From Deltaproteobacteria bacterium (lineage in GTDB: Bacteria; Desulfobacterota; Desulfobacteria; Desulfobacterales; Desulfosarcinaceae), in contig JAKALP010000004.1 of assembly GCA_021824175.1 (NCBI GenBank), forward strand, positions 124,001-188,000: a stretch of DNA of 64,000 bases, written 5' to 3'. Made by a program: the position numbers and the translations under genes. The notes beneath the pieces were generated by a model. The model had not been told where the DNA came from. It searched no databases and saw only the letters and a list, made by a program, of their open reading frames with translations. Of this stretch, positions 1-64,000 are shown piece after piece; positions within the stretch are counted from its first letter, which is position 1; every line of letters starts with the position of its first letter.

Positions 1-1599
1 GGCGCCAGCCTGGCCGTGGGGCTTTCCCAACGCATGACCGCCATGGCGCTGCGGGAGAGCGAAGAGACCCTGCGGGCCGGCCGCCAGAAGTTCAAATCCA
101 TCGTGGATAATATTGGCATTGGGGTCGTGCTGCTCAGTCCGCAAATGGAGATATTGGAGCTCAATCGCCAGATGCGCCAATGGTATCCGCAGATCGACAT
201 CAACCAACGGCCGGTATGCTATCAGGCGTTCAAGCATCCACCCTGCAGCGAAGCCTGCGATCAATGCCCGACAATCAAGACCCTGAGGGATGGTCAGGTC
301 TACGAAGCCGTTGTGATCAAGTCGCGCGCAGGAGAACTCCGCCGTCACCGTGTAATCGCTTCTCCCATTATAAATGAGCATGGGACCGTCACAGGTGTCA
401 TTGAGATGGTGGAAGACATCACCGATCGCCTGCGGCTGGAGGAGAAGTTGCGCCAGGCCCAGAAAATGGAATCCATCGGTGCCCTGGCCGGCGGCATTGC
501 CCATGATTTCAACAATCTTTTATTCCCCATCATCGGCATGTCGGAATTGCTGCTGGAAGATCTGCCCTCCGGGAGTCAGGCTTACCACAACGTCCAAGAA
601 ATTCTGGAAGCCGGAAAGCGCGGCGGCGAGTTGGTCAAACAGATTCTGGCCTTCAGCCGGCAAGCGGAACACCGGTTGAAACCGGTGCGGTTCCAGCTTG
701 TTTTAAAGGAAGCCCTTCGATTGGTCCGCGCCGCCATTCCGGCGGACATTGAGATTGCCCAGGAGATCCAATACAACTGCGGCGTGATCATGGCCGACCC
801 CACCCAACTGCACCAGATCGCCATGAACCTGATCACCAACGCCTACCATGCCGTGGAGCAGACCAGCGGCCGGATCTGGGTGACATTGAAGGAGGTCAGC
901 TGCGGTCAGAATGAGGTGGCCGGCACGCACCTCGAGCCAGGCTCATACGTTTTGTTAAGCGTCGCCGACGACGGGTGCGGCATTGATCCAGCCCACATGG
1001 ACAAGATTTTTGAGCCCTATTTTACTACCAAGGCCCAGGGCAAAGGCACGGGCCTGGGGCTGGCCGTGGTCTACGGCATTGTGCGCGAGCACGGGGGCGA
1101 CATCAAAATCAGCAGTGAATTGGGCAAGGGAACAACCGTCCAAGTGCATTTGCCCCTGATTCAGCGGCCCGCGGAAATTCAACGGGCCGACTCCGCCGCA
1201 GCCCTTCAAACCGGCCAGGAAAGAGTTTTGCTGGTGGATGATGAAGACCAGATCATCCGGCTCGAAAAGCAAATGCTGGAGCGGCTCGGCTATCGGGTCA
1301 GCGAACGGCGCGGGAGCCTGGATGCCCTGCAAGCGTTCAAAGCGCAGCCAAATGGGTTTGACCTGGTGATCACGGATATGGCCATGCCCCACATGAACGG
1401 TGAATTGTTGGCCAAGGAGTTGATGGCCATCCGGCCTGAAATTCCAGTGATCATTTGCACGGGGTTCAGTGAGAGGATCAATGCCCAAAAGGCCGCGGCC
1501 CTGGGCATAAAAGGGTTTTTGATGAAGCCGGTGATCCGATCGGAGCTGGCCGCCATGGTGCGCAAGGTGTTGGATGAAGCCAAAGCGCCTTCATCTTGA
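1..1599 (+). CDS. Hybrid sensor histidine kinase (5' end outside window)
   Basis: Membrane-linked or cytosolic sensor kinase that autophosphorylates on His and carries its own receiver. Counting from the GTG at 16, a PAS domain spans about residues 25-140 and contains a cysteine cluster (CSEACDQCP). The HisKA H-box GGIAHDFNN follows (His163), then the HATPase N, G1, F and G2 boxes (NLITNAYHAV, DDGCGID, FEPYFTTK, GKGTGLGLA), and a C-terminal receiver with phospho-acceptor Asp454 (ITDMAMP) and the conserved Lys in FLMKP. The frame is open to base 1 and reads through the GTG without a stop, so the true start and any transmembrane input domain probably lie upstream of the window. No partner regulator is adjacent; the output may be the fused receiver. 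Input signal unknown. Confidence 0.9.
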   Translation, partial: GASLAVGLSQRMTAMALRESEETLRAGRQKFKSIVDNIGIGVVLLSPQMEILELNRQMRQWYPQIDINQRPVCYQAFKHPPCSEACDQCPTIKTLRDGQVYEAVVIKSRAGELRRHRVIASPIINEHGTVTGVIEMVEDITDRLRLEEKLRQAQKMESIGALAGGIAHDFNNLLFPIIGMSELLLEDLPSGSQAYHNVQEILEAGKRGGELVKQILAFSRQAEHRLKPVRFQLVLKEALRLVRAAIPADIEIAQEIQYNCGVIMADPTQLHQIAMNLITNAYHAVEQTSGRIWVTLKEVSCGQNEVAGTHLEPGSYVLLSVADDGCGIDPAHMDKIFEPYFTTKAQGKGTGLGLAVVYGIVREHGGDIKISSELGKGTTVQVHLPLIQRPAEIQRADSAAALQTGQERVLLVDDEDQIIRLEKQMLERLGYRVSERRGSLDALQAFKAQPNGFDLVITDMAMPHMNGELLAKELMAIRPEIPVIICTGFSERINAQKAAALGIKGFLMKPVIRSELAAMVRKVLDEAKAPSS

Positions 1600-1668
1600 C
1601 ATTCTGAAAGGGCTTCACTAATCTGCGATCATCATCTCCCATTCAGCATCGTCGAACAGGTGGTTCCC

Positions 1669-2466
1669 ATGTCTATTCAATCGGTAGATCGCGCGCTTAC
1701 TATTTTATCCCTGTTTTCAAGTCGTTGCCCGGTTCTGGGCGTAACCGATATCAGCCGCGCGGTGGGCCTTTCCAAAGGCACCGTGCACGGATTGATCCGC
1801 ACCTTAGTGCGCCAGGGCTTTCTGCAGCAGGATGGTCCCACGCGCAAATACCGTCTGGGCTTAAAAATCTACGAATTGGGCATGATCCTGGCCGGCACTC
1901 TGGAGATCAACCAGAAGGCCACGGGACCAGTCAATCAGATGGTCAAGAGCACCCAGTTGGTGGGCCGGGTGGCTATCTGGGACGGCGACTCGGTGGTCAT
2001 TACGTCCCAAGTCCACCCGCGGCCGCGGGCCGTGATTTCCCACCAGTTCGGCCCACGGGTGCATGCCTACTGCTCAGCCTTGGGCAAAGCGGTGCTGGCT
2101 TTTCTGGAGCCCCGGCAATTGGAAGATTATCTCAAACGTACTTCCTTGGTGGCATTTACTTCCACAACCGTGACCCGTAAGGATTTGCTGCGATCCGATC
2201 TTGAAACCGCCCGCCGACAGGGATTTGCCATTGATCGTGAAGAAGCGGTTCAGGGGGTCGGATGCATCGGCGCGCCGGTGTTCCATTACGATGGCCAGGT
2301 GGCGGGCTCCATCAGCCTGTCGGGCGCGATGCCGCGGGTGTTGGGAGATAAGTTGGCCGGCCTCGCGGAAGAAGTAATTCGAACCGCGGCCGAAATTTCG
2401 CGTTACTTAGGTTATTTACCACCTTTTGCGGATACGCTGGCTGGGTTGCGGCCGGCGGGGATTTAG
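1669..2466 (+). CDS. IclR-family transcriptional regulator
   Basis: DNA-binding regulator of catabolic genes. The first 60 or so residues form the winged helix-turn-helix typical of IclR (SVDRALTIL near the N-terminus, DISRAVGLSKGTVHGLI as the recognition region), and about residues 80-250 form the GAF-like effector domain ending in GSISLSGA. The ATG at 1669 is chosen over the GTG at 1660 because AGGTGG sits five bases upstream of it and the protein then starts MSIQSVDRA as family members do. Length (265 aa) is normal. The gene faces the FAD-linked oxidase at 2804 in the same direction, about 340 bases away across two repeats, so that gene is a possible target. The ligand cannot be told from sequence. 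Confidence 0.93.
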   Translation: MSIQSVDRALTILSLFSSRCPVLGVTDISRAVGLSKGTVHGLIRTLVRQGFLQQDGPTRKYRLGLKIYELGMILAGTLEINQKATGPVNQMVKSTQLVGRVAIWDGDSVVITSQVHPRPRAVISHQFGPRVHAYCSALGKAVLAFLEPRQLEDYLKRTSLVAFTSTTVTRKDLLRSDLETARRQGFAIDREEAVQGVGCIGAPVFHYDGQVAGSISLSGAMPRVLGDKLAGLAEEVIRTAAEISRYLGYLPPFADTLAGLRPAGI

Positions 2467-2504
2467 AATTCTACTGCCGCACGGAATGAGGCGAAGAATT
2501 GCTT

Positions 2505-2580
2505 CGGAATATCTATCACCACAGAGATCACAGAGGACACAGAGGTAAGTAGATTTTTTCTCTGTGGTGGACATATTCCG
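2505..2580. repeat. Dyad repeat, CACAGAGG family
   Basis: Intergenic palindromic element. CACCACAGAG near 2517 is mirrored by CTCTGTGGTGG near 2560, and the outer flanks CGGAATAT and ATATTCCG are also inverted copies. The same CACAGAGGACAC motif recurs at 50644-50785. Together with family A at 2693 it fills most of the 2467-2803 gap, where I see no gene. Confidence 0.75.
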
Positions 2581-2692
2581 TGGCTATCAGGCGGGGCTAT
2601 GGGACGAGGAGAAAAATATTCTCGCACAAAGCCACCAAGCCACAAAGATTGAAAAAGGCTAATTGCTCTATGTATCTTCAAACGACTCAACT

Positions 2693-2756
2693 CATTCGTG
2701 TAATTCGTGTGATTCGTGGTAAAATAGAACCACGAATCACACGAATTGTACGAATG
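2693..2756. repeat. Dyad repeat, family A (copy 1)
   Basis: Two 28-base arms (2693-2720 and 2729-2756) are inverted copies with only two mismatches, around an 8-base AT loop. Each arm is itself made of three direct copies of a unit like TTCGTGTGA. Related copies with CC in place of TC lie at 39082 and 45092. The RNA would fold into a long hairpin between the IclR gene and the oxidase. Confidence 0.85.
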
Positions 2757-2803
2757 ATATGGAGAAATAGTGGAGAAGATGCCGATAGGTGGGAGAAATC
2801 GCC

Positions 2804-4195
2804 ATGACCTTGAATCATCTCGGCGAAGAAGATCATCGCCACCTTGCTTCCTTGGTGGCGGCCGATCGCTATGCCACCGGCGAATCGGTGCTGCGCACCC
2901 ATTCGCGGGATCAATCCCGGCATCGGGCCGGAAAGCCCGAAGTAGTAATCTTCCCCGACACCAAGGAAGAGATTGCCGCCATCCTCAGATATGCCAATGA
3001 ACGGCGGCTGCCGGTGACCGGCTGGGGCGCCGGCTCCAGCCTGGAGGGCAATCCCATCCCGGTGTGCGGCGGTATCGTGCTGAGTTTTGCCCGCATGAAC
3101 CGCATTCTGAACATTCGGGAAGAAGATTTTCAGATCGATGTACAGCCTGGTGTGATCTACAAGGAGATGAACCACGCCCTGCGCCATACCGGCTTATTCT
3201 TCCCACCCGACCCAGGGGCCGCGGCCACCATCGGCGGCATGATCGCCAACAACGCCAGCGGCACCCGCACCGTGCGCTACGGCTCCACCAAGGATTATGT
3301 CCAGCGGTTGACCATGGTGCTGGCCGGCGGCGAGATCATCGAAGTGGGCAATCGCGCCGCCAAAAGTTCTTCCGGCTATGACCTGGTGCATCTGTTTGTC
3401 GGTTCCGAGGGCATGCTGGGCATTGTGGCCGAAGCCACGCTGCGTCTGGCCGCGATTCAGGAGGAGATGGCCTGGGCCGTGGCCAATTTCCCAACGGTAA
3501 CAGACGCCGCCCAGGCCGTGATGTACATCATCCGCTCGGGCATTGATCCGGCCGCCGTGGAGTTGATGGCGTCCGAGTGTATTGAGCTGATGAACCGTTT
3601 TAAAAATTTCAATCTGGCTCCGGCGCCCACCCTGTTCATCGAGATGCATGGTCCCACAAAGCGTCATCTGGCGGAGTGCACCCAAATCGTGGAAGAGATC
3701 AGTCGCGAGGAGGGCTGTCTGGAGTTTCGGCAGGGTCTGGACCGGGCCGAACGCGACCGGTTGATCGAAGCCCGTCACGGCCTGGCCGAATTGATCCAGC
3801 AGGCCCATCCCGAGCAGTCGCGCATCGTCATCGACGTGGCGGTGCCAGCCGCGTCTTACACTGAAATGCTTCTCTTCGCCCGCGAGCTAGCCCAGCGGGA
3901 AGAAGAGATCACAGCCTATACGTTCGGTCATGCCGGCGACGGCAACATCCACCTGGTGGTGGGCACCCGACGCGACAACCACGCCGGATGGCGCGCCATC
4001 GATACCCTGAACCAGCGCGTGGTCCACAGGGCTCTTGCCCTGGGCGGCACCGCCACCGGCGAACACGGCGTGGGCATCGGCAAACGCCAGTTCATGGCGG
4101 CCGAGCACGGTGCTTCTTTGGAGTGGATGAAGAAAATTAAGACCCTATTTGATCCCAATGGGATTCTCAATCCCGGTAAGATGTTCCCAGAATAA
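2804..4195 (+). CDS. FAD-linked oxidase, GlcD / D-lactate dehydrogenase-like
   Basis: Flavoprotein predicted to oxidise a 2-hydroxy acid such as D-lactate or glycolate and pass electrons to a membrane or ETF acceptor. The N-terminal FAD-binding PCMH domain shows the pyrophosphate-binding loop (GWGAGSSLEGN) and the segment DPGAAATIGGMIANNASGT. The C-terminal FAD-oxidase domain carries HAGDGNIH and TGEHGVGIGKR, the usual signatures of the GlcD/Dld group. ATG 2804 is preferred to GTG 2789 because GGGAGA lies at good spacing before it; this gives 463 aa, normal for the family. No cysteine-rich Fe-S partner (GlcF-like) is adjacent, so the electron acceptor is unknown. Substrate cannot be fixed from sequence. 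Confidence 0.9.
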   Translation: MTLNHLGEEDHRHLASLVAADRYATGESVLRTHSRDQSRHRAGKPEVVIFPDTKEEIAAILRYANERRLPVTGWGAGSSLEGNPIPVCGGIVLSFARMNRILNIREEDFQIDVQPGVIYKEMNHALRHTGLFFPPDPGAAATIGGMIANNASGTRTVRYGSTKDYVQRLTMVLAGGEIIEVGNRAAKSSSGYDLVHLFVGSEGMLGIVAEATLRLAAIQEEMAWAVANFPTVTDAAQAVMYIIRSGIDPAAVELMASECIELMNRFKNFNLAPAPTLFIEMHGPTKRHLAECTQIVEEISREEGCLEFRQGLDRAERDRLIEARHGLAELIQQAHPEQSRIVIDVAVPAASYTEMLLFARELAQREEEITAYTFGHAGDGNIHLVVGTRRDNHAGWRAIDTLNQRVVHRALALGGTATGEHGVGIGKRQFMAAEHGASLEWMKKIKTLFDPNGILNPGKMFPE

Positions 4196-4237
4196 TTAGA
4201 GAATGGCTAACTGCAAACTTATGATTCTATATGTGTT

Positions 4238-4290
4238 ACAAGCCATCTCAAAATTAGAATTTTGGCGCAGATCTTTTTAAGATGGCTTGT
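4238..4290. repeat. Dyad repeat, family E (copy 1)
   Basis: ACAAGCCATCTCAAAA at 4238-4253 is mirrored by TTTTTAAGATGGCTTGT ending at 4290. Located between two convergent genes. Related copies are at 6220, 12659, 48412 and half-copies at 16247 and 52459. Confidence 0.8.
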
Positions 4291-4329
4291 AGAAGAGGCC
4301 CTAATAATCTATTTGATTTCCTGTCGTTC

Positions 4330-5490
4330 TTACTTCGCTTGCAAATCCAATAAAAGGTTGTTGTATACCCAGTCAACGCATAGGTTGTGTGGAATCATCC
4401 CCCACGCGTAAATGTAGCTAAGCCCGACATAGAATACCATAGCCCATTTTACAATCCGGTTGGAGAGGATAGAGTCATACGCGGTGACAAGCGCCAAAGG
4501 CGCGAGCGGGATTAGATATCGGGATATATCTTGGTGAAAAAGAAACAGGCTGAATACGAAAATCACCAGTGAGTAGAAAAAGAGCAGCTTGTTTTTGGAC
4601 CACAGCAGGCAGACGCCAGCGCCGTACGCCGCATACATTACCAAAAAAAATTCCGCCGTCTGCGCTTCACCCACATTGCAGTATAGTCTAAATATGTCGA
4701 TGGGGATCGCGTGCAATAGAGAGTTCTTATTGCTGAGATTGACACCGAAGTATGCGAAAAAATCGCCGTAATGAAAATAGTAAAAAACGAAAGTAGCGAG
4801 TAAAGGCAGGCCTATTATTGGCAGCCATAAAATGAGTTTGTATTTTCTTTCATAAATGAGTTGAAGAAGATATACGATACCGATCAAGACGCCGGTAATG
4901 CGCGTGATTCCACTGATCCCTCCCAAAATAAACGCGGTAATATACTGTCCCCGCAGATAACAAAGCAACGAATACAGAGTGAAAAAGATAAAGGGTGCTT
5001 CAGTAGCGCCCACACTGTGGTAGATCAGGTACCGCGCTGGTATAAACAAAGCAATAAGCGCAGACCAGAACGGTGATTGCACCAGCCGGGTTTCAGAAAG
5101 CAATTGAAACAGCACCAGCGTTGCGCCAATAGTATAGAGGATAGTCGCGGCTAACATCGCCGCGTTGTAACTCAGGCCAGTAAGACTTAGCAATTTAATG
5201 CTCAACGGATAAATAGGTAAATGTGCGGCAAAATACTCGGGTTGGCTATAGGGGCTCAACGGATGTTGCGCTGGAACAAAGTAAAGGGTTTTTGCAAGAT
5301 ATGCATAATTGGGGCCGTCCCAATAACGATAAACTGTTTCAGTATCGTTTCTGACAATATAGGGCGCAAGCAGTGCCAGACAGCTTACAGCAGCAAAAAT
5401 CGCGAGGGCTGCACGCGGGCGACGATATAGAGCCTGCCATACGCGAGTATATTGGATAGGGTCTATCAAGTCGAAAATCTTGAGCACCAA
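4330..5490 (-). CDS. Polytopic membrane protein, probable GT-C type glycosyltransferase
   Basis: Integral membrane protein of about 386 aa with many hydrophobic helices. An acidic motif in the first periplasmic loop (YWDGPNYAYLAK) resembles the catalytic loop of GT-C enzymes such as PIG-V/mannosyltransferase-like proteins, which move sugars from polyprenyl-phosphate donors. The start is a TTG at 5490 (GTG at 5487 is an alternative); AAGGA lies a few bases upstream. The gene is visibly richer in A+T than its neighbours and sits alone, with decayed sequence downstream on its 5' side, which suggests horizontal acquisition. The donor, the acceptor and even the enzymatic role are inferred from topology and one motif only. 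Confidence 0.6.
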   Translation of the reverse strand: MVLKIFDLIDPIQYTRVWQALYRRPRAALAIFAAVSCLALLAPYIVRNDTETVYRYWDGPNYAYLAKTLYFVPAQHPLSPYSQPEYFAAHLPIYPLSIKLLSLTGLSYNAAMLAATILYTIGATLVLFQLLSETRLVQSPFWSALIALFIPARYLIYHSVGATEAPFIFFTLYSLLCYLRGQYITAFILGGISGITRITGVLIGIVYLLQLIYERKYKLILWLPIIGLPLLATFVFYYFHYGDFFAYFGVNLSNKNSLLHAIPIDIFRLYCNVGEAQTAEFFLVMYAAYGAGVCLLWSKNKLLFFYSLVIFVFSLFLFHQDISRYLIPLAPLALVTAYDSILSNRIVKWAMVFYVGLSYIYAWGMIPHNLCVDWVYNNLLLDLQAK

Positions 5491-6363
5491 ATAAATCCTT
5501 ATTGAGTTGAAAAGAACAATGAAGAATTAATTTTTGGTCGAATATGTCACAGCTGGAATGATGGGTCAACAATAAGGCCGCAACCATGCCGCATAGTCTT
5601 TTTGCTGGTATCGTTCTCGCCGAGGTGGCAATTGCCTGGTGCAAGGTACTCCACTTACCTGCTCATTAACCCCACGCCGCTGGCTAAACGGGCCACCAGC
5701 GAGCGCCGCCTGATGTTTTTGGCCAGCCTTTCCATCTCGTTGCGGTACTTGAGGTTGTTTGCGTGCAAGGCCTACTGTTTTGAAAATTAGGCACCTTCGC
5801 AGGGTTACCCATTCTATGTTTAGCGAATTTTTCTCCTTCTGTCCTGTTTTACGGACTATCTGCCCCGAATTTGATCTTTCGGGTGTTTTCTCCTTAGTGC
5901 ACAATAGACCCTCACCTGCCAGTATTGTAAATTACGCAAAATATATAGCGGTAAATTTGAAAAATAAATATGTTGTTGACTTATAGAGGTTGCCGTTATA
6001 CTGACACGTCAGTCTATACCTATACTGCCAAGACAAATCGCATTAATTTTTTTCTGGAAAGACAAATAGGATTTTTGTGTAATCCTCACTTGTCCTTTTT
6101 CATTCTGGCATTATTCCAGATAGTGTCTTTAAGATGCTGCTGGTCATTTCATGATGGATTTATCAATTACTATTGGTTTCCCTTCTAAGCACGTTCAGGG
6201 TGATGTTGTCATTTTTAATACAAGTTATCTCAAAATAATCTTTTGACCCAAAATCTTTATTTTGTGATTGCTTGTAACCTCTGGACCTCTATGGAATCTG
6301 CGCGTCTGTCACAGATTCAACCCCAAACCGGGTAGTATTTCCCCCTATCCAAAGGAGGCTGGT
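5491..6363. other. Low-GC intergenic stretch without a convincing gene
   Basis: About 870 bases, A+T rich. Short ORFs exist on both strands but none has a ribosome site plus recognisable protein. On the minus strand around 5650-5780 a short frame reads like a basic helix (NEMERLAKNIRRRSLVARL) and stops, possibly the tail of a dead gene. A family E repeat lies at 6220-6275. Confidence 0.6.
6220..6275. repeat. Dyad repeat, family E (copy 2)
   Basis: ACAAGTTATCTCAAAAT at 6220 is mirrored, with some mismatches, by ATTTTGTGATTGCTTGT ending at 6275. It lies about 90 bases upstream of the small secreted ORF at 6364. Confidence 0.65.
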
Positions 6364-6639
6364 ATGTCGATAATAAGGTTAAAGAGTATTGCAGTATTGG
6401 CGCTATTTGCTGTGATTTTGGTGATGGGTTCCGCTTACGACTCTTCCGCCACGGAGCCTTACCAGGAAGAGGGTACGGAATTCACACCGCAGCCCATATC
6501 CGGTAGTGTGAGAGTGGTCGCCAATCCGCCCTCTATCCAGGGGGATACATCTTGCCCGAGTGGCACATTGTACGAACCGCATTCCGGGGTTTGTGCACCA
6601 ATTAATGATGTACGATCGGTAATGGGACCAAGACGGTGA
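6364..6639 (+). CDS. Small secreted protein, probably the 5' piece of a broken gene
   Basis: An excellent ribosome site (AAAGGAGG) precedes the ATG at 6364. The 91-residue product begins with a clear signal peptide (basic MSIIRLK, then a hydrophobic core, cleavage near GSAYDSSA) and continues with a low-complexity secreted segment containing two cysteines (CPSGTLYEPHSGVC). It ends immediately where the fibronectin-III fragment opens in another frame (the stop overlaps that frame). I read it as the N-terminus of a larger secreted or surface protein that has lost its middle. It could still be expressed as a short exported peptide. No function assigned. Confidence 0.55.
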   Translation: MSIIRLKSIAVLALFAVILVMGSAYDSSATEPYQEEGTEFTPQPISGSVRVVANPPSIQGDTSCPSGTLYEPHSGVCAPINDVRSVMGPRR

Positions 6640-7004
6640 ACGTCTGGTTTAGAGACAACGGGGGCAATACAGACATAACACCCTATTCGGATACCATAAT
6701 TCTCGATACCACGCCGCCGACCAACGGGAGCGTGACCGCAACCGCCGGTAACAAACAAGTGACATTGAACTGGAATGGGTTCACTGATGCCGGGAGCGGC
6801 ATTGCAGGGTATAAAGTGGTGTATGCCTTGGGCAGCGCTCCAAGCTCCTGCGCAGTGGGCACTCAAATCTACAACGGGTCCAACTCCACGTATGTCCATA
6901 CGGGACTGACTAACTACCTAATGTACTATTATCGGGTGTGTGCTATTGATAATGCCCAAAACATGTCCACCGGGACGACCGCCAGCGCAAGGCCTCGACC
7001 ATAA
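6609..7004 (+). pseudogene. Fibronectin type III domain fragment of a surface protein
   Basis: The frame opens just after an in-frame stop and has no credible start; a GTG at 6636 has no ribosome site. It first reads the end of a repeat of the type GTKTVNVWFRDNGGN, then LDTTPPTNG, then one FN3 domain (VTLNWNGFTDAGSGIAGYKV to YYRVCAID). Such tandem units normally occur in large secreted adhesins or sugar-binding proteins. Because the upstream frame also carries stops, a single frameshift does not restore it to the 6364 ORF; an internal deletion is more likely. Domain call is firm; pseudogene status is inference. Confidence 0.6.
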
Positions 7005-7051
7005 TCCCGATAAAAAGAGAAAATATCTTCTGGAGTGGTGAAGTAAAGGGT

Positions 7052-7078
7052 GAGGCCGCCAAGATCTTCGGCGGCCTC
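7052..7078. terminator. Perfect 9-bp stem-loop after the FN3 fragment
   Basis: GAGGCCGCC (7052-7060) and GGCGGCCTC (7070-7078) pair perfectly around a 9-base loop. The following sequence is pyrimidine-rich rather than a clean T run, so termination is probable but not certain. Confidence 0.55.
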
Positions 7079-7162
7079 TCTGCTTCTCCTATCATCCGTC
7101 CGTCTTTTGACCAAAGCGTACATGCCGCAAGCGTCTGGTCTTAAGCTCAATGTCATTAAGTC

Positions 7163-7258
7163 AGCATTTTCGCTATCCTTCAAGCGGTGCGCAAAGCGCA
7201 CTCTACGGCGTATGCACGGATGGTAGGGTGCGCTTTGCGCACCGCATCGTTAGCGAAA
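7163..7258. repeat. Dyad repeat, family C (copy 1)
   Basis: GGTGCGCAAAGCGCAC on the left is mirrored by GGGTGCGCTTTGCGCACC on the right. The flanks AGCATTTTCGCTATCC and CGCATCGTTAGCGAAA also resemble each other inverted. A near-identical copy including flanks lies at 19741-19835 and a diverged one at 40866. Confidence 0.85.
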
Positions 7259-7316
7259 GGGGTTTTCTTTTAACCGGCTGTTCATGTTCTGCAATCCGCT
7301 TGACCATTCTGAAGCG

Positions 7317-7348
7317 AACTTCATAATAGTCATGACTATTATGAAGTT
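7317..7348. promoter_or_regulatory. Perfect 32-bp palindrome upstream of the ATPase remnant
   Basis: Bases 7317-7348 form an uninterrupted perfect palindrome (half-site AACTTCATAATAGTCA). It lies 18 bases before the ATG at 7366 of the broken ATPase. A TATAAT hexamer follows at 7354. The position and symmetry fit an operator for a dimeric repressor; it could also be an insertion end. Confidence 0.55.
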
Positions 7349-7365
7349 TGCTTTATAATGGCCAT

Positions 7366-7852
7366 ATGGAACGCTATCTCGCCGAACATATTCGAAAGGA
7401 TCTGAAAGAAAAGATCGTTTTGCTCTCCGGGCCCAGGCAGGTGGGCAAGGCCACCCTGGCCAGACAATTGACCTCGGCCCATGTCTATTTGAATTTTGAC
7501 GCGGCCACCGACCGTCGCATCCTCCAAGCCCAGGAGTGGGACAGGGATAGCGAGCTGGTGGTTTTTGACGAGCTTCACAAGCTGAAACGTTGGAAATCCT
7601 GATCTCAGGGATAAAGAGAAAAACGAGGTGGATTTCCTGCTGCTAATAGATAAAAAGCCCGTGATGATGGTTGAAGTCAAATCTTCGGGCGATGACTTTT
7701 CTTCGGCCTTGTTTCGTTTTCAAAATTATCTTCCCGAGGCCAGGGCGTTTCAGGTCGTCTATGACCTGGCGCGCAAAAAATCCCACGGCGATGCCCGCAT
7801 GGTCCCGGCCCATGAGTTTCTGAAGAATCTGCCGATGTTGATCGCTGCTTAA
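7366..7852 (+). pseudogene. AAA_14 / DUF4143 ATPase with internal deletion
   Basis: Intact members are about 380-400 aa: an N-terminal AAA ATPase and a C-terminal DUF4143 nuclease-like domain. Here the N-terminal 78 residues keep Walker A (GPRQVGKATL, with Ala where Thr/Ser is normal) and Walker B (LVVFDELHK), then stop at 7602 just after the typical LKRWK. A second frame starting about 7594 reads NPDLRDKEKNEVDFLLL, KKPVMMVEVKSS and the C-terminus, as in DUF4143 proteins. Some 200 or more codons are missing at the junction near 7590-7600, with a frame change. The Walker A change suggests decay was already under way or that the gene was non-catalytic. Confidence 0.75.
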
Positions 7853-7867
7853 ATGGAGTTTCACATT

Positions 7868-7904
7868 CTGGATTCCCGCCTGCGCGGGAATGACGCCTTT
7901 ACGA
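7868..7904. repeat. Half repeat, family B (copy 1)
   Basis: Reads CTGGATTCCCGCCTGCGCGG then GAATGACGCCTTTACGAG. This is one arm of the dyad seen complete at 38024-38154 and 43812-43910. It lies just downstream of the minus-strand rnfA gene. Confidence 0.8.
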
Positions 7905-7940
7905 GCATTTTTATAAGCCCGTCATGTTTATTTCTAATTC

Positions 7941-8516
7941 TTACACCATTCCTTTAAAAGCAAAGAAGGTCAGAGAAAGCAAGCCGGCCGTGATCAGGCC
8001 GATGGCGGTATCCTGCAGGGGTTTGGGCACTCGGGCCAGCAGGATGCGTTCGCGCACACCGGCAAACAGGATCAGGGCCAGGCCAAAGCCGACCGGATAG
8101 GCAAAGGAGGAGACCAGCATCTGCAGGAAGTCGTAGTCCTCGTTGACATTGATCAGGCAGACGCCTAACACGGCACAGTTGGTGGTAATCAGCGGCAGAT
8201 AGATACCCAATCCGGAGTAAAGCACTGGAATGCTTTTCCTGAGGAACATCTCGACGAACTGAACCAGCGCCGCTATGACGAGAATAAATACTATGGTCTG
8301 CAGGTATACCAGGTTGAATGGAACCAGAATGTACTTGCGAGTCAGCCAGGTCATGACGCCAGCCAGCACCAGCACGAAGACCACGGCCATAGCCATCCCC
8401 GTCGCGGTCTCCATTCTTTTAGAGGTGCCCAGAAACGGGCAGTTGCCCAGATATTGGATCAGAAGAATATTGTTGAGCAGGATACAACTGATGGTGAAAA
8501 GCAAAAGGTCGCGCAT
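7941..8516 (-). CDS. rnfA: Rnf complex membrane subunit RnfA
   Basis: Six-helix inner-membrane subunit of the ion-translocating ferredoxin-oxidising Rnf complex. With RnfE it forms the antiparallel pair that holds the membrane Fe-S cluster. The protein (191 aa) shows the family landmarks NNILLIQYLGNCPFLGTSK and TTNCAVLGVCL, with cysteines at the expected cluster positions (NCPF and TNCAVLGVC). AGGAG precedes the ATG at 8516, overlapping the end of rnfE (9-base gap). It is the last gene of the rnfCDGEA run. Normally rnfB follows rnfA, but here a family B half-repeat and the dead ATPase come next. Identification is firm. Confidence 0.97.
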   Translation of the reverse strand: MRDLLLFTISCILLNNILLIQYLGNCPFLGTSKRMETATGMAMAVVFVLVLAGVMTWLTRKYILVPFNLVYLQTIVFILVIAALVQFVEMFLRKSIPVLYSGLGIYLPLITTNCAVLGVCLINVNEDYDFLQMLVSSFAYPVGFGLALILFAGVRERILLARVPKPLQDTAIGLITAGLLSLTFFAFKGMV

Positions 8517-8525
8517 CGAGATCTC

Positions 8526-9149
8526 CTATTTTTTCCCCAACATATTCATGACGCAAAGCATTAAGCCCAGACAGACAAAAGCCCCGGGCGCTTCAACCAT
8601 GAAGGAGAAGGGCTGATAGGCCTCCCCGAAAATGTTAGTAAAGTTGTAAGAAAACAAAAAGGGGATGGCCCCCACCAGACTGCCGGTACCTATTGTTTCT
8701 CTAATCAGGGCCAACGAGCCCAAGGAAAGAGTGTATCCTATACCCATGCCCAGGCCGTCCAGAATAGAACGAATAATGCCGTTTTTATAAGCGAATGCTT
8801 CAGCACGGCCCAGGGGGATACAATTGACCACGATCAGAGGGATGAAGATGCCCATCTTCTCATAAAGGCTGTAAGTATAGGCTTGCATCATCAGCTCGAC
8901 GATGATCACGAAAGTGGCCACGATGATGATAAAGCAGGCGATACGCACCTTGGGGGGAATCACTTTGCGCAGGGCCGCTATCAAGATGTTGGAGCAGACC
9001 AGCACAAAGGTGAGGGCGAATCCCATGCCCACGCCGTTTTCCACGGATTTGGTCAATGCCAGGGTCGGGCACAAGCCAAGCACTAGGCGGAAGGGCGGGA
9101 TCTCTTTCCACAATCCTTTGGTAAACTCTTGGACAATGGTTTTGGCCAT
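8526..9149 (-). CDS. rnfE: Rnf complex membrane subunit RnfE
   Basis: Paralogue of RnfA in inverted topology, 207 aa, six predicted helices. Typical segments are GLCPTLALT near the N-terminus and IVVNCIPLGRAEAFA, each supplying a cysteine for the membrane iron-sulfur centre. The start has a strong ribosome site (TAGGAG) overlapping the rnfG stop codon, so translation is probably coupled. It also carries the conserved RETIGTGSL segment. It sits between rnfG and rnfA as in other rnfCDGEAB operons. Confidence 0.97.
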   Translation of the reverse strand: MAKTIVQEFTKGLWKEIPPFRLVLGLCPTLALTKSVENGVGMGFALTFVLVCSNILIAALRKVIPPKVRIACFIIIVATFVIIVELMMQAYTYSLYEKMGIFIPLIVVNCIPLGRAEAFAYKNGIIRSILDGLGMGIGYTLSLGSLALIRETIGTGSLVGAIPFLFSYNFTNIFGEAYQPFSFMVEAPGAFVCLGLMLCVMNMLGKK

Positions 9150-9158
9150 GGCGTACTC

Positions 9159-9755
9159 CTACTTCTTGACCGTTTTCAGACCTTCGAGGATCTGGGGTTT
9201 GAGCTCTTTGTAAATGGCACCGGCCTGGGTGACACCGTCGGACACCCCCCGTGAAGTAATGGTGGCGCCGCTGAGCGCATCGATATTGCCACCATCACTT
9301 TTCACTTTGAAAGTCTCCATCAACGGTTTCCCTTTGAATTGATTGGTAAAGGCCGGATCGGTTTTGGCGCGCGAGCCTAAACCGGGGGTTTCGGCGTGAG
9401 TCGTGATGCCCACACCCACCACCTGATCCGTTTCCAGATCCACACCAATCATCAAACCGATCTCGCCACCAAAGCCTTTGCCTTTACTTTCGAAGGCCAC
9501 ATATTTTTGTTTTCCATCCACCATGCCCACGAAGAAGCTGCGTTCTTGCTTGGTGCCGGCATTGAGCTTGAAGTAGCTTTCGGTTGGATCATTGGTGACA
9601 TTGGGCAGAACCGACATGATGGCCGGGCCCTTGACGAATTTGAGCTGCTGCTGTTCAATGCGGTCCTTGGTCTTGTCCCGCAAAAAGGCCAAGGAGCCGC
9701 CTGAAGTGACGCTCAGAATCGTCAACACCACGACCATATTGATCATTTCTTTCAT
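9159..9755 (-). CDS. rnfG: Rnf complex flavoprotein subunit RnfG
   Basis: Periplasm-facing subunit with one N-terminal membrane anchor (MVVVLTILSVTSGGSLAFL) and an FMN-binding domain. The flavinylation motif SGATITS is present at residues 162-168, with Thr165 the expected covalent FMN site. The motif ETPGLGSRA, also typical, is intact. Length 198 aa is normal. It begins one base after the rnfD stop. Covalent FMN attachment normally needs an ApbE transferase; none is encoded in this window, so it must be supplied elsewhere. In this operon it is the likely contact between the membrane core and the upstream-encoded cytochrome c (inference). Confidence 0.96.
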   Translation of the reverse strand: MKEMINMVVVLTILSVTSGGSLAFLRDKTKDRIEQQQLKFVKGPAIMSVLPNVTNDPTESYFKLNAGTKQERSFFVGMVDGKQKYVAFESKGKGFGGEIGLMIGVDLETDQVVGVGITTHAETPGLGSRAKTDPAFTNQFKGKPLMETFKVKSDGGNIDALSGATITSRGVSDGVTQAGAIYKELKPQILEGLKTVKK

Positions 9756-9756
9756 C

Positions 9757-10716
9757 TTAGGCTGCCTTTCCTAATGCCTTGGGTCTGATCTTATCCAGCA
9801 GGGGATTCAAGAGATTGATCACCAGCACGGCATTGATGACGCCGTCAGGGTAAATGCCGATGTTGCGGATCAGAATGACCATCATGCCGCCCATCAGACC
9901 GTATATCAGCATGGGAACAAGATTGACGGGAGAAGAACTGTCGTCCGTGATCAGGAAGAAGGCGCCCAGCAGCGTGTTGCCGGCCAGCAGATGAAACAAT
10001 GGGTCGGCATACTTGGCAGGGTTGCCCATATGGAATAAACCAGCGGTGACGAACAGACCCACGATAAACGCGATGGGTATTTCCCAGCGCACAAAGCCAC
10101 GGGCGATAAGGTACACGCCACCGAGAATCAGCGCCAGGCCACACCCCGCGCCAATGCCACCCACTTGGCGTCCGAGCAGTAGATCGCTCAGGGGCAAGCC
10201 GGCGATATTTTCAGGCCCAAATGCTTTTACAGCCACTAGTGGATGATGACCGAAGAAATTGAAGTCGAAGTTGATCAGTTGGGCATCGAAATCCAAGTAC
10301 TTCTTCCAGGCGATGGACAAGATGGCAAAAGCAAGCGCCGGGGGATTGAAGGGGTTGCCGCCGATGCCGCCGAAAATCTGCTGCCCGATGAGAATGGCCA
10401 CGAAGGTGCCGGTGATCACCAGCCACCAAGGCGAAGTGGCGGGCAGCAGCATGCCGAAAAGCAATCCGATCAGAGCCGCGTTGCCGTCGCCCACCGTAAC
10501 GGGCCGTTTGGATAATCGAGTGATTGCAAACTCCCAGCCGATGGCGCTGGAAACCGACATGCAGATCACGCCCAGAGCTGGTACGCCAAACACGCTGAGG
10601 CCCACCAGAACGGCCGGCAGCGCGGCGATGATGATATTGTAGTTGCGCTCGGGCACGCCGCTGCCGTTGTGCCAGAAGGGCGCGTGGGAAACAAGAAACT
10701 TCTTCTCGCTATTCAT
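9757..10716 (-). CDS. rnfD: Rnf complex membrane flavoprotein RnfD
   Basis: Integral membrane subunit, 319 aa from the ATG at 10716 (MNSEKKFLVSHAPFWH). A longer open frame extends upstream into rnfC but is not used: the chosen start overlaps the end of rnfC by eight bases and the N-terminus then matches the family. Family landmarks include GGIGGNPFNPPAL, YPDGVINAVLV and the flavin region LLAGNTLLGAFF. Thr248 in AGNT aligns, from memory, with the flavinylated Thr of the SGAT motif in gamma-proteobacterial RnfD, so covalent FMN is plausible despite the altered neighbours. It shares ancestry with NqrB. Confidence 0.95.
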   Translation of the reverse strand: MNSEKKFLVSHAPFWHNGSGVPERNYNIIIAALPAVLVGLSVFGVPALGVICMSVSSAIGWEFAITRLSKRPVTVGDGNAALIGLLFGMLLPATSPWWLVITGTFVAILIGQQIFGGIGGNPFNPPALAFAILSIAWKKYLDFDAQLINFDFNFFGHHPLVAVKAFGPENIAGLPLSDLLLGRQVGGIGAGCGLALILGGVYLIARGFVRWEIPIAFIVGLFVTAGLFHMGNPAKYADPLFHLLAGNTLLGAFFLITDDSSSPVNLVPMLIYGLMGGMMVILIRNIGIYPDGVINAVLVINLLNPLLDKIRPKALGKAA

Positions 10717-11998
10717 TGTTCTCTTCCTCCGCCGGTGCGGTTCGGGCGAGTTCATATTTGGCCAGCTTGATATATTGGAGGATGGGGATGCGGCTGACGC
10801 AGATAATGCTGCACAATCCGCACTCCACACAGGAGTAAAGATCATAAAGATCGGCGCCGTCCTGGTATTGCCCGGCCTCCAGGAAACGCACCAGCATGTT
10901 GACGGCGATCCGCGATGGGCAGACACGTATGCACTCACCGCAGTTAATGCAGGGATAGTCACTGCTGGCAATGATATCCGCGCCGTCTTGCACCACGATG
11001 GCGTCGGTGTCCGGCTCAACGGGTTGGTCCGTGGCATAGACCGCCTTGCCGGTCATGGGGCCGCCAAAAATGATGCGGTCGCGGTCATTGGGGACGATAT
11101 GCAAGACTTTGAGCAACTCGCTGATGGGCGTGCCGATGCGGGCCGACACCAGCTTTTTGTTACCCTTTTTATCCATTACGGCGACCATCTTCTCTATGGG
11201 CACCCGGCCTTCGCTGATCGCCCGGCCGATGGTGGCCACGGCTTCGGCGCGCATGAATACCACGCCCTGCCTGGTGAAGGATTGTCCCTGTTCCAATATC
11301 TGCCCGAAGAGCTGGTAGTAAATCATCAAGGGCTGACCAAAAGGATATACCGCGGGCACGCGCCGTACTTCGGCTTCGAAATGGCCGTCATAATTTTGAA
11401 CGCTTTCACCCGGCACGGCCAGGATGATTTTTTCAATACCGGCAATTTCTTTTAATGCCTGAATTCCTTTTTCAATGGCGGGAAGTTGGCTTTTCAGAAC
11501 AAAGAGATTGGTGTCCACCAATAGATCGGTGTCACCGCCGTAGATCACCACCGTATGGATGGGCTTTGGGGCCTTGGCGATTTTATCCAGAGGCGGAGCG
11601 CCAGGCGCGGTGGTCAGAAAGTCGGCCAGGGTTTTAATGTTCAGTGGTTCAGCGGTTTTGGCAAACTGATCACTCCACTGATCTTCTGTTTGAGCGGCGA
11701 TGGTGACGGCCGTGTATTTACGGCCATAATCGCCCATGTAGGGACCAATGGCCTGGATGGTGCCGGTTACGCTGGAGACAACACCTGGGCCCGGGGCCTC
11801 GTCCCACTTCAGGAGTTGGCCGGTCTTGACCCGAGTACCTGGCTGCAGCAGCGTGGATGGCTTGGGCCCCATGGCCCTGGGCAGCAGCAGCGTTACCGTG
11901 GCCGGAGTGGCAACGGCCGTTGGTCGAGGCAATTGGGTGCTGAGCTGTTCATAGTTGAATTTGGGTTTGGCGTACCCGAAAAATGGTTTTGATAGCAT
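10709..11998 (-). CDS. rnfC: RnfC-like iron-sulfur subunit lacking FMN/NADH motifs
   Basis: The N-terminal barrel-sandwich part is recognisable (LQPGTRVKTGQLL, SSVTGTIQAI) and two ferredoxin-type 4Fe-4S motifs are complete: C350-C353-C356-C360 and C390-C393-C396-C400. In between, where NADH-using RnfC has the glycine-rich GxGGAGFPT loop, the NxAECEP motif and GGAKQL, this protein reads TTAPGAPPLDK, YGGDTDLLVDT and FGQPLMIYY. The NuoF-like fold therefore seems kept but the FMN/NAD binding residues are gone. ATG 11998 is chosen (AAAGGT upstream, 429 aa); a longer frame to 12154 would overlap the cytochrome gene. It probably relays electrons between other partners rather than to NAD (inference). 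Confidence 0.92.
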   Translation of the reverse strand: MLSKPFFGYAKPKFNYEQLSTQLPRPTAVATPATVTLLLPRAMGPKPSTLLQPGTRVKTGQLLKWDEAPGPGVVSSVTGTIQAIGPYMGDYGRKYTAVTIAAQTEDQWSDQFAKTAEPLNIKTLADFLTTAPGAPPLDKIAKAPKPIHTVVIYGGDTDLLVDTNLFVLKSQLPAIEKGIQALKEIAGIEKIILAVPGESVQNYDGHFEAEVRRVPAVYPFGQPLMIYYQLFGQILEQGQSFTRQGVVFMRAEAVATIGRAISEGRVPIEKMVAVMDKKGNKKLVSARIGTPISELLKVLHIVPNDRDRIIFGGPMTGKAVYATDQPVEPDTDAIVVQDGADIIASSDYPCINCGECIRVCPSRIAVNMLVRFLEAGQYQDGADLYDLYSCVECGLCSIICVSRIPILQYIKLAKYELARTAPAEEENNE

Positions 11999-12059
11999 AG
12001 TGGTCTGACCTTTGCTGGCTGCGGATGGCGCCTCGATTCTTAAATGCGCACAAGGGATT

Positions 12060-12509
12060 TTATAGAATGTGGCATTTGGAACAGTTTTCCGATCCTGCTT
12101 TGGGGCCTTTGCCATACTCTTCGTGGCATCCGATGCATTGCTTGTGGAAGGCATCGGAGCGTTTCATGGTTTCGGGATTTTCAATTTCAGATGCATCGGC
12201 ATGGCAATCAAAACATGACTCCGGGAAGGTGGCGCCTTGCGGTAGGGGCGGATGGCACAGGCCGCACGCCACTGGCGGGATCTCCTCATCGCCGTGTTTA
12301 TGGTGGCAGTCCAGGCAATTGAGGGCATAGCCTTTTACCGAGGCATGGGCTTGATGGTCAAAGAGAACCCTGCCCGCGTTGGTGTTGTACATGCGACGCA
12401 AAGGCTCCTCGGGAGTTTTAATGGGGAAGGCGGCATAACAGACAATGGCAATGAGAAATAGCTGTATGGCTACGCCGTACATGATCATCCGGTGCTTCTT
12501 GGAAGTCAT
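12060..12509 (-). CDS. Pentaheme c-type cytochrome of the rnf operon
   Basis: Small exported multiheme cytochrome, 149 aa. An uncleaved signal-anchor or signal peptide (MIMYGVAIQLFLIAIVCYAAF) is followed by five CxxCH heme sites at residues 65-69, 82-86, 99-103, 125-129 and 143-147. Extra histidines that could be distal ligands occur in FDHQAH, CHHKH and DAFH, giving five, as expected for bis-His hemes of the c3/c7 class. It is the first gene of the minus-strand rnf run, 61 bases before rnfC. In sulfate reducers a cytochrome gene commonly leads the rnf cluster; its role would be periplasmic electron exchange with the complex. Heme count is directly visible. Confidence 0.92.
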   Translation of the reverse strand: MTSKKHRMIMYGVAIQLFLIAIVCYAAFPIKTPEEPLRRMYNTNAGRVLFDHQAHASVKGYALNCLDCHHKHGDEEIPPVACGLCHPPLPQGATFPESCFDCHADASEIENPETMKRSDAFHKQCIGCHEEYGKGPKAGSENCSKCHIL

Positions 12510-12658
12510 CTGCGTATGTTCCTTACTATCTAAAATTATTTGAAAAGCCCCTGCCTATTGAAAAAAATCAAGGATTTCGACTACCATAACGATTTTGGGC
12601 TTTCAAGAGTTTTATTGCCGGGCGCTTGATGCCATTGAATTGGATAACGGGTTTTTAT

Positions 12659-12715
12659 ACAAGCCATCCCAAGAATATTTTTTAGCTCAATATCCTTATT
12701 TTAAAGATGGCTTGT
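12659..12715. repeat. Dyad repeat, family E (copy 3)
   Basis: ACAAGCCATCCCAAGAATAT at 12659 is mirrored by ATATCCTTATTTTAAAGATG and GCTTGT ending at 12715. It lies in the divergent gap between the cytochrome gene and the sigma-54 activator, so both promoters share this region. No clear -24/-12 or -35/-10 boxes recognised. Confidence 0.75.
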
Positions 12716-12784
12716 GGTTATGGCTGCGGGGCTCCCCGGTCAGAAGAAAAATAGGCGCCGGTCTTCCGGTCCAGAGGCGGTAAC

Positions 12785-14623
12785 ATGGAGATTAAAACCA
12801 AAGAACAGTTGATTGCCGAGGTGGTGCAACTGCACGCCAAGGTCAGTTTACTGGAACATCTCAGCCGCCGGCATGAAAAGGAGCGGGCCGCTTTTGCACA
12901 GAGCGAAATGCGTTATCGCACCATGTTCGAAAATACCGGAGCCGCCACTTTCGTCAAAGAGGCGGATATGACCATTTCCATGGTCAATCAAGGGTTTGAG
13001 CGTTTGACGGGCTACACCAAAACCGAGATAGAAGGCCGCATGCGTTGGACCGATTTTATCCACCCCGAGGACCGGCCGCGCATGATCGGCTACCATGCCG
13101 ACCGGCGGCAGGATAGGGAGGCGCCCTCGGAGCTGGAGCTGAGGATTCTTGATCGTGGCGGGGCGGTCAAGGATGTTTATCTCAAGCTCGGGCTCATCCC
13201 CGACACCCAGCGCACCATCGGTTCCTTTGTGGACCTGACCCAGCTCAAACAGGCGCGGCGGGAAATCCAAGAAAGCCAGGCCTTGTTCCAGGCTATCGTC
13301 GAAGGATTCGAGGGCTTTTTGTACGTGTGCGATAGCCAGTATCGTCTGGCCTACTTGAATCCCCAGTGCCGCCGGCAGGTGGGGCGCAACGCCATCGGCG
13401 AAATTTGCTACAAAGCCATCCATCATCGGGAATCACCTTGTCTGTTCTGTGTGCACAGCCAGATCCAGCAAGGGCAGGCCGTGCGCTTCGAAATCCTAAA
13501 CCCCAAGAACAAGCGCTGGTATCTAAGCATCAACAGTCCTATCCGTCATGTGGGCGGGGAAATCTCATTGTTGGCCATGGTCACCGATATCAATGACCGC
13601 AAACAGACCGAAGCCGCACTGCGGGCCACAGACCCACAACCCATTAAAGAGGAGTACTTACCCCAACCCCAGGCCACCCAGCGCCAAAGTTTCGGTCATA
13701 TCGTGGGGCAAAGTTCGGCCATGCAAAAGGTCTATGAACAGATCCTCAGCGCCGCGGCCACGGACGCCACCGTGATCATCTATGGCGAACCCGGTACCGG
13801 CAAAGAGCTGGTGGCCAATGCCATTCACGACATGAGCGAGCGCCGCACCCAGCGTTTTGTGCCGGTGCATTGCGGCGCCATTCCTGAAAATTTGATCGAG
13901 AGCGAATTCTTCGGATATCTCAAAGGAGCGTTTTCCGGCGCGGACAACGACAAGCCGGGCTATGTGGATTTTGCCGACGGCGGCACCATGTTTTTAGATG
14001 AAATCGGCGAAATCACCCTTCACATGCAGGTCAAGCTGCTGCGGGTCATCGAGGGCAAGGGCTATACCCCGGTAGGCAGCAATCGTGTGAAGCAATCCAA
14101 CCTGCGTATCATCGCCGCCACCAACCGCGATCTGCGCGAGCGCATCCGCGCCGGGATTTTCCGCGAAGATTTCTTCTACCGTATCCATATTCTACCCATT
14201 CAATTGCCGCCGCTGCGTGAACGCAAGGAGGATTTGCCGCTGCTCATCGATCACTTCCTGAAACTCTATGGCGGCAAGCAGACCCTGCCGCCGCTCACCG
14301 GCAAAATGATGGAGTTACTGCGCCAGCACAATTGGCCGGGCAACGTGCGCGAATTGCAAAACGTGATTATCCGTTTTTGCTCATTGCAGGTTCTGGAATT
14401 GGGCGCAGGCGTGCCGGCCCTGCAGCCGCCCATCGTCGCGGCGGACGCTCGTCATCGCGCCCCGGCGGGCCAGCACCTCAAAGGCATGTTGGCCGAACAT
14501 GAAAAGCAGTTGATCCTGCAAACCCTGGAGCAAACCCTCTGGCATCGCGGCCGAACCGCCCGGCAGCTGGGCATGGATCGCAAAACGTTGTTTGCCAAGA
14601 TGAAGCGCTATGGGATTGGGTAG
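12785..14623 (+). CDS. PAS-PAS sigma-54-dependent transcriptional activator
   Basis: Enhancer-binding protein that would activate sigma-54 RNA polymerase. Order: short N-terminal coiled coil, PAS domain about 38-155, second PAS about 165-275, AAA+ domain about 305-545 and a C-terminal Fis-type helix-turn-helix (about 575-612, ending RTARQLGMDRKTLFAKMKRY). Walker A is GEPGTGKE (334-341), the sigma-54 contact loop is GAFSGA (381-386, Ser for the usual Thr), and Walker B is GGTMFLDEI. NWPGNVRELQN is also intact. It has no receiver domain, so it senses directly through PAS. It is divergent from the rnf operon, which makes that operon a candidate target; this is inference, since no -24/-12 box was recognised. 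Confidence 0.95.
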   Translation: MEIKTKEQLIAEVVQLHAKVSLLEHLSRRHEKERAAFAQSEMRYRTMFENTGAATFVKEADMTISMVNQGFERLTGYTKTEIEGRMRWTDFIHPEDRPRMIGYHADRRQDREAPSELELRILDRGGAVKDVYLKLGLIPDTQRTIGSFVDLTQLKQARREIQESQALFQAIVEGFEGFLYVCDSQYRLAYLNPQCRRQVGRNAIGEICYKAIHHRESPCLFCVHSQIQQGQAVRFEILNPKNKRWYLSINSPIRHVGGEISLLAMVTDINDRKQTEAALRATDPQPIKEEYLPQPQATQRQSFGHIVGQSSAMQKVYEQILSAAATDATVIIYGEPGTGKELVANAIHDMSERRTQRFVPVHCGAIPENLIESEFFGYLKGAFSGADNDKPGYVDFADGGTMFLDEIGEITLHMQVKLLRVIEGKGYTPVGSNRVKQSNLRIIAATNRDLRERIRAGIFREDFFYRIHILPIQLPPLRERKEDLPLLIDHFLKLYGGKQTLPPLTGKMMELLRQHNWPGNVRELQNVIIRFCSLQVLELGAGVPALQPPIVAADARHRAPAGQHLKGMLAEHEKQLILQTLEQTLWHRGRTARQLGMDRKTLFAKMKRYGIG

Positions 14624-14626
14624 AGC

Positions 14627-16240
14627 CTATTTTATCCCTTCCCGATATCGGATGGCCAGGGCCAGCTGGTTGCGCAGCATGCTGAGGTGGCGATGCTCCG
14701 TGTCGGAGATGGGCGGGCCGCTATTCTCCCGGTCGGCATAGATGGCGCCGATGGTGACTTTCTGCACCATGATCGGCAAGAAGATAAAGGCCGGTGAGTC
14801 AATATGGCTTCGGAACCAGCGTGGAATCAAGTGGCTGATCTTGGGATCGTAGGCGTCGGCCACGATGAGATCCTTGCCAACTTGGACGGATAGATTGAAG
14901 AGATCCTTGGCGGCTTCGACCTTGAATTTAACCAAGCGGATCAATGGCTGGCTGTGCTGGCCGTAACCAAAACGCACGCTCATCATTTGGCTGAAGCTGT
15001 CGCGGATAAACATCAGGGCGCGGTGGAAGCCGAGGGATCGGAACACCACCTCCAAACTCATCATGACGATATCATTGATATTATGATCCGCCATCATGGC
15101 CTGGGCGATCTCTTGGACGCCATCCATGATCAGATCGGCTGGATTGTTCTCCGAAATGGGTTGGGATTGGGTCTTTGACCCATTGGCGTCAGAAAGCTGG
15201 TAGCTGTCCGAAGGCTGAATTGAGAGTTGATCCGGAATTCCGATGGGCGTCTTACCGACCGGCACCACATGGCCTTGAAGACCGTTGATAAAACTGCTGT
15301 TGGCGGTGCTGAAATTCATGGCCTGGGCGTGCCGGACAACTTTGTCCAGTGATCCCTGAACCAACTCTTTTAGTTGTTTTTTTTCGATTTTGAGCACCAG
15401 CTGATAGCGGTCAAGGAGATTTTGGATGGCCTCATCATAACCCTTTAGCCCTTGACTCTGAACTTGCTGTCCCAGCTCCTTCACGAAACTGGTCAGGGCC
15501 GCCAGCCCGGATGGGGGATTGGCCCTGTTCTGAAGATCGCTTTTGCTAAGATTCTTCAGCCCATTGCAGATCTGTGGCGGAAAGTTCCATTGCTGGGCCA
15601 CCGCCATACCTAGCTCCTCATAGGTGATGCCGCAGACGGTTTTGACCGCCTTGGATTCTTTCCCCCCATATTCTTTCATCCAATTCATGACCTTGAGGAA
15701 TTCATCGGGTAGATAACGAACCATTACCAGCTTGCCGAAACGGCTCAACATGGCGCTGACATAGGCCTCTTCGGGGTTGATGCCCAGGCCGGTGTTCATG
15801 GCGATATCCCGGGCCAGAATGCCGGACCAGAAAGACCGGATGATCTCTTCTTTCATGTCCGTCGCATGGGCTTTGCTCTTAAAATGCTCAAACAAGGTCA
15901 GACTGATGGTGGCCAGGCGGACAAATTCATATCCCAGGATGATGACCGCTCGGGTGACGGTGGTGATTTTGCCGGCCGCATAACCGTAAAAAGAGGAGTT
16001 GACCAATTTCAGCAACTTGCTAGTCAAGGCATAATCGTTGAGGATGATGCCAGATAGTTCCGAGGTGTTGGACCACTCCAGATTGGTGGAGAGCTTGTTG
16101 TTGATTTCAATAATATATTTGGAAATGCTTGGAAATTCATCGGTGCGGTTGATACGCATGAGCATGCGCGCCAATGGTGTAGCGGCGTCATCGCTCTTGG
16201 GGGGCGCAGGTGTCAGGTCTTCAGCCAATAGCATGGGCAT
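14627..16240 (-). CDS. HDOD-domain signalling protein with C-terminal GAF
   Basis: Cytosolic signalling protein, 537 aa. The N-terminal HDOD domain (about 20-225) shows the usual SGIILNDYALTSKLLKLVNSS opening and VTRAVIILG segment; HDOD domains are HD-fold relatives, mostly without phosphodiesterase activity, used in regulatory output. After a linker, about residues 365-530 form a GAF-like domain (LGFHRALMFIRD, VTIGAIYADRE). Two starts are possible: ATG 16240 and ATG 16234, the latter with better spacing to AAGGAAGG. Its stop is only three bases from that of the convergent sigma-54 activator. Ligand and partner unknown. Confidence 0.88.
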   Translation of the reverse strand: MPMLLAEDLTPAPPKSDDAATPLARMLMRINRTDEFPSISKYIIEINNKLSTNLEWSNTSELSGIILNDYALTSKLLKLVNSSFYGYAAGKITTVTRAVIILGYEFVRLATISLTLFEHFKSKAHATDMKEEIIRSFWSGILARDIAMNTGLGINPEEAYVSAMLSRFGKLVMVRYLPDEFLKVMNWMKEYGGKESKAVKTVCGITYEELGMAVAQQWNFPPQICNGLKNLSKSDLQNRANPPSGLAALTSFVKELGQQVQSQGLKGYDEAIQNLLDRYQLVLKIEKKQLKELVQGSLDKVVRHAQAMNFSTANSSFINGLQGHVVPVGKTPIGIPDQLSIQPSDSYQLSDANGSKTQSQPISENNPADLIMDGVQEIAQAMMADHNINDIVMMSLEVVFRSLGFHRALMFIRDSFSQMMSVRFGYGQHSQPLIRLVKFKVEAAKDLFNLSVQVGKDLIVADAYDPKISHLIPRWFRSHIDSPAFIFLPIMVQKVTIGAIYADRENSGPPISDTEHRHLSMLRNQLALAIRYREGIK

Positions 16241-16315
16241 CCTTCCTTTAAGATGGCGTGTAACCCTATTATCGCCCGTTCCGCGGATAGGGTTAAAGTT
16301 TATTTGATATGAAGG

Positions 16316-17275
16316 TTATTGGACTTTCTGATCGCTGCTGCGGTATTGAGCCAGTTCCGGGTAGAGCTTGTCCTGGCATTCTGGGCAGATACCATGGCTG
16401 AAGGTAGCGTCGGAGTGTGCTTTGAGGTAGGTTTCGATCTGGCTCCAGTAGCCTTTGTCATCGCGAATCTTTTTGCACGACGCGCAAATAGGCAGCAGGC
16501 CGCTGAGCGCCTTGACTTCCTTGGTCCTCTCTTTAACCGCTGCTTCCAGGCGTCGGTTGACTTTTTCGAATTCTTCAGCAATGTCCATAAAGTCACCGAC
16601 CAGCATCATGGCCATGGAGATCATCAGACCCGCGAAGGCATATTCGAATAAATAGATGAAAGGGTAGAGACCCACACCCACCAAAGCGTCATTAAAGGCC
16701 GCGAAGTAAAAAATGATCATGGCGATGACGATGGCCAATTTTTTTCGGCCGGATCTTCGCAGATATTTGATCAATCCTATGTTGCAAATTGTAAAAACTA
16801 TGAGGGAAAAAAGCACCTGGAGATTATAAACAATGCCGGGTTGAACCTCCATATAGTGAAGGTGAAGAAACTGGCCGACGGTGATGGATTTTTCAGCCGT
16901 TACCTTCGCGGTCAATGTCCAGCCGTTATGGATGGAATAGCCGACAACGCTGAAGAGGAAATTGACGACGGCGATCATCAGCACGGTGTGACCCGCGAAT
17001 TTGCCGGTCAGTTTTTGGTAAAAAAGGGCCAGGGTCACTGTCGTTGCGGCAATCGCCAGGAATTGAAGCCGTTGCCAATGCGCCGAAACGGCAAAATCGG
17101 TGGAATTGTACAACCCGATGCAACCGATATCGTAGAGGACAATGGCAAAACAAACCAAAGAGAAGCTGCCGGACACCTGGAATTTCCGGTTCCTCCTATA
17201 AATGGAAAGAAAAAAGAGGCCTACCAAGAGGCTCAAAGAGGCAAGCACAATTACGGGTATGGAGTAGGCTACCAT
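16316..17275 (-). CDS. Membrane sensor with seven-helix input and Cys-pair tail
   Basis: About seven transmembrane helices fill residues 1-220 (pattern like the 7TM input of some histidine kinases). A short coiled coil (FEKVNRRLEAAVKERTKEV) follows, then a compact C-terminal module LSGLLPICASCKKIRDDKGY with a second pair in HGICPEC. This CxxC...CxxC module is common at the C-terminus of PAS or receiver proteins in deltaproteobacteria, usually of unknown output. There is no kinase, cyclase or HTH domain. ATG 17275 is chosen because GAGGGG lies six bases upstream, giving 319 aa; a TTG at 17302 would add nine residues. Zn or redox sensing by the four cysteines is a guess. Confidence 0.75.
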   Translation of the reverse strand: MVAYSIPVIVLASLSLLVGLFFLSIYRRNRKFQVSGSFSLVCFAIVLYDIGCIGLYNSTDFAVSAHWQRLQFLAIAATTVTLALFYQKLTGKFAGHTVLMIAVVNFLFSVVGYSIHNGWTLTAKVTAEKSITVGQFLHLHYMEVQPGIVYNLQVLFSLIVFTICNIGLIKYLRRSGRKKLAIVIAMIIFYFAAFNDALVGVGLYPFIYLFEYAFAGLMISMAMMLVGDFMDIAEEFEKVNRRLEAAVKERTKEVKALSGLLPICASCKKIRDDKGYWSQIETYLKAHSDATFSHGICPECQDKLYPELAQYRSSDQKVQ

Positions 17276-17404
17276 TTTATTCCCCTCAACGCTCTGGACC
17301 AACAGGGGGTGATACTAAGGCATTATCGCCTCAAGCCCGGAAATTCTCAAGGTCAATTGATTCGGGCGCTCCCAACAATTCAAAATAATTTGTGAAAAGC
17401 AAAG

Positions 17405-18373
17405 CTATGACGCACTGTTGCCCAGTTCTTCCATGGCGGCCTCTTTGACTGCTTCGGAATAAGTGCTTGAGGCGATATGTTTTAGGCATTGGCGTGCCTG
17501 GGGGGTGTTGATTTGGGCCAGCACCTGGACAGCATCGCCTTGAACCGGCTCATCCATCTGGTCAAACCGCCGCCAGAGCGGTTCGATCAGTCGGGAAGCC
17601 AGATCAGGAGATTGGTCACACAAGTACTCGACCGCCACCATGGCGCCCAACCGAATGGACCAGCGCGCATGCGTCAGCAGATCGATGAAAGCAGGGAAAA
17701 TCTGGTCGCACTGGCTCATCAGATCAGCCACCCTGGCGGCCTCGCCGTTTTCAATGATCTGGCGCAGCGATGCGGCCGAAAGCTTGGAGGGATCACGTTG
17801 GGCACACTGGCGAATTACTTCGGCCATGTCGAATTGGCCGGTCCAGCGTAGCTGACTGTCCAGAATCAAGGTGGGCACGGAGCGGATAGCGTTGGCCTCG
17901 GCCAAATCAGGAAATAAAGTGCCATCGATGATGGTCAACCGCAATGGTGGCGTCGCATCCGCCAGGTGGAGAAGTCTGTCCGCCGCTTGGGGGCAGTGGG
18001 GGCAAATCGCGCTGATGAACAGCGTTAATTCAGCCGGCAATTCAATTGGCGTCCCTTGGGATTCAGGCGTTGGGGATGCCGCGCCAGATAGGCCAAGGGC
18101 TTGCAGGAAAGGCGGTAATTCTTTCCCGGCTGGCAGGGCCTGATACGCAATATTGCCATGGCGGCCGAAGATAATGGCCGGTTTTCGGAAGGGTTCGTCG
18201 GGCCCTTTGCGAATCTGTACCTGGGGCAACAAGGCATGCAATTCGTGGCAGAACTGGGCTATCTTTTGGCCTATGGGACTTTCATCCTGGACCAATTGAA
18301 GGGTGAAGGCGGCTTCTTGTTCGGCTGCCCAGAGCCTGATGGTGTGTTCGTCTTGGGAAGTAATTAGAGTCAT
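17405..18373 (-). CDS. Thioredoxin-fold protein with CPHC motif and HEAT-like tail
   Basis: 322 aa, no signal peptide. The first 220 residues look like the tandem thioredoxin folds of the AhpF N-terminus/protein disulfide oxidoreductase group: a first fold without cysteines, then a second with a redox pair CPHC (near residue 124) and the cis-Pro segment SVPTLIL. The last 100 residues are helical repeats resembling HEAT/PBS repeats (WSIRLGAMVAVEYLCDQ, EPVQGDAVQVLAQIN). The helical tail is not part of AhpF or glutaredoxin. Disulfide exchange on a bound partner is a reasonable guess. Neighbours give no clear hint. Confidence 0.75.
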   Translation of the reverse strand: MTLITSQDEHTIRLWAAEQEAAFTLQLVQDESPIGQKIAQFCHELHALLPQVQIRKGPDEPFRKPAIIFGRHGNIAYQALPAGKELPPFLQALGLSGAASPTPESQGTPIELPAELTLFISAICPHCPQAADRLLHLADATPPLRLTIIDGTLFPDLAEANAIRSVPTLILDSQLRWTGQFDMAEVIRQCAQRDPSKLSAASLRQIIENGEAARVADLMSQCDQIFPAFIDLLTHARWSIRLGAMVAVEYLCDQSPDLASRLIEPLWRRFDQMDEPVQGDAVQVLAQINTPQARQCLKHIASSTYSEAVKEAAMEELGNSAS

Positions 18374-18555
18374 ACTTTTCCGTTTGCCCGTTTGCAGGTG
18401 AGCCCGGCAGGTCGTCTGCCAGGCATTTAGTCCTTCCGGCCTGCAGCGGAAGGCGCAGGTTAAACTTTGACTTTATCACCGGCAATCAATATGCTGAGCT
18501 CGTCTTATCATCAAGCATCGGAGAACAGCAACATTTCAGCAGACAGGGGTTTGGT

Positions 18556-19689
18556 ATGAAGCGTTTCACAGGGGCATTGATAGCAGCCCTTTGCGGGTGG
18601 TTGGTTTGGATAAATGGTCTTGCTCCAGCCCAGGGCGACATGAGGGAAAAAGTGCTGCTGGAAGCCATCGGGCTGCCCGCCGGATTCAAGATTGACATAT
18701 ATAATGATGCGGTGCCCAATGCCCGCTCCCTGGCCATGAGTCCCTTGGGGGTTCTGTTTGTCGGTACGCGCCAGATGGGGCGGGTTTACGCCCTGGTGGA
18801 TAGCAATAAGGATAACAAGGCTGAAAAGGTCTATACCATCGCCGATGGTTTGAATATGCCCAATGGCGTGGCCTATTGGAATGGGGACCTCTACGTGGCC
18901 GAAGTCAGTCGCATCCTGCGGTTTCGCCAGGTGGAATCCCATCTTGAAAAGCCCCTGCCGCCTGAGGTGGTTTACCAAGGGTATCCCAATGATTTGCACA
19001 ATGGATGGAAATATATTCGTTTTGGGCCCGATGGCAAACTCTATGTCTCGGTCGGCGCGCCGTGCAATGCTTGTTTGAGCGATAACCCGGTGTTTGCCAC
19101 GATCACCCGTCTTAACCGCGACGGGGGTGATTTTGAGATCTTTGCCCGCGGCGTGCGCTCCTGCCTGGGCTTTGACTGGAACCCATACACCGGCGACCTT
19201 TGGTTTACCGACAACGGTCGCGACTGGACGGGGCAGGGGCAGCCGCCAGATGAGCTCAACCGCGCCAACATGCCGGGGCTTCATTTTGGTTTCCCCTACT
19301 GCTATGGCGACGCTCTCGTTGATCCCGAGCTTGGCAGCGGCCAATCCTGCAACGAGTTTACACCGCCGGCGGTGGTCCTGGGACCCCACGTGGGTGCTCA
19401 GGGCATGCGGTTTTATACCGGGACCATGTTTCCGGATGCTTATCGCGGGCAGATTTTTATTGCTGAGAATGGCTCGACCAACCACGTGCCAAAGGTAGGG
19501 TATCGAATCGCGCTGGTCCGACTCAAGGGCGAAAAGGTGATCTCCTATGAGACCTTCGCCCAAGGCTGGCTGGCCGGCCAAACCTCCTGGGGCCGCCCCG
19601 CGGATGTAGAAATAATGGCCGACGGTAGTCTGCTGGTTTCTGATGACCAGAATGGGGTGATCTACCGCATATCTTACAAGGGGAAGTAG
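18556..19689 (+). CDS. Exported glucose/sorbosone dehydrogenase-like beta-propeller
   Basis: A signal peptide (MKRFTGALIAALCGWLVWINGLAPAQG) leads a six-bladed propeller of the PQQ sugar dehydrogenase/sorbosone dehydrogenase group. Motifs visible include GVAYWNGDLYVAEVSRI, LYVSVGAPCNAC, FARGVRSCLGFDW, DLWFTDNGRDW and RPADVEIMADGSLLVSDD, which match the propeller repeats and the calcium/PQQ-binding region of the family. Four cysteines suggest disulfides in the periplasm. Length 377 aa is typical. Many family members of this size have no proven substrate, so sugar oxidation with PQQ is only the family default. No PQQ synthesis genes are in the window. Confidence 0.85.
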   Translation: MKRFTGALIAALCGWLVWINGLAPAQGDMREKVLLEAIGLPAGFKIDIYNDAVPNARSLAMSPLGVLFVGTRQMGRVYALVDSNKDNKAEKVYTIADGLNMPNGVAYWNGDLYVAEVSRILRFRQVESHLEKPLPPEVVYQGYPNDLHNGWKYIRFGPDGKLYVSVGAPCNACLSDNPVFATITRLNRDGGDFEIFARGVRSCLGFDWNPYTGDLWFTDNGRDWTGQGQPPDELNRANMPGLHFGFPYCYGDALVDPELGSGQSCNEFTPPAVVLGPHVGAQGMRFYTGTMFPDAYRGQIFIAENGSTNHVPKVGYRIALVRLKGEKVISYETFAQGWLAGQTSWGRPADVEIMADGSLLVSDDQNGVIYRISYKGK

Positions 19690-19740
19690 GTGGAAGGTAG
19701 AAGGTATAAGGTAGAAGGTGTAAGGCAATGCCAATAACTT

Positions 19741-19835
19741 AGCATTTTCGTTATCCTTTGAATGGTGCGCAAAGCGCACCCTACGGCAAATGCGCGGATT
19801 GTAGGGTGCGCTTTGCGCACCGCATCGTTAGCAAA
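19741..19835. repeat. Dyad repeat, family C (copy 2)
   Basis: Nearly identical to 7163-7258, including the flanks AGCATTTTCG and CGCATCGTTAGC. Core arms are GGTGCGCAAAGCGCACCCTA and its inverse. It sits between two convergent genes. Confidence 0.88.
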
Positions 19836-19889
19836 TCACGACTAAGCTAACGACATCGTATGGAAAGTAATACTTCTTCGGTTTTATAC

Positions 19890-20921
19890 TCATTTCTTCA
19901 CTTGATTGGTCTGCGCCGGCGCGGTGCGCATGGCCTCACGCCGGCGGAAGGCATCGGCTTGGTCGCCGAAGGTGGCGTCCTGAAGCTCCTTGATCTTCTG
20001 GGCGCGCTCGTGTTCGGTAATGTAAAGATCGTTGCGGATCTCCTTTTCCTTTGCAAAATAGGCTTCCTTGAGCCGGTTCTCTTCGGCCGTAGCTTGTTTG
20101 GCCTCCTCAAGGGCTTGGCGTTGAACCGGGTCAAAGGATTCCAGATTCAGGTGCTCTAAAAAAGCGCGCCGCTCTTCTTCCGTGCGCATCTCGGATAGAT
20201 CTTTTTTGTACAACTGCAGCTTCTCCTGGTAGCGGGAATAGGCCGCGCCAGCATCGGGCGCGGATAATTCAGCGCCCCACATGTCCTTACCAAGCGCTTT
20301 GAGTTGTTCTTCCTTTTGGGCACCATAAAGGGCATCGTTATATAGGATGGCGTTGCGCCGAATTTGAAACTCCTGGGCTTCCACGCTGGCGCCGAAGATC
20401 ATGTCGGCGTTTTCCTGGCCGAACACGGCTCGACGGTAATCCTGCAAGTCGGCCAGGTCTTCCAGGGCTTCCTGGGGCGACGCGGGCAGACCTTGATCTT
20501 TGAGGCGCTGCTGCAAATTCATCTGGTAATCCACATACAAGGAGTAGAGCTCGAACATCTTTTTGGCCTGATCGGCGGGCAGTCGGGCATTCAAGTATTG
20601 GCGCACCTTATTAAAGGGGTCCTCACCTTCGGCGAGATCTGAAAAAAGCTCGTCCAGATGCTGCAAGAAATTATAGGTGTGGGCATCGATAACGCCTTTG
20701 GAGAAATACTCTTTTATCTTCTCATCACTAAAATCTTCTTGCTTGTAATCCAGTTTGCTGTCCTGCAGGACAATCTTATAACGCTTATCGATAATATGCC
20801 GCTCTACATGGTTTTCTTTATTGTATTGGGCGACTAAAGATTTGTGCCGATGCATTGCTAGAACGACTGTGAATGAAAGGGCGATGACGACGGCCAATAT
20901 TACGGCTGCGCGGTTGCTCAT
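19890..20921 (-). CDS. lifO: Lipase foldase (LifO-like chaperone), paralogue 1
   Basis: Membrane-anchored periplasmic foldase that would help a secreted lipase reach its active form. An N-terminal helix (AAVILAVVIALSFTVVLAM) is followed by a long helical, charged body of the type wrapped around lipase. The lipase chaperone signature is seen as DYRRAVFGQENADMIFG followed by QIRRNAILYND. Family repeats DLSEMRTEEERRAFLEHL and DATFGDQADAFRRREA near the C-terminus are also conserved. Length 343 aa is usual. It lies 11 bases after the second paralogue (20933-21916) and downstream of the lipase at 22075, all on the minus strand. Confidence 0.88.
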   Translation of the reverse strand: MSNRAAVILAVVIALSFTVVLAMHRHKSLVAQYNKENHVERHIIDKRYKIVLQDSKLDYKQEDFSDEKIKEYFSKGVIDAHTYNFLQHLDELFSDLAEGEDPFNKVRQYLNARLPADQAKKMFELYSLYVDYQMNLQQRLKDQGLPASPQEALEDLADLQDYRRAVFGQENADMIFGASVEAQEFQIRRNAILYNDALYGAQKEEQLKALGKDMWGAELSAPDAGAAYSRYQEKLQLYKKDLSEMRTEEERRAFLEHLNLESFDPVQRQALEEAKQATAEENRLKEAYFAKEKEIRNDLYITEHERAQKIKELQDATFGDQADAFRRREAMRTAPAQTNQVKK

Positions 20922-20932
20922 ATCAGGATCCT

Positions 20933-21916
20933 CTATTTCCCGGAATTTACATAGATGGCTTCCCTGCGGCGGAAAGCCTCCGCTTCACTTCCAAAATAGT
21001 CATCTTGTAGTGCTTTGATTTTTGCGTTCTTCTCTTCTGAACTTAACTTGCCGTCCGCCAGGATTTGGCGCTCGGCGGCCCGGTAGCGCACGAGAGTCTC
21101 TTTTTCCACTTCCAATTGATGATCGACTTCTTCCAGGCGCTCGATTGCCTCCTTGGGAAAGAACTCTTTCCTAAATTCTTCCTGGGTGCGTTTGCGCTGT
21201 TCTTCGCTCATCTCGGCCAGATCTTTACTGTAAAGCCTGGTTTTGAGTTGGTAACGATCATAAGCCGTCTCACCCGCCATTGATGAAATATCCTCCGGGC
21301 GCCACATGGCCAGTTTCAGTTGCCGCAACCGTTCTTCCTTTGCTTTCCCATAAAGGTTGGGGGCATCGATAATAAGTGAACGCCTGAGGGCATACTCGCG
21401 CTCTTTCACCTCTTGGCCAAAGAGGGCATCGGCGATATTTGCGCCTAGCCGATCTCTTCTGAAGGTTTGGATTTGATAGAGCAGCAACAAGATATTTGAA
21501 GGATCAGGCATCTGGGACCGAAACTTGGCATTTGAATCGATCTCAATCTCACATTGCAGATATTTTCGATAGAGTACAAGCAGCCTCTGGGCGTCCGCGG
21601 CGCCGTAGATCGAGTTGAAATAATCGCCCACCCGTTTGAAATGGGTCTCAAGGTCGCGGATGGATTGCCCCGCGAACTGAGTGCTCAAGCCCCGAAAGAA
21701 ATCCAAGGCAGAGCCGGGCGAGGTGCCGTCAGGTAACTTTGTGCCGGCTGGCAGGATAGCAATGGCGATGCTGCCTGGAAACGTTTTATCGAAGATATAT
21801 TGGTGTTCTACGTATTGCTTGGCCCGGCCCTGCGTGAAGCGCTGGTAGGTAAGGTTTGCGATGATGGCCAAAGCGGCGCCGATACCTAGGATAACGATTG
21901 CTTTTTTGAAAATCAT
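20933..21916 (-). CDS. lifO: Lipase foldase (LifO-like chaperone), paralogue 2
   Basis: Same architecture as its neighbour: N-terminal anchor (AIVILGIGAALAIIANLTY), then a mostly helical domain. Residues GTSPGSALDFFRGLSTQFAG match the start of LifO (family pattern LPxSLxGT then D), which paralogue 1 lacks in this form. The signature is FRRDRLGANIADALFGQEV; the C-terminal DDYFGSEAEAFRRREA parallels paralogue 1. 327 aa. The two proteins are clearly related but diverged, so a recent duplication is unlikely. A terminator at 22009-22042 lies between this gene and the lipase, so the pair probably has its own promoter or relies on read-through. Confidence 0.88.
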   Translation of the reverse strand: MIFKKAIVILGIGAALAIIANLTYQRFTQGRAKQYVEHQYIFDKTFPGSIAIAILPAGTKLPDGTSPGSALDFFRGLSTQFAGQSIRDLETHFKRVGDYFNSIYGAADAQRLLVLYRKYLQCEIEIDSNAKFRSQMPDPSNILLLLYQIQTFRRDRLGANIADALFGQEVKEREYALRRSLIIDAPNLYGKAKEERLRQLKLAMWRPEDISSMAGETAYDRYQLKTRLYSKDLAEMSEEQRKRTQEEFRKEFFPKEAIERLEEVDHQLEVEKETLVRYRAAERQILADGKLSSEEKNAKIKALQDDYFGSEAEAFRRREAIYVNSGK

Positions 21917-22008
21917 GGCTGCTTGAACCCCACTGTTTTACAGCGCTTCCTGATGCAATGCCAGGCCTGAAAAAGTATCCTCTGGGCCGTCACTTTTTGT
22001 CAACCTTC

Positions 22009-22042
22009 CAAAAAAAGAAGGGGATATGGCGATATCCCCTTC
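22009..22042 (-). terminator. Rho-independent terminator of the lipase gene
   Basis: On the minus strand an 11-bp perfect stem (GAAGGGGATAT with its complement, bases 22017-22027 and 22032-22042) with a 4-base loop is followed by a run of seven T. It lies about 30 bases after the lipase stop codon. Confidence 0.92.
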
Positions 22043-22074
22043 GTCTTGCAACAGGTAGTGATCAAAAGAAAAGA

Positions 22075-23061
22075 TTAGAAGCCTTTGGCTTTCAAATTCT
22101 GTACGAGTTTGACCCAGTAACCCACCGCGTCAAAGGAGGTGCCATTGGGAGCCAGGTTGACTTCATCCAGGTGGTTGACGCCCGCGCTCCACCAAGGACC
22201 GGTCTGGGTGCCCAGGTAGGTGCCCCATTTGGCGGACTCGACCGGAACCAGGCCATCATTGCCGCCACCGCCAAGGTAATAGATTTCGGTGGCTGTGTCG
22301 GGAAGCACTTTATACAGGGCCACGATAGCTTCATCCGGGCTCAAGGTCCCGGTGTCGCCGTTGAGCTCATCGATGATCATCTTCGTGAAGTCTACGCTGG
22401 TTTTGAGCAGGTTATAGTAGCGGTATTGACCGCACCAGCTCTGGTAGTAGATACCTTTGACATTCGGGGTGTTGGGATTGAAGGTGTTGATCACGTAATC
22501 CGGTGTGAGCTGTTCGATATTCACCGCCAATTTGGCCGGATCACCGCTCACGGGCAAAAGCCCTCCGATCATATCGGCCAGACCGGGTGCCACTTCGGAA
22601 AGCGTCGTCATCATCTGGGCGATGACCGTGCCGTGATTGACTCCCGCCGCACTGGTCCAGCTGGCGACATATGGCCCCAAGCCGAGGTTGCTGATGGCAT
22701 CGCGGGTATAGAGGGCGCCATGGGAATGGCACAGGATATTGTATTTGGGAGCCCCTGAAACCGCTTTGATTTTTAGAAATTCGGTTTTGAACTCTTCAGC
22801 TTTCTCGCGGGTCGGGCCCAGCGGTTCCACTGTCGGCGTAAATACGGTGGCCCCGCGCGCCCTCAACGCCTCAACAATACCGGGAAAACTGTTTGGATAG
22901 GTGGCGGTGGGCACAAACCCCATGCCATGCGCCATAATGATCGGGTATTTTGTCTTGCATGATGTGTCGCCAGCGAATGTCGGGCCGGCAAATGCAATGA
23001 CCAACATCATGGTGAGGGCCAGGCCAATTCCTCCCCACACGAACTTCTGCCTCCTTACCAT
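22075..23061 (-). CDS. Secreted triacylglycerol lipase (family I type)
   Basis: Exported alpha/beta hydrolase, 328 aa from ATG 23061, which has an ideal AGAGGAGG site; a longer upstream frame is rejected. Signal peptide residues 1-30 end in AGPTFA. YPIIMAHGMGF is the oxyanion-hole region. The catalytic triad reads Ser113 (in CHSHG, where Cys replaces the first Gly of GxSxG), Asp269 (GNDGLVPVESAKWG) and His297 (NHLDEVN), matching the Pseudomonas/Burkholderia family I lipases that require a foldase. Two foldase genes follow downstream. The substrate would be triacylglycerols or long-chain esters outside the cell; in this anaerobe it could supply fatty acids for beta-oxidation (inference). Confidence 0.93.
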   Translation of the reverse strand: MVRRQKFVWGGIGLALTMMLVIAFAGPTFAGDTSCKTKYPIIMAHGMGFVPTATYPNSFPGIVEALRARGATVFTPTVEPLGPTREKAEEFKTEFLKIKAVSGAPKYNILCHSHGALYTRDAISNLGLGPYVASWTSAAGVNHGTVIAQMMTTLSEVAPGLADMIGGLLPVSGDPAKLAVNIEQLTPDYVINTFNPNTPNVKGIYYQSWCGQYRYYNLLKTSVDFTKMIIDELNGDTGTLSPDEAIVALYKVLPDTATEIYYLGGGGNDGLVPVESAKWGTYLGTQTGPWWSAGVNHLDEVNLAPNGTSFDAVGYWVKLVQNLKAKGF

Positions 23062-23442
23062 AAAGACCTCCTCTGCTTGTATTCTATGTCCCGAATTTTG
23101 AGCCCCCCTCGGGTTAGTGTTTTCCCCTTGAAGTGCATCGCTCCGGTTCTTGGGGGGCATGAAAAAATAAGCTTAATTAACTTATATGTTAATATTTTTA
23201 TCAATGCCTTATCCCTCGGGCAATCGGAGAATGGCTAAATATGATCCTCGAAAAACCTAATTCTCCGAAAAAAAAGTCGGGTGGTCCGTACCTTGGAGCA
23301 GGGAGAGGCTAATTGATGACGAATTTAATGCGAAGCTATCAATTCAATAGTGAAAAGCGATTCTTTTTCAAGGCAAAGAGGGGAAGGCCTTCCATCCGGA
23401 CAGCTCTTTGGGCTGCCCAGATGGCCCTGATATCTTGGCTGT
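23062..23442. other. Intergenic region between AOR and lipase genes
   Basis: 380 bases with A+T-rich sequence just upstream of the lipase (likely promoter region) and an inverted pair CGGAGAAT/ATTCTCCG about 23226-23269. The palindrome GGAAGGCCTTCC and an imperfect GGACAGC/GCTGCCC hairpin lie near 23390-23420, after the AOR stop. No gene seen. Confidence 0.6.
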
Positions 23443-25158
23443 TCAGAACGGCAATACTTCGGCCAGCTCTTCATCGGTGATATCAAAAGTGGCGCCGGTC
23501 ATGGGCGAAGCCTCATCATAGAAAAAGCGTGGCAGGCGGTCGTCCTTGGCCGTGAACCCGGCCCGGCGATTAAACCCTTTTTCCAAAGCCAGGGTTTCCA
23601 ACCCGATGCCCCAGACTCGGTTTTCCGTCCAATCACCGCCGTAGCGGCCGGCCAAGGCCTCGGCGATGTGCGTCACCGCATATCGGTGAGTGGTGGTCAA
23701 GGGGAAGGAGGCAAAATGACACATGAAATTATCCACCGTGGCATAGGCCACCTGAAAGAGCTGGGACATTTTGGCGCGGCCGGTTTTCTTGCTGTCGCCG
23801 GGCATTCCACTGGTGGTGCCCACGGTGTGGTCACCTCCCATGGGCGAGGTGGCGTAGCCTACGCCGGTGCCCTTGCTGTTGCGTGGATCATAGCCGGGCA
23901 GGGCCTGACCCTTGACCACGGGAACATGCTTGGCATGGAGATACTCTCCGACGGTCTGGGTGCCCTGGGCCAGGATTCGGCCGAACTTGGTGTCATCAGT
24001 GATTTCCTGCAATAGGGCCATGGCCTTTTCACCATCCCCCCAGGGGATCTTGCCAGCTTCCATACATACGGCGATGGCGGCGCCCAATTCGATGGTGTCC
24101 AGGCCAAAGTCGTCGCACTTGCGTTCCATTTGCGCGATGATATCCAGGTCGGCAATATTACAGTTGGCGCCCAGCAGAGCCACGGTTTCGTATTCGAAAC
24201 CCGAGGTCAGGTAGTTGCCTTGCTTGTCATTGTAAATGTTGGAGCAGCGGATGGGACAGCCGGGCTGACAGGCCAGGCCGGTTTTGCCGCCGCGGCGGTT
24301 GATGTTTTGATGGAATTTATGGGCCCCGATCTCTTCCAGGATACCGCAGCGTTCGCCGCTGAAGTTCTTCACTGGCAGAGCGCCGGTTTTGGCCGTAACC
24401 GCCATGCCCACCATGGTGCCGAACATGGGCAGGGCAGTGGAGGTCACGGCATTGCGATGAAGTACTTCCAGATAAGCCTTCATGGCTTTGGCGAATTTAT
24501 CCTTGTCGGCATACTGGACTTCTGTTTTGTGCTTAGGGCGGTCCACCACGATGGCTTTGAGGCCTTTGGACCCCATGACCGCGCCAATGCCGCCCCGGGC
24601 CATGGCCCGGGAAGGGTGGCCGGTAGAATAATCCGTCACCTGGATGGTGGAATTTTTGTAGCGGCGTTCCCCGGCCGGACCGATGCAGGCCACCGCAATC
24701 TTATCGCCGAATTGGTGTTTGAGATTTTCTACCAGGGCATAAGTTCCTATCCCGGCATAGTGATCGGCCTTGAGCAAACGCGGTGTTCCTTCGGCCGGGA
24801 TATGGAGAAGAAAAAGGCCCGACGGATTGGGTTGATTTTCTACGATGATCAGCTGGATGCCGTGATGGGCCAACTGGGAACCGATATTGCCGCCTGAGTT
24901 GGCCTCCTTGATACCGCCGGTCAATGGGCTTTTGACCCCCACCGACAACCGGTTGCCCGTGGGAAATCCGGTGCCGGCCAGCAATCCTAAAGCAAAGACC
25001 AGCTTGTTGTTCGTTCCCAATGGATCGCAGGTCGGGTCGACTTCTTCATTCAGTACCTTGGCCACCAATCCGCGGTTGCCCAGCAGGCGATACTTGTCGG
25101 GAAGATCTTCCACTACGGCCGTTGCCATGTTCATGTCGACACGAAGCAATTTCTTCAT
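23443..25158 (-). CDS. aor: Aldehyde:ferredoxin oxidoreductase (tungsten-pterin)
   Basis: Cytosolic enzyme that interconverts aldehydes and carboxylic acids with ferredoxin as electron carrier. 571 aa from ATG 25158 (AGGAG seven bases upstream). The N-terminal AFOR domain includes GRLSVG-like GNRLSVGVKSPLTGG and the pterin-contact region ARGGIGAVMGSKGLKAIV. The Fe-S cysteines are in ACQPGCPIRCSN with a fourth likely in NFMCHF. The spacing C-x3-C-x3-C differs from the C-x2-C-x3-C of the archaeal prototypes but is seen, as I recall, in bacterial AORs. It follows the Fe-ADH gene by 41 bases, suggesting joint alcohol/aldehyde/acid metabolism. The exact substrate is unknown. Confidence 0.93.
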   Translation of the reverse strand: MKKLLRVDMNMATAVVEDLPDKYRLLGNRGLVAKVLNEEVDPTCDPLGTNNKLVFALGLLAGTGFPTGNRLSVGVKSPLTGGIKEANSGGNIGSQLAHHGIQLIIVENQPNPSGLFLLHIPAEGTPRLLKADHYAGIGTYALVENLKHQFGDKIAVACIGPAGERRYKNSTIQVTDYSTGHPSRAMARGGIGAVMGSKGLKAIVVDRPKHKTEVQYADKDKFAKAMKAYLEVLHRNAVTSTALPMFGTMVGMAVTAKTGALPVKNFSGERCGILEEIGAHKFHQNINRRGGKTGLACQPGCPIRCSNIYNDKQGNYLTSGFEYETVALLGANCNIADLDIIAQMERKCDDFGLDTIELGAAIAVCMEAGKIPWGDGEKAMALLQEITDDTKFGRILAQGTQTVGEYLHAKHVPVVKGQALPGYDPRNSKGTGVGYATSPMGGDHTVGTTSGMPGDSKKTGRAKMSQLFQVAYATVDNFMCHFASFPLTTTHRYAVTHIAEALAGRYGGDWTENRVWGIGLETLALEKGFNRRAGFTAKDDRLPRFFYDEASPMTGATFDITDEELAEVLPF

Positions 25159-25199
25159 GAGAATTCTCCTTCCCCTTGAGATGTCTCGCGCGTTCGGTT

Positions 25200-26369
25200 T
25201 CAGCTCAAACTCGCATAGGCCGATTGGAGCATTTGGGTCAGCTCCGCGCGATTTGGTTTTTTCGGCGCGGTCATGAAAGTATACTCCCCCAGGGCCAGTT
25301 CGATGATGCGATCGATGTCGGCTGGATTGGGGATCACCTTCTGGGCCTTGGGGCATCCCATCTTTACATAGAACTGCCGCAGGGCACCTCTGAACTCGGC
25401 CCCCACCTCCGCGATGGGCCGGCCGCCGTTACTCTTTACCCCCAACATGGCAGCCAGTGCGCGGGTTTCAGCGGGAATCAAGTCCGCGTAATATTCACAG
25501 ATTTCAGGCATGGCAAAGGCGCAGGTAATGCCATGGGACATATGGGTCAGCGCTTCGATGGAATGTCCCAGGGCATGAGGCAGATGGAAGCCGCCATAGG
25601 CCCCCACCATGATGGCGAAGGTCGCGGCCATGGCCATATTACTGCGCGCCTCGAGATTGCTGCCGTCAGCCACGGCAATGGGAAGATTGCTGAAGATCAG
25701 CTCGCATACTTTCAGGCCCCAGGCCGTGAGCATGGGGTTGCGCGTGTAGCCGCCGATGCCTTCGATGGCATGGGCCAAGGCGTCCAGGCCGCTGGAGGCG
25801 GTCAGGCCCGGCGGCATTTTTAAGTGCAGCAAAGGGTCCACAATGGCGGTTCTGGGGACATTTTCAATCTGGGGCAGAGCCTTCTTGACACCATCGCGTT
25901 CATCATAGATCACGGCCACGGGCGACACCTCGCTGCCCGTGCCGGCGGTGGTGGGAATGCACACATAAGGCTTGAGCAGGGGCGCGAACACTACGCCGGC
26001 ATCCAGGGTGCCGACATAATCCAGCAGGTCGCCGCGCTGGGTGAGGGCCACATTGACCGCTTTGCCCGTGTCCATGGCGCTGCCGCCACCCACGGCCACC
26101 AGGCCATCGATCTCGGCCTCCTTGGCCACGGCGGCGGCCTCGCGCACGCTGGACAGGGGGACCGATACTTGGACTTTGCCGTACTCCACCACTTGCAGGT
26201 TTGATAATCGCATGGCTTCAATAATCGGCTTCACGATGCCGGCTTCCTTGATTCCCGGATCATAGATCAACATGACTTTTTTGCAGCGAAACCCGCGCAT
26301 CACGGCACCCACCTGGCCGGACATGCCGTCGCCGAACATGATTTTAGTCAGAGGGAAAGTAAAGTTCAT
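25200..26369 (-). CDS. Iron-containing alcohol dehydrogenase
   Basis: NAD(P)-dependent group III dehydrogenase, 389 aa. The nucleotide-binding motif is GGGSAMDTGKA, followed by PTTAGTGSEVSP and AIVDP. Metal ligands are the Asp and His of GLDALAHAIEG plus the histidines of HLPHALGHSIEALTHMSHG, all present. GGGAGG precedes the ATG at 26369. It is the first gene of a two-gene unit with AOR, so it may oxidise alcohols to aldehydes consumed by AOR, or work in reverse. Substrate range in this family is broad and cannot be read from sequence. Confidence 0.93.
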   Translation of the reverse strand: MNFTFPLTKIMFGDGMSGQVGAVMRGFRCKKVMLIYDPGIKEAGIVKPIIEAMRLSNLQVVEYGKVQVSVPLSSVREAAAVAKEAEIDGLVAVGGGSAMDTGKAVNVALTQRGDLLDYVGTLDAGVVFAPLLKPYVCIPTTAGTGSEVSPVAVIYDERDGVKKALPQIENVPRTAIVDPLLHLKMPPGLTASSGLDALAHAIEGIGGYTRNPMLTAWGLKVCELIFSNLPIAVADGSNLEARSNMAMAATFAIMVGAYGGFHLPHALGHSIEALTHMSHGITCAFAMPEICEYYADLIPAETRALAAMLGVKSNGGRPIAEVGAEFRGALRQFYVKMGCPKAQKVIPNPADIDRIIELALGEYTFMTAPKKPNRAELTQMLQSAYASLS

Positions 26370-26910
26370 GAAAACCTCCCAAGTGTCATGTGCCCAGGGC
26401 AGTAATTGTCTACTATCAATCCAATGGCGCCTCGTCTAGAAGTAATCAAGGGCATGGCCCTAAAGGGCCTGAAGACTTTTTCGACGCCATCACCCTATGG
26501 GCAAAGGGTATGCCATGGGGAGGCATCCTCTCAGTGATCAATAAAATATTGTGTCATCAGTTGGTTATGATGTATATAATCAGTGACTGAGAATGTGGGG
26601 TAGAAACGAAGGTGTTCATAAATTTGACAAGGTGATAAACGGGACGGGCGCTTTATAGAGTCGCAAGCCACAGTGCCGTGGATGAGTCAAAGCAGGCTGT
26701 TTTTTGTCAGCCAGGTCGCCGCGCAGCGCCCGGATTTGGACAACTCACTGTAATTTCGATGATAATGATGGCCAACGCCGGTGGCAGAGATTTTGCTTTT
26801 AGCCAGTACGAAGATGCGTTATTCTACTCTCCAACTGTATTGCTTCCCGCTGATATCAACGCTGCTTCATCCTTTTGGGTTTACCATCGCGATCAATGGA
26901 GGAAAGATTA
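26370..26910. other. Divergent intergenic region, no gene recognised
   Basis: 540 bases between the Fe-ADH (minus) and the zinc-ribbon protein (plus). Short open frames lack ribosome sites and family features. A TATAAT at 26575-26580 with a weak GTGTCA 18 bases upstream could be a promoter for the plus-strand gene. No repeat family found here. Confidence 0.5.
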
Positions 26911-28041
26911 ATGGAGGTTGTCTGCCCCAAATGTAACGCTCTCTACAAAATTCCAGACAACAAAGTGCCGGCCCAGAATGCGGTTTTGACCTGCAAGCGG
27001 TGCAGCCATCGCATTCCGGTCAAGCCGGTTTTCCAATCCGGCAGCACACTGAAGGTGCCGCCGACGGGGGAAGATCACTCGGCCCCTCCGGCGCCCAACC
27101 CGGTAGTGCCCATACCCATAGCCCTTCATCCACCCGAGATTTTGCAGCGCTATCCTCACGCCAGGAGCTACAATCCCGAGCAGTACAAGCTGAGTGAAAT
27201 CCTTAAGCCTACCAAAAAAGGCGATTACAAGACCGGGCTAAACACCTTGAAGATGAAACTGCTCGACGCAGTCAAGCCGGTACTGGACCAATTGCTGGAT
27301 ACCGACGAGCGCGTGGCCTGTGTGGCACCGGCCACGGCCTATTATCCCTGGGAGATTGTCTTGGGCAACGGGCTATTGACCATGCTCTACAACCGTTATG
27401 TGCTGGTAGCCACCGACAAGCGCCTGGTGGCCATCAATACCAACGCCCGTTTGCGCAAGGCCGCCCATTACTTTTTTCAATTCTCCTACGCCAGCATCAA
27501 GAAGATCTCCAAGGGACTCTTCGGCACCAGCCTGACCATAAGCCGCAAGCAGGGCAAACGGCGCGTCTTTACTTCCATCAAGCGTTCTCTGGCTATGGAA
27601 ATGAAAGAATGGATCAGCCCCAGAATTGATGCCCGTCAGACCACGCCATCCGAGGCGAACCAGTGCGTGGATTTATGCCCGGCCTGCTATGTTCCCCTTG
27701 GGCCCGGTCTGAGCTCTTGTTCCGTTTGCCAAGCATCTTTCAAGTCGCCTCAAAGGGCGGCCTTGCGCTCATTGTTGTTACCGGGCCTGGGGGATTTTTA
27801 TCTCGGCCACCGTTTTTTGGGGATCTTTGAATTGATTGGGGCTCTCTTTGTGTGGCTCTTCGCTTTAACATCGCTCGCCACCGGTGAACTGGAGAATATG
27901 GTGGTGGGCATTGTATTGCTGTTATTCGTCAACGGCTTGGATGCATTGCTCACCCTGCATATGGCAAAGAAAGGCTATGCTTTGGAAACCAGGCACGCCG
28001 CAAGTAAGGCGCGCACCCGAATACAAACCAATATGGCGTAG
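26911..28041 (+). CDS. Zinc-ribbon, PH-like and TM2-type membrane protein
   Basis: 376 aa from ATG 26911, chosen for the GGAGGAAAG site and because it starts directly with the N-terminal finger MEVVCPKCNALYKIPDNKVP...LTCKRC (MJ0042-type zinc ribbon). A PH-like segment follows (about 140-245; VLVATDKRLVAINT, YASIKKISKGLFG). A second zinc ribbon CPACYVPLGPGLSSCSVC comes next, and then a TM2-like hydrophobic region (LLLPGLGDFYLGHRFLGIFELIG, then two or three helices). No catalytic motif is visible. The next gene, a SPOR protein 35 bases on, is probably co-transcribed. Function unknown. Confidence 0.8.
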   Translation: MEVVCPKCNALYKIPDNKVPAQNAVLTCKRCSHRIPVKPVFQSGSTLKVPPTGEDHSAPPAPNPVVPIPIALHPPEILQRYPHARSYNPEQYKLSEILKPTKKGDYKTGLNTLKMKLLDAVKPVLDQLLDTDERVACVAPATAYYPWEIVLGNGLLTMLYNRYVLVATDKRLVAINTNARLRKAAHYFFQFSYASIKKISKGLFGTSLTISRKQGKRRVFTSIKRSLAMEMKEWISPRIDARQTTPSEANQCVDLCPACYVPLGPGLSSCSVCQASFKSPQRAALRSLLLPGLGDFYLGHRFLGIFELIGALFVWLFALTSLATGELENMVVGIVLLLFVNGLDALLTLHMAKKGYALETRHAASKARTRIQTNMA

Positions 28042-28076
28042 AAACAATCAATTGCGAACTACCGGAGGATATCGCC

Positions 28077-29009
28077 TTGAAAAAAACAATGCTGCTGGAA
28101 TCGCAAGAAGGCCGGATTTCCTTGGTCTGGCTGGTGGGATTGCTGATATTGGTCGTGGCTGTGGCCGCGGCGTTTTTTCTTTTCCCTAAACCAGAGGCCC
28201 CAATACCGCCACCGCGGCAAATTGTAAGAAATAAGATCCCCACCGCTCCCCAGGCCCCGCCAGCCCAAGCCCAACAACCGGCAGCTGTTCAGGGCAGCAC
28301 CCCCGCTCCTGCCGCGGCTGCCCAGTCACCCACTCAAGGTCAGGCTCCTCCGATGCCCGCTGCGCCGCCAGAGCCTATGGTAAGCAAAGAAGGCGCCAAT
28401 GCTCCAATCGCAACTCCCAGCAATTTAGATGAAGCTGAAGCGCGCGCCCTGCTGGCAAAAAGCACTCCGACACCGTCCGGTCAGCCGAGCGCTGGCAACG
28501 TCAATACGCCTGCGGCGGCTGCGACACCCGCCCAAGCGCCAGCGGCCGCACCCAGCCAACCAGGTCCAACGCCGCAGGCCACCCAAGCCCCTGTGGCCGC
28601 TACGCCGGCGCCGCCCAGCGTGGAACCACCGAAAGTGGCCAGCCTCCCAGCGCAGCCGGTGCAACCCGCTGCTCCGGCCGCACCAGCTTCGGTTGCGGCC
28701 CCGCCCAAAGCGGTCAATCCACCTGAAACCAAGCCCAGCGCTTTAAGTCCGGTGGCAGGCAAGGCCGCGCCCTTTACGATCCAATGCGGCGCTTATCGCA
28801 GCAAAGCCAACGCCGATAAGCTGTTGGCGGATTTAACCCAACGGGGTTACCCGGCTTTTATCATGACCAGACAGGATGCCAAGAACCAAGTGCTTTATCT
28901 GGTGCGTTTCGGACGGTTTGCAACCCGCGAAAGCGCGGAGAAGAAGGTTCAGGAATTTAAGGAAAAGGAAAAGTTAACCGCCGTAGTGGCCATATCGGAA
29001 ATGCAATAA
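28077..29009 (+). CDS. Membrane-anchored SPOR-domain protein
   Basis: Begins with TTG at 28077, eight bases after GGAGG; no ATG is well placed. A short cytosolic segment, one transmembrane helix (SLVWLVGLLILVVAVAAAFF), a long Pro/Ala/Gln-rich periplasmic linker (about residues 40-225), and a C-terminal SPOR domain (about 232-308; FTIQCGAYRSKANADKLL, YLVRFGRFATRESAEKKV). SPOR domains bind denuded peptidoglycan glycans at the division septum, so a role in cell division or wall remodelling is likely. Linker composition is extreme but usual for this class. Likely co-transcribed with the zinc-ribbon gene. Confidence 0.9.
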   Translation: MKKTMLLESQEGRISLVWLVGLLILVVAVAAAFFLFPKPEAPIPPPRQIVRNKIPTAPQAPPAQAQQPAAVQGSTPAPAAAAQSPTQGQAPPMPAAPPEPMVSKEGANAPIATPSNLDEAEARALLAKSTPTPSGQPSAGNVNTPAAAATPAQAPAAAPSQPGPTPQATQAPVAATPAPPSVEPPKVASLPAQPVQPAAPAAPASVAAPPKAVNPPETKPSALSPVAGKAAPFTIQCGAYRSKANADKLLADLTQRGYPAFIMTRQDAKNQVLYLVRFGRFATRESAEKKVQEFKEKEKLTAVVAISEMQ

Positions 29010-29016
29010 CAAAAAA

Positions 29017-29066
29017 GTCCGGCCTTCAACGCAAGCATTTGCTTCCTGCTTCATCGAAGGCCGGAC
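29017..29066. terminator. Bidirectional terminator between SPOR gene and hbd
   Basis: GTCCGGCCTTC (29017-29027) pairs with GAAGGCCGGAC (29056-29066). T-rich sequence follows on the plus strand and six A precede it (T run on the minus strand), so it can serve both convergent genes. Confidence 0.9.
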
Positions 29067-29096
29067 CTTTTATTTCTTCTTTATATCTACTCGCGC

Positions 29097-29948
29097 TTAA
29101 TATTCGTAAAAACCCCTTTTTGTTTTTCTTCCCAGCCAGCCGGCTTCCACGTATTTGCGCAGCAACGGACAGGGCCGGTATTTGGAGTCCTTGAACCCGT
29201 CATAGAGGGTTTCCATGATGGCCAGGCAAGTGTCTAAGCCAATGAGGTCGGCCAGCTCCAGGGGGCCCATGGGGTGGTTCATGCCCAGCCGCATGACCGT
29301 GTCAATTGCTTCACGGCTGCCCACGCTATGATAGAGTGCGAAGATTGCTTCATTGATCATGGGCATCAAGATGCGGTTGGCGATAAAGCCGGGAAAGTCA
29401 TTGGCCTCGGCCGGCGTCTTGCCAAATTTCTCTGACAACTGCCAGGTGATCTGGAACGTCTCTTCAGAAGTGGCGATACCTCTGATGACTTCCACCAGCT
29501 TCATCAGGGGCACGGGATTCATGAAATGCATGCCGATCACTTTATCCGGCCGCCTGGTCTGGGCGGCAATGCGGCCGATGGGAATAGAGGAGGTATTGGT
29601 GCCCAGGATAACCCCCGGCCGGCAGATTCGATCTAAATCTTGAAAAATTTTGAATTTCAACGGTTCCTGTTCATAAACCGCCTCCACAACGAAATCCACA
29701 TTGGCCATATCCTTGATGTCGGTGCTTGCCTTGATATGGCCCAAAGCCGCCTTTTTTTGTTCCTGCGTCAATTTTCCTTTTTCAATGCCGCGGTCGAAGA
29801 ATTTGGCGATGTTGCTCAAAGCACGTTGCGTGATCTGCTCGCTAATGTCGTTCATCACCACATCCAAACCGCTCATGGCTGCCACCTGGGCAATACCGTT
29901 GCCCATCTGGCCCGCACCGACAACGCCAAACTTTTTGATCTCCATCAT
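29097..29948 (-). CDS. hbd: 3-hydroxyacyl(butyryl)-CoA dehydrogenase
   Basis: NAD-dependent oxidation of 3-hydroxyacyl-CoA to 3-oxoacyl-CoA, third step of beta-oxidation. 283 aa, single-domain-pair type as in 3-hydroxybutyryl-CoA dehydrogenases rather than the fused FadB. The Rossmann motif is GVVGAGQMGNGIAQ; the catalytic region shows GMHFMNPVPLMKLVEVIRG and the dimer segment FPGFIANRILMPMINEA. AAGGAG precedes two adjacent ATGs (29948 and 29945). It lies 102 bases downstream of the thiolase gene in the same direction, with a family G repeat between them, so the two probably form one operon. Confidence 0.95.
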   Translation of the reverse strand: MMEIKKFGVVGAGQMGNGIAQVAAMSGLDVVMNDISEQITQRALSNIAKFFDRGIEKGKLTQEQKKAALGHIKASTDIKDMANVDFVVEAVYEQEPLKFKIFQDLDRICRPGVILGTNTSSIPIGRIAAQTRRPDKVIGMHFMNPVPLMKLVEVIRGIATSEETFQITWQLSEKFGKTPAEANDFPGFIANRILMPMINEAIFALYHSVGSREAIDTVMRLGMNHPMGPLELADLIGLDTCLAIMETLYDGFKDSKYRPCPLLRKYVEAGWLGRKTKRGFYEY

Positions 29949-29970
29949 TTCTCTCCTTCTGAAATTTTTT

Positions 29971-30052
29971 AGAATTCAGTAGTCAGGAGTCAGAATTCAG
30001 AATGAAGAAATGTTTTCAAGTTATGGGTTCTGAATTCTGGGTTCTGAATACT
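29971..30052. repeat. Dyad repeat, family G, between thiolase and hbd
   Basis: AGAATTCAGTAGTCAGGAGT followed by CAGAATTCAGAAT (29971-30003) is inverted, imperfectly, as GGGTTCTGAATTCTGGGTTC then TGAATACT (30025-30052). The right arm runs into the thiolase stop codon at 30051-30053. In the mRNA it would form a hairpin between the two reading frames. Confidence 0.75.
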
Positions 30053-31226
30053 ATCTTTTCACTACCAGCGCCACCGCCTCGCCGCCACCCAGACACAACG
30101 ACGCCACGCCGGTTTTTACTTCCCGGCGGATCATTTCGTGAATCAGGGTGACCAGCACCCGGCAGCCGCTGGCGCCGATGGGATGACCCAAAGCCACGCT
30201 GCCGCCATTGACATTGGTTTTGGCGGGGTCGAGCTTGAGTTCCTGCATCACGGCGCAGGTCGATCCTGCAAAAGCTTCATTGATTTCAAACAGATCCACT
30301 TGGTTAATGCCTATGCCCTCTTTGGCCAGCACCTTGGGCACGGCCCAGATAGGGGCCACCAGAACATATTTCATGTCAATGCCAAAGGAAGCCTGGGCGC
30401 CGATGGTAGCCAATACTTTGCATCCCAAGGCTTGGGCCTTCTCGCGGGACATCACGACCACGGCCGCCGCGCCGTCGCTGATCACGGAGGCATTGCCGGC
30501 CGTGGTTACGCCGCCTTTCTTAAAGGCGCCCGGCATCTTGGCCAATGCTTCCAGGCTGGTTTCGCGCGGGCACTCATCGGTCGCGAAGATTTTGGGGTCA
30601 CCCTTGCGCTGGGGAATGCTCACCGGCATGATCTCTTCTTTGAAGCGGCCCGAGGCAATCGAGGCCAGGGCGCGCTGATACGATTGCAGGGCATAGCGGT
30701 CCTGCATCTCGCGGGAGATGGCATACTTCTCCGAGCACAGTTCGTTGGAGATGCCCATGTGAAAATCGTTGACGATATCCCACAGCCCGTCGTGGACCAT
30801 GTGATCTTGCAACTGGCCCGGCCCCATGCGGTAACCAAAGCGGGCCTTTTCCAGGTAGTAAGGCGTGGCGCTCATATTCTCCATGCCGCCGGCCACCACT
30901 ACATCGGCATCACCGGTTTGGACGGCCTGGGCCGCCAGCATAACGGTCTTGAGGGCGGAGCCGCACACCTTGTTGACCGTGAAGCATTCCACTTCCCACG
31001 GCAACCCAGCTTTGATGGCGGCCTGTTTGGCCGGGTTTTGGCCATACCCGCAGGGCAGTACCAGCCCCATGATCACTTCGTTGACTTGGGCGGCTTCGAT
31101 GCCCGCCCGTTTGACTGCTTCGGCGATGACCATGCCACCCAGGTCCGTGGCGCCGATACCGGCCAAAGAGCCGTTAAATCCCCCCAATGGCGTGCGAACC
31201 GCACTGACGATGACTGCTTCACGCAT
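30051..31226 (-). CDS. atoB: Acetyl-CoA acetyltransferase (thiolase)
   Basis: Cleaves 3-oxoacyl-CoA with CoA or condenses two acetyl-CoA. 391 aa from ATG 31226; a longer frame upstream is not needed, since MREAVIVSAVRTPLG is the usual thiolase start and GAGG lies at good spacing. Catalytic residues are Cys88 (NKVCGSAL), His348 (GHPIGASG) and Cys378 (LCLGGGEA). First gene of a thiolase-hydroxyacyl-CoA dehydrogenase pair. Size and motifs fit degradative or biosynthetic thiolases alike, so chain-length preference is open; the symbol is given for the acetyl-CoA type. Confidence 0.93.
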   Translation of the reverse strand: MREAVIVSAVRTPLGGFNGSLAGIGATDLGGMVIAEAVKRAGIEAAQVNEVIMGLVLPCGYGQNPAKQAAIKAGLPWEVECFTVNKVCGSALKTVMLAAQAVQTGDADVVVAGGMENMSATPYYLEKARFGYRMGPGQLQDHMVHDGLWDIVNDFHMGISNELCSEKYAISREMQDRYALQSYQRALASIASGRFKEEIMPVSIPQRKGDPKIFATDECPRETSLEALAKMPGAFKKGGVTTAGNASVISDGAAAVVVMSREKAQALGCKVLATIGAQASFGIDMKYVLVAPIWAVPKVLAKEGIGINQVDLFEINEAFAGSTCAVMQELKLDPAKTNVNGGSVALGHPIGASGCRVLVTLIHEMIRREVKTGVASLCLGGGEAVALVVKR

Positions 31227-31321
31227 AGCTTCTTCCTCTCTTTTTGTATTTTTCTGGCGCTCAAATTCTACCAACGCAGCTTATTTTACTTCCTAACTTC
31301 CACCTTCTGTCTTATTCCTTT

Positions 31322-33727
31322 TCACATATCCTGTTTGAAGAATTGATCCGGCTCGGTTACCGATCCTGGTTTGGGAGTATATTGGGTGGGCACGGTGCCC
31401 TCCTTGAAACACTCAAAAATGGTCTCTTTGGATTCGGGAATGGGCAACAGTCCGGTCTGGGCATCGATCTTGGCAAAGACCACTCCTTCAGGCACCTGGA
31501 AAATCAGGGCCGGCTCGTTCTCCAGGATCTTCTGCATAAATTCGAGCCAAATGGGGCTGGCGGCGCGAGCGCCGGTTTCACCTTGACCCAGGGAGCGTTC
31601 CTGATCATAGCCCACCCACACGCCGGTAATGTAGTGCGGAGTGTAGCCCACGAACCAGGCGTCGAAGAGATTATTGGTGGTGCCGGTTTTGCCGGCCACC
31701 GGGCGCTTCAAGGCTTTGACCCGCTGGCCCGTGCCTTCTTTGACCACGCTTTCCATCATACTGGTCATGATGTAGGCGGTGCTCTCGTCAATAATCTTTT
31801 TGCGGGTGGAACTCATCTCTTCCAACACATTTCCATGCCGGTCCACCACTTTGGTGATAAAGGTTGGATCGATGAGATACCCTTGGTTGGCGAAAATGGT
31901 GTAGGCCCGCACCAACTCGAACAACGAGACCCCTGATGAGCCCAGGGCAAGGGAGAGGTCGCGGTTGAGATCCGATTCGATACCCATCTTGCGCGCATAG
32001 TTGATGACGTAATCCACGCCGATATCCTGCAAGATTTTGATGGTGACCACGTTGCGTGAATGGGCCAGCGCCTCACGCATCAGCGTGGGACCGTAGAAGG
32101 TCTTGCCATAGTTTTTGGGCTTCCAGGTAAGATCGTGCTCCTCATCTTCAAACACAATGGGTGAATCGATAATCACCGATGCGGCCGTGTAGCCTTTGTC
32201 CAGCGCGGCCGAGTATATGATCGGTTTGAACGCCGATCCGGGCTGGCGTCGCGACTGGATGGCGCGGTTGAACTGGCTTTCCTGAAAATCTCTTCCGCCC
32301 ACCATGACCTTGACCAGGCCGGTGCCGGCCTCGATGCACAGCAGGGCCGCCTGCACCTCGGGGGTCTGATCCAGTTGCAGCTTCCACAGATCCGCCTTTT
32401 CGTCCTTGGACTCTACTTCGACCAAAATCACATCGCCAACCGAAAATGCCTTGCTGGGGTAGGCGAGTTTAGCGGCGTGCCAGGCCACTTCAGGATCAGG
32501 GGGACGGGCCCAGCGCATATCCTCGATGCGGATAATGCCGCGTTGATTGCCCATGCGAACCGTGGTTTGGCCGGCCTTGTCATCCACATTGATCACCACG
32601 CCGCGTGTGCCGGTGCCTGGGGCCAATGGGCTTTTGTCCAGCTCCTGCTGGATCTCCTGGCAAAAGGATTCGATCTGATCCGCATTCAGGTGTTTCACCG
32701 GGCCGCGGTAGCCGATGCGGCGATCCAGATCTCTTAAACCCTTTTGAATCGCCTCACGGGCCGCCATCTGCATTTCGATGTTGACGGCCGCATAGACCTG
32801 CAACCCCTGGGTGTAGAGGGTATTCTCGCCATATTTTTTCTCCAAATAGCGCCGGATATCCTCGGTGTAGACCGGCACCTTTTCCATGTACCAGTTGTGC
32901 CGCGGCTGGATATCGGGTTCAATGGCGATGGCCTCTGAGGCTTGGATTTGGGTAATGTAGCCCTCCTCCACCATGCGGTTGAGCACATAGATCTGGCGCT
33001 GTTTGGCGCGTTCGGGGAAATGGAAGGGCGAGTAGCGGCTGGGCGCCTGGGGCAAGCCGGCCAGCATGGCGCACTCGGCCAGATTCAGGTCTTTGACATC
33101 CTTGCCGAAATAGTTTTCCGCGGCCGCCTGAACGCCATAGGCCCCGTGGCCGAGGTAAATCTGGTTGAGGTAAAGGTACAGAATTTCATCTTTGCTAAAG
33201 GCCCGATCGATCTGGTAGGCCAACAGGGCTTCCTTGATTTTGCGCTCGTAGCTGCGTTCCGGCGTCAGCAAAAAGCTCTTGGTCACCTGCTGGGTGATGG
33301 TGCTGCCGCCCTGGACAATGGCACCGGCCTCGATGTTCTTGAAAAAGGCCCGGACAATGCTGATGAGATCGATGCCCTGGTGTTTGTAAAAACGTGAATC
33401 TTCGGCTGAGATGAAGGCCTGCTGCAGCTGTTTGGGGATCTGCTCCAGCGGCACCACCACGCGGCGCTCTTTGTAGAATTCCGCGATTTTGCGATTATCA
33501 TCCGAATAGACCGTGGTGATAATCGGGGGATTATAGTCCTTAAGGGTACTGATTTTGGGCAAATCCGTGCTCATGTAAAAGATCAGCCCCACCGTGGCGC
33601 TGATACCCAGAAGCATCAAGAACAACACTATCCAGAGGGACCACTTGATGATCCGGCGCCAGGGGCCGCGTTGCTGCTTGAGGGCGCGTTTCTTCAAAAT
33701 TTGTGAATTGGTTACAGGTTTTGCCAT
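31322..33727 (-). CDS. mrcA: Penicillin-binding protein 1A (bifunctional)
   Basis: Class A PBP that polymerises and crosslinks peptidoglycan in the periplasm. 801 aa: short cytosolic tail, one transmembrane helix (WSLWIVLFLMLLGISATVG), glycosyltransferase GT51 domain (EDSRFYKHQGID with the catalytic Glu, GGSTITQQVTK), a linker/OB region, and a transpeptidase domain. Transpeptidase motifs are SAFK with nucleophile Ser498, SRN (HSRNVV) and KTG (GKTGTTNN). Length and order match PBP1A. The gene stands alone on the minus strand, about 95 bases before the thiolase gene. Confidence 0.96.
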   Translation of the reverse strand: MAKPVTNSQILKKRALKQQRGPWRRIIKWSLWIVLFLMLLGISATVGLIFYMSTDLPKISTLKDYNPPIITTVYSDDNRKIAEFYKERRVVVPLEQIPKQLQQAFISAEDSRFYKHQGIDLISIVRAFFKNIEAGAIVQGGSTITQQVTKSFLLTPERSYERKIKEALLAYQIDRAFSKDEILYLYLNQIYLGHGAYGVQAAAENYFGKDVKDLNLAECAMLAGLPQAPSRYSPFHFPERAKQRQIYVLNRMVEEGYITQIQASEAIAIEPDIQPRHNWYMEKVPVYTEDIRRYLEKKYGENTLYTQGLQVYAAVNIEMQMAAREAIQKGLRDLDRRIGYRGPVKHLNADQIESFCQEIQQELDKSPLAPGTGTRGVVINVDDKAGQTTVRMGNQRGIIRIEDMRWARPPDPEVAWHAAKLAYPSKAFSVGDVILVEVESKDEKADLWKLQLDQTPEVQAALLCIEAGTGLVKVMVGGRDFQESQFNRAIQSRRQPGSAFKPIIYSAALDKGYTAASVIIDSPIVFEDEEHDLTWKPKNYGKTFYGPTLMREALAHSRNVVTIKILQDIGVDYVINYARKMGIESDLNRDLSLALGSSGVSLFELVRAYTIFANQGYLIDPTFITKVVDRHGNVLEEMSSTRKKIIDESTAYIMTSMMESVVKEGTGQRVKALKRPVAGKTGTTNNLFDAWFVGYTPHYITGVWVGYDQERSLGQGETGARAASPIWLEFMQKILENEPALIFQVPEGVVFAKIDAQTGLLPIPESKETIFECFKEGTVPTQYTPKPGSVTEPDQFFKQDM

Positions 33728-33858
33728 AATTGTTTACCTAAAGGCCGGTAACGTAATGAACGCTTTTAACGGCAGGATGGGCGATGACCTATATTATTCA
33801 TAAGTTCGCCCAACCTACCAAAAAAGTATGGCAGGGGCAAGACGTTACCTATAAACGA

Positions 33859-33950
33859 GTGTGAGTCTCGACTGTTGCATCGCTCAGGTATTCGTACTCG
33901 TACGAGTACGATTTTGGAAAACACCGGTGTGCAACACTCTTGACTCACAC
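33859..33950. repeat. Dyad repeat, family D (copy 1)
   Basis: The centre is a perfect 18-bp palindrome CGTACTCGTACGAGTACG (33893-33910). It is framed by further inverted arms GTGTGAGTC (33859-33867) and GACTCACAC (33942-33950), with GTTGCA and TGCAAC inside. It lies in the 33728-34081 gap between divergent genes for PBP1A and the quinone oxidoreductase; no gene there. Similar elements are at 46145, 48361 and 49117. Confidence 0.8.
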
Positions 33951-34081
33951 ACCATGAGCCTGCGCCTAATCCACTCCAACGAACTGTTTGACAACCCTGG
34001 ACCAAAACTTAGTTTGTCCCTGTTTCTGACTATCCATCCATGCTGTTTGGGCCTGGATGAACCAAATATGGGAGGTGAACC

Positions 34082-35071
34082 ATGCCACGTATCGTACGTT
34101 TTCATAAAATCGGTGGACCGGAAGTATTACAACTCGAAGAGCTGGCCCTTGAAACCCCTGGACCCGGAGAGGTGCGCCTCAAGGTTGAAGCGTTCGGACT
34201 GAACCGCGCCGAAGTTCTATTTCGTCAGGGGTTCTATCTGGAACGACCCAAAACCCCTTCCCGCATCGGCTATGAAGCCGCTGGCGTGGTGGATGCCGTG
34301 GGGCCTGATGTGAGCGGGGTCAAAGTGGGCGATCGCGTGGGCACCATCCCTGGTTTTTCCATGCGCAAATATGGGGTCTACGGAGAGTCGGCCATTGTGC
34401 CGGCCAACATTGTGGCGCCCTATCCGGCCAACCTGTCGCCGGTGGAAGGCGCGGCCATCTGGATGCAGTACATGACGGCCTATGGCGCCTTGGTGGAGCT
34501 GGGCCGCCTCGCCAAGGGGGACTTTGTGCTCATCACGGCCGCCAGCAGCAGCGTAGGATTGGCCGCCATTCAGATCACCAAGTGGCTGGGCGCCACTGCC
34601 ATCGCCACCACCCGGGGGGCCGCCAAACAACAGGCCCTGCTGCAAGCGGGCGCCGATCATGTGATCGTAACCGATACCGAGGACCTGCCGCGCCGGGTCA
34701 AGGAGATCACCGATGGCCGCGGCGCGCGTCTGATTTTTGATCCTGTGGCCGGCCCCTTCATCGAAAAGCTGGCCAAGGCCGCGGCCTTTGGGGGAATCAT
34801 TTTTGAATATGGCTCCTTGGCCCTGGCGCCGACCCCTTTCCCTTTCGCCGAGGCCCTGGGAAAAGGCCTTTCGGTGCGAGGGTACACATTGTTTGAAATC
34901 AGTGGCCATTCTGAAAAGTTGGCCCGTGGCAAACAGTTCGTTTATGACGGCCTGAAGGTCGGCGCGCTCAAACCGGTAATCGCCAAAACGTTTAAACTGG
35001 AAGAAGTGATCGAGGCCCATCGCTACATGGAGTCTAACGAGCAGGTGGGCAAGATCGTCGTTACTGTATAA
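34082..35071 (+). CDS. Zinc-independent MDR oxidoreductase (quinone reductase-like)
   Basis: Medium-chain dehydrogenase/reductase of 329 aa. GroES-like N-terminal half (FGLNRAEVLFRQGFYLERP, GYEAAGVVDAVGPDV), then a Rossmann half (VLITAASSSVGLAAIQITKWLGA). The catalytic-zinc Cys and the structural-zinc four-cysteine loop are absent, which places it with the NADPH:quinone reductase/enoyl reductase branch rather than zinc alcohol dehydrogenases. A GGGAGGTG site precedes the ATG at 34082. It lies alone between repeats; substrate unknown. Confidence 0.9.
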   Translation: MPRIVRFHKIGGPEVLQLEELALETPGPGEVRLKVEAFGLNRAEVLFRQGFYLERPKTPSRIGYEAAGVVDAVGPDVSGVKVGDRVGTIPGFSMRKYGVYGESAIVPANIVAPYPANLSPVEGAAIWMQYMTAYGALVELGRLAKGDFVLITAASSSVGLAAIQITKWLGATAIATTRGAAKQQALLQAGADHVIVTDTEDLPRRVKEITDGRGARLIFDPVAGPFIEKLAKAAAFGGIIFEYGSLALAPTPFPFAEALGKGLSVRGYTLFEISGHSEKLARGKQFVYDGLKVGALKPVIAKTFKLEEVIEAHRYMESNEQVGKIVVTV

Positions 35072-35106
35072 GCTCTGAGGTTATTCTTATCGTGAAAAGA
35101 TCGTTA

Positions 35107-35294
35107 TTCGTTGATTGGTTGATTCGTTGATTGGTCGATTTGACCATTCAATCGATCAAAGCGTGACCGCATCGTAAAAAGTGCCAGTGATGTCTCTTGC
35201 GCTCCAGCGTGCCGGGCGGGGATGACATTTACGATCATGGTGCTGCTTTTCCGAGTGCATTAACGAATCAACGAATCAACGACTCAACGAATTA
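35107..35294. repeat. Composite repeat: family F arms around a family B element
   Basis: Left outer arm TTCGTTGATTGGTTGATTCG (35106-35125, continuing to about 35137) is mirrored by AACGAATCAACGAATCAACG (35261-35280). Inside, starting near 35175, lies a diverged family B element (TCGTAAAAAG at its left end, GGGGATGACATTTACGATC at its right). The right outer arm extends into the last codons of the minus-strand gene at 35276. The same nested layout is seen at 43701-44036. Confidence 0.75.
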
Positions 35295-36394
35295 ACCGCC
35301 ATCTCCGGGCGCGAGATCAGCGTTTTAAAAAGTTGCGGTTCAGAGGTGTAGAGGGCCACGGCTGGTTTGACGCCCAAGCCGTTCACCACCCGGATGCCCT
35401 GCCGCAAATAGCGGTATTGCTCCAAGGTATCGCGCTCGGCCAGAGAGGCGGCCAATTCCTGGTCGAGCCCGGCTGCCGGCAGATGGGCCAGCAGCTGGGG
35501 CATGAGCTGAGCCACCAATCCCCCCACCATGGCTTCTTCCACCTGCATCCAGCCATCGACCACTTGCCGCACCTCCTCCAGGGATTTGGGTTGGAGCTGG
35601 GCAATGGTTTCACGGATGGCGGATTCGGTGGCCGGGCGCAAGCCGATGTGCAGGGTCTCTTCCACCGGCGCCACCAGTACATTGATGGGGTTTTTGGCCG
35701 AGTTTTGCCAAAGGGTATAAGGCTCGCGGGCAAACTCCACCGTGGAGTTTTGGCCTATCGTCATTTTCGAGGAGTATGACCCGATTTTACCGGTAAAGAC
35801 CCGGTTGCTCAGCTTAATCTTGATTTTGCTTTCGGACTTTTCCTGGGTGAAGAAGAGGTACTCCTCGATATACTCGTCGGCGATGTCGTGCACGATGTAA
35901 GCCGTGATGCCCTTGTCGGCGGCCGTATCCGGCAGCCTGACCGGCTCCCGCATGGTGGTGATGCAGCAGTAGGGATTGGACCATTCGGTTTGCCGCAACA
36001 CAAACGTCACGGCGGTCCTGCAATAGGTTTCAAATAGATCGGCATACTCGGCCCGTTTTTCCGTGACCACCAAGAGACGCTTGGAGGAGCCGGCCAGTTT
36101 CCACTGCAGGCTTTGGGCCGCCAGGCTCGTCTGGATCTGCTCCAGCAGGCCCCGATTGCCGTTCAGATAGGCGATGTTTTCCCGATTGAGTTGTTGATCG
36201 AACTGCCCTTGGCAATCGTGGAGCAATACCAGGGGGCCTTCCGGGGTGGTTTCCTTGATGAAGCTTAGCAATCGGTTATAGTCAAGAACTGGGGCGGCGG
36301 GACAGTCAGGGTTGGCGGCCAGGCTTGGCGCAGCATAGAGAAACATCACGGCAATAATCCAAAGCACCTGTCGTTGGCGTATCCAGTAGGCCAT
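35276..36394 (-). CDS. Secreted protein of unknown function, C-terminus made by a repeat
   Basis: A signal peptide (MAYWIRQRQVLWIIAVMFLYAAPSLA) with an AGGG ribosome site leads a 372-aa protein I do not recognise. The middle has a two-cysteine NPYCCITT segment and a likely beta-rich region (KIKIKLSNRVFTGKIGSYSSKM); the rest is helical (ATESAIRETIAQLQPKSLEEV). The last residues (VNSLSR and stop) are encoded by the family F repeat arm, so the original C-terminus may have been replaced. There is no adjacent partner on the strand. Probably periplasmic or surface located. Confidence 0.7.
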   Translation of the reverse strand: MAYWIRQRQVLWIIAVMFLYAAPSLAANPDCPAAPVLDYNRLLSFIKETTPEGPLVLLHDCQGQFDQQLNRENIAYLNGNRGLLEQIQTSLAAQSLQWKLAGSSKRLLVVTEKRAEYADLFETYCRTAVTFVLRQTEWSNPYCCITTMREPVRLPDTAADKGITAYIVHDIADEYIEEYLFFTQEKSESKIKIKLSNRVFTGKIGSYSSKMTIGQNSTVEFAREPYTLWQNSAKNPINVLVAPVEETLHIGLRPATESAIRETIAQLQPKSLEEVRQVVDGWMQVEEAMVGGLVAQLMPQLLAHLPAAGLDQELAASLAERDTLEQYRYLRQGIRVVNGLGVKPAVALYTSEPQLFKTLISRPEMAVNSLSR

Positions 36395-36747
36395 CGTATC
36401 CCTTTTCGCTGCTAACGGTTATCAAATGGGGGGCCTCTATTTCAAGGAGGCTTGGCCGCCCTGAAGGATTCAGCAAGAAACAGGCCAACGCGCGATTGCC
36501 GCCAGCATAGAGCATGATGGCAAAAAACATCGGGAAATATGAAAGATTTACGGTCGGATGATCCGGTTTGGGGACTCGGGCGGGGCCTTGGATATTTCCC
36601 CGGCCAGGTTCCCTTGACGGTTTTGCGTTGGGCAATTGACGAATAGCGGCTCAGCCGCATTTCAATCAAATATTTACAACAAAGAACGGAACAGGTAATG
36701 TCCGGCCCACTCGGAAACGCCACTTCTGTTTGTAATAAAGGATAGTC
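36395..36747. other. Divergent intergenic region, nothing recognised
   Basis: 350 bases between divergent genes. It must hold both promoters, and the acyl-CoA dehydrogenase ribosome site (AAAGGATAG) lies at its end. CAATCAAATATTTACAACAA at 36663 is A+T-rich, but I cannot define -35/-10 boxes. No repeats or ORFs of merit. Confidence 0.5.
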
Positions 36748-37893
36748 ATGACTGAGCCAATGTTAGATGCCAAACATCGCGTGTTGCGCAGAACCGTGCG
36801 CGCCTTTTGTGAACAAGAGATCGGCCCCATCGCGGCCGAGATCGACCAGGAAGCCCGTTTTCCCTGGGAAGTAATGGAGAAAATGGGGCAACTGGGCTAC
36901 TTCGGCATCCAGGCGCCCACCGAACTGGGCGGCGCCGGGCTCGATACCATCAGCTACGCCATCATCATCGAAGAGATATCGCGGGTCAGCGGCAGCATCG
37001 GCTTGTGCCTGAGCGTGCATAACAGCGTGGCCCTGTTTCCCATTCTGAAATTCGGCACACCTGAGCAGCACCAGCGCTGGGTGCCGCCCCTGGCCGGTGG
37101 CAAGAAGATCGGCGCCTTTTGTCTGACCGAACCCAACGTGGGCTCGGACGCCAGCGCCATCACGGCCACGGCCCTGCCCAACGATGACCACTGGCTGGTC
37201 AATGCCAATAAAGTATTTGTCACCAACGGCGGCATTGCCGACATCTGTTTGATCTTTGCCCGCACTGACCCGGCCGCGGGCCGCAAAGGCATCAGCGTGG
37301 TGGTGGCTGAGCGCGGCACCAAGGGTTTTGTGGTGGGCGATTTGGAAGATCTGTGCGGTATGCGCGGCAACCCGGTCTCCTCCATCCGGCTATATGACTG
37401 CAAAGTGCCCAAGGAGAATTTGCTGGGCCGCGTGGGCCAGGGTTTGGCCATAGGGTTGGCAGCCTTGGATACCGGCCGCATCGGCATTGGCGCCCAGGCT
37501 TTGGGCATTGCCCAGGGAGCCCTGGATGAAGCGGTGCGCTACGCCAATCAGCGCCAACAGTTCGGCGTGCCCCTGGGACGCCACCAGGCCATTCAAATGA
37601 TGATCGCCGACATGGCCACCCAGGTGGACGCGGCCCGCATGCTGGTCTATCGCGCGGCCTGGCTCAAGGACCAGGGCGAGCCGGTGGGCAAGGCCGCGGC
37701 CCAGGCCAAACTCTTCGCGGCCGAGGCCGCCGGAGTAGTCACCGACCTGGCCGTGCAGATCCACGGCGGCTACGGGTACTCCAAGGCTTACGCCGTGGAG
37801 CGTTACTACCGCGATGCCCGGGTGACACGCATTTACGAAGGTACGTCGGAAGTACATCGCATGGTAATTGCCAGGGAAGTATTGGGGGGGTAG
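36748..37893 (+). CDS. Acyl-CoA dehydrogenase
   Basis: FAD enzyme that introduces the 2,3 double bond into acyl-CoA and hands electrons to ETF. 381 aa with the three usual domains: N-terminal helices, middle beta domain (FCLTEPNVGSDAS, the flavin-contact motif; KVFVTNGGIADICLIFA) and C-terminal helices (QFGVPLGRHQAIQMMIADM). Catalytic base Glu364 in YEGTSEVHR, as in short/medium-chain enzymes. The ATG at 36748 follows AAAGGATAGTC. The ETF genes follow at 38250 in the same direction, past a composite repeat of about 300 bases, so functional coupling is very likely. Chain-length preference not readable. Confidence 0.95.
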   Translation: MTEPMLDAKHRVLRRTVRAFCEQEIGPIAAEIDQEARFPWEVMEKMGQLGYFGIQAPTELGGAGLDTISYAIIIEEISRVSGSIGLCLSVHNSVALFPILKFGTPEQHQRWVPPLAGGKKIGAFCLTEPNVGSDASAITATALPNDDHWLVNANKVFVTNGGIADICLIFARTDPAAGRKGISVVVAERGTKGFVVGDLEDLCGMRGNPVSSIRLYDCKVPKENLLGRVGQGLAIGLAALDTGRIGIGAQALGIAQGALDEAVRYANQRQQFGVPLGRHQAIQMMIADMATQVDAARMLVYRAAWLKDQGEPVGKAAAQAKLFAAEAAGVVTDLAVQIHGGYGYSKAYAVERYYRDARVTRIYEGTSEVHRMVIAREVLGG

Positions 37894-37940
37894 CGTAAGA
37901 TTTTAAGAAGATTCTGTTCTGGGAGAGTATTAAGGAGAGT

Positions 37941-38200
37941 TTTAAGTTTAAAGTTTAAAGTTTTAAGTTAAGGAATACTGCCATTGGATTTAAAGAGTTT
38001 TTTAAGATAGAATACCTTAACTTTGATGGCCTCGTAAAAAGCCGCTCGGTGTCCGTTAACGTCATCCCCGCGCAGGCGGGGAACCAGTAATTTTAGTCGT
38101 TTCTGGATTCCCGCCTGCGCGGGAATGACGCTCTTACGGACTTTCTACGTATAAAGGTAGAATACCTTAACTTCAAACTTAAAATTTTAGACTTTAAACC
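37941..38200. repeat. Composite repeat: family H arms around a family B element
   Basis: Outer arms are TTTAAAGTTTTAAGTTAAGG (left, near 37954-37973) and CCTTAACTTCAAACTTAAAA then TTTTAGACTTTAAACC (right, 38164-38200). Inside is a full family B dyad: GTCATCCCCGCGCAGGCGGG (38061) against CTGGATTCCCGCCTGCGCGG (38103) and GAATGAC. The B element (38024-38154) is bracketed by a near-perfect 19-base direct repeat, AGATAGAATACCTTAACTT at 38005 and AGGTAGAATACCTTAACTT at 38155. No gene lies in the 37894-38249 gap. Confidence 0.82.
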
Positions 38201-38249
38201 TTCTAGAACCATCCTTGGCCACAAAGAAGTAAAAACAGAAGAGTCCCTT

Positions 38250-39029
38250 ATGCCCTTACACATCATCGTCTGCATCAAATCCGTCATCCGTACGGCCCCC
38301 GACGGGGTGGGCCGGCGCTCGCCGGACAATAGCGAACTCAATCTCTTCGACCGCCCGGCCCTGGAAGCGGCCTTGCAGCTCAAAGCTTCCCAGGACGCGT
38401 CCGTGACCGTGCTCTCCATGGGGCCGCCCGTGGCCGTGGAAGCATTGGCCGAAGCCCAGGCCATGGGCGCCGACCGCGCGGTCCTGATCAGTGATGCGGC
38501 CCTGGCCGGCTCCGATACCCTGGTGACTTCAAGGGTATTGGCCGCGGGCATCGCCCGTCTGGCGCCCTATGATTTAATCTTCTTCGGCACGCGCTCCTCG
38601 GACAGCGACACCGGCCAGGTCGGCCCCCAGACCGCCACCTTGCTCGATATCCCCTTTGTGGGCGGCGTGAAGCAGATCCAGGCGGGTCCAGAGGGTTGGG
38701 AAATCCAACGCCTCATGGATGATTGGGAAGAAGAGTGGCAGGTCGCATCGCCCGCCGCCGCCACCATCCATGCACGGGCCTTCAAACCCCGGCCTATTGC
38801 CTTGGTGGGTATCGCCCTGGCCCATCAACGGATCGATGTGCAGACCTGGAATCTCGCGGATCTCGGACTGGCGGCCCATCAGGTGGGATTGACCGGCTCG
38901 CCCACGCGGGTCACTAATTTGCAGAAAGTCAAACGCCAACGAACCTGCCGCATGCTGGAAGGCGAACCCCAACAACAGGTGGCAGCCCTGGTGGATTATC
39001 TTACGACCAAAGGTGTGATGGAATCATGA
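38250..39029 (+). CDS. etfB: Electron transfer flavoprotein beta subunit
   Basis: Small subunit of ETF, which carries electrons from acyl-CoA dehydrogenase to a membrane or soluble acceptor. 259 aa; MPLHIIVCIKSV at the N-terminus, NLFDRPALEAAL, and the AMP/FAD-contact motif DSDTGQVGPQTA at about residue 118. The ribosome site is weak (AGAAGAG). The beta subunit of confurcating or bifurcating ETFs binds a second FAD near this motif; I cannot assign that from sequence alone. It is separated from the alpha subunit gene by 130 bases containing a perfect family A hairpin, unusual for an etfBA pair. Confidence 0.94.
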   Translation: MPLHIIVCIKSVIRTAPDGVGRRSPDNSELNLFDRPALEAALQLKASQDASVTVLSMGPPVAVEALAEAQAMGADRAVLISDAALAGSDTLVTSRVLAAGIARLAPYDLIFFGTRSSDSDTGQVGPQTATLLDIPFVGGVKQIQAGPEGWEIQRLMDDWEEEWQVASPAAATIHARAFKPRPIALVGIALAHQRIDVQTWNLADLGLAAHQVGLTGSPTRVTNLQKVKRQRTCRMLEGEPQQQVAALVDYLTTKGVMES

Positions 39030-39081
39030 CCACAGGCATGGCTCAGCCGCAACCCGTATGGCTGAATACTGCCTTTAATTT

Positions 39082-39144
39082 ATCCGTGCCATCCGTGTAA
39101 TCCGTGGTCAATTTTTTACCACGGATTACACGGATGGCACGGAT
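39082..39144. repeat. Dyad repeat, family A (copy 2), between etfB and etfA
   Basis: A perfect 27-base inverted repeat: arms 39082-39108 (containing ATCCGTGTAATCCGTGGT) and 39118-39144, loop of nine mostly T. It lies between the stop of etfB and the start of etfA within the presumed operon. The hairpin plus T-rich loop could affect mRNA stability or relative expression. Confidence 0.88.
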
Positions 39145-39159
39145 GGGTGGGACCGATAG

Positions 39160-40833
39160 ATGGATATTGAAAAAGATTATCAAACAGAAAAGAAGTCCAG
39201 CATGGGTAGTAAAGGCGATATCTGGATTTATGGTGATTTGCGCACGCAGCGCCACTGGCACGAAAGTCTGAAAGTCATGGCCAAGGCCCTGCCCCTGGCC
39301 CAGGCCGCCCAGCGCGGCGTGAGCATGATTTTGCTGGGAGGACCACCCAAGTCGGCGGACAGTGCCTGTGCCGTTGATCTCACCGCCTGCGTGGGAATGC
39401 ATGAAGCAGCAGATCAGGCCGCGGCCCTGGGCGCCCAAAGCGTCTATTGTTTAGAGCATGCCGATCTATCCGTGCCGCGGCCCGATATGCATGCGGCCGT
39501 GCTGGGTGATTTGGTGCGCGAGCGCCGCCCCTGGCTGGTGCTGCTGCCCCTCAATGATTTCGGCCGCGAAACCGCGGCCATTTGCGCCCAGCGCTGCCAG
39601 GCCGGCATGATCGCCGACTGCGTGGAACTGCGCCTCAAGGAGGGCCATTTCGTGGGCCGCTGCCCGGCCTGGGGCGGACAGATCATGGCCGATATCGGTT
39701 TGGCCGACGGTTGGACCACGGCCTTTGTCACGGTGCAGCCCCACGGCGCCGAACGGCTTGCAATTGGGGCATCCAAAGGCCGCATCGAAACCATGATCCC
39801 CAAACAAGTAAAGCTGCCCCAACAGGCCCATCTCATCAAACGCAGCCTGGAAGCCAAAGGCACCGTGCGCCTGGAAGAAGCCGAAACCGTGGTGGTGGGC
39901 GGCGCGGGACTGGGAGATATGCGCGGTTTCGGACTGGTGCGCGAACTGGCCGCGGCCCTGGGCGGCGAAGTCGCGGCCACCCGGCCGCCGGTGCTCTACC
40001 ACTGGGTGGACGAAGAGCGCCTCATCGGCCAGACCGGCAAAACCGTGCGGCCCAAGCTGCTCATATCCGCCGGCACCTCCGGCGCCATTCAATATACAGC
40101 CAGCATCATGGAATCCGAGACCATTGTGGCCATCAACCGCGATCCCGGCGCCCCCATTTTTCAAATAGCGGATATCGGCATTGCCGCCGACGCCAATGTG
40201 ATCCTGCCCCTGCTCAACCAGCGCGCCCAGCAGGCCGCCATGCGCCGCCTGGCCGACGCCAGCTGCACCCTTTCACCCGAGACATCCACGGATACGCCCA
40301 AGACCGGTTTCGGCGCCATGGTGCGCCAACTGCGCCAGGCCCGCGACTGGAGTCAGGAGCAATTGGCCCACGCCACCGGCCAGAGCCCCGAGTTCATCGC
40401 CCAGGTGGAAAACGACCAGCTCTCGCCGCCCGTGGGCTTTATCCTGCGCATGGCCCAGGCCATGAAGATCGATCCCAGTACCTTCTTGAACAAAGAAGAA
40501 CGCGCCGCCATCCGCGACCGCCGCGCCCAGGCCTACTATCAGCGCACCCAGGCCTACAGTTATACTACCCTGACCCCCGATGGCGCCAACAGCCACCTGC
40601 GCGCCTTCATGATCACCATCGAAGCCCAGCGCGACCACAAACCCGTGGCCTACAAGCACGAAGGCGAAGAGTTCATTTACGTCATGGAAGGGGATCTGGG
40701 CCTGACCCTGGACGCCAAAGAGCACACCCTCAAACCCGGCGAATCCATCCACTTCAACTCCGACGTGCCCCACAAACTCAAAAGTCTTTCCACGCAGGCG
40801 ACGCGGTGTTTGGTGGTGCTTTATACGGTATAG
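39160..40833 (+). CDS. etfA: EtfA fused to XRE DNA-binding and cupin domains
   Basis: A single uninterrupted frame of 557 aa. Residues about 16-215 are the ETF alpha N-terminal domain and about 235-355 the FAD domain with its signature GTSGAIQYTASIMES, IVAINRDPGAPIF and IADIGIAADANVILPLL. After a short linker (LSPETSTDTPKTGF) comes an XRE-type helix-turn-helix (384-440; MVRQLRQARDWSQEQLAHAT, then FIAQVENDQLSPPVGFILRM), and residues 480-555 are a cupin_2 barrel (YKHEGEEFIYVMEGDLGLTL, LKPGESIHFNSDVPHKL). XRE-cupin proteins usually stand alone as regulators. All three parts look intact. Starts at 39160 or 39202 are both possible and ribosome sites are weak. This could be a flavin- or redox-aware regulator or a tethering device (inference). 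Confidence 0.95.
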   Translation: MDIEKDYQTEKKSSMGSKGDIWIYGDLRTQRHWHESLKVMAKALPLAQAAQRGVSMILLGGPPKSADSACAVDLTACVGMHEAADQAAALGAQSVYCLEHADLSVPRPDMHAAVLGDLVRERRPWLVLLPLNDFGRETAAICAQRCQAGMIADCVELRLKEGHFVGRCPAWGGQIMADIGLADGWTTAFVTVQPHGAERLAIGASKGRIETMIPKQVKLPQQAHLIKRSLEAKGTVRLEEAETVVVGGAGLGDMRGFGLVRELAAALGGEVAATRPPVLYHWVDEERLIGQTGKTVRPKLLISAGTSGAIQYTASIMESETIVAINRDPGAPIFQIADIGIAADANVILPLLNQRAQQAAMRRLADASCTLSPETSTDTPKTGFGAMVRQLRQARDWSQEQLAHATGQSPEFIAQVENDQLSPPVGFILRMAQAMKIDPSTFLNKEERAAIRDRRAQAYYQRTQAYSYTTLTPDGANSHLRAFMITIEAQRDHKPVAYKHEGEEFIYVMEGDLGLTLDAKEHTLKPGESIHFNSDVPHKLKSLSTQATRCLVVLYTV

Positions 40834-40840
40834 CGTGTTT

Positions 40841-41020
40841 TGGTTGATTCGTTGATTGGTTGATTCGTAGGGTGCGTTTTACGCACCAGTCGCAATTCAC
40901 TTGGTGTATGAAATGCACCCTACGATGTGGCCATGGCGAAAGATCGGGCGAAGTTCTGCAGGGTGCGTTTTACGCACCATCGGCTATTCCCAGCCCTTTG
41001 GTGCATGAAATTCACCCCCA
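40841..41020. repeat. Family F arm plus family C dyads
   Basis: TGGTTGATTCGTTGATTGGT (40841-40860) is a family F arm directly followed by TGATTCGTAGGGTGCGTTTT, the start of a family C-like dyad (GGGTGCGTTTTACGCACC against GGTGTATGAAATGCACCC). A second, shorter copy begins at 40960. These fill most of the gap between etfA and the VapB gene. Confidence 0.75.
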
Positions 41021-41131
41021 CTATCCCTTCGGCGCATAGATATATCTTGATATATGACAATCCGTTGCAAATACTTTGGTATATGTAATAGATAAATTAG
41101 TGCCAGCTCATTCACAGAGGAGGCTATCTCC

Positions 41132-41374
41132 ATGCGTCGATCCGCCAAACTATTCATGAAAGGCCGCAGTCAAGCAGTTCGGTTGCCGTCAGCCTTCCGT
41201 TTTGACTGCAAGGAAGTATTTATCCGCAAAGACCCTCTCACCGGTGACGTCATTCTTTCGCGCAAGCCGGGATCTTGGGAAGATTTCTTCAAGCTAATGG
41301 AGACGATTCCCGTACCGGATGATTTCATGGCGGATCGAATCAGCGAGCCGCCCTCGGATCGTGATCCGTTTTAA
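41132..41374 (+). CDS. VapB-type antitoxin, solitary
   Basis: 80 aa starting [20 protein letters not shown], the typical swapped-hairpin AbrB/SpoVT DNA-binding domain of VapB antitoxins ([15 protein letters not shown]), followed by [15 protein letters not shown]. The acidic tail ([15 protein letters not shown]) would normally wrap a VapC toxin. GAGGAGG lies at ideal spacing. Upstream, TATATCTTGATATA and GGTATATGTAA could be operator/promoter sequence. No PIN-domain toxin (VapC) follows: the next 640 bases hold no ORF with its motifs. It may be an orphan repressor, an anti-addiction module or a remnant. Confidence 0.85.
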
Positions 41375-42020
41375 GATCGTTTGCCTACCGCGCCCAAACC
41401 GCGCAGCACTCCTCCAGAACACGGAATGAAGCAAAGGCGAAACCCTTCCGGACCTCTACCCGGAAATATCAGCAAGTGTTAAAGGCAACACCTCCAAGAG
41501 AGAGTCTTGGCAGGCCTCTTCTTTGATGAAGTCTTAACAAGTACCACGGTGGCCGTTAATGTCATCCCCGCCCAGGCGCGGATTTAATAATCTCAGCTGG
41601 TTTTAGCTTCCCGCCTTGGCGGGAGTTGCGAGAGGATATATTAATAACAGAAGGGTGGGGGTGCTTCCTATCTTCCCTGCACCTTGACTCCATCAAATCC
41701 ATTGTCATGCGCCGTCGAGAAAAAGATTGACCCATCCCGGCCACAACTCCATAATTATACTGGTTGATTTTTTGCATGGAATGTCTATATCCGTTACGAA
41801 TAGAAACTTCCCACTATGCTTTCATCTCAGAGTTAAGTTGATCTCAACTGAAAGACATTCGCCCCTGAATGGGTGCGGCATGACGGTCCCTTGCCATTGA
41901 AATTCAAGGCCATCGGTACCCGTAATTGCCTGAGCCCGACCTCCTATCCGGTGTTGGCCGTGGGGTTGATTTCCCAGCCACGTGATTGCAGTTAATCCTG
42001 ACTTTGAAAGGAGGAAGATT
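41375..42020. other. Intergenic region with a degraded family B repeat
   Basis: 640 bases. A diverged family B dyad lies at 41561-41630 (GTCATCCCCGCCCAGGCGCG against CTTCCCGCCTTGGCGGGAGT). Elsewhere I see the short palindrome AGTTGATCTCAACT near 41836 and no open frame with a ribosome site. Bases 41860-42000 look like ordinary coding-type composition without a usable frame, perhaps a decayed gene. No VapC toxin. Confidence 0.55.
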
Positions 42021-43280
42021 ATGTTGGTGTTCTTAAGCGATGTCCACATGACCGATGGCAGCTCCGGGCTGACCATCAAACCAACGGCCTTCAGGATTTT
42101 TGCGGAGAATGTTCGCAAACTCGCGGATTCCTTACGGCCCAATCCTCCCGAAGAGATCAGGCTGGTGTTGCTGGGGGATATCTTCGATATCATTCGATCC
42201 ACCCAATGGCTTTCGGTAAATGCCCGACCGTGGGATAATGCCGGCCCCGGGCAGGAGGCGATGGTGCAGCAAATTCTGAATGGCATCATCCAAAAGAACA
42301 AAGATTCATTGGCGGAGTTCAGCGGTTTGCGGCAGTGGGCTCGGCAGAAAGATATCCCCTTTGGCATCACCTACGTCATGGGCAATCACGATTGGCTGAT
42401 CAATCGCTATGCCGCTTGTAGAAAGAGTGCGGCGGCAGCCCTGGGAATCGCCGGTAGCGAACCCTTTGCCTGCCAGTTCTTTGATCCGGACTACAAAATC
42501 TTTGCCCGCCATGGCGATATTTATGACGATTTCAATTACAGCGGCAATCGAGACGCTTCATCGCTTGGCGACGCTATCGTGATTGAATTGCTCAATAAGT
42601 ATCCGGCCCAGATGACTATGCGTTTGAAAGAGTTTGTCGAAGCGGGTGCCGTCACTGCCGATGACGCGAAATGGATCGGTGCGCAGCTCAGGGAGTTGGA
42701 CAACATCCGACCGCCTTATGATGCTGCCTCGTGGGTGCTCATGGTGGCCAATAAAACCCAAAACGAAGCGGCCCGCAGGCTCATCGAAAAGGTTTGGGAG
42801 AGCTGTGTAGATGCCTTTTTCGAGGTGCCTTTCATTAAGGCAAAGGACAGGTTTATGTTGCCTGATATGGTCGACTTTTTACAGATCGCTCTCAAGCTTT
42901 CATCGCATATGTCAAAATGGACCCTGGAGAAGCTTGCTGAATTGAAGGAAAAATATTTTCCCGATGATCCGGCCGGAGGCTATGACAAGCATGCCTTCGC
43001 AGAACCCAAGGTCCGATCCGGCGAAGCCAGTTTTGTTCTTTACGGTCACACCCATGACCACTTGATCATTCCCATGGATCAAATACCTCTGCCCGAGAGA
43101 AAACAGCAGGACAAAATCTACTTCAACACGGGAACCTGGCGCATGACATGGAACAAGGTCAAGTTCGACCCCGCGAATCGCGAATTTGTCGGTTGGCACG
43201 TGCTTTCGTATGTGACGATTTTCAAGGCGTCTGAGAATGGGCCCTACAACTTTGAAGTTTGGAACGCCGCGCTGGGATAG
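42021..43280 (+). CDS. Calcineurin-like metallophosphoesterase
   Basis: 419 aa from ATG 42021, which has AAAGGAGG at good spacing (a GTG-type start at 41982 is rejected). Five metal-binding blocks are in order: FLSDVHMTDG, LLGDIFDII, VMGNHDW, FARHGDIYDDFN and YGHTHDH. These build a two-metal site typical of phosphodiesterases and nucleotidases. Residues 190-330 form a helical insertion between blocks, larger than in small family members. No signal peptide, hence cytosolic. No neighbour suggests a substrate. Confidence 0.9.
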   Translation: MLVFLSDVHMTDGSSGLTIKPTAFRIFAENVRKLADSLRPNPPEEIRLVLLGDIFDIIRSTQWLSVNARPWDNAGPGQEAMVQQILNGIIQKNKDSLAEFSGLRQWARQKDIPFGITYVMGNHDWLINRYAACRKSAAAALGIAGSEPFACQFFDPDYKIFARHGDIYDDFNYSGNRDASSLGDAIVIELLNKYPAQMTMRLKEFVEAGAVTADDAKWIGAQLRELDNIRPPYDAASWVLMVANKTQNEAARRLIEKVWESCVDAFFEVPFIKAKDRFMLPDMVDFLQIALKLSSHMSKWTLEKLAELKEKYFPDDPAGGYDKHAFAEPKVRSGEASFVLYGHTHDHLIIPMDQIPLPERKQQDKIYFNTGTWRMTWNKVKFDPANREFVGWHVLSYVTIFKASENGPYNFEVWNAALG

Positions 43281-43297
43281 GCGGGCATTCCACCACC

Positions 43298-43330
43298 AAA
43301 AAAGAAAGGCCCTTCAACCGAAGGGCCTTT
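43298..43330 (-). terminator. Intrinsic terminator for the small gene at 43402
   Basis: A perfect 11-bp stem (AAAGGCCCTTC 43305-43315, GAAGGGCCTTT 43320-43330) with a 4-base loop. On the minus strand it is followed by TTTCTTTTTT, a good T tract. It also sits 25 bases after the plus-strand phosphoesterase stop and may act on both. Confidence 0.85.
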
Positions 43331-43401
43331 GCGTACCATTCCTTTGGCATGGGATGCTTCCGGCGGTGTGGGTATTTCTAATTATTCGTGGGCCGGCCGG
43401 A

Positions 43402-43587
43402 TTACTTGACCCAATACGCGCAACGCTCTTCCAGAACGCAGTATTTGATGAATTGCTTCTCGGCCTGTTTGTAATCTTCTTCCGAGTAGTGTTGGGTGTT
43501 TTCGGCGATGCGGAACATGCGCTTGCCGAGCTGGATCTTTTTTTGCAAACCTTCGTCTTTTCTTGGAGCAGGGGATCTTGTTTGCAT
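43402..43587 (-). CDS. Small protein, 61 aa, unknown function
   Basis: A short but credible gene: AGAAGG lies six bases before the ATG at 43587, and a strong terminator follows 70 bases after the stop. The product is charged and mostly helical: a basic N-terminus (MQTRSPAPRKDEGLQKKI), then FRIAENTQHYSEEDYKQAEKQF, and two cysteines near the end (KYCVLEERCAYWVK). No signal peptide. I do not recognise the family. A larger overlapping frame (43314-43649) is judged a shadow. Confidence 0.6.
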   Translation of the reverse strand: MQTRSPAPRKDEGLQKKIQLGKRMFRIAENTQHYSEEDYKQAEKQFIKYCVLEERCAYWVK

Positions 43588-43700
43588 GTCAGCCTTCTTT
43601 CTCTATCTCTCTTGCTGGTGAGTGGGGGGTTGCCGATTTGCCTCGTCACGCGTCAATCAATTTAATCGGTTTCCGCGGTTGCGCAAGGGGCGGGGGAAAT

Positions 43701-44036
43701 TTTCGTTGATTCGTTGTTCGTTGATTGGTTGATTCGTCTATTGGTGGATGGCTGGAGGTATTAACCTTTGTAAAAGAGATCGCATGTTTACCCCCTTGGG
43801 GTGCTTCTTCCGTCATGCCCGCGCAGGCGGGCATCCAGCGTGATGGCATCCTTCGAATCTGGATTCCCGCCGCAGTTGATCCCGTGCATAGTGCGGGACG
43901 GGAATGACGCACCTTTGTTTGCGCTGCTTCCCGACCGCTCCATTAATTCACTAACGGCCGGTGCCGGTTTCGGCCTTCCCCCAATCAACCAATCAACCAA
44001 TCAACCAATCAACGAATAACGAATAACGAATCAACG
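43701..44036. repeat. Composite repeat: family F arms around a family B element
   Basis: Outer arms: GTTGATTGGTTGATTCG on the left (about 43703-43737) and tandem CAATCAAC units on the right (43980-44036, five CCAATCAA-type units). Inside at 43812-43910 lies a family B dyad (GTCATGCCCGCGCAGGCGGG, with GGATTCCCGC and GGGAATGACGC at the far end). The right edge abuts the stop of the Dus gene. Confidence 0.8.
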
Positions 44037-44041
44037 CCCCC

Positions 44042-45073
44042 TCAACGCATCAGATTCATATTCGGCCGCTTCAGCTCCTGGGGTCCCCCCTGGAAAAACG
44101 CGGCGAGGGCTTCGCGCATGCCCTGGATGTCGACGGCATTGCGGATGCGGTTGTGCAGGGTATTGCCAAAGGAAAAGTTGGCGGCCAGATAGGCGCTGTA
44201 CATCTTGAAGCGGCGCAGGGCGCGGATGGGATCAAAGTGGATTTGGACCAGATCGAGCAGGCGCAGGGCCATATCCAAATAATTAATGGGCGGGGCGGGC
44301 GTCGCCTGGGTCCATTGGTTGAACACCCAGGGCCGTGCAATGGCGATGCGGCCCAGGGCCACGCCGTCGCAGCCCGTGGTTTGCAGCATTTTGAGGCAAT
44401 CTTCGGCATCGAAAACATCGCCGTTGCCAAAAACCGGGATGGTGACCGCTGCTTTCACCAGGCCGATATACTCCCAGCGCGCCGGCCGGGTGCGCACGTC
44501 GGGCGCCACGCGGGGGTGGAAGGTGAGGGCATCGGCGCCGGCATCCTCCAGGCGGCGGGCCAGCTCCACGGGCAGGCGCGGGTCGTCCTGCCAGCCGGTG
44601 CGGAATTTGACCAGGAGCGGGCAGCGGACGGCCCGGCGCACCTGGCGCACCATGGCGGCCGCGGCTTGGGGCTCTTTGAGCAGGGCCGCGCCCTGGTTGA
44701 ACTTGCAGATCTCGCGCACGGCGCAGCCCAGGTTGATATCCACGCCGAAGAGCCCTTCGCTTTCAACGCGCCGGGCCGCGGCCACCATGCGCTCCGGGTC
44801 AGGCCCCAGCAGTTGCAGCACCAGGTGGTCAGCTTCCTCATCGCGCCAGCGGAAGTAGGCCGAATTGGTGCGGTTTTCATGGGGAATGCGGGCCGCGCTG
44901 CACATTTCGGAAAAGAGCAAGCCGCAGCCGCCCAGCTCATCGAGCAGTTGGCGAAAGGCCACATGGCCCAGGCCGGTCATGGGCGCCAGCACCAGGCGGT
45001 TGGTGATGGTGCGGTTGCCGATGGTCAGCGGGCGGTCGAGCAGATGGGCCAGGGTATTTTCTTCTTTTAGCAT
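44042..45073 (-). CDS. dus: tRNA-dihydrouridine synthase family protein
   Basis: FMN- and NADPH-dependent reduction of uridine in tRNA. 343 aa. N-terminal TIM barrel with VLAPMTGLGHVAFR (FMN loop), LQLLGPDPERM, and the catalytic-cysteine strand DINLGCAVREICKFNQGAAL (Cys where canonical NxGCP lies, with Ala for Pro). Phosphate-binding region FGNGDVFDAEDC and GVALGRIAIARPWVF. C-terminal helical tRNA-binding domain present. A weak GCGGG precedes the ATG at 45073. Whether it is DusA, B or C type cannot be told. Confidence 0.92.
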   Translation of the reverse strand: MLKEENTLAHLLDRPLTIGNRTITNRLVLAPMTGLGHVAFRQLLDELGGCGLLFSEMCSAARIPHENRTNSAYFRWRDEEADHLVLQLLGPDPERMVAAARRVESEGLFGVDINLGCAVREICKFNQGAALLKEPQAAAAMVRQVRRAVRCPLLVKFRTGWQDDPRLPVELARRLEDAGADALTFHPRVAPDVRTRPARWEYIGLVKAAVTIPVFGNGDVFDAEDCLKMLQTTGCDGVALGRIAIARPWVFNQWTQATPAPPINYLDMALRLLDLVQIHFDPIRALRRFKMYSAYLAANFSFGNTLHNRIRNAVDIQGMREALAAFFQGGPQELKRPNMNLMR

Positions 45074-45091
45074 CCCGCAGCGACTCTCTTG

Positions 45092-45156
45092 ATCCGTGTA
45101 ATCCGTGTAATCCGTGGTAGAAAAAGATGACCACGGATTTCACGGATGGCACGGAT
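45092..45156. repeat. Dyad repeat, family A (copy 3)
   Basis: Arms 45092-45118 (three ATCCGTGTA-type units ending CCGTGGT) and 45130-45156 are inverted copies with three mismatches. It lies just upstream of the Dus start, on the 5' side of that gene. Confidence 0.85.
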
Positions 45157-45241
45157 GCATTACACGGCAATTCGCAGTCAAATTAGTTGCGCCGCGTTTT
45201 CTCCGAAGTAAAAGCAATCGCGAAGAAGTATTGGGCCGGCT

Positions 45242-46066
45242 CTATCCTCCAAACCGTTGCATATGGCAGAAAAGATAAAGCCCCGTTGGTTTGGCGCCGC
45301 TGGCCAGGGCGATGTTGAGATCCCGCGCCAGTCCCACGGCCAGGGCGGTCGGCCGGGAGTGGGCCAGGATGATGGGAATGCGCGCCCGGGCCGCCTTTTG
45401 CACCAGCTCGTAGCTGATGCGCGAGGACATCACCAGCACCTTGGCCAGGTGCAGGCGTTGATCCAGAAAAAGGCGACCCACCACTTTATCCAGGGCATTG
45501 TGGCGGCCTACATCTTCCATGGCGGCCAGAGGCTTCAGATCGGCGTCGAAGAGCACCGCGGCATGGCTGGCGGCATTGCGGTCCCGCAATGGTTGAAATG
45601 CTTCCAGGTTGCGCAGGCATTTCTCGGCCGCGGTGGTGTCGATGGTGATGGGATCCTGCAAGGGCCGCAGGACCTGGGTGAGCTCCTCGATCAAAGTTTT
45701 GCCGCACAAGCCGCAACTGGTCTGGCTGATGTACTCGCGCCGGTCCAGATGGCCGGCCACTTGTTTTTGACGCTGGGGGCTGAGGGTCACGGTGACCACA
45801 TTGGTCTCGTCGCCTTCGCACATGGCCAGACTGACCATATCCTCGGGCTGGTCGATCAAGCCTTCAGCCAGGCAAAATCCGGCCGCATGGGCCAGTTCGT
45901 CGCCGGGGGTGCGCATCACCACGGCATACGGTTTGCCCTGGACCCGGATGGAGAGGGGCTCTTCGGGCAGCAACTCGATGGCCAGTTCCGTGCGCCGGCC
46001 TTTATCCCAGTGCATGGCCTTGGCGCGGGAATCGGCGGCGAAGCTTTGGTTGATTTCATCTTTCAT
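45242..46066 (-). CDS. fdhD: Formate dehydrogenase accessory sulfurtransferase FdhD
   Basis: Transfers sulfur from a cysteine desulfurase to the Mo/W-bis-MGD cofactor of formate dehydrogenase. 274 aa. The persulfide-carrying cysteine pair is CGLCGK (Cys118 and Cys121). Other conserved parts: RTPGDELAHAAGFCLAEGLI, the MEDVGRHNALDKVVG strand, and SSRISYELVQKAARA. No formate dehydrogenase gene is present in the window, so its client must be elsewhere. The gene stands alone and no strong ribosome site is visible before the ATG at 46066. Confidence 0.95.
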   Translation of the reverse strand: MKDEINQSFAADSRAKAMHWDKGRRTELAIELLPEEPLSIRVQGKPYAVVMRTPGDELAHAAGFCLAEGLIDQPEDMVSLAMCEGDETNVVTVTLSPQRQKQVAGHLDRREYISQTSCGLCGKTLIEELTQVLRPLQDPITIDTTAAEKCLRNLEAFQPLRDRNAASHAAVLFDADLKPLAAMEDVGRHNALDKVVGRLFLDQRLHLAKVLVMSSRISYELVQKAARARIPIILAHSRPTALAVGLARDLNIALASGAKPTGLYLFCHMQRFGG

Positions 46067-46144
46067 GGCGAGGTTTTTAATCTATAAAGGGTGCTTTGTC
46101 CATGAGTGGACATGGCGCAAGGGCGGATTTCCCCCATCTTTTTT

Positions 46145-46207
46145 CTCGTACTCGTACTCGTACGCGTACTCGAACGAATTTCAAATATTATCGAGTACGA
46201 GTACGAT
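46145..46207. repeat. Dyad repeat, family D (copy 2)
   Basis: TCGTACTCGTACTCGTACGC on the left (46146) against CGAGTACGAGTACGA on the right (46192-46206), with an A+T-rich loop. It lies between the divergent fdhD and dapA-like genes, so it may overlap their promoters. Confidence 0.8.
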
Positions 46208-46333
46208 CCGGGCGGAAGCCTCCGTGATGCGGTCGTGTCGAGTTGCACCGCATGTCCATTGCACTGTTGATAAGCATCGTCAAAACCGCTATACCGAAAC
46301 CTAACATTTAAGCACAAACGAAAAGGGGGAGAA

Positions 46334-47374
46334 ATGAAAGCCGGATGTTATACGGCCCTGGTGACACCCTTCACCCAAGATGGGGCCCATGTGGATCAAA
46401 AGGGATTGGAACAGCTGGTGGCGTTTCAGATCGCTGGCGGCATCACCGGCATTGTGGCCGTGGGCACCACTGGTGAAAGCCCGACGCTGGATTGGAACGA
46501 ACACAATCAGGTGGTGGACAGTATCGCCCGCCTGAGCAAGAACAAATGCCTGTGTATTGCCGGCACCGGCAGCAACAACACCCAGGAGGCCTTGCAGGCC
46601 ACCGAACACGCGGCCCTGCAAAAGGTGGACGGCGTCTTGCTGATGGACCCGTACTACAATGGTCCCAGCTCCCTGGAGATCCGGCGTGAATATCTGGCGC
46701 CCATTGCCGCCCGTTACTCCAAGCTGGAGATCATCCCCTATGTGATTCCCGGCCGCACCGGCACCCAACTGCTGCCCGAGGATCTGGCGCTGCTTTACAA
46801 GGCCTATCCCAACGTGAGCACGGTCAAGGAGGCCACCGGCGATCTGAACAACATGCGCCGCACCCGGGCTTGCTGCGGACCAGGCTATACCATTTTATCC
46901 GGCGACGACGGCATCACCTTTGAGATGATGACTGATCCCGCCATTGGCGCGGCCGGCGTGATTTCGGTGGTCAGCAATATCGCACCCAAAGCCATGACTG
47001 ATATGGTAGCCCGGCTGGCGGCCGGCGACCGCAATGGCGCCGAGCAGCTCCTTAAAAAAGTGACGCCCCTGTTCGACCTGGTGACGGTTAAAACCAAAGA
47101 GCGCACGCCCCATGGCGAAGTGGTGTGCCGGGCGCGCAATCCGTTGGCCGTCAAAACCCTGATGCGCTTGTTGGGCATGCCCGCCGGTCCGTGCCGCCCG
47201 CCCATGGGCAAGATGACCCGCGCGGGCTTGGATGTGGTTCTGGCCACGGCCCGCAAGGTGTGGCGCGATACGCCCGAGATTCTCAAGCCCATCGCCGACT
47301 TCTTCCGGGTGGACATCGCCGAGCGGCTGGATAATCCCAAATATCAGGAAGGGTTGTTCTACAGGGAGTATTAA
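46334..47374 (+). CDS. dapA: Dihydrodipicolinate synthase family protein
   Basis: Class I aldolase/lyase, lysine-Schiff-base type. 346 aa, about 50 longer than typical DapA (about 290) because of a C-terminal extension (KVWRDTPEILKPIADFFRVD onward). Schiff-base Lys165 (VSTVKEATGD), Tyr136 (IIPYVIPGRTG) and Thr45-Thr46 (VGTTGES) of the DapA triad are present, so the DHDPS reaction is plausible. The symbol is tentative; related lyases (NanA, KDG aldolase) share these residues. GGGGGAG precedes the ATG at 46334. A terminator follows at 47399. Confidence 0.85.
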   Translation: MKAGCYTALVTPFTQDGAHVDQKGLEQLVAFQIAGGITGIVAVGTTGESPTLDWNEHNQVVDSIARLSKNKCLCIAGTGSNNTQEALQATEHAALQKVDGVLLMDPYYNGPSSLEIRREYLAPIAARYSKLEIIPYVIPGRTGTQLLPEDLALLYKAYPNVSTVKEATGDLNNMRRTRACCGPGYTILSGDDGITFEMMTDPAIGAAGVISVVSNIAPKAMTDMVARLAAGDRNGAEQLLKKVTPLFDLVTVKTKERTPHGEVVCRARNPLAVKTLMRLLGMPAGPCRPPMGKMTRAGLDVVLATARKVWRDTPEILKPIADFFRVDIAERLDNPKYQEGLFYREY

Positions 47375-47398
47375 TAATAGAAGATTGTGCTTTTGAAT

Positions 47399-47443
47399 CA
47401 AGGCCGGGGTCGGTAGCACAACCGATTCCCGGCCTTGTTTTTT
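47399..47443 (+). terminator. Intrinsic terminator after the dapA-like gene
   Basis: CAAGGCCGGG and TCGGT pair with ACCGA and CCCGGCCTTG around a short loop, followed by a run of six T (47438-47443). The T run overlaps the stop codon of the convergent SPFH gene. Confidence 0.92.
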
Positions 47444-48296
47444 ATTTAGCCAACCCGCCGATGATGCCGCGCACAGAGTTGGGGATGTCGCCGGGCAGGA
47501 CCACGATTTTAGAATTTTCGGAAGTAGAGAGTTGGCCCAGGGCGTCCAGGTAGCGTTCGCCCAGCAGGTAGACTACCGGCAGCTCATTGTTCTGGATGGC
47601 CTGGGTGATCTTTTCAATGGCCGCCTGGCTGGCTTGGGCCAGCACCACCTTGGCCTGACCATCGCGTTTGGAGGCTTCCAGCCGGCCTTCGGCTTCGAGG
47701 ATGGCGGCGGCCTTTTCGCCGTCGGCGCGGGTCACCGTGGCCCGGCGCTGGCGTTCGGCGGCTGCTTGTTCTTCCATGGCCTTTTGCATGGTGGGCGAGG
47801 GGTTGATGTCCTGGATCTCAACGCTTTTCAGGGTGATGCCCCAGTCGGCGATATCGTCGGAGATGGCCACTTTGAGCTTGGCCTTGATCTGGTCCCTGGA
47901 AGACAAGGCGTCATCCAGATCCATTTCGCCCACGATGGAGCGCAGGGTGGTCTGCACCAGGGTCCGAATGGCCAGGGCGTAGTCCTCAACGCCGTAGACC
48001 GCCTTTTCCGGGTGGATGATGTTGATATAGGCCACGGCATTGGCCACGATCACCACGTTATCTTTGGTAATGACTTCCTGGGAGGGAATATCGAGCACGA
48101 TATCTTTGGTGGTGATGCGATAGGCCACGGAGTCAATATAGGGCACGATAATATTCAAGCCGGGGCCCAGGATTTTGTGGTATTTGCCCAACCGCTGGAC
48201 CACGAATTTGAAGCCCTGGGGCACGATGCGCACGCCCAGGGAGATGGTGACGATGACGAGTAGAACAAAGACGGATACGACAAACATACCGGCCAT
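47442..48296 (-). CDS. SPFH/band-7 protein, stomatin/QmcA-like
   Basis: Membrane-anchored scaffold protein, 284 aa. N-terminal hydrophobic anchor (MFVVSVFVLLVIVTISLGV), then the SPFH domain (QRLGKYHKILGPGLNIIVPY, the VTTKDIVLDIPSQEVITKDN region, LRSIVGEMDLDDALSSRDQI), a helical coiled coil (EQAAAERQRRATVTRADGEK), and a C-terminal oligomerisation tail (NSVRGIIGGLAK). AGGAGG precedes the ATG at 48296. It lies downstream of an NfeD-family gene (48456-48920, same strand), the classical NfeD-stomatin pairing. Repeats of families D and E separate them. Confidence 0.94.
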   Translation of the reverse strand: MAGMFVVSVFVLLVIVTISLGVRIVPQGFKFVVQRLGKYHKILGPGLNIIVPYIDSVAYRITTKDIVLDIPSQEVITKDNVVIVANAVAYINIIHPEKAVYGVEDYALAIRTLVQTTLRSIVGEMDLDDALSSRDQIKAKLKVAISDDIADWGITLKSVEIQDINPSPTMQKAMEEQAAAERQRRATVTRADGEKAAAILEAEGRLEASKRDGQAKVVLAQASQAAIEKITQAIQNNELPVVYLLGERYLDALGQLSTSENSKIVVLPGDIPNSVRGIIGGLAK

Positions 48297-48360
48297 GGTG
48301 CTCCTCCTTTAAAATTGTGGGTCAATGTCATTTAGTTAAGAATTATCGAGGAAGGATAAA

Positions 48361-48440
48361 CTCGTACTCGTACCCGTACACGTACGAATCGAATCATGGA
48401 ATCCTCCCATTCCAAAATAGTTATTTTGAGATGGCTCGTG
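48361..48440. repeat. Family D (copy 3) and family E (copy 4) repeats
   Basis: CTCGTACTCGTACCCGTACA at 48361 and CGTACGAATC make a degraded family D element. ATTCCAAAATAGTTATTTTG then AGATGGCTCGTG (48410-48441) is a family E half. Both lie between the NfeD gene and the SPFH gene. Confidence 0.65.
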
Positions 48441-48455
48441 GTTGCAGCCGAGCGT

Positions 48456-48920
48456 TTAGCTCATTTCTTTTTTCTTCTCCACAATCAGCGTATTGCCTGA
48501 AATATCCTTGACGTAGACACGGTCTCCCGGCGTCACGGGTTCATTGCAGATAAAGGGCCATTCATCGGCGCCCAACAGGGGCGTAGTAAAACGGACAATG
48601 CCCCGGTTCTTCTCCGCCGGGGTCTTGATCACCTGGCCGCTTTCGCCCACGATTGCTTCCTTGGCGATACCGGCTTTGGTGCGGTCGGTCATTAGGGGTT
48701 TGAAGTATTTAAACCAGAGCACGGTGAAGACACAGGAGGCGATGGCCCAGATAAAGAGCTGCCAAGTCAAAGCGAGACTGGGGAATACAAGCAGCGCGCC
48801 GGACGAGATGATGGCGCCCAGGCCAAACCAAAAGATCGTGAAGCTGGGGATGAACAGCTCAGCCATGATGAGCAGCATGCCAAAAATCAGCCAGTGCCAG
48901 TAGAGGATCTGAATCGCCAT
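48456..48920 (-). CDS. NfeD-family membrane protein
   Basis: 154 aa. Three or four transmembrane helices in the first 80 residues (WHWLIFGMLLIMAELFIPSF, FWFGLGAIISSGALLVFP, LFIWAIASCVFTVLWF) followed by the NfeD OB-fold (GESGQVIKTPAEKNRGIVRF, CNEPVTPGDRVYVKDISGN). NfeD short forms (without the serine protease half) pair with SPFH proteins in membrane microdomains. ATG 48920 is chosen (GGAG eight bases upstream); an upstream ORF extension is not supported. Transcribed before the SPFH gene at 47442-48296. Confidence 0.93.
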   Translation of the reverse strand: MAIQILYWHWLIFGMLLIMAELFIPSFTIFWFGLGAIISSGALLVFPSLALTWQLFIWAIASCVFTVLWFKYFKPLMTDRTKAGIAKEAIVGESGQVIKTPAEKNRGIVRFTTPLLGADEWPFICNEPVTPGDRVYVKDISGNTLIVEKKKEMS

Positions 48921-49079
48921 GATGGTCGCTCCATGCGAAGAAGATTGAAAAGTGGTGAATGCAATTATCGGGACGCGGCCCTGAAATGAAGAGATGCCGT
49001 CTGCCGGGCCATGTGGAACCCGCCTCATGGAGGCTAAGCCATACCATGGGCCGTCTCCTGCGGCAAGACTTGGCATGCA

Positions 49080-49215
49080 AGTCAGTAGTGTTGCACGATA
49101 GAACTTTTCATGCAAATCGTACTCGAAAAACTTTTTAAACCATTCGAGTACGCGTATGAGTACGAGTACGATAAGGCAGAGACCTCATGCTTCATGCAAC
49201 AGCCGTGACTTACAC
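49080..49215. repeat. Dyad repeat, family D (copy 4)
   Basis: TCGTACTCGAAAAA on the left (49117) against TTCGAGTACGCG and GAGTACGAGTACGA on the right (49143-49171). Flanking parts resemble copy 1: AGTCAGTAGTGTTGCA and CATGCAACAGCCGTGACTTA then CACACC. Most of the 48921-49298 gap is this element; no other gene seen. Confidence 0.75.
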
Positions 49216-49298
49216 ACCTTACACCCCAAGGCTTGCTCAAGGCAGAGGGGAATTGTATATAGAAATGAATTTTATAGCTCAACACTCCGGGGGCGTCG

Positions 49299-50591
49299 AT
49301 GAATGTAGTCTTTCTGGTCATGGTGGGGGCTGCCTTTGGTTTTGCCGCCTGGCACCAATTTCTGTGGGTGCCGGTAGCGGGCGCCGCGCCCATGGAGGCC
49401 CTGTCCAAGGCCATGATCGACGCAGCCGCCGGCAGCGTGGAACTGGCTATTGGATTGGTGGGGGTCATGACCCTGTTTCTGGGGTTGATGAAGGTGGCCG
49501 AAGCCGGCGGGATGCTCACCATCGTGGCCCCCTTGATCCGGCCCTTGATGGTGCGCCTGTTTCCCGATGTGCCGGCCGATCATCCGGCCATGGGCGCCAT
49601 GATCCTCAATCTTTCAGCCAATGCCCTGGGCTTGGGCAACGCGGCCACCCCTTTCGGTATCCGGGCCATGCAGGAGCTGGACAAACTCAACCCCCGCCAA
49701 GGCACGGCCACGGATGCCATGGCGCTGTTTCTGGCCATCAACACCTCGTCGGTGACCCTGTTGCCCACCGGCGTCATCGCTTTGCGGGCCGCGGCCGGAT
49801 CAGCCAACGCGGCTGGCATTTTGCCCACCACCCTATTTGCCACCATCGGCTCCACCACCATCGCCATTATAGCCGCCAAACTCTATCAGCGCTGGGCACC
49901 CTCGAAGCAGGTGCCCGCCGGTGCCGCTGCTCCAAATCCGGGTTCAGCGGAGAATAAGCAGAGTTTGCCGGCCGTGGCCCAAACGCCCGGCTACCCGTTG
50001 TGGGTGAGCATCGCGGCCCTTGGAATCCTGGCCGCGGCCGTGCCTTTGGCCGTGCGCTTCGGCCGCACCGTTTCGCCATGGGTCATCCCAGGATTAATGA
50101 TTTTCTTCCTGGGCTTCGGCGCCGCGCGGCGCGTGCGGGTCTATGAAATCTTTGTGGAGGGCGGCAAGGAGGGCTTTCAGGTGGCCTTGCGCATCATCCC
50201 CTACCTGGTGGCCATTCTGGTATCCGTGGCTATGTTGCGGGCCAGCGGCGCCCTGGATGCCATGGTGAACCTGCTGGGACCCTATACGGCCAAGGTGGGG
50301 CTGCCGGCCGAAGCCCTGCCCATGGCCTTGATGCGGCCGCTGTCCGGCTCGGGGGCCTATGCCATCCTGGCGGCGATTATTAAAGATCCGGCCATTGGAC
50401 CGGACAGCTACACCGGTTATCTGGTCAGCACCCTCCAGGGGTGCACCGAAACCACTTTTTATGTGTTGGCCGTTTACTTCGGCGCGGTTCAGGTGCGCCG
50501 CATGCGGCACACCCTGGCCGCGGCCTTGACCGCTGAAGTGGCGGGCGTGGCGTTTTCAATTATAGCGTGCCTGTATTTGTACGGGGCCTAG
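49299..50591 (+). CDS. SpmA-SpmB fusion, nucleoside-gate family membrane protein
   Basis: 430 aa. The N-terminal half matches SpmA (ALSKAMIDAAAGSVELAIGLV, LMKVAEAGGML, LNLSANALGLGNAATPFGIR); the C-terminal half matches SpmB (EGGKEGFQVALRIIPYLVAI, EALPMALMRPLSGSGA, GPDSYTGYLVSTLQGCTETT). In Bacillus these are two genes (spmA, spmB) for spore-core dehydration; Gram-negatives use related nucleoside-recognition-domain proteins of unknown transport role. GGGGG lies before the ATG at 49299. The host is unlikely to sporulate, so I call it a membrane transporter-like protein of unknown substrate. Confidence 0.88.
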   Translation: MNVVFLVMVGAAFGFAAWHQFLWVPVAGAAPMEALSKAMIDAAAGSVELAIGLVGVMTLFLGLMKVAEAGGMLTIVAPLIRPLMVRLFPDVPADHPAMGAMILNLSANALGLGNAATPFGIRAMQELDKLNPRQGTATDAMALFLAINTSSVTLLPTGVIALRAAAGSANAAGILPTTLFATIGSTTIAIIAAKLYQRWAPSKQVPAGAAAPNPGSAENKQSLPAVAQTPGYPLWVSIAALGILAAAVPLAVRFGRTVSPWVIPGLMIFFLGFGAARRVRVYEIFVEGGKEGFQVALRIIPYLVAILVSVAMLRASGALDAMVNLLGPYTAKVGLPAEALPMALMRPLSGSGAYAILAAIIKDPAIGPDSYTGYLVSTLQGCTETTFYVLAVYFGAVQVRRMRHTLAAALTAEVAGVAFSIIACLYLYGA

Positions 50592-50643
50592 TGCTCAGAG
50601 TTATTGATTCGATGACGTATCCTCCTGCTTGACTTTATTTCTC

Positions 50644-50785
50644 CACAAGGCACAAAGGGACAAAGGCACAAAGGGACAGAGGGACAAAGGGACAGAGGGA
50701 CAAAGGGACTGAGGGACAAAGGAACAAGGGCACAGAGGACACGGAGATCTATTCTCAGCAACTTGCTCTCTGTGTCCTCGGTGGT
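50644..50785. repeat. Tandem purine-rich repeat with inverted tail
   Basis: About 100 bases of tandem eight-base units of type AGGGACAA (also AGGGACAG, AGGCACAA) from 50644, continuing into CACAGAGGACACGGAG. The inverse CTCTCTGTGTCCTCGGTGG follows at 50766. It belongs with the CACAGAGG dyad at 2505. All purine-rich on one strand, which may stall polymerase or form unusual structure. It fills the 50592-50888 gap. Confidence 0.8.
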
Positions 50786-50888
50786 TTAGTATAAGCAACG
50801 ATAATCATGCTAAAAAGCACTTTCGGGTTTTGTAGAGAAGTAGAATACGGAGTAAAGAATCATTTACACAAAATCAAAGGAGAACAGG

Positions 50889-51602
50889 ATGAAAATGAAA
50901 CATTCACTTCTGGCAATGGTATCGGTAGTATTTCTGCTGATGGCTCTGGGTGTGGCCAGCGCCGATGTTTACATCGAATCGGAGCAGGTGAGCCAAGGAT
51001 CGCCCGGCCAGACCGCGCCCACCACCACCATTTTGAAGAGCTACCTTTCCCAGGATGCCACCCGCACCGATATGCAGGGACGGACGACGATTATCGATTT
51101 CAATACCAAGATGCTCTACGATCTGGACCCGGTGAAGAAGACCTACACCCAGACCTCCATTGAAAAAATGGGCATGTCCGATGAGAAATCCCAAGAACTG
51201 GCCAATAATCCCATGTATAAGACCATGATGCAGGCCATGAGCCAAAGCGCCAAGGTGACCCCCACCAATGAAACCAAAACCATTGAGGGGTACAAGTGCA
51301 AGAAATACCTGGTTACCATAATGATGGCTCAGGCCGATTACTGGTCCTCCAAGGATGTTAAGGGGTACGACGAGATGAAGGCCATCGGGGAGAAAACCGC
51401 CAAGCTGTTCGAGTCCAATCCCATGCTGAAGCAAACCAACATCCTGGGGTTGATGAAAGAGCTCGACGGCTATCCAGTGCAAACCGTTACCAAGGTCATG
51501 AGCAGCTCCACCACCACGACGCTGAAGAAGATAGAGACCAAGAAGCTAGACAAGGAGCTTTTTAAGGTTCCCAAGGAGTACAAACTGGTCAAAGAGAAAT
51601 AA
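50889..51602 (+). CDS. Secreted DUF4412-like protein
   Basis: Exported protein of 237 aa. Signal peptide MKMKHSLLAMVSVVFLLMAL ends in GVASA. The mature part has the pattern of DUF4412 proteins: SYLSQDATRTDM, LYDLDPVKKTYTQ (Asp-containing turn), a methionine-rich helix (MYKTMMQAMSQSAKV), EGYKCKKYLVTI, and a Lys-rich C-terminus (KLDKELFKVPKEYKLVKEK). Family members are periplasmic with no established role. AAAGGAG and ATG 50889 (or 50895) suit. No partner gene is obvious. Confidence 0.8.
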   Translation: MKMKHSLLAMVSVVFLLMALGVASADVYIESEQVSQGSPGQTAPTTTILKSYLSQDATRTDMQGRTTIIDFNTKMLYDLDPVKKTYTQTSIEKMGMSDEKSQELANNPMYKTMMQAMSQSAKVTPTNETKTIEGYKCKKYLVTIMMAQADYWSSKDVKGYDEMKAIGEKTAKLFESNPMLKQTNILGLMKELDGYPVQTVTKVMSSSTTTTLKKIETKKLDKELFKVPKEYKLVKEK

Positions 51603-51609
51603 CATCCCA

Positions 51610-51645
51610 TTGCCCCTTGGCGTGCTTTCGCGCGCCGAGGGGCAA
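51610..51645 (+). terminator. Stem-loop after the DUF4412-like gene
   Basis: TTGCCCCTTGGCG (51610-51622) pairs with CGCCGAGGGGCAA (51633-51645) with one G-T wobble. The 3' side is AATTC, not a T run, so it is a weak or factor-dependent terminator or a processing site. Confidence 0.55.
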
Positions 51646-51687
51646 AATTCGGACGATTGTAATTCTACCGCCTGGGGAGACAATACC

Positions 51688-52449
51688 ATGAACGCCAAGT
51701 ATGATTTAAAAGGTCAAACCGCCATCGTCACCGGCGGCGGCAAAGGCATCGGCCGGGCCATTGCCCTGGGGCTGGCCGAATCCGGCGCGGCCGTAGTCGT
51801 GGCCGGCCGTACGCTCGAACCGCTTGAGGCCGTGGCCGCGGAGATCCGCGCCAAGGGAAGTAAAGCGATGGTCGTGCAGACCGACCTGGTGGATTCCGCG
51901 CAGGTCGAGGCGTTGGCCGCCAAAACCGTGGAGGCCTTTGGCCGCATCGACATCCTGGTCAACAACGCGGCCCGCAGTTTTCTGCGCAGCCTCATGGATC
52001 TGCGCGAAGACGGTTGGGACAAAGTCTTCGACACCAATGTCAAGGCCGTCTGGCTGCTGAGCCGGGCCGTGGCCCGCACCATGATGGCCCGGAAGAGCGG
52101 CACGATCATCAATATTACTACCGTGGGCGCCGAGAAGGCCGAGCTGGGCATGGCGGCTTATGGCTGCAGCAAAGCGGCTTTGAAGATGTTGACCCGCTGC
52201 ATGGCCAGAGAATGGGCGCCCTTCGGCATTCGGGTCAACGCCGTGGGGCCGGGACTGACGCGCACCGATTTCAGCAAACCGCTGTGGTCCAATCCGGAGA
52301 TGGAAAAGCATATCGGCGCGGCCCTGCCTTTGGGGCGCATTGCCGAACCGGAAGAAATGGCGCCGGCGGTGCTGTTCCTGGCCTCGGAGGGCGCCCGGTA
52401 TATGACCGGTCACACCATCTATGTGGATGGTGGCGCGTTAACGATGTAA
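51688..52449 (+). CDS. Short-chain dehydrogenase/reductase
   Basis: 253 aa, NAD(P)-dependent oxidoreductase. Cofactor motif TGGGKGIGRA, DLVDSAQV, NNAARSF, and YGCSK as the YxxxK pair. The active-site Ser, normally 13 residues before the Tyr, is Thr here (IINITTVGA). The tail LPLGRIAEPEEMAPAVLFLAS and TGHTIYVDGGALTM is standard. ATG 51688 has GGGGAGA upstream; the longer frame start at 51610 lies in the hairpin and is rejected. Such SDRs include 3-oxoacyl-ACP reductase-like and gluconate 5-dehydrogenase-like enzymes; substrate unknown. Confidence 0.92.
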   Translation: MNAKYDLKGQTAIVTGGGKGIGRAIALGLAESGAAVVVAGRTLEPLEAVAAEIRAKGSKAMVVQTDLVDSAQVEALAAKTVEAFGRIDILVNNAARSFLRSLMDLREDGWDKVFDTNVKAVWLLSRAVARTMMARKSGTIINITTVGAEKAELGMAAYGCSKAALKMLTRCMAREWAPFGIRVNAVGPGLTRTDFSKPLWSNPEMEKHIGAALPLGRIAEPEEMAPAVLFLASEGARYMTGHTIYVDGGALTM

Positions 52450-52458
52450 ACACTCCTT

Positions 52459-52588
52459 ACAAGCTATCTCAGGCTTCAGGCTATTTCTTCGGTCATGCCC
52501 ATGATGGCGGGCATCCAGCGGGAGTGGATTCAAGAAACCTGGATTCCGGCCGCCCTTTATCCCCTATTTTTGCGGGGCGGGCATGACG
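52459..52588. repeat. Family E half plus degraded family B dyad
   Basis: ACAAGCTATCTC at 52459 is a family E half-arm. GTCATGCCCATGATGGCGGG at 52492 and GCGGGGCGGGCATGAC (52572-52587), with CTGGATTCCGGCCG between, form a diverged family B dyad. They lie between the SDR and the PAP2 gene. Confidence 0.7.
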
Positions 52589-52656
52589 TGCCTTGATTTG
52601 GAAAATCCCCGGCCTCTTAGCTGTCTCCAAAAATTCTTTACTTCCCGGAGGGATGC

Positions 52657-53475
52657 ATGAACGATTGGCTAAAGAAATTGGCGCTGTCTCTGGTGGCCCT
52701 CGTGATCATGATCTCGTGTGCCGGGGTTTCGGAGCAAGACAGATCCAGCGCCGTCCCGGCTTCCTCTTCCGCGGAAATCTCCGGCTACCTGCCGGCCCAG
52801 GCCGTGCCCGACAGCAAGGCATTGCTCCCGCCGCCGCCGGCCCCGGGATCAGCGGCCATGGCCCTGGACGAGGCCGTAAGTCAAAGCAATTTAAAACTGC
52901 GGGGAACCCCGCGCTGGCAACTGGCGACCCAGGACGCGGTCTTGAGTTTCCCCGAGGCCGCCGAAATTTTTTCCTGCGCCTTGAATGCGCCCATCAGCGA
53001 GCAGCAGACCCCGCATCTCTACACCCTGTTGCGCCGCACGCTGATCGATGCCGGGCGTGCCACGGGCGCGGCCAAGAAGTACTACCAGCGCAAACGTCCG
53101 TTTATGGAAAACGGTCAGCCCACCTGCACGCCGGAAGATGAATCCTTTTTGCGGACCAATGGTTCTTATCCCTCCGGCCATACATCGGCCGGCTGGGCCT
53201 GGGCCTTGATTTTGACCGAGATCGCGCCGGAGCGCGCCAATGCGATTCTGGCGCGCGGCCGGGCCTTCGGGGAAAGCCGCATTGTATGCAATGTCCATTG
53301 GTCCAGTGATGTGGCCGAGGGTCGCGTAATGGCGGCCGCCACGGTAGCCCGGCTGCACGCGGAGCCGGCCTTTCGCGCTGATCTGGCGGCCGCCAAAGAA
53401 GAGTTGGCCGCTGCCTGGTCCCAAGGGCTTACGCCCGGCCGGGATTGTGCCGCCGAAGCCCATGCGCTTGAATAA
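52657..53475 (+). CDS. PAP2-type acid phosphatase lipoprotein
   Basis: 272 aa. Lipoprotein signal MNDWLKKLALSLVALVIMISC with lipobox Cys21. The class A acid phosphatase/PAP2 motif set is complete: KYYQRKRP (141-148), PSGHT (172-176, catalytic His175) and SRIVCNVHWSSD (207-218, His214 and Asp218). This resembles periplasmic PhoN/PhoC enzymes that dephosphorylate many organic phosphates, here tethered to a membrane. GGAGGG precedes the ATG at 52657. A patatin gene begins 12 bases after the stop, so the two are likely co-transcribed and may act together on lipid-phosphate substrates. Confidence 0.92.
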   Translation: MNDWLKKLALSLVALVIMISCAGVSEQDRSSAVPASSSAEISGYLPAQAVPDSKALLPPPPAPGSAAMALDEAVSQSNLKLRGTPRWQLATQDAVLSFPEAAEIFSCALNAPISEQQTPHLYTLLRRTLIDAGRATGAAKKYYQRKRPFMENGQPTCTPEDESFLRTNGSYPSGHTSAGWAWALILTEIAPERANAILARGRAFGESRIVCNVHWSSDVAEGRVMAAATVARLHAEPAFRADLAAAKEELAAAWSQGLTPGRDCAAEAHALE

Positions 53476-53487
53476 AAGGAGTCAACG

Positions 53488-56301
53488 ATGAAGATCTTCG
53501 CACATCGACAGGCAGTGGTTTTATTGAGTCTAATCCAGCTTCTGGCCGCAATCCCCATGGCCCGCGCCGAGGTGCCGCGTCTGCGCGCCGCCATCGCCAT
53601 CAGCGGCGGCGCCAGCATGGGGGCCTATGAGGCCGGATTGAACTGGGGCATCATTGAAACCACCCGCCGGTTTGAATCTTCGGGAGTGATGCCCTCGGGC
53701 GGCGTTATACGGCCCATTCAGGCCGCCGGCATTGCCGGCACTTCCGCCGGCGGGATCAATACCCTGCTCTCCGCCCTGACCTGGAGTGTATTGCCCGAAG
53801 CCCAAGGCGGTTTCGCCAATCGCATCGATAATAATGTTTTTCGAGACGTCTGGCTGATGCCCGATGTTAATCAATTGCTGCCCACCGATGCGGATTCCCC
53901 CGATTATTTCCCGGATGATGCCTTGCTGGCGCGCAAAGAGTTGGTGGCCGGCTCCCGCGCTTTGCGCGAAAAATGGCGGCGGCCCGGCTCTTTTCGGCCC
54001 GGCATGCGCATTGCCTTGGGGGTGACCGTCACGCGGGTCGAGCCAGAGATTATCAACATCGGCGGCATTGAAGTAAAGAACCAACGGTTTTATGTCCCGT
54101 TTGAGATGCGAACGCAAGCTGACGGCAGCGCCGCCTTTTTCTTCGATCCCGGCGACTATCCGCTGTTCCGTGATCCGGACCTGATTATACTACCCAATGA
54201 ATCGGGCCAGAGTGCTTTCGTGATTCCGGATCAACGGATCGAGGAAGCGATATTGACCACCAGCGCCTTTCCCGTGGGCTTTGGCCGCAGACGTTTGCAG
54301 TACTGCCGCCAGGCGGAGCTGTCCTCCAATGAGAAGCAATCGGAGGGGCAAACCACGACACCGGCAACCGCTTACTTTTGTCCCGCGGGCTACACCCTGG
54401 CTGAAGCGGAATTTTCCGACGGTGGGTTGTTCGATAACCTGCCCATCGGCTTGGCGCGGCGCTTGGCCGAATCCGGTGCCGGCAAACGCAAGCAGGCCCT
54501 GCCGGTCAGCTATATCTATCTGGATCCCGGCCGGGAACGGTTTCAAGCGCCGGCCGTAAAACACGACACCGCCTGCACGGGCCAGAATCCGCCCGATGCC
54601 TGCCGGGCCATGCCCTTTAATTTTACTTCCGAGTCCGCGGTTCTGGGCGGTGCCCTGGGAACCGCCCGCAAATATGAGCTTTATCGGGAGTTGACCGGCG
54701 ATCGCTGGCGGTTGAACCTGCCGTTGCTGTGCAGGCGGGTGGCCCAGCGCCTGGAGAAAAGCGGAGTTGGGCAGAGCTGTCGCAATCTTCTGCCCTACTT
54801 TGATCAGGAGCTTGAATGCGCCGACAAGATACGCCATAGCGCCCGATTGCTGGAACTCTCCTATGGTTTTACTTCCGCTCCGATTGCGACCCCCTTTTCC
54901 GTGGACTCTCTATCGCGCGAAAAGATGGTCACCAATTGCCGTTCTTCAGCGGCCCCGGCGCAATTGCACGTGCTGGCCGAGTGCGGCATCAATTCCCAGC
55001 GATTGCGTAAAGAACTTGCGCAAGCCCTGGTGGCGGTTATGGAGGATTCCGACGGCGACGGGGAAGCGATCACCGACGATATCCTCGTGTCCGCTGTTTC
55101 CATGGAATCCGATCGCGTCATCCGGGTCACCAGCCGGGGGGCGCCCATCACCGGCACGCTGCTGGGTGCTTTCGGTGCCTTCATTGAGTACAAGTTTCGC
55201 GAATACGATTACTACGTGGGGATTTATGATGCGGTGGTATTTCTGGCCAGGAACCGTTGTGTGATTGGCATTTCAGCCGATGACCAGTCGCCGGAGTTCC
55301 AGGTCTGCTTTGATCGCATGAGCCAGGAGATCTACCAGCAACTGGGAGTCGGTAATGATCCCAAGGCCCGCTTTGTCTTCGCCCTTTTGGCCCAGCGCGA
55401 GTTCGGCTCCCAGGGGCTGATGAAATTCGCTTATTCGGCGCCGCCCCCCGCAGATCGCGACATGCGCATTATTCACGATGGGCTGGAAAAATCATTACTG
55501 GCCGGTGGCGCCAGCGCGGAAAATGTTGAAAGCGCCTTCGTGGTGGAGCGGGAGTTCTTCGAACACCTAAAGGCCCAATCCTTTGAACCTACCCCTCAGG
55601 CCGATGGCCGCAAGCCTTTGCTGGCACATATTATGGCGGATCCCGAATACTGGTCCCATGAACTGGTCAACCGGGTCACGGCCCGGCTGGTGTATCTGGA
55701 GGAGCAGGCCAAGAAGATCTACAAGGAGCGTGAACCCGATCCCAAAAAACGCGAAAGCGCTTATACCGGAGTCATGGGCGCCAGCGCCCTCTCGCTGCGT
55801 ACCGCGACTTACAAATATCCAAAGTTTGCTTTTGCGCCTTCCACCGCGCCCGACTCGTGGGTCTGGCGCAATGTGATCCCCTACGAGGTGTCTTTTGACC
55901 TGGTGGGCGGGGACATGTTGTTCCTATGGCAGCCGACCTGGAACTTCAAACGTGACAACCTCGGCTTGCGTTTTGGTTTTGGCTTTGCCAATGGCTTGTT
56001 CGATTCCCGAGCCGCTGAAACGCGTAAAAATTACGGGACCATCGGCCTCGATTACACCCGTTTGACCAGTTCTTCGGTTGTTTCCGGCTATGGCGTGACC
56101 CCCGCGGTATACCATGACTGGGAGGCCACCGAAGATAAGGATCAGACCACCTACGGGGCGGATATCCATGCGCTGTTTTTGAAAAACCGGCTACGTGTCG
56201 GCGTCGGCATGCGCGATATCCTGAACAACGGCCGTGACACCTGGTTTCTGAACATCGGCGTGGCCGATCTGCCGGGTATTTGCTACTGGCTGACGCGCTG
56301 A
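53488..56301 (+). CDS. Secreted patatin-like phospholipase, long form
   Basis: 937 aa, with a signal peptide (cleaved after PMARA). The patatin domain shows the oxyanion loop SGGASMGAYEAG, nucleophile Ser86 in GTSAGG, and Asp311 in FSDGGLFDNLP (DGG form of DGA/G). About residues 330-780 contain several cysteines and a calcium-like acidic loop (DSDGDGEAITDD). The C-terminal 160 residues are beta-rich with alternating aromatic strands ending in LPGICYWLTR, which resembles an outer-membrane barrel; no firm call, and the final residue is not Phe. Close coupling with the PAP2 lipoprotein suggests envelope-level phospholipid breakdown (inference). Confidence 0.88.
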   Translation: MKIFAHRQAVVLLSLIQLLAAIPMARAEVPRLRAAIAISGGASMGAYEAGLNWGIIETTRRFESSGVMPSGGVIRPIQAAGIAGTSAGGINTLLSALTWSVLPEAQGGFANRIDNNVFRDVWLMPDVNQLLPTDADSPDYFPDDALLARKELVAGSRALREKWRRPGSFRPGMRIALGVTVTRVEPEIINIGGIEVKNQRFYVPFEMRTQADGSAAFFFDPGDYPLFRDPDLIILPNESGQSAFVIPDQRIEEAILTTSAFPVGFGRRRLQYCRQAELSSNEKQSEGQTTTPATAYFCPAGYTLAEAEFSDGGLFDNLPIGLARRLAESGAGKRKQALPVSYIYLDPGRERFQAPAVKHDTACTGQNPPDACRAMPFNFTSESAVLGGALGTARKYELYRELTGDRWRLNLPLLCRRVAQRLEKSGVGQSCRNLLPYFDQELECADKIRHSARLLELSYGFTSAPIATPFSVDSLSREKMVTNCRSSAAPAQLHVLAECGINSQRLRKELAQALVAVMEDSDGDGEAITDDILVSAVSMESDRVIRVTSRGAPITGTLLGAFGAFIEYKFREYDYYVGIYDAVVFLARNRCVIGISADDQSPEFQVCFDRMSQEIYQQLGVGNDPKARFVFALLAQREFGSQGLMKFAYSAPPPADRDMRIIHDGLEKSLLAGGASAENVESAFVVEREFFEHLKAQSFEPTPQADGRKPLLAHIMADPEYWSHELVNRVTARLVYLEEQAKKIYKEREPDPKKRESAYTGVMGASALSLRTATYKYPKFAFAPSTAPDSWVWRNVIPYEVSFDLVGGDMLFLWQPTWNFKRDNLGLRFGFGFANGLFDSRAAETRKNYGTIGLDYTRLTSSSVVSGYGVTPAVYHDWEATEDKDQTTYGADIHALFLKNRLRVGVGMRDILNNGRDTWFLNIGVADLPGICYWLTR

Positions 56302-56408
56302 TCGGCGCCCTAATGCTTCACTATGTCATCACCGATGGCGTTAGGTCGTCCTTGCGCAATGTGGTCACCCCGATTAACCCAATATTTTAATCAAAGTGGA
56401 GATAACTT

Positions 56409-57494
56409 ATGAAAAAGCAATTAGGTCTTTTACTATCCGCTGTTGGACTAGTACTACTCATTGTCCAGGGGGCATGGGCCTTTGAGCTCATCACCCGGGA
56501 CGTCATCGAAAAGCAAATCATCACCAATGTGGATTTTATCAAGACCGCGGATAACTTCGTGATCTTCTTTGACGGCAGCAGCAATGCCAATCAACTGGTA
56601 CCGGGCACCAATATGACCAAGATCGCCGCGGCCAAGATGCTGTTGGCGGAGAGAAATCAAATACTGCCGGATTTGGGGTATCGGTGCGGCTTGTATCTGC
56701 TCTCCGGTTTTACGGCCTTGAAAACGATTCAGGAGATGCAACCCTATGACCGGGCCGCCTTTGGCCGCGCCATTGATCAACTGCCGGATAAGGGGGAAGG
56801 CAACAGCCTGCTGCAGCCGGCGCTGCTCAAGCTGGAGAAGATATTGGAGGGCCTGACCGGCCGCACCAGCGTTATATTGTTTACGGACGGCACCTATACC
56901 GAAACCACCGATCCGCGCAAACCGCTGGAGATCGCCCAATCCATCGCCGCCAAGCACAATGTGCAGTTCTATGTCATCAGCAGCGCCGAACGCGATAATC
57001 AGAGGAAAATGGTGAAAAAGGTAGCTTCAATCAATGCCGGATCGCGGGTCATCCCGGTGCAGGCGTTCTTGGTGCATCCCGAATATCTATCCGGGGCGCT
57101 GTTCACGGTCAAGGTGACCTCTTATACCAAGTTGACGGCCAGGCCCGAAGTGGTGGGCTTTACGACCAAGGATATCTTGTTTGATTCCAACAGCGATATG
57201 ATCCGCGCCGAATATAGGGAAAAGCTCGACAAACTGGGCGCTTTTCTCAAGGATAACCCCAAAAGCTTCGTAGTGCTGCAGGGCTTTTCGGATGCGTCCG
57301 GCTCCGAGGAACGCAACTTGGCCATATCTGAAAAACGAGTAGTGCGGGTGAGTCGTCATTTGACCGCGCTCGGCGTCGGTTCCGACCGCATTGTCACGCT
57401 CTGGTATGGCCAAACCAACCCGGCCGGAGATAACAATACCAAAGAGGGCCGCCAGCTCAACCGCCGCGTGGAGATCGCCGTCGGCGGGTTATAA
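56409..57494 (+). CDS. Exported vWA-OmpA fusion protein
   Basis: 361 aa. Signal peptide (ends QGAWA), then a von Willebrand A-type domain about residues 48-210 (FVIFFDGSSNAN as a slightly degenerate metal site, VILFTDGTYTETTDP as the second loop), and a C-terminal OmpA peptidoglycan-binding domain about 255-358 (ILFDSNSDMIRAEY, GFSDASGSEERNLAISEKR with the usual Asp and Arg). It is probably anchored to peptidoglycan in the periplasm or outer membrane and binds a protein partner through the vWA part. GGAGA lies before the ATG at 56409. It lies between the patatin and an MscS channel. Confidence 0.88.
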   Translation: MKKQLGLLLSAVGLVLLIVQGAWAFELITRDVIEKQIITNVDFIKTADNFVIFFDGSSNANQLVPGTNMTKIAAAKMLLAERNQILPDLGYRCGLYLLSGFTALKTIQEMQPYDRAAFGRAIDQLPDKGEGNSLLQPALLKLEKILEGLTGRTSVILFTDGTYTETTDPRKPLEIAQSIAAKHNVQFYVISSAERDNQRKMVKKVASINAGSRVIPVQAFLVHPEYLSGALFTVKVTSYTKLTARPEVVGFTTKDILFDSNSDMIRAEYREKLDKLGAFLKDNPKSFVVLQGFSDASGSEERNLAISEKRVVRVSRHLTALGVGSDRIVTLWYGQTNPAGDNNTKEGRQLNRRVEIAVGGL

Positions 57495-57519
57495 GACATA
57501 GTTGGGTTTTTTAATAGAA

Positions 57520-57542
57520 CCTCCCCTCGCCACGAGGGGAGG
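57520..57542 (+). terminator. Stem-loop between vWA-OmpA and MscS genes
   Basis: A perfect 10-bp stem CCTCCCCTCG/CGAGGGGAGG with a 3-base loop, followed by GTTTC. It lies 25 bases after the vWA-OmpA stop. It also argues against starting the channel gene at the upstream frame start at 57502. Confidence 0.65.
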
Positions 57543-57600
57543 GTTTCACGGTCCCCAAATGCTTTTTCTCCAATCCAGGAACCCACAGGAATTTTCGGCT

Positions 57601-60189
57601 ATGAAAGCAAAGACATTGCTGCCATTTTATTGTAGGTTAGTGCTCGTGCCGGTGCTGATCTTTGCCGTACTTCATGGCGCCTGGGCCGAGACTGATAAAA
57701 GCCCGGAACGCTTTGGTCTGGCGGATCAGCAGCAAAAGACCCTTGAAAGCGCGTTGAGCAATAACCGCGCTGAATTGGAGGAACTTCGAAATCGCCTGGT
57801 GGAGTTGGAGAAGTTAAAGCGCGCCCTGGTTAAATTGATCGATGGCCAGCAGGCCGAAAATACCATGCATCGGCAATTGCTGCTGATGTCCCAGCCCCGG
57901 ATTGAAAGCCTCGAACAGGCCATCCGCGACAACCGCTTGGGCCATGGGAAGCTCCTGCACCAGTCCGAAAAACTGCAGTCCCGCTATAATCTAACTTCCT
58001 CCCTGTTTGTGCAAGCCTCCAGCCATATGGAGCTGGCGCGTAAACAGATGGAAGAAATCCAGCAATCCCAACAGCCGGCTGAAGAAAAGGCGCGGCTTGC
58101 AGCGACCGCCAATGAATTGATTCTGGTTCTGGAAGAGAAAAAGGAGTTGGGCAGACGTTATTTGGATATCTATGAAAACTTGATGCAACAGCTCTCCACG
58201 GTGCTGGAGGAGGAAAAGAAGCTTGGCGAAGAGTTGTCCGCCCAATTGGAAGAGCGGTTGAAAAAAATGCTCTTCACGGCTTCCAATCCGTACCGGGATA
58301 TCTTCGGCAGCAGTCTAAAGGAGTCCTGGAATTATTTTCTAGGTCACCTTCGCGATCTGCTTAACATCTCGGCATGGCAGTCCAAATACCGTCAACTAAT
58401 CATGGGGCAACCTCACCGCTGGGTCATTTTCTTATTCTGGCTGGCTTGTATCATGGTGCTTCAGGCGCGCTTTCGGCGTGCTTTGCTGCGCTTTGACGAT
58501 CGGCATGATCAACCGAACTGGCATTTCCGCAGGCTGTCCGCTTTGCTGCTGCGCCGCTCCATGATCGTTCTTCTGTTGACGCTGCTGGTCGGCAGCTATG
58601 ATTCGCCGCGATCGTCGCTTTTGGAAATCAGTCTGTTCAGCACGGTGTTCAAGACATTGCTAATATTGCTGATCACGCGGTGGGGTCTGGATTTCTTGCA
58701 ATTTTGCTCCAGCAGCGCGAAGATGGCGCTCAATGAGTTCATTTTCTCCCGCCTGCGACGCTTTTTTTTCCTGTTGCGCTACTGTGTGCTCACCATCGTG
58801 CTGTTCAACTGGCTGGCCGGCCGGGAGAGCGTGCTGACCTGGATCATCTGGGCTCTGGTAACCACGGTTCTTTTTCTCTGGACCGTTGTGTTCTGGTATC
58901 ACCTGAAGCGTGTCGTGACCGAATGCGTGATCAAGGGCCAGGCCGGGCCGAACGCCCAAAAGATAAAAATAGTGCTTATCTGGAGCTATCTGGTCAGCGG
59001 CGGCGGCCTGCTGATGAGCTTGACCGGATTCAGTCTACTGGCGGGCCACTGGTGGGCCGGTTGGATCAAGACCGTGACCATGATTTTTTGGGGCTATGTC
59101 AGCTGGAAGGCCATCCGGGAATGGCAGCGCGATCAAGGCCCTCCGCCGACGACCGGGGCGGATCGCCAGCCGCTCTTCAGCGGGTATCACTTGCGTTGGG
59201 CCTTGATTCAACTTTGCCTGGCCGCCTGGGGCTATGGTGTTTTCCGCGGTATCCTCTGGGCGTGGGACCGGGAAGGCGCCTTGAGTACTATAGCAAAGGA
59301 GATTTTCAGGTACACCTACACCATCGGCACCATCAATATCAGTATCCGGGGCATTGTGCTGGCCGCGGTAATTCTCTTCTTTACCAATTTGATCGTGCGC
59401 ATCGGCCGAGCCCTGTTGGATGAGAAGGTCATCGGGAACAAGATGCTTGAGCCGGGGCTTAAAGACTCCGTCCTCACCATTTGCGGCTATCTGGGCTGGA
59501 GTTTGGGATTGCTTCTGGCCTTGGCGACCCTGGGCGTCAACGCCACCTCCCTGGCGGTGGTGTTCGGCGCGCTCAGCGTCGGGATCGGCTTTGGTCTGCA
59601 GACCATTTTTAATAACTTCATCAGCGGTTTGATCCTGCTGTTCGAGCGGCCCATTCAGGTCGGCGACACGGTTGAAATCAACGGGATTTGGGCGGAAGTA
59701 AAAAAAATCAACGTGCGCGCCACGGTGGTGCAGACTTTTGACAATGCTTCCATGATTATCCCCAACTCCGAATTCGTCAGCAAGCAGGTGACCAACTGGA
59801 GCTTCAAGGACCGGCGCATGCGTCGCAACATGGATGTGGGCGTGGCTTACGGTTCCAATATCGAACTGGTGGAAAAGACCATGTTGGAGATTGCCCACAG
59901 CTATCCAAACGTCCTAAAGTACCCGGCGCCCGAAGTGCATTTTATCGAGCATGGCGACAGCGTTTTACTCTTCCGGTTGCGCCTTTGGGTCCAGGTGGAA
60001 GATTATTGGGCCGTGCCGAGCAGAATTCGCTTCGACATCGACAAGCGCTTTCGGGAACTGGGCATCGAGATCGCTTTCCCCCAGCGCGACATCCATATCC
60101 GCAGCCTGCCCAAGGAATGGCCGTCGCCGGCCGCGAGCCCTTCACTACCCCAGGCAGGTCAAGATGCCTTACCAAAGTCAATGGGGTAG
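57601..60189 (+). CDS. Large mechanosensitive channel of the MscS/MscK type
   Basis: 862 aa. A signal peptide (MKAKTLLPFYCRLVLVPVL...GAWA) leads a long periplasmic coiled coil (about residues 40-220; ELRNRLVELEKLKRALVKL, EEKARLAATANELILVLEEK), then many transmembrane helices, and the MscS pore helix plus beta domain (LGVNATSLAVVFGALSVGIG, NNFISGLILLFERPIQVGDT, NIDVGVAYG-like MDVGVAYGSN). It matches the KefA/MscK/YbdG-like large members, not the small MscS. ATG 57601 is taken because the signal peptide starts there. Such channels open under membrane tension to release solutes. Confidence 0.93.
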   Translation: MKAKTLLPFYCRLVLVPVLIFAVLHGAWAETDKSPERFGLADQQQKTLESALSNNRAELEELRNRLVELEKLKRALVKLIDGQQAENTMHRQLLLMSQPRIESLEQAIRDNRLGHGKLLHQSEKLQSRYNLTSSLFVQASSHMELARKQMEEIQQSQQPAEEKARLAATANELILVLEEKKELGRRYLDIYENLMQQLSTVLEEEKKLGEELSAQLEERLKKMLFTASNPYRDIFGSSLKESWNYFLGHLRDLLNISAWQSKYRQLIMGQPHRWVIFLFWLACIMVLQARFRRALLRFDDRHDQPNWHFRRLSALLLRRSMIVLLLTLLVGSYDSPRSSLLEISLFSTVFKTLLILLITRWGLDFLQFCSSSAKMALNEFIFSRLRRFFFLLRYCVLTIVLFNWLAGRESVLTWIIWALVTTVLFLWTVVFWYHLKRVVTECVIKGQAGPNAQKIKIVLIWSYLVSGGGLLMSLTGFSLLAGHWWAGWIKTVTMIFWGYVSWKAIREWQRDQGPPPTTGADRQPLFSGYHLRWALIQLCLAAWGYGVFRGILWAWDREGALSTIAKEIFRYTYTIGTINISIRGIVLAAVILFFTNLIVRIGRALLDEKVIGNKMLEPGLKDSVLTICGYLGWSLGLLLALATLGVNATSLAVVFGALSVGIGFGLQTIFNNFISGLILLFERPIQVGDTVEINGIWAEVKKINVRATVVQTFDNASMIIPNSEFVSKQVTNWSFKDRRMRRNMDVGVAYGSNIELVEKTMLEIAHSYPNVLKYPAPEVHFIEHGDSVLLFRLRLWVQVEDYWAVPSRIRFDIDKRFRELGIEIAFPQRDIHIRSLPKEWPSPAASPSLPQAGQDALPKSMG

Positions 60190-60237
60190 AAGTTCACTGG
60201 CCCCATAACCCATTGATGCAAACGGAAGAACTGGAGC

Positions 60238-61860
60238 ATGACGACGAATCAAGATGTTTTGGAGGCAACGGTGTGTATCTCTCCGGCCACCGGTGAGGTG
60301 CTTGGCGACTCGCAGCTTAACAGCGGCGAGGATGTGCGCAAGGCCGTGGAAGCCGGCCGGGCGGTTCAGCCCGGATGGGCGGCGTTGACGGTCAAGGAGC
60401 GCGTCAAACGGATTAAGCCGTTGCGCGCTTATTTGGTGGATCATGCCGATGAATTGGCGCAGCTCATCAGCCAGGATAACGGCAAGACCCGGACCGATGC
60501 CCTGGTCACGGAAGTGTTGCCGGCCACCATGGCCGTGGATTACTACTGTCGCAACGCCAAGTCCTTTCTCAAAGACCGCCGACTGATGCCGGCCTCGCTG
60601 CTCATGGCCAACAAGGCCAGCAAAATCGTGCGGGTCCCCTATGGCGTGGTGGGCATCATTTCGCCATGGAACTATCCCTTCAGCATCCCGTTTTCGGAAG
60701 TGATCATGGCCTTGCTGGCCGGCAATGCCGTGGTTTTGAAGGCCGCCAGTGAAACCCAGATGGTGGGCCGGGCCATTGAGCGTTGCATGAGCGTTTTGGA
60801 TATTCCAGCGGGCCTGTTTCATTACATCAACATGCCCGGCCGTTTGGCGGGCAAGGCTTTTCTGGATGCCGGTATCAATAAGCTCTTTTTTACCGGCAGT
60901 GTCATGGTGGGCCAGGAGCTGATGGCCGCGGCGGCCCACACCCTTACGCCGCTGGTCCTGGAACTGGGAGGCAATGATCCCATGCTGGTCTGCCCGGATG
61001 CCGATCTGCGGCGCGCGGCGGCCGGGGCGGTCTGGGCCGGGCTGCAAAATTGCGGCCAGTCGTGCGGTGGGGTGGAGCGCATCTATGTGCACCGCTCGGT
61101 CTATCAGCCCTTCCTTAATGCGTTGGCGGCAAGGGTCCAGCGTTTGCGGATGGGCATAGATCTGGATCACGAGGTGGATCTGGGGGCCATGACCACTGCC
61201 AGGCAGGCCCGTGAAGTCAAACGTCAGGTCGTGGCCGCCACTAAGGCTGGAGCCGTGATTTACGCCCGTTCCCAGGCGCCCGCCGGCACCAAGGGCAATT
61301 TCTTGCCGGCCATGGTGTTGACCAAGGTGGACCACTCCATGGAGATCATGCGCCTGGAAACCTTTGGACCAGTATTGTGCGTCATGGCGGTGGAAGATAT
61401 GGATCAAGGCGTGGGGTTGGCCAACGATAGCAACCTGGGCCTGACCGCCAGCGTCTGGACCAAAAAAGCCAAGGAAGGGGAACGCTTGGCGCGCCGACTG
61501 AAGGCCGGCGTGGTGATGATCAATGATCATCTCATGAGCCACGGTCTGCCCGAAACACCCTGGGGTGGGTTCAAGCACTCCGGCATCGGCCGCACCCATG
61601 GGGCTATTGGCATGGCGGAGATGACCCAGTCCCAATGTCTGGTGCACGACCATATGCCCCTGGTGAAACGCGATTTGTGGTGGTATCCGCACACACCGGC
61701 GGTATATCGTGGTCTGCGGGCGATCCTGGACCTGCTCTATGGCCGGACGATCAAAATTCGTTTTAAGGCCCTGGGATCGGTGCTGTGGCTTGTGCCGCGC
61801 ATGTTTTTTTCCGATATGGGCAAAGTCAAATCAGCACCGATTGCACCGGACGGCGAGTAG
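60238..61860 (+). CDS. Aldehyde dehydrogenase (NAD(P)-dependent)
   Basis: 540 aa. The nucleotide-binding motif is FTGSVMVGQEL, substrate-binding Asn in SPWNYPF, general-base Glu in LELGGNDP, and catalytic Cys276 in NCGQSCGG (GQxC), so the enzyme looks active. A C-terminal extension of about 60 residues after the fold (SQCLVHDHMPLVKRDLWWYP, then VLWLVPRMFFSDMG) is longer than in most ALDHs and ends in a hydrophobic segment that could attach to the membrane. Substrate unknown; fatty or aromatic aldehydes are possible. The ribosome site is weak (GGAAG nine bases before). Confidence 0.93.
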   Translation: MTTNQDVLEATVCISPATGEVLGDSQLNSGEDVRKAVEAGRAVQPGWAALTVKERVKRIKPLRAYLVDHADELAQLISQDNGKTRTDALVTEVLPATMAVDYYCRNAKSFLKDRRLMPASLLMANKASKIVRVPYGVVGIISPWNYPFSIPFSEVIMALLAGNAVVLKAASETQMVGRAIERCMSVLDIPAGLFHYINMPGRLAGKAFLDAGINKLFFTGSVMVGQELMAAAAHTLTPLVLELGGNDPMLVCPDADLRRAAAGAVWAGLQNCGQSCGGVERIYVHRSVYQPFLNALAARVQRLRMGIDLDHEVDLGAMTTARQAREVKRQVVAATKAGAVIYARSQAPAGTKGNFLPAMVLTKVDHSMEIMRLETFGPVLCVMAVEDMDQGVGLANDSNLGLTASVWTKKAKEGERLARRLKAGVVMINDHLMSHGLPETPWGGFKHSGIGRTHGAIGMAEMTQSQCLVHDHMPLVKRDLWWYPHTPAVYRGLRAILDLLYGRTIKIRFKALGSVLWLVPRMFFSDMGKVKSAPIAPDGE

Positions 61861-61870
61861 ATTTTTTTAA

Positions 61871-62335
61871 TTATTGGATGGCGCATAACCCTTCGGCCAG
61901 TTGAGCCCGGGTATCACGCAGCCTTCTTTTAAGCACTTTGGCAACATTGCGCATGAACAAAAATCCCAGTTCATGATCTTCGTAGAGGAGTCTTTCCAGC
62001 TGGCCGCCCTCCCAGCAAAATACTTTGCTGTCTTCAACCGCATAGGCATCGGCGATATAGGAGCGTTTACCGGTGTCCACAATGGCGGATATCCCAAAGG
62101 ATTCACAGGGAAATACATCTTTGATGCGACATTGGGAGCTGGAGTTGATATTGAGCTCAAGGGTGATCTTGCCTTCAATGACGGCATAGAGCGAATCGGC
62201 AAACTGGTTTTCCCGGAAGATGTAGTCACCGGCTTTGAATGTCTTGATATTGGTAATCTTTTCAATTCTTTTCAAAATAGTGTCATTCAAATCGGATAAA
62301 ATTTTGATGGACTGCAAATCGGTGAACTTGGTCAT
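61871..62335 (-). CDS. Cyclic-nucleotide-binding domain protein without HTH
   Basis: 154 aa. The CRP-type cNMP-binding fold is clear (IKTFKAGDYIFRENQFADSL, VIEGKITLELNI, ESFGISAIVDTGKR) but the phosphate-binding cassette is weakly conserved and there is no C-terminal helix-turn-helix, so this is a stand-alone sensor domain and not a transcription factor. A good AAAGGAG site precedes ATG 62335. The extended frame (to 62389) is rejected. It may regulate a partner protein by binding. It is convergent with the aldehyde dehydrogenase. Confidence 0.85.
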   Translation of the reverse strand: MTKFTDLQSIKILSDLNDTILKRIEKITNIKTFKAGDYIFRENQFADSLYAVIEGKITLELNINSSSQCRIKDVFPCESFGISAIVDTGKRSYIADAYAVEDSKVFCWEGGQLERLLYEDHELGFLFMRNVAKVLKRRLRDTRAQLAEGLCAIQ

Positions 62336-62470
62336 ATATTGCTCCTTTGGCCGTTGTTTAAACCCGGACCCTCCCACCTGGGCACCCATTTCCCTACCGC
62401 GATGGTATGATATTAAATGAATAGAGGCAATTTAGACTGCGGGTCAAGAGAAAACTGGGGAAGGATAGGC

Positions 62471-62854
62471 CTAAAGAGGTTTCTTCGCCAACCATGCCTG
62501 GGCTTCGGTCATACCCCGGAAACTTTGAACCTGGGTGGCACCATTTTCCAGCTCGGCAAAGGTTTCGTACATTCGGCCCAGGCCAAACTGCAGATCACCG
62601 GGGAGCACCAAGGCGGTTTTACTGTCAGGCCATGCTTTGGAATGTTTGTTGGCGGCCACGGCAATGGCCTGGATGTCTTCATCCCGGCATTGATTGAGTG
62701 TGGCCGCTGTAAAATCCCAAATAATATGAGTAGTGGGCTGCCCCCGGTAGTACTCTTCGATGGTAGTGATGATATCGTTGCTGCTGATGGGGCCTTCCAG
62801 GGTGTGGATGGTCAGATCGTTGCGCGCATCAATGTTGGTAATAATGGCGGACAT
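62471..62854 (-). CDS. Small conserved-type protein, possible STAS/SpoIIAA-like fold
   Basis: 127 aa, preceded by GAGGATA. Alternating strands and helices (NDLTIHTLEGPISSNDIITT, HIIWDFTAATLNQCRDEDIQ, KTALVLPGDLQFGLGRMYET) resemble STAS or SEC14-type SpoIIAA-like domains found in small bacterial regulators. No catalytic motif. It stands beside the cyclic-nucleotide-binding protein on the same strand, about 135 bases apart, and could be a small signalling partner. Family call is tentative. Confidence 0.65.
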   Translation of the reverse strand: MSAIITNIDARNDLTIHTLEGPISSNDIITTIEEYYRGQPTTHIIWDFTAATLNQCRDEDIQAIAVAANKHSKAWPDSKTALVLPGDLQFGLGRMYETFAELENGATQVQSFRGMTEAQAWLAKKPL

Positions 62855-63062
62855 GGGGTATCCTCATGGTTGCGCATTAAAAGTGAATTTGCAGCCTTTG
62901 ACGGGGAGCGGATCTGGTAAATGAAAATGGAATCTGCCGGAAGGGAGCAAATAAAGCAAGATCTAATAGTACCGCGCTTCGAAGTCTATCTGCTCATGGG
63001 TAAGTGACCGTTAAGACCTGTTGGTATTCTTCAATAAATCGTCAAAACACGAGGAATTTGTC

Positions 63063-63845
63063 ATGAATTATCAAACTATCACCGTAGAAAAGAAAGGTCA
63101 GGTCGGCTTTCTCTTTCTCAACCGGCCGGAAGTACTCAATTCGCTGTCTGAGCAGATGGGCAATGAGCTGCTCCACTTCATGACCCATGCCATTGCGGAC
63201 AATGATTTGCGGGTGCTGATCTTATCCGGCAAAGGGCGTGCTTTCAGCGCCGGCGCGGACTTGAACATGTTTAAGGCGCGCTACCAGGCGTTCCGGGAAA
63301 CCGGCCAGAGTCAGAATGCGGCCCGGGCCGAGCTGCCCAAAGCATTTATCAATTTCCCCAAACCCATTATCGCCGTGATCAATGGCCCGGCCGTGGGCTT
63401 TGGAGCCACTCTGCCCTTGATTTGTGATCTGCGCCTGGCCTCGGACCAGGCCAAAATCAGCTTTGCCTTTGTACGCGTGGGTGTGACTCCTGAATTTTGC
63501 AGTTCTTACTTCCTGCCGCGCCTGGTGGGCTATGGCAAAGCCGCTGAGCTGGTCTTTACCGCCAAAATGATTCTGCCCCCGGAGGCCCTGGAGATCGGCC
63601 TGGTAAATCGGGTGATCCCCCATGATCGCTTGATGGAAGAAGCCGAGGCTCTGGCCCAGCAGATCGCCCAAATGCCCGCCGGCGCCATCCGCGCCGCCAA
63701 AGCTGTGCTGCGCCATGGCAGCCACTCCACCATCGAGCAGGTTGTGGCCTACGAATCCCTGGTCTTCCAAACCGCCACTCAAAGCCAGGAGCATTACGAT
63801 GCGGTCTGTCGGATTATGGAAGAACTGAAGGAGAAGAAAAAATAG
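63063..63845 (+). CDS. Enoyl-CoA hydratase/isomerase family protein
   Basis: 260 aa from ATG 63063 with GAGG eight bases upstream; the longer frame from 63021 is rejected. Crotonase fold: LSGKGRAFSAGADLNMF gives the first oxyanion-hole peptide, INGPAVGFGATLPLICDLRL the second, and Glu in RVGVTPEFCSSYFLP lies in the position of the second catalytic residue (Asp or Glu in most). It hydrates 2-enoyl-CoA or shifts the double bond; which reaction is not clear because the first catalytic Glu position is Ala/Gly-rich. It lies far from the other beta-oxidation genes. A terminator follows. Confidence 0.9.
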   Translation: MNYQTITVEKKGQVGFLFLNRPEVLNSLSEQMGNELLHFMTHAIADNDLRVLILSGKGRAFSAGADLNMFKARYQAFRETGQSQNAARAELPKAFINFPKPIIAVINGPAVGFGATLPLICDLRLASDQAKISFAFVRVGVTPEFCSSYFLPRLVGYGKAAELVFTAKMILPPEALEIGLVNRVIPHDRLMEEAEALAQQIAQMPAGAIRAAKAVLRHGSHSTIEQVVAYESLVFQTATQSQEHYDAVCRIMEELKEKKK

Positions 63846-63904
63846 TCTACGCCCGTTTGGCGTACCAAAAGTGATCCGCCTCAGGAGAAGCTTTATAGGG
63901 TAAT

Positions 63905-63953
63905 AAAACAATTCAACCGTCCTGGGACTTTCCCAAGACGGTTGAATTGTTTT
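63905..63953 (+). terminator. Strong intrinsic terminator
   Basis: A perfect 17-bp stem: AAAACAATTCAACCGTC (63905-63921) with GACGGTTGAATTGTTTT (63937-63953). The loop can pair further (TGGGA/TCCCA). Symmetric A and T ends make it usable in both directions. Confidence 0.95.
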
Positions 63954-64000
63954 AATTTCATGCCGTTTTTGGCCGGCAGGCGGAAAAGACAACCCGCCTG

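Follow-up and report, generated by a model that had tools for sequence, protein, structure and literature searches.

The window analysed here, a 64,000-nucleotide stretch of DNA from a bacterium of the Desulfosarcinaceae, carries on its forward strand an operon that opens with an acyl-CoA dehydrogenase (ACD) gene of the short-chain/butyryl type (acd, 36748-37893, assigned by Pfam and a PDB match), continues with etfB for the beta subunit of an electron transfer flavoprotein (ETF; 38250-39029, Pfam ETF E 6.7e-35) and ends in an open reading frame (ORF) of 557 residues that is stop-free throughout (39160-40833). In the PDB the dehydrogenase best matches the Bcd subunit of the Bcd-Etf complex from C. 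difficile (5ol2_C, E 1.1e-123), and EtfB best matches CarD (6fah_B, E 4.6e-34). Divergent from acd, on the reverse strand, lies a gene for a 372-residue protein with a signal-like N terminus, judged by eye, and no Pfam match (35276-36394); an 80-residue protein without a Pfam match, which we take by eye to resemble antitoxins of the VapB/AbrB type, is encoded at 41132-41374.

Along the ORF, Pfam places an ETF domain (residues 82-211), the FAD-binding ETF_alpha domain (238-316, E 4.6e-26), an XRE-type helix-turn-helix (HTH_3, 388-440, E 8.2e-10) and a Cupin_2 domain (486-553, E 3.4e-15), each above its curated cut-off. With no internal stop, this confirms an earlier note made on this DNA, which had described a complete EtfA, an HTH and a cupin_2 domain in a single frame. 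The first 14 codons (39160-39201) are probably untranslated and the true start is probably Met15 at 39202, because most full-length homologues begin to align at residues 9-21 of the ORF and the genus copies 2-5 residues past Met15. Counted from there, the etfA::XRE-cupin fusion gene (39202-40833, forward strand) specifies 543 residues. It comprises the ETF alpha part (39202-40254, with the Pfam ETF match at 39403-39792 and the FAD domain at 39871-40107), a flexible linker marked by low pLDDT, low identity and its pN/pS (residues 366-383, 40255-40308), the HTH with a net charge of -1, helical in both structure models (40321-40479), a connector with R462, Y466 and Y468 (557-residue numbering, as throughout; 40543-40563) and the Cupin_2 barrel, in which Y498, H500, E504 and H538 form a candidate metal/ligand site by virtue of their invariance (40615-40818).

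The ETF alpha half appears complete. It matches PDB 7koe_B (E 1.5e-42), the EtfA chains of 5ol2 and 6fah are among its four best matches, and its FAD-domain residues (T-R, GQTG, SGAxQ and N-x-D) are invariant or at least 90% conserved across 22 fusions; the fusion would thus be expected to have ETF activity. The earlier impression that all motifs look functional holds for the FAD-site and cupin-site residues, which are kept, but not for the GxSGAxQH motif, whose His is replaced by Tyr or Phe in every fused row, nor for the HTH, which is acidic. The same replacement is found in the unfused EtfA of L028, L029, L031, L032, L093, L118 and L130, and the His is retained in the unfused EtfA of L002, L004, L030, L033 and L034. 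As to membership in the bifurcating (group II) ETFs, the nearest solved EtfB is CarD, yet QAID and the N-terminal KQVPD, which we take to be EtfB motifs of the bifurcating relatives, are altered in the EtfB of this operon.

The gene order acd-etfB-fusion recurs in 17 of 21 fusion loci of one set and in 15 of the 18 fusion loci from named genomes (among the best 80 of 571 relatives), two sets that overlap and in which acd and etfB of one locus, L056, were missed by ORF calling and placed by a further look. Contig ends truncate three of the exceptions (L060, L064 and L026), and an etfB neighbour is absent in L060 and L064 alone, both cut by the contig start. In L052, L053 and L072 of family f12 (L072 lies on the contig of L053) no ACD gene stands directly upstream and EtfB is considerably lengthened at its N terminus, in L052 by about 340 residues that have no Pfam match; in L049 the upstream genes are sugar genes. 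Extended EtfB proteins adjoining the fusion were located at L052:4569-6341, L053:7122-8894 and L026:3-1274. By ORF calls in 31 loci, some of them counted twice, etfB and the fusion gene are spaced by 10 bp or less or overlap in 20, including a 4-bp overlap in 7; in L056, too, the two genes read as overlapping by ATGA. Such tight coupling suggests that the fusion is made in enzyme-like amounts, which would be odd for a regulator.

In the window itself the gap between etfB and the ORF measures 130 bp and holds a palindromic repeat with 30-nt arms that are 97% complementary (39082-39144), which precedes the first ORF codons. This element is dispersed, with 80 matches on both strands, or about 40 places, in the 6.07-Mb genome (40 of 76 candidates scored). 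It is a locally inserted element and not an operator, because the junction is short or overlapping in the genus copies (15 bp or less in seven, measured from alignment ends) and in most other loci. The gap between acd and etfB (37894-38249) contains a 31-nt inverted repeat at 38060-38130 (CGTCATCCCCGCG...CGGGAATGACG), which looks like a dispersed repeat as well, together with AT-rich repeats. Downstream of the fusion gene, at 40865-40985, AGGGTGCGTTTTACGCACC occurs twice, each copy being an inverted repeat.

EtfA proteins with a C-terminal HTH_3 and Cupin_2 recur in the Desulfobacterota, and the protein of the window is no one-off: fusions with both halves were found in at least 22 of 395 genomes across the phylum, its own genome counted, under nine family labels, a lower bound with at most three candidates scored per genome. 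In a collection overlapping this sample, they make up 18 of 80 loci from named genomes (L056-L073; the best 80 of 571 relatives), the others being 52 stand-alone modules, one EtfA without a module (L130) and nine loci unmatched to an ORF (L078, L093, L094, L098, L108, L118, L133, L134 and L135), six of which are stand-alone modules absent from the 52. Just the final 84 residues are present in L134, at a contig start. The cultured Desulfosarcina cetonica JCM 12296 has the fusion (L060), and the stand-alone form of D. cetonica is L099. All 11 genomes of the genus of the window have a match, full length in eight; one is split by an apparent frameshift (G404) and two match only partially (G399 and G402). 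Within the family, 23 of 30 genomes match and 20 have both halves, one copy (G415) ending early with one stop. Three copies with both halves lie on one-contig assemblies. The comparisons below are based on 35 distinct fusions, from which repeats, identical over their final 400 residues, had been removed.

Conservation is unevenly spread along the protein. Among the 35 fusions, mean identity is 0.65 in the cupin, 0.52 in the HTH and 0.17 in the linker. In 13 close pairs, which have members in common and to which the copy of the window does not belong, dN/dS is 0-0.09 in the cupin and up to 0.37 in the EtfA domains; in the HTH it is 0.02-0.48 in 12 of the 13 (two above 0.3; one not computable), and pN peaks in the linker in 10. 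When the window is set against seven genus copies, pN/pS is about 0.1-0.4 in the HTH, 0.07-0.19 in the cupin and 0.63-1.0 in the linker. By these rates the folded domains are under purifying selection and the linker hardly is, and it is the low values in both HTH and cupin that indicate that the module is kept by selection. Broken or partial copies such as those noted above might be read as signs of chance, an assembly error or a dying read-through, a reading we reject as next to incredible given the both-half copies across phylum and family, three on one-contig assemblies, and dN/dS far below 1 in the folded domains. The fusion is, on this comparative evidence, an old and conserved protein of sulfate-reducing and related anaerobic bacteria.

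The origin of its C-terminal third can be traced to a family of free-standing XRE-cupin proteins. These were gathered by similarity to the fusion profile, independent of their neighbours, and 43 of the 52 (within the best 80 of 571 relatives) are immediately followed, at 600 bp or less and in the same orientation, by an ACD gene. No ACD gene follows directly in L074-L077, L080, L083 and L125; L079 is cut by a contig end, and the next gene in L097 is an ACD gene outside the distance limits. One locus (L104) reads thiolase, 3-hydroxyacyl-CoA dehydrogenase, XRE-cupin, ACD. For four ACDs beside stand-alone modules the best NCBIfam model is acryloyl-CoA reductase, all below its cut-off. With 51 bits (E 1e-13), the match of the module to the NCBIfam model for PuuR stays below that model's cut-off of 211, and for the stand-alone proteins (three tested) no named model scored above cut-off. 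The fused module thus derives from a stand-alone XRE-cupin family adjoining ACD genes, and since these relatives mostly precede such genes, what has been welded to the ETF subunit is a local regulator module.

Phylogeny favours a single fusion event: in a tree of 87 HTH-cupin rows, the fused modules fall on one side of a branch with SH-aLRT 81. In the EtfA tree (49 rows, 35 of them fused) three changes of the fusion label are required, and starred branches force two of these. An unfused EtfA of the same operon, L028, sits inside a 25-row clade that is otherwise fused (support 100), most simply explained by loss of the module, with the ETF kept, in the L028/L054 lineage. The genome of L028 (G313) has a stand-alone module elsewhere. 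The gene at L054:7047-8105 is the same as that at L028:1501-2529; immediately after it comes a second etf pair in convergent orientation. The clade L025-L027 is not resolved from unfused rows in the EtfA tree and may represent a second fusion origin.

Alignments of 24 and 33 fused and stand-alone modules (L115, whose range held a stop, was left out of the smaller) show which residues are common to both forms. Invariant are R462, Y466, Y468, Y498 and H500, and further G502, E503, E504, F505 and H538; the first three are R85, Y89 and Y91 in alignment numbering. E417 and V425 are the only invariant residues of the HTH, most others lying in or before the cupin. The cupin pocket, made up of R, Y, Y, H-x3-E and H, is thereby the same in all aligned modules. 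The motif H-x3-E followed by a later His makes a plausible metal site.

In an AF2 model the fusion (pLDDT 83.6, pTM 0.45) consists of well-defined domains on a loose linker, whose pLDDT falls below 50 at model residues 356-365; the ETF alpha part is mostly confident except at model residues 55-58 and 207-219. Foldseek matches this model to EtfA of ETF complexes, then to the regulator 1y9q, then to the epoxidase HppE and its kin. For a model of the module alone (pLDDT 80.2, pTM 0.51) the top match is 1y9q (E 2.4e-14), followed by HppE (E 6.1e-12). By sequence profile the two are further apart, at E 5.9e-19 for 1y9q and 6.8e-8 for HppE, and a profile search for a residue-level alignment with HppE returned 3l2h as the only match. 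By sequence and Foldseek E-values the closest solved relative of the module is therefore a regulator, not an enzyme, TM-scores being equal (0.43 for 1y9q and 0.42 for HppE). The rmsd is about 12 A to both, and therefore the domain orientation of the module differs from both.

HppE (hydroxypropylphosphonate epoxidase) is an enzyme of phosphonate biosynthesis which, like the module, joins an HTH-like part and a cupin in one chain, and we know of no HppE fused to a flavoprotein. The HTH-cupin part could accordingly be a mononuclear metal enzyme of the HppE/HEPD type, its metal taking electrons from the ETF flavin or protecting it. Its place directly behind 1y9q in Foldseek with an equal TM-score, a profile match spanning both HTH and cupin, and the invariant H500, E504 and H538, which form a 2-His-1-Glu-like H-x3-E...H that we take to be the arrangement of the HppE iron ligands, all speak for such an enzyme. 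We nevertheless consider it very unlikely: the regulator is by far the better match by sequence, a whole-chain rmsd equally large for both makes the fold comparison indecisive, and the known members use O2 or peroxide, which is hard to reconcile with strict anaerobes.

That the module acts on DNA is less certain. The mean net charge of the HTH is -1.62 in 32 fusions and -1.33 in the other three, compared with +3.10 in 42 of the 52 stand-alone proteins and -1.10 in the remaining 10, of the Smithella type (best 80 of 571 relatives); since the sequences are related, a rank test on these charges overstates the difference. Lys and Arg in the 18 residues of recognition helix and loop average 0.56 (32) and 1.33 (3) in the fusions and 2.21 (42) and 1.60 (10) in the stand-alone proteins. 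As a control, HTH_3 domains of the same genome, not counting the fusion and five short or unprinted matches, have a mean charge of +3.4 (13 of 21 matches), or +2.8 over 15, among them the XRE-cupin relatives L149 and L150, when L142 (+1) and L147 (-3) are included; because these two belong in the control, the charge argument is slightly weaker. The acidic charge argues against DNA binding by the fused HTH, and the earlier description of it as DNA-binding is accordingly not fully convincing.

No convincing operator dyad was found in 28 regions upstream of fusion operons (one locus twice) or in 52 upstream of stand-alone genes, in a hunt for exact half-sites of 4-6 nt that imperfect palindromes could escape, with a weak control of 20 single-base shuffles and with ACD starts set by a fixed length, which puts some regions off by a few codons. 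In the fusion regions, T runs (up to 8 regions), GAAA-13 (7) and TCGA-5 (5) exceeded the shuffle maximum of 4 for 4-nt half-sites; TTTTT-5 (4) and GGATC-10, TGGAT-12 and GCCTG-4 (3 each) exceeded that of 2 for 5-nt half-sites, and four 6-nt dyads occurred in 2 regions each (maximum 1). Dyads in excess upstream of stand-alone genes were CCAT-1 (9), AGCC-4 and CCCA-0 (8 each; shuffle maximum 4) and TCCCA-0 (4; maximum 3), and by eye these were attributed to the start codon and to the final coding stretch of the preceding gene. The sole conserved block upstream of acd in an alignment of nine genus loci is TTTACA, present in eight and absent in L176, followed 17 nt later by TAATGT in five and by TAATAA or TAAGGT in three. 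By eye it reads as a promoter, and by eye no dyad was seen in the same nine loci; an operator may sit inside the promoter block. The operators formerly suspected in 36395-36747 and 37894-38249 were thus not borne out by any specific site, and the latter region holds the repeats described above. In 7 of the 35 fusions the HTH is preceded by a start codon that has an SD-like 4-mer, against 6 of 35 in the ORF-start control. In Pseudomonas, XRE-cupin proteins act locally, binding palindromes and repressing adjacent metabolic genes (PMC7901475), and for this reason the lack of a palindromic operator in the regions searched counts against a regulator.

These observations fit a module that no longer binds DNA and has an allosteric or docking role, with the cupin binding a ligand or metal and the HTH serving subunit contacts, so as to gate or tether the ETF and its dehydrogenase. 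We regard this as a serious possibility, though clearly short of an even chance. Besides the acidic HTH with its few basic residues and the failure to find a convincing operator, the better conservation of the cupin than of the HTH and the close coupling to etfB point towards it. Against it stand the purifying selection on the HTH, in which a recognition helix with P-E/D-F-I is kept in 28 of 35 fusions, and the fact that ordinary HTH_3 domains of the same genome may also lack basic residues in the recognition stretch (L137) or be acidic overall (L147, at -3).

Our best reading is that the fusion is an ETF that has its own ligand sensor and is plausibly an autogenous regulator in the manner of PutA. 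The ETF alpha part would pair with the product of the etfB gene immediately before it, and the resulting EtfAB would receive electrons from the dehydrogenase that acd of this operon encodes. The C-terminal third would be a local XRE-cupin regulator module on a flexible linker, whose cupin may bind a metal and a small ligand, presumably an acid or CoA ester of an acyl-CoA pathway. The ligand state, perhaps together with the flavin state, would decide how the protein acts, and the likeliest output would be autogenous control at the acd-etfBA promoter, as in the trigger flavoenzyme PutA, a proposal to which we give only a little less than an even chance. Domains of the XRE-cupin type, the conserved acd-etfB-etfA operon, the single branch that holds the fused modules, the selection on HTH and cupin, relatives whose genes stand beside ACD genes and the precedents of the Pseudomonas repressors and PutA argue for such autoregulation; the absence of a convincing operator, the acidic HTH, the tight coupling to etfB and the loss of the module in L028 and L054 argue against it. 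The coupling of an ETF to a regulator suggested in the earlier note therefore survives as far as the fusion, the complete ETF, the regulator-type module, the acd/etf locus and the ACD-adjacent relatives are concerned, and falters on the operator and the DNA-binding features. It seems rather unlikely that the ETF is itself the transcription factor, with flavin redox state and cupin ligand switching it between carrying electrons and binding its own promoter. Were this true, electron flux would be read directly by its carrier, which would make the fusion the first trigger protein among ETFs.

Each half of the fusion has known counterparts. Bcd-EtfAB and CarCDE (5ol2, 6fah) consist of the same gene set of dehydrogenase, EtfB and EtfA and include the closest solved relatives of the ACD and EtfB, the ACD being nearest to Bcd and CarC and EtfB to the Bcd-Etf and CarD proteins. 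These complexes differ in having a His where the fusion has Tyr or Phe in GxSGAxQH, in the EtfB motifs KQVPD and QAID, and in lacking an XRE-cupin module, in place of which CarE carries a ferredoxin domain at its N terminus (PMC5861303). XRE-cupin factors (PuuR, ErfA, PsdR and PauR; 1y9q) have the same HTH_3 and Cupin_2 and are local to metabolic genes (PMC7901475), whereas here the module is fused to EtfA, its HTH is acidic and a palindromic operator was not found in the upstream regions searched. PutA is an enzyme, not an electron carrier, and is not known to have a cupin. Trifunctional PutA is a catabolic flavoenzyme with its own DNA-binding domain (PMC5293562), and its likeness to the fusion is one of architecture only: the folds differ, PutA having an N-terminal ribbon-helix-helix.

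The earlier note knew of no described example, and in the open-licence literature we likewise found no description of an EtfA-XRE-cupin fusion, which is apparently undescribed there. A proteogenome paper on Desulfococcus multivorans deals with seven ETFs, and the words "cupin" and "XRE" are absent from its main text (PMC5109826).

The fusion provides a Rosetta-stone link: gene order connects a stand-alone XRE-cupin family with ACDs, and the fused form connects it with ETF. The culture of D. cetonica, which carries both the fusion (L060) and the stand-alone form (L099), makes the question of its function testable. ETFs are treated as passive carriers. For sulfate reducers and syntrophs, the age and conservation of a fusion between EtfA and the ligand-sensing part of local beta-oxidation regulators imply that either the carrier or its production may be under direct control by a ligand.
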